Assembly (NCBI GenBank): GCA_002779055.1
Contig: PEXM01000071.1
Span: 1-12,041, forward strand
From: Elusimicrobia bacterium CG08_land_8_20_14_0_20_44_26
Lineage (GTDB): Bacteria; CG03
Length of the DNA stretch: 12,041 nt
Reading direction: 5' to 3'
The notes beneath the pieces were generated by a model. That model was not told the origin of the DNA, ran no database searches, and saw only the letters and a list, made by a program, of their open reading frames with translations. A program made the translations under genes and the position numbers. Of the stretch, positions 1 through 12,041 are shown in pieces. The stretch's first letter is position 1, and the number at the start of each line of letters is the position of its first letter.

Positions 1-1
1 C

Positions 2-2467
2 TGCGATTACGGGGATATTATAGAAGTGCATGCCGCTTTGATGATTCCGATGGAGCAGAAAAACCCCGGTGCCTTTGACTACAAGGAATATCTGAAATCA
101 ATGTTCGGCGTGTATGCCTGCATGTATCCGCGTCAGAGCGAACAGGTCAAAAAAATCGGAGAAAATCCCGGCTGGCTCCTAAAATTCGCGCTGGTCTTAA
201 AGAAGAAAATGATTTGCATAATAAAGCAGACAATTCCGCATCCGCAGTCCGCTTTTCTCGGCGGCGTGACCCTGGGAACGCGGGGAGGTGTGCCTCCGCA
301 GATGAAATTTGAGTTTCAGGCGACAGGCGTCGCTCACGTTCTTTCCGTTTCGGGTCTTCACGCCGGCTTCATCGCGGCGCTTTTTTTCATGCTCTGTCTT
401 CTGGCGAAAATCCCGCCGAGGCCGCGCTGGTTTGTGGTGACCTGCGGGCTTCTCATCTTTACACTCATAACAGGAGCGCGTCCCGCGACCGTCCGCTCGG
501 CGCTGATGTACTCGGTTATGCTTCTCTTTAACACATTCAGGTTGTCTCTTAAAACGTCAACTTCTCTTACAATTCCCGTGACGGCCGTGTTTATATTATC
601 GGGAATTATTCCGGATATCACAAGTCCGCTGCTTCTGCCTTCAGCGAGCTTTACCCTGTCGTATATGGCGGTCTGGTCGCTGTGCTATCTCACGGGGCCG
701 GTGCAGGCGTTCTTTGAGACCTATATAAAATCGTGGACATTTATCGTATTTTTCTTCTGGGTTTTTTTCTTTACAACTGTCGCCAGCGTGAATTTTGACC
801 TCTTCTATAATAAATTTTTTCTTGAAGCGGTTGCATTAACTCTAATTTTAACCTTTATTGCGGCGGGCGCGCTCAACAAAACGAAGCCACTCCTCGGCCT
901 TGCCGTGCACAAAATGCCCCCGTCTCTTTATTATCTCGTGCAGTTTTTCTACGCGCAGTTTGCCATACAGTTGGGGATGATGATACCACTCTCCGCTCTC
1001 TACTTTCACAGGTTTCCTACGGCCGGCATTTACGCAAACTTTATAGCGATTCCCCTGATAGGATTTATTGTTATGGTGGGTTTTCTCTCCGGTCTCATCG
1101 GAGCTTTTTTTTCGGCGCTCTCTCTTGCTCCGGTCGGCGCTCTCATTGCCCTTTATCTGAATGCCGGGAATTACTGGCTGTGCAATATTTTCATGGGCGT
1201 GGCTCATTTCTTTTTTAAGGCGTTCAGATATCCCTTTATGCCGACTTTCAAAACATCCTGGATGTTTTCTTATTACGCGGTGATTCTCCTCATAGTTTGT
1301 TATAAGCCGGTCCTTGAATTTTTTGCCGACGTCAGACACCGACTGAGATATCTTTCCAGAGAAGAACTGTTTATGAGATTTTCGGCTTTTGCTGCGGCGA
1401 TTCTCCTTTTCTTTCTGCTCTATAATTACAAATTCAAAAAGGAAAAGACCGAGAATTTCCGCGCGATTATATTAAACATCGGTTTCGGAAACTCAAATCT
1501 GCTCACAACTCCCGACGGAAAACACGTTCTTGTGGATACGACGCAGGCGGACGAAGGCGATTTTAATATCAGCAATCTCGCCGCGGCGTTCACTTTTTAC
1601 CAGATAGGCGGGTTTTCCGACCTCATTTTAACGAATTTAAAACCGGAAAACACGGGCAACGCCGCCGCCATTCTCCCTTACTTTCCAACGGGAAAGGTTT
1701 TCACTGCCTATAAACCGGAAGACATTCTGAAAAAAATGGCATTCCAAAAATTTCTTGATTTTCTGGGCGATGAGACGCTCAAAGAAAAATGGGACACTTC
1801 TTATGTTCAGAATCTTTACGATAATGTTTATTATATGAGAAAAGTTCCTCTGATAGCGAATAAGGATTTCAGCGAGCCCCGTGGAGCGGGAAAAATATTT
1901 TATTCAAGAAAAGGAGTGCCTCTTTATGCTGCCAAACGCGGAGACATCATTTATTCGTCGCTTTCGGGGGGAAGCGAATTTATGATAAAGGTTCTCTGGC
2001 CGGCGGAAGAGAAACTTGCCGGCACTCCCGACGACCTCGCAAATAATTCCATAGTGCTGAAAGCCACCTACGGTAAATTTTCAATGCTCATGCCCTCCGA
2101 CATAATGAACGAAGCGCAGGGAGAAATGTTGAAATATTATAAGCCGGAAGAACTCAAAAGCGACATTCTCATAGCCCCATTCCACGGCAATATGAGTGCG
2201 TGCCTTGCCGAGTGGTATGAGGCGGTGTCGCCGAAGGTTGTGATAATACCGTATTCGTATCTGAAGGGCTGGAGTTTTGCCGAGTCGGATATCAACCCGA
2301 CGCTTGAAAAATGCAGAGAACTTGGGGCGAAAGTTATGCGGTTGGACAAATACGGCGCCGTTTGCGTCACATCCGACGGCAAGAACGTCACTCTGGAAAG
2401 CGTAAAGAAACCGATAGAGGCGGGGGCCGGCGAGGCATCGCAGGAGGATTCGTCAGATGTTTTTTAG
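2..2467 (+). CDS. comEC: ComEC/Rec2-family DNA-uptake channel, 5'-truncated, with degenerate MBL domain
   Basis: ComEC forms the inner-membrane channel that carries single-stranded DNA into the cytoplasm during natural transformation. The reading frame is open to the left edge (first complete codon at base 2, reading CDYGDIIE), so the GTG at 26 is probably not the start and the N-terminal part is missing. From that GTG, residues 13-23 read NPGAFDYKEYL, the hallmark at the end of the ComEC OB-like domain (DUF4131). The Competence domain follows (about 95-440) with SVSGLHAGF and GARPATVRSALM and many hydrophobic helices. A C-terminal MBL domain starts near residue 483 (ILNIGFGNSN, then HVLVDT). 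Where active MBLs read THxHxDHxGG, this one has TNLKPENTGN (bases about 1630-1660), so the metal ligands are gone. The later FHGNMSACL block keeps an HG. It ends in TAG and a polar tail. ComEC family confidence is high; loss of MBL activity is inferred from motifs. Confidence 0.93.
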   Translation, partial: CDYGDIIEVHAALMIPMEQKNPGAFDYKEYLKSMFGVYACMYPRQSEQVKKIGENPGWLLKFALVLKKKMICIIKQTIPHPQSAFLGGVTLGTRGGVPPQMKFEFQATGVAHVLSVSGLHAGFIAALFFMLCLLAKIPPRPRWFVVTCGLLIFTLITGARPATVRSALMYSVMLLFNTFRLSLKTSTSLTIPVTAVFILSGIIPDITSPLLLPSASFTLSYMAVWSLCYLTGPVQAFFETYIKSWTFIVFFFWVFFFTTVASVNFDLFYNKFFLEAVALTLILTFIAAGALNKTKPLLGLAVHKMPPSLYYLVQFFYAQFAIQLGMMIPLSALYFHRFPTAGIYANFIAIPLIGFIVMVGFLSGLIGAFFSALSLAPVGALIALYLNAGNYWLCNIFMGVAHFFFKAFRYPFMPTFKTSWMFSYYAVILLIVCYKPVLEFFADVRHRLRYLSREELFMRFSAFAAAILLFFLLYNYKFKKEKTENFRAIILNIGFGNSNLLTTPDGKHVLVDTTQADEGDFNISNLAAAFTFYQIGGFSDLILTNLKPENTGNAAAILPYFPTGKVFTAYKPEDILKKMAFQKFLDFLGDETLKEKWDTSYVQNLYDNVYYMRKVPLIANKDFSEPRGAGKIFYSRKGVPLYAAKRGDIIYSSLSGGSEFMIKVLWPAEEKLAGTPDDLANNSIVLKATYGKFSMLMPSDIMNEAQGEMLKYYKPEELKSDILIAPFHGNMSACLAEWYEAVSPKVVIIPYSYLKGWSFAESDINPTLEKCRELGAKVMRLDKYGAVCVTSDGKNVTLESVKKPIEAGAGEASQEDSSDVF

Positions 2468-2471
2468 CGGG

Positions 2472-2580
2472 ACCCCCTCTCTCTCCCCCTTTACAAGGAG
2501 GAGAAGCGAAGCCGAAGGTGCGCTGTGGCGTGCAGAGGGGGTACTCTCCGCCTATGGCGGAAGAAGTCCGAAGGCAGGGG
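2472..2580. repeat. Intergenic palindromic (MITE/REP-like) repeat
   Basis: This non-coding spacer separates comEC from the helicase-like gene. It starts with ACCCCCTCT (2472-2480), whose exact inverted copy AGAGGGGGT lies at 2534-2542, giving 9-bp terminal inverted repeats around about 53 bases. A second hairpin follows, TCCGCC-TAT-GGCGGA (2547-2561). The segment ends in a GCAGGGG tract that also lies at ribosome-site distance from the GTG at 2586. Its C-rich, purine-rich make-up is unlike the coding DNA around it and resembles small dispersed palindromes in many bacterial genomes. Copy number cannot be judged from one window. Confidence 0.6.
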
Positions 2581-2585
2581 TATAA

Positions 2586-4310
2586 GTGAAATTCAGCGAA
2601 CTTGATTTCAATATACAGCACGTTCTGAATCGGATTTTTTCGCCCACCGGTTTAACCGCTGGAATTACGGAATTTTTAGATAGCAGGAACCTTTCATCGT
2701 CCGACTGGGAACTTGTTTCAAAAACGCTTGAAAATATAGAGAATGAAAAACTGAATATTATAATTGAATCTCTTTTGGGACGGGTTGTCTTCGGCGACAT
2801 ACCGGCCGGCGGAGGAGGAACGGAAACTTTGCTCCGGGCGGCTCTTTTAAAGATTCTCGCAGGTTGCGCCCCGCAGGAGGTGCTCTTTCTTGTTTCTTTT
2901 GAAAATCAGACGCAGGAGATAAAAAATAAAATGCTTGAACTTACACCTTCCAAGAAAAGCGAGATTGAGCGGATAAATTTTTCAACGGCAAGCATGTTTT
3001 TGGAAAATGTTCTCAAGGAAAAGGCGGAAGACCAATCCCTTCTTGTGCGTCTGGGCATGGCCGAAAATTTCTCTTATTCTTCAAGATGGATGGAACTTCT
3101 CGCCGAAGAGCGAAACGGCGTAAATATGAGCGTATATTTCTGGATGGTGCTTCATAGAAAACTTACAGGGTCGCTTACTTCTGTGCCCGAAGAACTTAGA
3201 GAAGACACGGAAGAGGTGTTCCGCTCTTATGAGGTTTCTCTGGAGAATAGATGTTTGTTTGACAGGGTCGGAATGTGCAATCTTATACGGAGATTTTATG
3301 ATTTTGATAAAGAGTTTTTAATAAAACATTTTGCGAAATTCAGCGCCATTTTTGTTGATAACGGCGAGCGGTATCTTCCGGGGGAATGGCCGATTCTAAG
3401 AATATTTTCCAAAAACGGCGTTCTCGCCGTCTGCGGCGATTTTTCTATTTCATTCTACACGCCCAAAGACGTTCAACTGGGCGTTGAGTTTAGAACTTTT
3501 ACTCTTTCAAATACATTCCGGCATTCGCCGTCCGTCATAGAGTGCCTGTCAAATCTTTCGGGCAGAAATATTGTCTCGCAGAATTCCGTTAGTGATACCG
3601 GTTTTGTCTATTATGAAGCGAAAGACGTGCAGGATGAACTTGAATTTATCGCGTTTGAGATTAAACAATTGATATTGAGGGGAATGGGGGCGTCAAAAAT
3701 AGGAATCATTTATAGCAGTGGAGATTTCCCAGTAAAGTTCAGTCAGCCGGCTTTGAAATCCGGTATAGACTGCCTTGAATATCCGTCCTCCGACTCTATT
3801 ATACCGCTCGCGGAAAAACTGCTGGAAATCATAGAAAAAAATCCCGGCGCATCCACAATGGAGATTTTAAGGAAAAATCTCAGTGCTGCGGAGGTGCTTC
3901 GCGTGAGCGCCTGGTTTGAAAGACACCTGCGAAAGTTCGGTCCCTACGAGGCAATCAGCAGAAGGAACAATGTTATCCTTGAAGATATAAGGAAATTAAA
4001 GGAAAGAGCGCCTTTTTCAGTGAAGATTGTAGCGGAATATTTCGCTAATGCGTATCAGTTTGACGCCGTATTTCTACCCGATTTTGAAGAAGGCACATAC
4101 ACCGGAAATATGAAGAGCATTTTTTATAAAGTCACATCCCGCGCCGCTTCCTGCGTTTTTATCACGAGGCCTCTGGTGAGAGAGGCGTTGTATTACTGGC
4201 AGAAACCGTTTGAGCCGTCGCCGTCGAAGTTAGTGGCTTTTTTCCCGTCGGGAGCGAGCAAAGGAAGCGATCGCGGTCCTGTAAAAAGGCTGCTCAAAAA
4301 ACTGTTTTGA
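2586..4310 (+). CDS. UvrD/RecB-like SF1A helicase-fold protein, catalytically degenerate
   Basis: The 574-residue protein keeps the order of UvrD/RecB/AddB helicase motifs but not their chemistry. Motif I is AGGGGTET (74-81): the expected AGxGxGKT has lost its lysine to Glu80. Motif Ia is EVLFLVSFENQTQEIKNKML (98-117), matching the usual LxxTFTNKAAxEM. Motif II is FVDNGE (256-261), where helicases have VDExQD, so the catalytic Glu is Asn259. Motif III is CGDFSISFY (283-291), without its Gln. Motif IV keeps NTFR (309-312). Motif V near 483-504 lacks the THxAKGLE residues but keeps FDAVFLPDFEEG. Motif VI is FYKVTSRA (513-520) with Arg519. It should not hydrolyse ATP as a canonical helicase does, so a structural or DNA-binding role, like the inactive helicase half of AddB, is likelier. 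It starts with GTG behind AGGGG; no better start is seen. The next gene begins 4 bases after its TGA. Confidence 0.8.
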   Translation: MKFSELDFNIQHVLNRIFSPTGLTAGITEFLDSRNLSSSDWELVSKTLENIENEKLNIIIESLLGRVVFGDIPAGGGGTETLLRAALLKILAGCAPQEVLFLVSFENQTQEIKNKMLELTPSKKSEIERINFSTASMFLENVLKEKAEDQSLLVRLGMAENFSYSSRWMELLAEERNGVNMSVYFWMVLHRKLTGSLTSVPEELREDTEEVFRSYEVSLENRCLFDRVGMCNLIRRFYDFDKEFLIKHFAKFSAIFVDNGERYLPGEWPILRIFSKNGVLAVCGDFSISFYTPKDVQLGVEFRTFTLSNTFRHSPSVIECLSNLSGRNIVSQNSVSDTGFVYYEAKDVQDELEFIAFEIKQLILRGMGASKIGIIYSSGDFPVKFSQPALKSGIDCLEYPSSDSIIPLAEKLLEIIEKNPGASTMEILRKNLSAAEVLRVSAWFERHLRKFGPYEAISRRNNVILEDIRKLKERAPFSVKIVAEYFANAYQFDAVFLPDFEEGTYTGNMKSIFYKVTSRAASCVFITRPLVREALYYWQKPFEPSPSKLVAFFPSGASKGSDRGPVKRLLKKLF

Positions 4311-4314
4311 AAAT

Positions 4315-5322
4315 ATGTTTATAGAAGAATACAAACGTCATAAGAAAGACCAGGCGAGGGCTTTCGCAAAAATGAGGTCAGCCGCGCAAGTTGTCCATCC
4401 TTTTGTCGTCCTTGCCCTGTCCTGCGCCGCGGCGCTTGCGGTATTCACCGCAGTAAAAGCGGGAAAAGGAAAAAAGATGGATGTTTCGCGGCCTCTTCTT
4501 GTAGTTAATCTTTTTAATGTCGGCGGCGGAAACGCGATGCTTGTGGAAACGCCGTCCCGAAAAACCATTCTGATAGATTCGGGACCGGCGGTTCCGAAAA
4601 ACTCTGATGAGTCGTCTCAATTCTCCCTCGCCGAAGGGAGAATTGTCTGGAAAGACATCATAAAGCCGTATCTAACGAGAACAAATATTAAAGAGATAAC
4701 CTCTCTGGTTCTCACATCCCCCGAGAGCGGTTATTGCGGCGGGGCGAGTGAGATTTTATCCGATAATTTCCCCGTCGGAGAAGTCGTCGCTTCAAACACA
4801 TATTTTCCGGGTCCGAGATTCCGCGATTTCAGGAACGTTAAAGAGGCGGCGGAAAAGAGGGGAATTTTGAAAAAAGTTTCAAAAGGGGATGTCATTTTCA
4901 AAGGAGGAGGGGTTTCCATGCAGGTTCTCGGACCCCTTATAGATTATGCCGGATTTGAGGATTTTTCCAAAAACGCCTCTCTTGTTTTGAGGATCGTCTA
5001 CGGGGATACCGCTCTTATATACTGTTCTGCCGCCGGGCTTTCGGAACTCAATCACATCGCCTCGTATGAAGGTCTTGCTTCCGATGTTCTCGTCGTTGCG
5101 GATCACTGCTCAGGCGCTTCCTTCTCTATTTCCTTTATAGAGGAAGCGGAGCCGAAAATTTGCCTAATTTCCGTCGGCCGGGGTAATAAGGAAGAATATC
5201 CCGATTCAAAAGCGCTTATGTTTTTTGATGCGATGCGCATAAAACATTATAGAACCGACTTAAACGGCACGCTCACCGTTTCTTCGGACGGAAACGTGGT
5301 TGCTGTAAAAAAGGAATATTAA
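4315..5322 (+). CDS. Membrane-anchored stand-alone ComEC-type MBL domain, metal site lost
   Basis: The 335-residue protein has a basic N-terminus, one membrane helix (about 28-48) and then an MBL domain of the ComEC C-terminal type: LLVVNLFNVGGGNAMLVETP (61-80), KTILIDSG (83-90), LVLTSPESGYCGG (131-143). The last block aligns without gaps to LTHPHxDHxGG, and all four ligands are replaced (Ser135, Glu137, Gly139, Tyr140). The later block, VADHCSGASFSISFIEE (261-277), matches the HHGSxxS region with one His kept, and ISVGRGN fits ISVGxxN. It ends with the TDLNGTLTVSSDGN strand pair typical of ComEC C-termini. It is therefore a free-standing copy of the soluble domain of ComEC, outside the channel polypeptide. 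ATG at 4315 lies 4 bases after the upstream TGA with a weak ribosome site, which suggests coupling. Hydrolase activity is unlikely; the role is unknown. Confidence 0.8.
   Translation: MFIEEYKRHKKDQARAFAKMRSAAQVVHPFVVLALSCAAALAVFTAVKAGKGKKMDVSRPLLVVNLFNVGGGNAMLVETPSRKTILIDSGPAVPKNSDESSQFSLAEGRIVWKDIIKPYLTRTNIKEITSLVLTSPESGYCGGASEILSDNFPVGEVVASNTYFPGPRFRDFRNVKEAAEKRGILKKVSKGDVIFKGGGVSMQVLGPLIDYAGFEDFSKNASLVLRIVYGDTALIYCSAAGLSELNHIASYEGLASDVLVVADHCSGASFSISFIEEAEPKICLISVGRGNKEEYPDSKALMFFDAMRIKHYRTDLNGTLTVSSDGNVVAVKKEY
4618..4645. other. Perfect 11-bp hairpin inside a coding sequence
   Basis: CAATTCTCCCT (4618-4628) and its exact inverse AGGGAGAATTG (4635-4645) flank a 6-base loop, CGCCGA. The hairpin lies in the MBL gene and encodes part of SQFSLAEGRIVW, a segment of variable length in this family. 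There is no T-run behind it, so it is not a standard intrinsic terminator. It could be an RNA processing or stability element, or the trace of a small palindrome inserted in frame. Confidence 0.6.
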
Positions 5323-5325
5323 AGT

Positions 5326-7074
5326 ATGAAGGACATTATTAAAAAAATGCTTGCCGCATTGAGGTTCGCAGGGGCTCTCTCTAAAAAACTTCTTGCAGTA
5401 TTCAGAAGCGTCGGTCCTCTCTCAGTGGGGAAGATAAACGCTTATCTTACCTGCCCGATGAAATATAAATACCAGTATCTTGCGCGCAGAAAAAGCCGGA
5501 TAAAATCTCATTATCTTTCTTTTGCCGGAAGTATTCAAACCTCCATAGAGGCGATTCACTCATCTGATTTAGCGGAAATATCAGAAGAGGAAATATTTGA
5601 AATACTGAAATCAAACTGGAAGAGAGAGGGCTTTACGGGCTCGGAACAGGAGGACAGCTTCTGGATGTTGGGTCTTAAAATTCTTGTGGATTATGTCGGT
5701 AAAAACAGGTTTTACAAAAACACGGTTGTCGCTACAAACGAGAATGTGTCGGGCAAGTTTGCGGGCTTTATTTTTAACGCCAGATTCTCGCAGGTCGCAA
5801 GAAACGCCGACCGTAAAATAGAGGTCGTGCAGTTTAAAACGGGAAAAAGATTACAGAAAGAAGAGTCGCTCAAGAGCGACCTTCAGAGCGTTGTGAATTA
5901 TTGTCTTGCGAAAGAGAAGTGGGGCCGCAAATTTGAATCTTATTCGGTTTACAATCTTTATCACGGTATCAAAATAAAAGTTGAACCGACAGAAAAAGAT
6001 ATACGGAATTGCGAAGATATCGTGCGGAGTGAGGCAAGAAAAATCAAGCTGGGGTCATTTGACGCCGAACAGGGGCCGCTCTGTTCGTGGTGCGATTTCG
6101 CGTCGGTGTGCCCCGCGAGAAAAAAGCTTCCCGACCCGCGCATATACAAGAGGGTTCTTGAAAGCAAGCGCCTCGCGCTTTCTTACTCAAAATTTTCCGT
6201 TTATAAGAACTGTCCGAGAAATTACAAAAGGATTTATATAGATAAAATTGCGACAAAGCCCAGATATTTTTTTTCCATAGGTCTGACGATACACAAAACG
6301 ATGGAAGACATATACACTTATAGCGGCTTCGCGACGCCTTCCTTAAAATATCTTCTTTCAAGATACAGAAAAAACTGGGTGGGGCAGGGTTACGAAAGTG
6401 AAGAGCAGGAAACAAACTACAGAGATGAGGGAGCCAGATGGCTTGAGAATTATTATAAAAAACACCTTGCTGGCGGCGGGTGGAAGAGAGCGTGGAAAGT
6501 TGAACCTTATTTTGAAGTGCCTCTACAGGGAAGAAACATAGGAGCGGGACATCTCCTCGTCGGATTTATTGACAGAATTGAGCAAAATTCAGACGGGTCC
6601 TACACCATTTACGATTACAAGACCGATCCGCTTATGAGAACTCAGGAGGATGTTGATGGCGACTTGCAATTGACGATGTATTACTGGGTGTGCGAGAAAT
6701 ATTTTGACATCAGGATAAGGGAACTCGCTCTCATATTTTTCAGATTTAATGAAATTGTCAGGACCAGCAGAAGCCGGGAAGATACGGACAAGATGCTTGA
6801 TATGGTCAACCGCTTGGGCGCTGAAATAATACTTAATTTTGAGTCGGCGGAAGGTCTTCCGAAAGAGGAGGCGGACTCTTATTTCCCGCCGAAGATAAAC
6901 AAATACTGCGGCGGCTGTGATTTTCTTAATGACTGTCCGCTAAAGGATGAAATACTGAAAATGGACAGTTCAAAGGTTATGAATGTTACGGATGACCTTA
7001 AAGTGAATGACGGGGAACTGGGACCCGATGAAGTCAACGCCCAGCTTTTGAAGTTTGAAAAGAAGAAAAAATAA
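5326..7074 (+). CDS. Tandem PD-(D/E)XK (RecB/AddB/Cas4-type) Fe-S nuclease, first copy dead and second intact
   Basis: The 582-residue protein is an internal duplication of the RecB-family exonuclease domain (PDDEXK_1/COG2887). Copy 1 covers about 30-265: LSVGKINAYLTCP with Cys43, then Cys253, Cys256 and Cys262 (CSWCDFASVCP). Copy 2 covers about 285-540: LSYSKFSVYKNCP with Cys296, then Cys528, Cys531 and Cys537 (CGGCDFLNDCP). Both have the one-upstream, CX2CX5C-downstream pattern of AddB/Cas4 4Fe-4S nucleases. Copy 2 has the full active site: His323, Asp416 (GFIDRI), Asp430 and Lys432 (YDYKT), then Gln448 (DLQLTMYY). Copy 1 has Gln71 for the His, GFIF for GFID, and VVQFKTGK with Gln169 for the Asp, keeping only the Lys and Gln motif; it should be inactive. 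The likely role is cutting or trimming DNA with the neighbouring helicase-like protein. AAGGA at 5311-5315 sits 10 bases before the ATG, within the end of the previous gene. Confidence 0.88.
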   Translation: MKDIIKKMLAALRFAGALSKKLLAVFRSVGPLSVGKINAYLTCPMKYKYQYLARRKSRIKSHYLSFAGSIQTSIEAIHSSDLAEISEEEIFEILKSNWKREGFTGSEQEDSFWMLGLKILVDYVGKNRFYKNTVVATNENVSGKFAGFIFNARFSQVARNADRKIEVVQFKTGKRLQKEESLKSDLQSVVNYCLAKEKWGRKFESYSVYNLYHGIKIKVEPTEKDIRNCEDIVRSEARKIKLGSFDAEQGPLCSWCDFASVCPARKKLPDPRIYKRVLESKRLALSYSKFSVYKNCPRNYKRIYIDKIATKPRYFFSIGLTIHKTMEDIYTYSGFATPSLKYLLSRYRKNWVGQGYESEEQETNYRDEGARWLENYYKKHLAGGGWKRAWKVEPYFEVPLQGRNIGAGHLLVGFIDRIEQNSDGSYTIYDYKTDPLMRTQEDVDGDLQLTMYYWVCEKYFDIRIRELALIFFRFNEIVRTSRSREDTDKMLDMVNRLGAEIILNFESAEGLPKEEADSYFPPKINKYCGGCDFLNDCPLKDEILKMDSSKVMNVTDDLKVNDGELGPDEVNAQLLKFEKKKK

Positions 7075-7092
7075 AGATTAAGGGGGGGTATT

Positions 7093-7635
7093 ATGGCTAA
7101 AAATGTAAGAAGGAGACTGCTTGTAAAAAAGGAACTTCAGTTTAAACTCGCCGCCATACAGGTTTTTTCAATGCTTCTTGTGGCTGCGACGTGTCTTGTC
7201 ACCTACAAAATACTGATTGATTTCGTCACTCTGAACTTAAAGCACGGCCAGGAGCTGGAAAATTTCATCAGGGGGCTATCCCAAACGCTCACGGGGCAGC
7301 TGATTGTGCTTTTGGTAATAGGGGCTTCCGTGAGCTTTCTTGTCTCAAACCGGATTTTGGGGCCGGTTTACCGGCTTGAAAAAGACATAGATATTATTTT
7401 ATCCGACGTTGAACAACGGATATCAAAAAGGATAAAAGTCCGCAAAGGAGATGAAATTCTCTCTCTTGTTGACGCTGTCAACAAACTTCTTGACAGTTTT
7501 GAGGATATTTACGAAAAGAACAGGAATTTGAAACTGACGGTAAAAAACAGGATTGACGGCGCGAAAGACAAGTTCGGCGCATCTAAAGAGGTAATGGATT
7601 TTATTTCGGATCTGGAAAAATCAATAGAAGATTGA
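7093..7635 (+). CDS. Two-helix HAMP-domain membrane protein without output domain
   Basis: The 180-residue protein has a basic start, a first membrane helix (about 18-44), only about 22 residues outside the membrane, a second helix (about 67-86) and a HAMP-like segment starting at SNRILGPVYRLEKDID (85-100) and running to about 140. A charged, coiled-coil-prone tail (140-180) follows. HAMP domains relay motion from membrane sensors to kinases, cyclases or chemotaxis signalling domains, but no such domain is present. It may relay to a separate partner or serve as a membrane scaffold. The start is well supported: a run of seven G (7082-7088) lies 4 bases before ATG. The spacing to the nuclease gene is 18 bases, so it is probably in the same transcript. 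A link to DNA uptake rests on position only. Confidence 0.78.
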   Translation: MAKNVRRRLLVKKELQFKLAAIQVFSMLLVAATCLVTYKILIDFVTLNLKHGQELENFIRGLSQTLTGQLIVLLVIGASVSFLVSNRILGPVYRLEKDIDIILSDVEQRISKRIKVRKGDEILSLVDAVNKLLDSFEDIYEKNRNLKLTVKNRIDGAKDKFGASKEVMDFISDLEKSIED

Positions 7636-7644
7636 CTTGAAGTT

Positions 7645-8070
7645 TTGAACGAAAAGCGGACTCTGACAAAAGGGAAATTTATTTTTTTTCTGCTGCTTGT
7701 TGCGGCAATCGGTTTTCTGTGGCTGAAATTCGAGAAAGATATAAGAAGTTTGTTTGCCAGAAGCAAAAAAACGGTTAAAGAATCGCCGCGCAGGGCGGAG
7801 AAGAAAAAAATATCGTGCTACATAACCGGCGAAGTGCGCAGGGAAGGCATTTATCATTTTCCCGAGGGTTCAAGCGTGAAAGATCTTGTGCAGGCCGCGG
7901 GAGGACTCACGGATAAAGCCGATGACGCCTCTGTCAATTTATCAATGCCTCTTACGGACTGTCAGACGATAAATGTCCCGAAAAAATCATTTTTCAGGCG
8001 GCTTGGACTCGGCCGCGCTCCGGAGAAAACTTATTTCATACCCCCTATGGAAATCAGGGAAGAAAAGTAG
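7645..8070 (+). CDS. Membrane-anchored SLBB protein resembling the N-terminal part of ComEA
   Basis: The 141-residue protein has one membrane helix (about 11-28), a basic linker, and an SLBB domain (57-112): CYITGEVRREGIYHFPEGS, then VKDLVQAAGGLTDKADDAS, then VNLSMPLTDCQTINVP. This matches the soluble ligand-binding part of ComEA, including the AGGxTxxAD and NLxxxLxDxxxIxVP signatures. ComEA normally continues into a helix-hairpin-helix DNA-binding domain, but here only a short basic tail follows (residues 113-141), so the usual DNA contact is missing. The only start in frame after the preceding TGA is TTG at 7645, with no clear ribosome site. The HAMP gene ends in the same frame 9 bases earlier, so coupling or low-level read-through is possible. 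The following gene is comEC, the classic partner of comEA. Domain identity is firm; the competence role is inference. Confidence 0.8.
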   Translation: MNEKRTLTKGKFIFFLLLVAAIGFLWLKFEKDIRSLFARSKKTVKESPRRAEKKKISCYITGEVRREGIYHFPEGSSVKDLVQAAGGLTDKADDASVNLSMPLTDCQTINVPKKSFFRRLGLGRAPEKTYFIPPMEIREEK

Positions 8071-8083
8071 AAATCAGGTATGA

Positions 8084-8139
8084 AAATCCCCCTTTGTATT
8101 CCCCCCTTTTTTAAAAAGGGGGGAAATTAGGGGGGATTT
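8084..8139. repeat. Nested palindromic intergenic repeat
   Basis: Outer arms AAATCCCCC (8084-8092) and GGGGGATTT (8131-8139) enclose inner arms CCCCCCTTTTT (8101-8111) and AAAAAGGGGGG (8113-8123), giving a long near-perfect fold. It fills the spacer between the SLBB gene and comEC2, ends 4 bases before the ATG, and its G6 run (8130-8135) lies at ribosome-site distance. It looks like a dispersed REP/MITE-type element. The inner stem has an A-run rather than a T-run after it on the + strand, so a forward terminator role is doubtful. Confidence 0.65.
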
Positions 8140-8143
8140 ACAG

Positions 8144-10216
8144 ATGAAAAATAAAATTCCCCCGATATATCTTGTCACAATTTTTTATATTCTCGGAATC
8201 ACAGCGCAGTTTCACCGCGCGTATTTTTTATTTCCTTTGACGGCGTTTCTCGCGTTTTTTTCCGCCCGGAAAATGGTCTGGAAAGCGTTTTTCTTTCTTG
8301 TTTTTCTGTTTGGATTTTTCTATACGGGCAGGCGCTTGATAGCGCTTCCCGATGCGTCCCCCGCCGTTAATATAAAAATAGAAGGCGAAGTGAGAGGTCT
8401 GCCCGCGGGCGGAAAATTCATACTGAAAACAAGTTCAGGGTCTTTCGCCGTCTATGTGAAGGAAGACGTTCTCAAGAAAAAAACGGCGGTTCTGCCTTCT
8501 CCTGGCGATAAAGTGATGATTGAAGGGAAAATTCTCATACCGGATGAGAAAAGAAATTTTTCCTCAACTGATTGGCGGAGTATTAACGCCGTAAACGGTA
8601 TCAGCGGAAGAATATTCGCGTCCAAACTTAAAATAATGTCATCCGGAGGCGGTTTTTGGCAAGCGGTATTCCGCGTGAGAAAGATCCTTGAGAAAAAAAT
8701 GGCCACCTCTTTTCATCCATCTGTCCTCGCATACCTGATGGGTTTTATATGGGGAGACAAATCCGGTCTCACCAGTGAGATAATGATTGCTTTCAGGCGC
8801 ACGGGTTTGATGCATCTTCTCGCGGTGAGCGGCCTTCACGTCGGCCTTTTTGCTTCCGTTTTCGTTGTTTTTATTTCTTTTGTTACGGGGGTTCGCAGGG
8901 CTCTTCTCATAAGCATACCGTTCGCTTTTTTCTATTCGTTTCTCTGCGGCGTCTCTCCCAGCAGCGTCCGCGCGGCGGTGATGTTCGCTTTTTTATCCGC
9001 CGGATTATATTCGGGAAGAAGGGGTTCCCTCGGCAGCGGTCTTTTCGCCGCGGCGCTCATTATGCTTATTGTAAATCCGATGTGGCTTTTTGCCGTCGGT
9101 TTCAAACTTTCTTTTCTTGCGGCGGGCGGCATAATATTTTTTTCTCCTGTGCTTACGAAAATTTTTAAACATTTTATGCCGAATTTCTTCGCCGAATCCT
9201 TTTCAATCGGCATCTCTTGCCAGTTGTTCATTCTGCCGGCGCTTAATGAAACATTTTTTGAAATTTCCGTGATTACGCCGTTTATAAATATTTTTGTTCT
9301 GCCTCTCGCGGGAGGAATTGTCTTTTCGGTTTTTCTTTTTTTTATAATGTCTCTTGTTTCCGCCGTTGCATTGACCGCACCGGTTTTTCTTTTTCTTTCA
9401 CGTATTTTTGCCTCTGCCGCTTCTTTTTTTGTAACGCTTCTCGGCGTGATTCTCAAAACGACTTCGTCCTGTCCTTTTGCGATGGCTTCCATCGGTCATT
9501 TCCCTCTTTATGTTTATTTGGCTTTTTATGCCGTTCTTTTTGCGATTATCTCAAAGAAACGCAGGTTTATTTTTTCCTCTCTCGGGATTTTTGCCGCAAG
9601 CGTTTTTTATCTGGCCGCCTCAAGAATGCAGTTCAAAGTTTATGTCCCTTATTTCGGCGCGGGCGACTGCGTTTTTTTTACATCGCGCGGCAAATGGTTC
9701 CAGGCGGGCACAGCATCCGATGTAGGAGGGAATCTTCCCGAAGAATACAAAAGATTCGTGAAATATCACGGGATAAAAAAAATCGAGGGCTGTTTTATTC
9801 TGAGTCCTTCCATATATCATCTCGGCGCTTTTGACGAACTCCTGAAGGCGGGTTTGGTTAAAAAATTTTATTTGAGGGTGGGTATGCCGATGACAAACGA
9901 ATTTGAACACATACTTTACGCGGGCGGCGGGAAGAACATTTTCAGGGATTTCAAGGACAAAGTCGTTCTGGGCGGTGTGACGTTTTCTCTTTCGGGCGAG
10001 GCGATGAAAGCGGAAAGAAACGGACGAACCGCCGTTTACTCATTCGGTGAAGACACAAATCCCGGGCCCTGCGATGTATTCATAGGCGACGTATACGAGC
10101 GCTGTAAATACTGGGTGATTCCCCAGCTTGAAAAAAGAGAGGTCGTCTTCACTCTCTCGGGAAAAGTGAAAAAGAAAACGGCAGTTTCTCTACACTGTCA
10201 ACATATAACTACCTAA
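8144..10216 (+). CDS. comEC: Second ComEC/Rec2-family channel protein with degenerate MBL domain
   Basis: The 690-residue protein has the full ComEC layout: N-terminal membrane helices (about 8-62), an OB-like domain (75-160) with PGDKVMIEGKI and RNFSSTDWRSI in place of NPGxFDYxxYL, then the Competence domain (about 190-490) with GLMHLLAVSGLHVGL (221-235) and GVSPSSVRAAVM (269-280), and a C-terminal MBL-like domain from about 497 (VYVPYFGAGDCVFFTS). Its metal-motif region is FILSPSIYHLGAF (551-563), keeping at most one His and no DH pair. It is clearly divergent from the ComEC at the left edge, so this is an old paralogue rather than a recent copy. The final residues (SLHCQHITT) do not look like a ComEC end, and a better end lies in another frame (see 10174-10296). 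ATG at 8144 directly follows the palindrome. Confidence 0.92.
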   Translation: MKNKIPPIYLVTIFYILGITAQFHRAYFLFPLTAFLAFFSARKMVWKAFFFLVFLFGFFYTGRRLIALPDASPAVNIKIEGEVRGLPAGGKFILKTSSGSFAVYVKEDVLKKKTAVLPSPGDKVMIEGKILIPDEKRNFSSTDWRSINAVNGISGRIFASKLKIMSSGGGFWQAVFRVRKILEKKMATSFHPSVLAYLMGFIWGDKSGLTSEIMIAFRRTGLMHLLAVSGLHVGLFASVFVVFISFVTGVRRALLISIPFAFFYSFLCGVSPSSVRAAVMFAFLSAGLYSGRRGSLGSGLFAAALIMLIVNPMWLFAVGFKLSFLAAGGIIFFSPVLTKIFKHFMPNFFAESFSIGISCQLFILPALNETFFEISVITPFINIFVLPLAGGIVFSVFLFFIMSLVSAVALTAPVFLFLSRIFASAASFFVTLLGVILKTTSSCPFAMASIGHFPLYVYLAFYAVLFAIISKKRRFIFSSLGIFAASVFYLAASRMQFKVYVPYFGAGDCVFFTSRGKWFQAGTASDVGGNLPEEYKRFVKYHGIKKIEGCFILSPSIYHLGAFDELLKAGLVKKFYLRVGMPMTNEFEHILYAGGGKNIFRDFKDKVVLGGVTFSLSGEAMKAERNGRTAVYSFGEDTNPGPCDVFIGDVYERCKYWVIPQLEKREVVFTLSGKVKKKTAVSLHCQHITT

Positions 10217-10296
10217 CCGAAGCGGGAATTATTGACATTTCAAATGAAAATGTTATAATTGCCAAAGTATGGCAGAAATCAAATTGTTACAGATAA
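10174..10296 (+). pseudogene. Probable out-of-frame C-terminal tail of comEC2
   Basis: In the frame one base back from comEC2, sequence without stops reads into TYNYLTEAGIIDISNENV and ends at TAA 10294-10296. It resembles the last strand pair of the two other MBL-type proteins here: YRTDLNGTLTVSSDGNVVAV in the 4315-5322 protein and LDKYGAVCVTSDGKNV in the left ComEC. One base missing from the A-rich run around 10168-10178 would join the frames. A true mutation, a homopolymer read error and a chance open frame all remain possible. It overlaps the promoter and first codons of the recombinase. Confidence 0.4.
10232..10259 (+). promoter_or_regulatory. Consensus sigma-70 promoter of the recombinase, near-leaderless
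   Basis: TTGACA (10232-10237) and TATAAT (10254-10259), both perfect consensus boxes, are separated by 16 bases. Initiation 6-8 bases after the -10 box would fall at about 10265-10267, directly before the ATG at 10269, so the message would have almost no leader. No Shine-Dalgarno sequence precedes that ATG. The same bases may encode the shifted tail of comEC2, so chance resemblance cannot be excluded. Confidence 0.6.
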
Positions 10297-11388
10297 CCCC
10301 TCATGAAATTAAAGTAACTTTTTCATATGAACCGTCTCTGGTTAATCTTATCCGCAGTATTCCCAGCCGTAAATGGTATAATGATAAAAAATTCTGGACA
10401 ATACCCTGTGCACCTGAAGCATTGAATCAGTTTCTTGCCACTTTTTCAGGACATAAAATTGAAATTGATAATGAATTAAAAAAACTTCAGTCGCAATATG
10501 AACACCTTCCTTCCAGTGACTCCCGTAAGGGATTAAAAGACAGACGTTCTATTCCCCGCACCCCGGCAACTGACCGCAGGCATGCCGACCTCATTAATTA
10601 CCTTGTCCGCCAGCTCCGAATAAGAAAATACAGCCCGAAAACGATAAAACTCTATAAGAACATACTTCTGGATTTTGCTGACTACACAAAACGGCCATTA
10701 AGCCAGGTGTGCCGCGAAAACATAGACCTTTATCTTTCTTATAATGCGGAAGCAAAAAATGTGTCCGCATCGCGCATGAACCAAATAATCAGCGCGCTCA
10801 AATTCCTATACGGCGAATTGTTCGGGGAACACCTCGTCATTAAGAATATAAAAAGACCACGCAACGACAGGAAACTCCCGAGCATATTAAACCATGAAGA
10901 CATCGTAATAATCTTCAATCATGTTTATAATCTAAAACATAAACTTGCGCTACAGATTATGTATTCTTCGGGGCTCAGAGTTTCAGAAGCTGTCCGGCTA
11001 AAGGTGCGGGACATAGATATGAAAAATATGACCGTCTTTGTCCGCGGATGCAAGGGCAGGAAAGACAGAGTTTCCATCTTGTCCGCCAAATTGGCAGAAC
11101 CATTGAACAAAATTATGATAAATAAACAAACTGAATCATATCTTTTTGATGGAGAAATGTGCGGAAAGCATTTATCGGAACGAGCAGTGCAACATGTATT
11201 CCAGAATGCATTGGCAATCTCAAGAATAAAGAAGCATGCCTCCTGCCACTCTTTGAGACACAGTTTTGCAACACACCTGCTTGAATCCGGTGTGGATATC
11301 AGATACATTCAGGAGTTATTAGGGCATTATTCGGATTTATATGCATGTTAGAAAACAGGGCTTGGCAAAGATTGAAAGCCCTTTGTAA
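10269..11388 (+). pseudogene. Tyrosine recombinase with HARP-like N-terminal module, frameshifted before the catalytic Tyr
   Basis: This gene encodes a XerC/XerD-type site-specific recombinase. The uninterrupted frame gives 360 residues to TAG at 11351. Residues about 15-65 (IRSIPSRKWYNDKKFWTIP) resemble a HARP module; 105-190 is the SAM-like core-binding domain; 205-355 is the catalytic domain with Arg237 (SSGLRVSE), Lys262, HSLRH (His327, Arg330) and LLGH (His353). After GHYS the frame breaks into DLYAC and stop. One frame over, bases 11332-11388 read RIYMHVRKQGLAKIESPL and stop, the expected IYxHV end with the nucleophile Tyr at 11338-11340. Against the usual GHxSxKTTxIYTHV, about 14 bases are missing (any loss of 3n+2 would fit). 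The break removes the Tyr from the reading frame, so the enzyme is probably dead. It lacks the extra IntI domain, so it is not an integron integrase. Codon use is more AT-rich than upstream. Confidence 0.85.
11357..11382. other. Stem-loop at the 3' end of the recombinase
   Basis: AGGGCTT (11357-11363) pairs with AAGCCCT (11376-11382) across a 12-base loop, in the last codons of the displaced recombinase tail. It could act as a weak terminator or an element end, but the T-run is poor (TTTG) and the loop is long. Confidence 0.25.
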
Positions 11389-11436
11389 TATGAAAAAAGT
11401 ATATAGCTTGCGTGAGCATAGCCAAAAGGGGATATA

Positions 11437-11577
11437 ATGCGAAACAATGTGTGCTTTCCTGCGTCAACATGTCCAAAATGGTGTGACTTACGCAAGGTTA
11501 ATACAGATACTTATGGATTTTCCCGCAATAAATTGTCGTCAGCCGAGTCGTTATACGCAATTGAGTCCATGAAATAA
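11437..11577 (+). CDS. Small three-cysteine protein, 46 residues, unknown function
   Basis: ATG at 11437 opens a 46-codon frame to TAA at 11575-11577. It begins MRNNVCFPASTCPKWCDLRK and continues to a polar C-terminus ending AIESMK. Three cysteines (6, 12 and 16; CX5CX3C) near the N-terminus could bind metal or form a thiol site. I do not recognise the family. Support for it being real: AAAAGGGG (11424-11431) lies 5 bases before the ATG; there is an in-frame stop just upstream at 11419; and its stop codon overlaps the strong ribosome site of the next gene, which starts 14 bases later, as in a coupled two-gene operon. It could also be a shortened remnant of a longer protein. No membrane helix or signal peptide is seen. 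Confidence 0.55.
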   Translation: MRNNVCFPASTCPKWCDLRKVNTDTYGFSRNKLSSAESLYAIESMK

Positions 11578-11585
11578 AGGAGGTG
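11576..11585 (+). promoter_or_regulatory. Strong Shine-Dalgarno site overlapping the upstream stop codon
   Basis: AAAGGAGGTG is nearly a full complement of the 16S rRNA 3' end. Its first two bases are the end of the TAA of the 46-residue gene, and its GGAGG core lies 8 bases before ATG 11592. This fixes that start and suggests coupled translation. The site is much stronger and more Firmicutes-like than those of the genes in 2586-10216. Confidence 0.75.
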
Positions 11586-11591
11586 TCAAAA

Positions 11592-12041
11592 ATGAACTCC
11601 ATCGATATTCGCAATGCTTGTTGCCTGGCTAGTGCTGGCTTAGATGAAAAGCTTAGGCAATTGACCCCTGGCGAAAAAGTAGAAATCATCGTTAGCAAAG
11701 ATATCGGGGAAGAAATGCTCTTAGAGGCAGCTAAGAAAGAGGGCTGCGAAATATTGGAAATTAAGACGGAAGGAAAAATTCTCCGTGTAATTGCCAAGAA
11801 AGGAAGTGCTAGCCCGAATAAAGAATGTTGTAAAACCAAGGAAGAAGAAAAAAGAGCAGAGAACTGCATGGTTTGTGGGGCGTCCTTAGAATACTTAGAA
11901 ACTGCAGCCAGTGTCGTCTGTAACTACTGCGGCAAGAAAGAAACAGGATATGTGCGATGTCCTAATGGACATTATGTCTGCGATGAGTGTCATGGAAAGG
12001 GAGCGTTTGAACTTGTTAAAGATATAGCCCTCTCTACAGAT
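11592..12041 (+). CDS. TusA-like plus DUF5714 zinc-ribbon protein, 3'-truncated by window edge
   Basis: The frame is open from ATG 11592 to the right edge (150 codons, no stop). Residues 1-70 resemble the TusA/SirA fold: SIDIRNACCLASAGLDEKL, then TPGEKVEIIVSKDIGEEMLL, then GCEILEIKTEGKILRVIAKK. Cys11 aligns with the persulfide cysteine of TusA (six residues after the conserved Asp), but both prolines of CPxP are missing. A charged linker with Cys79-Cys80 follows. From 91 comes a cysteine-rich block of the DUF5714 type: CMVCG (92-95), CNYC (110-113), then RCPNGHYVCDECHG with Cys123, His127, Cys130 and Cys133, probably two zinc sites. DUF5714 has no settled function as far as I know. A role in sulfur or cofactor handling in an anaerobe is inference. 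Codon use (GCT, AGT, ATC) differs from the comEC region. Confidence 0.75.
   Translation, partial: MNSIDIRNACCLASAGLDEKLRQLTPGEKVEIIVSKDIGEEMLLEAAKKEGCEILEIKTEGKILRVIAKKGSASPNKECCKTKEEEKRAENCMVCGASLEYLETAASVVCNYCGKKETGYVRCPNGHYVCDECHGKGAFELVKDIALSTD

Follow-up and report, generated by a model that had tools for sequence, protein, structure and literature searches.

What keeps proteins with lost active sites in place beside a DNA-import channel, and which of them would still cut DNA? The MBL domain of ComEC acts as a nuclease (PMC5031224, PMC8579336, PMC12455585), almost half of the ComECs in sequenced genomes have no MBL domain, and how the second strand is removed in those cases is described as an open question (PMC8579336). 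Gains and losses of ComEC domains, with rare SLBB co-occurrence, have also been described (PMC6299819). The window analysed here, a stretch of 12,041 bp that makes up an entire contig (G000:C69) of a 715-kb draft genome (64% complete), encodes two ComEC paralogues and a tandem nuclease in one cluster in which most catalytic modules appear dead.

Gene content of the cluster

Seven genes, all on the + strand, form the cluster: comEC1, a UvrD-like gene, an MBL gene, the nuclease gene, a HAMP-like gene, an SLBB gene and comEC2. Base 1 of the window is base 1 of the contig, so that comEC1 is truncated at its 5′ end. Gaps of 4, 3, 18 and 9 bases separate the middle genes, with larger gaps between comEC1 and the helicase gene (118 bases) and between the SLBB gene and comEC2 (73 bases). 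The original prediction had placed the genes on one strand with middle gaps of 3-18 bases; we recovered this layout and found all genes at the stated coordinates. The features are as follows.

1..2467 (+): comEC1, with a Competence channel domain and a degenerate C-terminal MBL domain, 5′ end missing at the contig edge (Pfam/NCBIfam; MBL motif II; ComEC1 clade)
2586..4310 (+): UvrD/PcrA-like pseudo-helicase, 574 aa (weak UvrD match; motif losses; dN/dS)
4315..5322 (+): free-standing ComEC-type MBL protein, 335 aa, one N-terminal TM helix (NCBIfam; motif reading)
5326..7074 (+): tandem PD-(D/E)XK nuclease, whole gene, 582 aa, predicted Fe-S (PDDEXK_1)
5413..6129 (+): nuclease copy 1, catalytic residues lost, four Cys kept (alignment; dN/dS)
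6175..6960 (+): nuclease copy 2, H / GFID / YDYK / QLxxY intact, four Cys kept (alignment)
7093..7635 (+): two-TM protein with a HAMP-like region below cut-off, 180 aa (sub-threshold HAMP; hydropathy)
7645..8070 (+): single-TM SLBB protein, ComEA_MAG0490-like, 141 aa (SLBB; 35 bits vs cut-off 98)
8144..10216 (+): comEC2, with a DUF4131-like region below cut-off, a Competence channel and a short degenerate MBL remnant

The Competence domain (PF03772) matched the two window ComECs with 122.9 and 163.8 bits against a cut-off of 23, while the TIGR00361 equivalog cut-off of 190.05 was not reached (144.1 and 95.7 bits, ComEC1 being truncated in the window). A full-length counterpart of ComEC1, a 992-aa frame, is found in locus L015. 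Among the smaller proteins, the free MBL protein matched the ComEC-type MBL of NCBIfam, the nuclease PDDEXK_1 of Pfam and the 141-aa protein SLBB in Pfam/NCBIfam; the HAMP match stayed sub-threshold. Against ComEA_MAG0490, the SLBB protein scored 35 bits in the window and 50 bits in G008.

From their kinship, the MBL and SLBB proteins are expected on the periplasmic side and the nuclease and pseudo-helicase on the cytoplasmic side; the flank charges of the MBL and SLBB proteins gave no settled topology. In the window nuclease, hydropathy gave no TM helix and inspection by eye no signal peptide, and the N-terminus is basic and amphipathic; the pseudo-helicase has a basic amphipathic C-terminus and one borderline hydrophobic stretch. 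These two termini are basic and amphipathic in most homologues scored, without always being the protein's top-scoring stretch, so membrane docking through them is put forward as a suggestion.

Around these genes, the spacer between comEC1 and the pseudo-helicase gene (2468-2585) contains a C-rich stretch, CCCCCTCTCTCTCCCCC..., that may be a dispersed repeat or a terminator. Downstream of comEC2 lies a tyrosine recombinase gene (10232-11351, 360 aa, XerA/integron-integrase-like), preceded by a perfect TTGACA-N16-TATAAT with a TG extension; its frame stops just past the LLGH region, and the usual C-terminal block looks cut short. The recombinase had no match in L010-L015, of which mainly L011 and L012 extend beyond comEC2. 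A last gene leaves the contig at 11583-12041 and encodes a TusA-like domain; it also matches MbdU, a double selenoprotein, in the N-terminal part of the latter.

Active sites of the MBL, helicase and nuclease modules

The original prediction held that the helicase, all three MBL domains and one nuclease copy lack catalytic residues, and motif reading bore this out for each of them. Motif II of the ComEC MBL is HxDxDH (PMC12455585); we took HxHxDH or HxDxDH as canonical. At this position, ComEC1 of the window reads TNLKPENTGN and the free MBL protein TSPESGYCGG, the latter having also lost the GD Asp and HHGS, while the shortened tail of ComEC2 contains no motif II. The metal-ligand set HxDxDH / GD / HHGS was accordingly found in none of the three. 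The MBL domain of ComEC1 appears to be dead.

The protein encoded at 2586-4310 is, by profile comparison, akin to the UvrD/Rep SF1 helicase fold. Its Pfam UvrD match lies below the cut-off (18.6 versus 23 bits), and its own profile matched PcrA and UvrD chains among PDB sequences with E about 1e-6. The residues that define such helicases, the Walker A Lys and the DExQ motif, are both lost: GxGKT is replaced by GGGGTE and DEYQ by DNGE, with the motif II Glu/Gln and the motif III Gln gone and the motif IV Arg kept. Among the aligned homologues, the Walker A Lys is absent in 8 of 8 and motif II is altered in 7 of 8, P0008 retaining DEGQ. A search of 61 genomes found the pseudo-helicase in six, all of the window's own family (6 of its 7 genomes).

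In the same family, we read a separate intact UvrD in G002 and G003 and helicase-nuclease pairs in G003 and G006. Because separate helicases are encoded in these genomes, the pseudo-helicase is probably no general repair part. For G000 no UvrD match was found, which the 64% completeness may explain. An origin of the pseudo-helicase from the cells' own helicase-nuclease pair gave no clear parent among the best profile scores (39.6 bits for an active UvrD-plus-nuclease chain, 39.0 for a plain UvrD), and a UvrD gene near ComEC1 in L177 was rejected as its ancestor, being an ordinary UvrD by Pfam. Loci L209, L210, L211, L212 and L218 hold adjoining pairs of AdnAB/AddAB-like helicase-nuclease proteins of 839-1015 aa; Walker A is intact in one partner, while the second partner of four of the five pairs returned no match to this motif.

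In the tandem nuclease of the window, copy 1 has lost the H, the D and the Asp of DxK and retains its four Cys; copy 2 retains all of them. The four conserved Cys per copy lead us to predict Fe-S clusters. Across the nuclease alignment, H, D, DxK and Q of copy 2 are kept in 31 of 31 rows, while at least one catalytic residue of copy 1 is missing in 16 of 30 readable rows, nine in the window's clade and seven elsewhere, some of the seven differing by one residue (for example G091 and G254). Each of the 30 readable rows retains all four copy-1 Cys. A nuclease tree, calculated without the partial G010 (the split nuclease of G011 was not tabulated either), joins the nine window-clade rows, from seven family genomes and two metagenome proteins, with 100/100 support and places them next to two metagenome proteins whose copy 1 is intact. 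The state of copy 1 changed at least five times on this tree.

Some relatives have a different architecture. The nucleases at L090:7939-11469 and L096:1026-4631 (1177 and 1202 aa), both adjoining ComEC1, carry about 490 aa between the two nuclease parts. We rejected a helicase remnant for this insert, which had no Pfam match and, for the L090 protein, no PDB match; it looks like an unrelated domain. A single 725-aa frame at L092:3-2177 contains three PD-(D/E)XK stretches, and copy 1 of the G191 protein passes TIGR00372 (70.3 versus 65).

Gene order and selection in the window's family

Six of the seven family genomes share one gene order, comEC1, pseudo-helicase, MBL, nuclease, HAMP, SLBB, comEC2; contig ends truncate comEC genes in several of these six loci. 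In the seventh, G006, the cluster is split across contigs and runs in order from MBL to comEC2. Homologues come from genomes named as Elusimicrobia or Omnitrophota MAGs. The same arrangement is found in four genera whose proteins are 39-69% identical to those of the window, and so is not due to chance.

We calculated pairwise Nei-Gojobori dN/dS among G002, G004, G005 and G006 with our own script. Every whole gene gave values of 0.07-0.27 among these four same-family genomes, approximate figures since most pairs have a dS of around 1 or higher. For the pair G005-G002, with dS of about 0.07-0.15, dN/dS was 0.10-0.27 (comEC2, 0.21 at a dS of 0.38). The degenerate genes are no exception: the pseudo-helicase gave 0.12-0.16 and the free MBL 0.13-0.27, and the dead copy 1 of the nuclease (0.03-0.07) compares with 0.07-0.16 for copy 2. 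For the window's own pairs synonymous sites are saturated (pS 0.66-0.81), with pN well below pS (0.19-0.41). The original prediction had named conserved order and purifying selection as signs of a system. Both were observed, the low dN/dS of the degenerate genes coming from same-family genomes, since the window's own pairs are saturated. Together with the open frames, they uphold the view that selection acts on structure and that the genes are not decaying.

History within the phylum

Among the nine phylum genomes outside the family, six (G008, G009, G010, G011, G012, G014) carry the cluster at least in part, often split by contig ends, with comEC1, nuclease, MBL, HAMP, SLBB and comEC2 and no helicase gene. 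G007 has comEC1 only; in G015, a piece of comEC1 and comEC2 lie at the ends of contigs. In G013 (97% complete) we found neither a Competence domain nor a tandem nuclease; its DprA, T2SSE ATPase and secretin genes are nonetheless present, an apparent joint loss. DprA, T2SSE ATPases and secretin occur in all 16 phylum genomes.

The free MBL protein is intact in none of the seven family genomes and in all five of the other phylum genomes read (G008-G012). All four other phylum genomes whose copy 1 was fully read (G008, G009, G012, G014) likewise have this part of the nuclease intact. Both losses are therefore derived in the window's family: copy 1 and the free MBL most likely degenerated in its line, where the pseudo-helicase most likely appeared.

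The free MBLs outside the window's family were intact in 11 of 11 cases in a first set and 0 of 2 in a second (11 of 13 in total). The two exceptions come from genomes with no tandem-nuclease match, and compensation is thus no strict rule. In addition, each of 14 phylum genomes read (G010 and G012 left out), the window's family included, encodes a ComEC-type MBL with intact motif II at one locus outside the cluster, which means that strand degradation may be supplied in trans. Most of these proteins (L191-L201, L203, L204, L206) have a signal-like N-terminus by eye; the one in G007 is 793 aa long, and those of G009 and G014 lie on the comEC1 contig, about 11-12 kb away.

A ComEC1 subfamily within and beyond the phylum

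In a quick tree of 83 rows, the ComEC1 proteins of the phylum and a number of outside ComECs form one clade (22 rows, SH-aLRT 98) that spans phyla and is separate from 40 control ComECs. Its outside members are nuclease-adjoining ComECs and other long ComECs of such genomes. Full motif II occurs in 0 of 22 ComEC1 rows compared with 33 of 40 controls (30 if Gln is disallowed at the third place), the controls being MBL-rich and not random, as they were chosen among the best Competence matches with mostly frames >750 aa. At E 1e-90, a ComEC1 profile matched 29 of 386 genomes. A fresh check of eight previously unused ComEC1 proteins found motif II in 0 of 7 readable sequences, so that the full motif is absent in 29 of 29 readable clade members of both sets, not counting the comEC1 fragments without MBL region (L055, L248). 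The MBLs of L088 and L175 retain part of the ligands. By these motif readings, a degenerate MBL domain marks the ComEC1 subfamily, also outside the phylum.

The nuclease profile matched 99 of the 386 genomes at E 1e-15 or better, most matches covering one copy only. Thirteen tandem genomes were read from this listing (G120, G256 and G383: a shorter form of about 485 aa). ComEC1 was present in 11 of 13 outside tandem-nuclease genomes versus 5 of 357 others (Fisher p about 9e-16, relatedness uncorrected), where the 11 may be inflated by a ComEC1 profile built partly from tandem-nuclease genomes and misses are possible because only the best three nuclease and best two ComEC1 candidates per genome were scored. 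Independently of the ComEC1 profile, at least two Competence matches were found in 8 of 10 tandem-nuclease genomes versus 8 of 360 (Fisher p about 7e-11, relatedness uncorrected).

Of 12 outside genomes whose nuclease contig was read, five have the nuclease within three genes of a ComEC1-type gene (G191, G044, G326, G246, G091) and seven do not; two of the five clusters also hold an HhH ComEA and a free MBL. An HhH ComEA adjoins ComEC1 in G246, G091, G191, G044, G326, G133 and G362, and a profile of our own placed one near ComEC1 in 5 of 8 fresh loci, which supports a role in DNA uptake. Overall, ComEA, free MBL or tandem nuclease lie within about three genes of comEC1 in 10 of 14 outside loci, six of the 20 outside ComEC1 loci having been set aside as biased, since they were found via the nuclease.

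Discussion

Parts of the cluster resemble known systems. Like ComEC/Rec2 (TIGR00361), it has the Competence domain and an MBL-derived C-terminus in genomes with T4P ATPase, secretin and DprA genes; unlike it, the cluster contains two ComEC paralogues, every MBL is degenerate and ComEC1 belongs to a separate clade. The short SLBB protein recalls ComEA_MAG0490, ComEA-like per its NCBIfam description, but scores below the family cut-off. Cas4 shares a PD-(D/E)XK core with a Cys cluster, whereas the window nuclease is tandem and reaches 29.5 bits against the TIGR00372 cut-off of 65; no cas genes were found among the window's genes, the other loci being only partly annotated. AddB carries an Fe-S PD-(D/E)XK nuclease. 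AddB and RecC also have an inactive UvrD-type helicase fold (PMC4824097), but in the window the helicase-fold and nuclease parts, one chain in AddB, are encoded by separate genes, the nuclease has two copies, no AddA lies in the cluster, and addB_alphas gave 18.8 bits versus 486.5, so that no AddB was recognised. In Streptococcus pneumoniae, the ComEC MBL is degenerate and a separate nuclease, EndA, is used (PMC8579336, PMC12455585); the window candidate differs in being a tandem PD-(D/E)XK nuclease that lacks a TM helix and is clustered with ComEC. A dead-MBL ComEC subfamily linked to a tandem PD-(D/E)XK nuclease was not described in the literature searched, which excluded most subscription papers.

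We favour a heteromeric ComEC complex for DNA import at the inner membrane, in which nuclease work would have passed to partner proteins and, in this family, to a single cytoplasmic nuclease, with copy 2 as the sole live nuclease site and the pseudoenzymes as a DNA-guiding scaffold, a reading to which we give about even credence. It builds on computed order, selection within the family, residue losses and kinship and on the T4P ATPase, secretin and DprA genes of these genomes, to which we add the physical complex, its substrate, polarity and topology and the Fe-S clusters as what we infer. ComEC2 and its dead-MBL paralogue ComEC1 would form or share the channel, and the anchored SLBB protein would be a ComEA-like DNA receptor. 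The anchored MBL protein, which in sister lineages looks like an active nuclease, would no longer cut but guide the DNA or part its strands at the mouth of the channel; an inactive ComEC MBL has been suggested to guide transported DNA (Silale 2021, PMC8579336), and a pin loop in the ComEC MBL has been proposed as a strand separator (PMC12455585). On the cytoplasmic face, the tandem nuclease, possibly tethered to the membrane through its basic amphipathic N-terminus and the HAMP-like protein, would use copy 2 alone to trim or degrade the strand as it comes in. The ssDNA may be bound and positioned by copy 1 and the pseudo-helicase, on the model of AddB and RecC, whose inactive helicase domains scan ssDNA (PMC4824097).

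Several other explanations address the same data. The decay of remnants would account for the many lost active sites, but is scarcely credible with frames open at 39-69% identity, dN/dS of 0.07-0.27 in the family and conserved order. We also regard an anti-phage defence system as very improbable: weak Cas4 profile matches to the nuclease and LmuA/RTasMBL/Avs1a matches to the free MBL of G008 point that way, yet the proteins scanned contained no complete system and the context is one of ComEC and ComEA. That a repair nuclease and the pseudo-helicase are merely co-transcribed with com genes gains from their UvrD/AddB/Cas4 kinship, from the restriction of the pseudo-helicase to one family among 61 genomes and from the 7 of 12 outside nucleases not beside ComEC. 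Given the recurrence of nuclease-ComEC1 adjacency outside the phylum, and the separate intact UvrD (G002, G003) and helicase-nuclease pairs (G003, G006) of the family, a shared transcript of this kind seems decidedly improbable.

The remaining two concern the duty of the nuclease. Import could be nutritional, with copy 2 fully degrading DNA at the channel exit and no recombination. The intact nuclease encoded alongside channel genes would fit, but DprA, which belongs to the recombination route, is present in 16 of 16 genomes, though it occurs widely; we judge this quite unlikely. Alternatively, the tandem nuclease might replace the MBL and destroy the non-imported strand, like EndA of Streptococcus pneumoniae. 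Tandem-nuclease genomes do tend toward ComECs without intact MBL: this holds for both ComECs in the phylum where readable and for the best-scoring ComEC of 8 of 10 outside genomes, three of these proteins being too short for the domain (436-507 aa). However, the discarded strand lies outside and the nuclease has neither TM helix nor signal peptide, 11 of the 13 free MBLs from relatives beyond the family are intact, and Fe-S clusters are usually cytoplasmic, which makes an EndA-like role unlikely.

Returning to the heteromeric import complex, its wider form can be put tentatively. ComEC1 would be a widespread pseudoenzyme subfamily of ComEC and one half of a heteromeric translocon, whose nuclease duty falls to interchangeable partners, either a free MBL or a tandem Fe-S PD-(D/E)XK protein or the two together. 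One live active site would be left in the window's family, where a domesticated pseudo-helicase would guide or inspect the incoming strand; we hold this broader view possible, somewhat short of probable. The presence of a recognisable degenerate-MBL ComEC subfamily with linked candidate nucleases makes the second-strand question testable. Moreover, the lineages form a graded series, from sister lineages in which the free MBL and both nuclease copies are intact to the window's family with one active site left, which allows structural and catalytic roles of the same proteins to be told apart.
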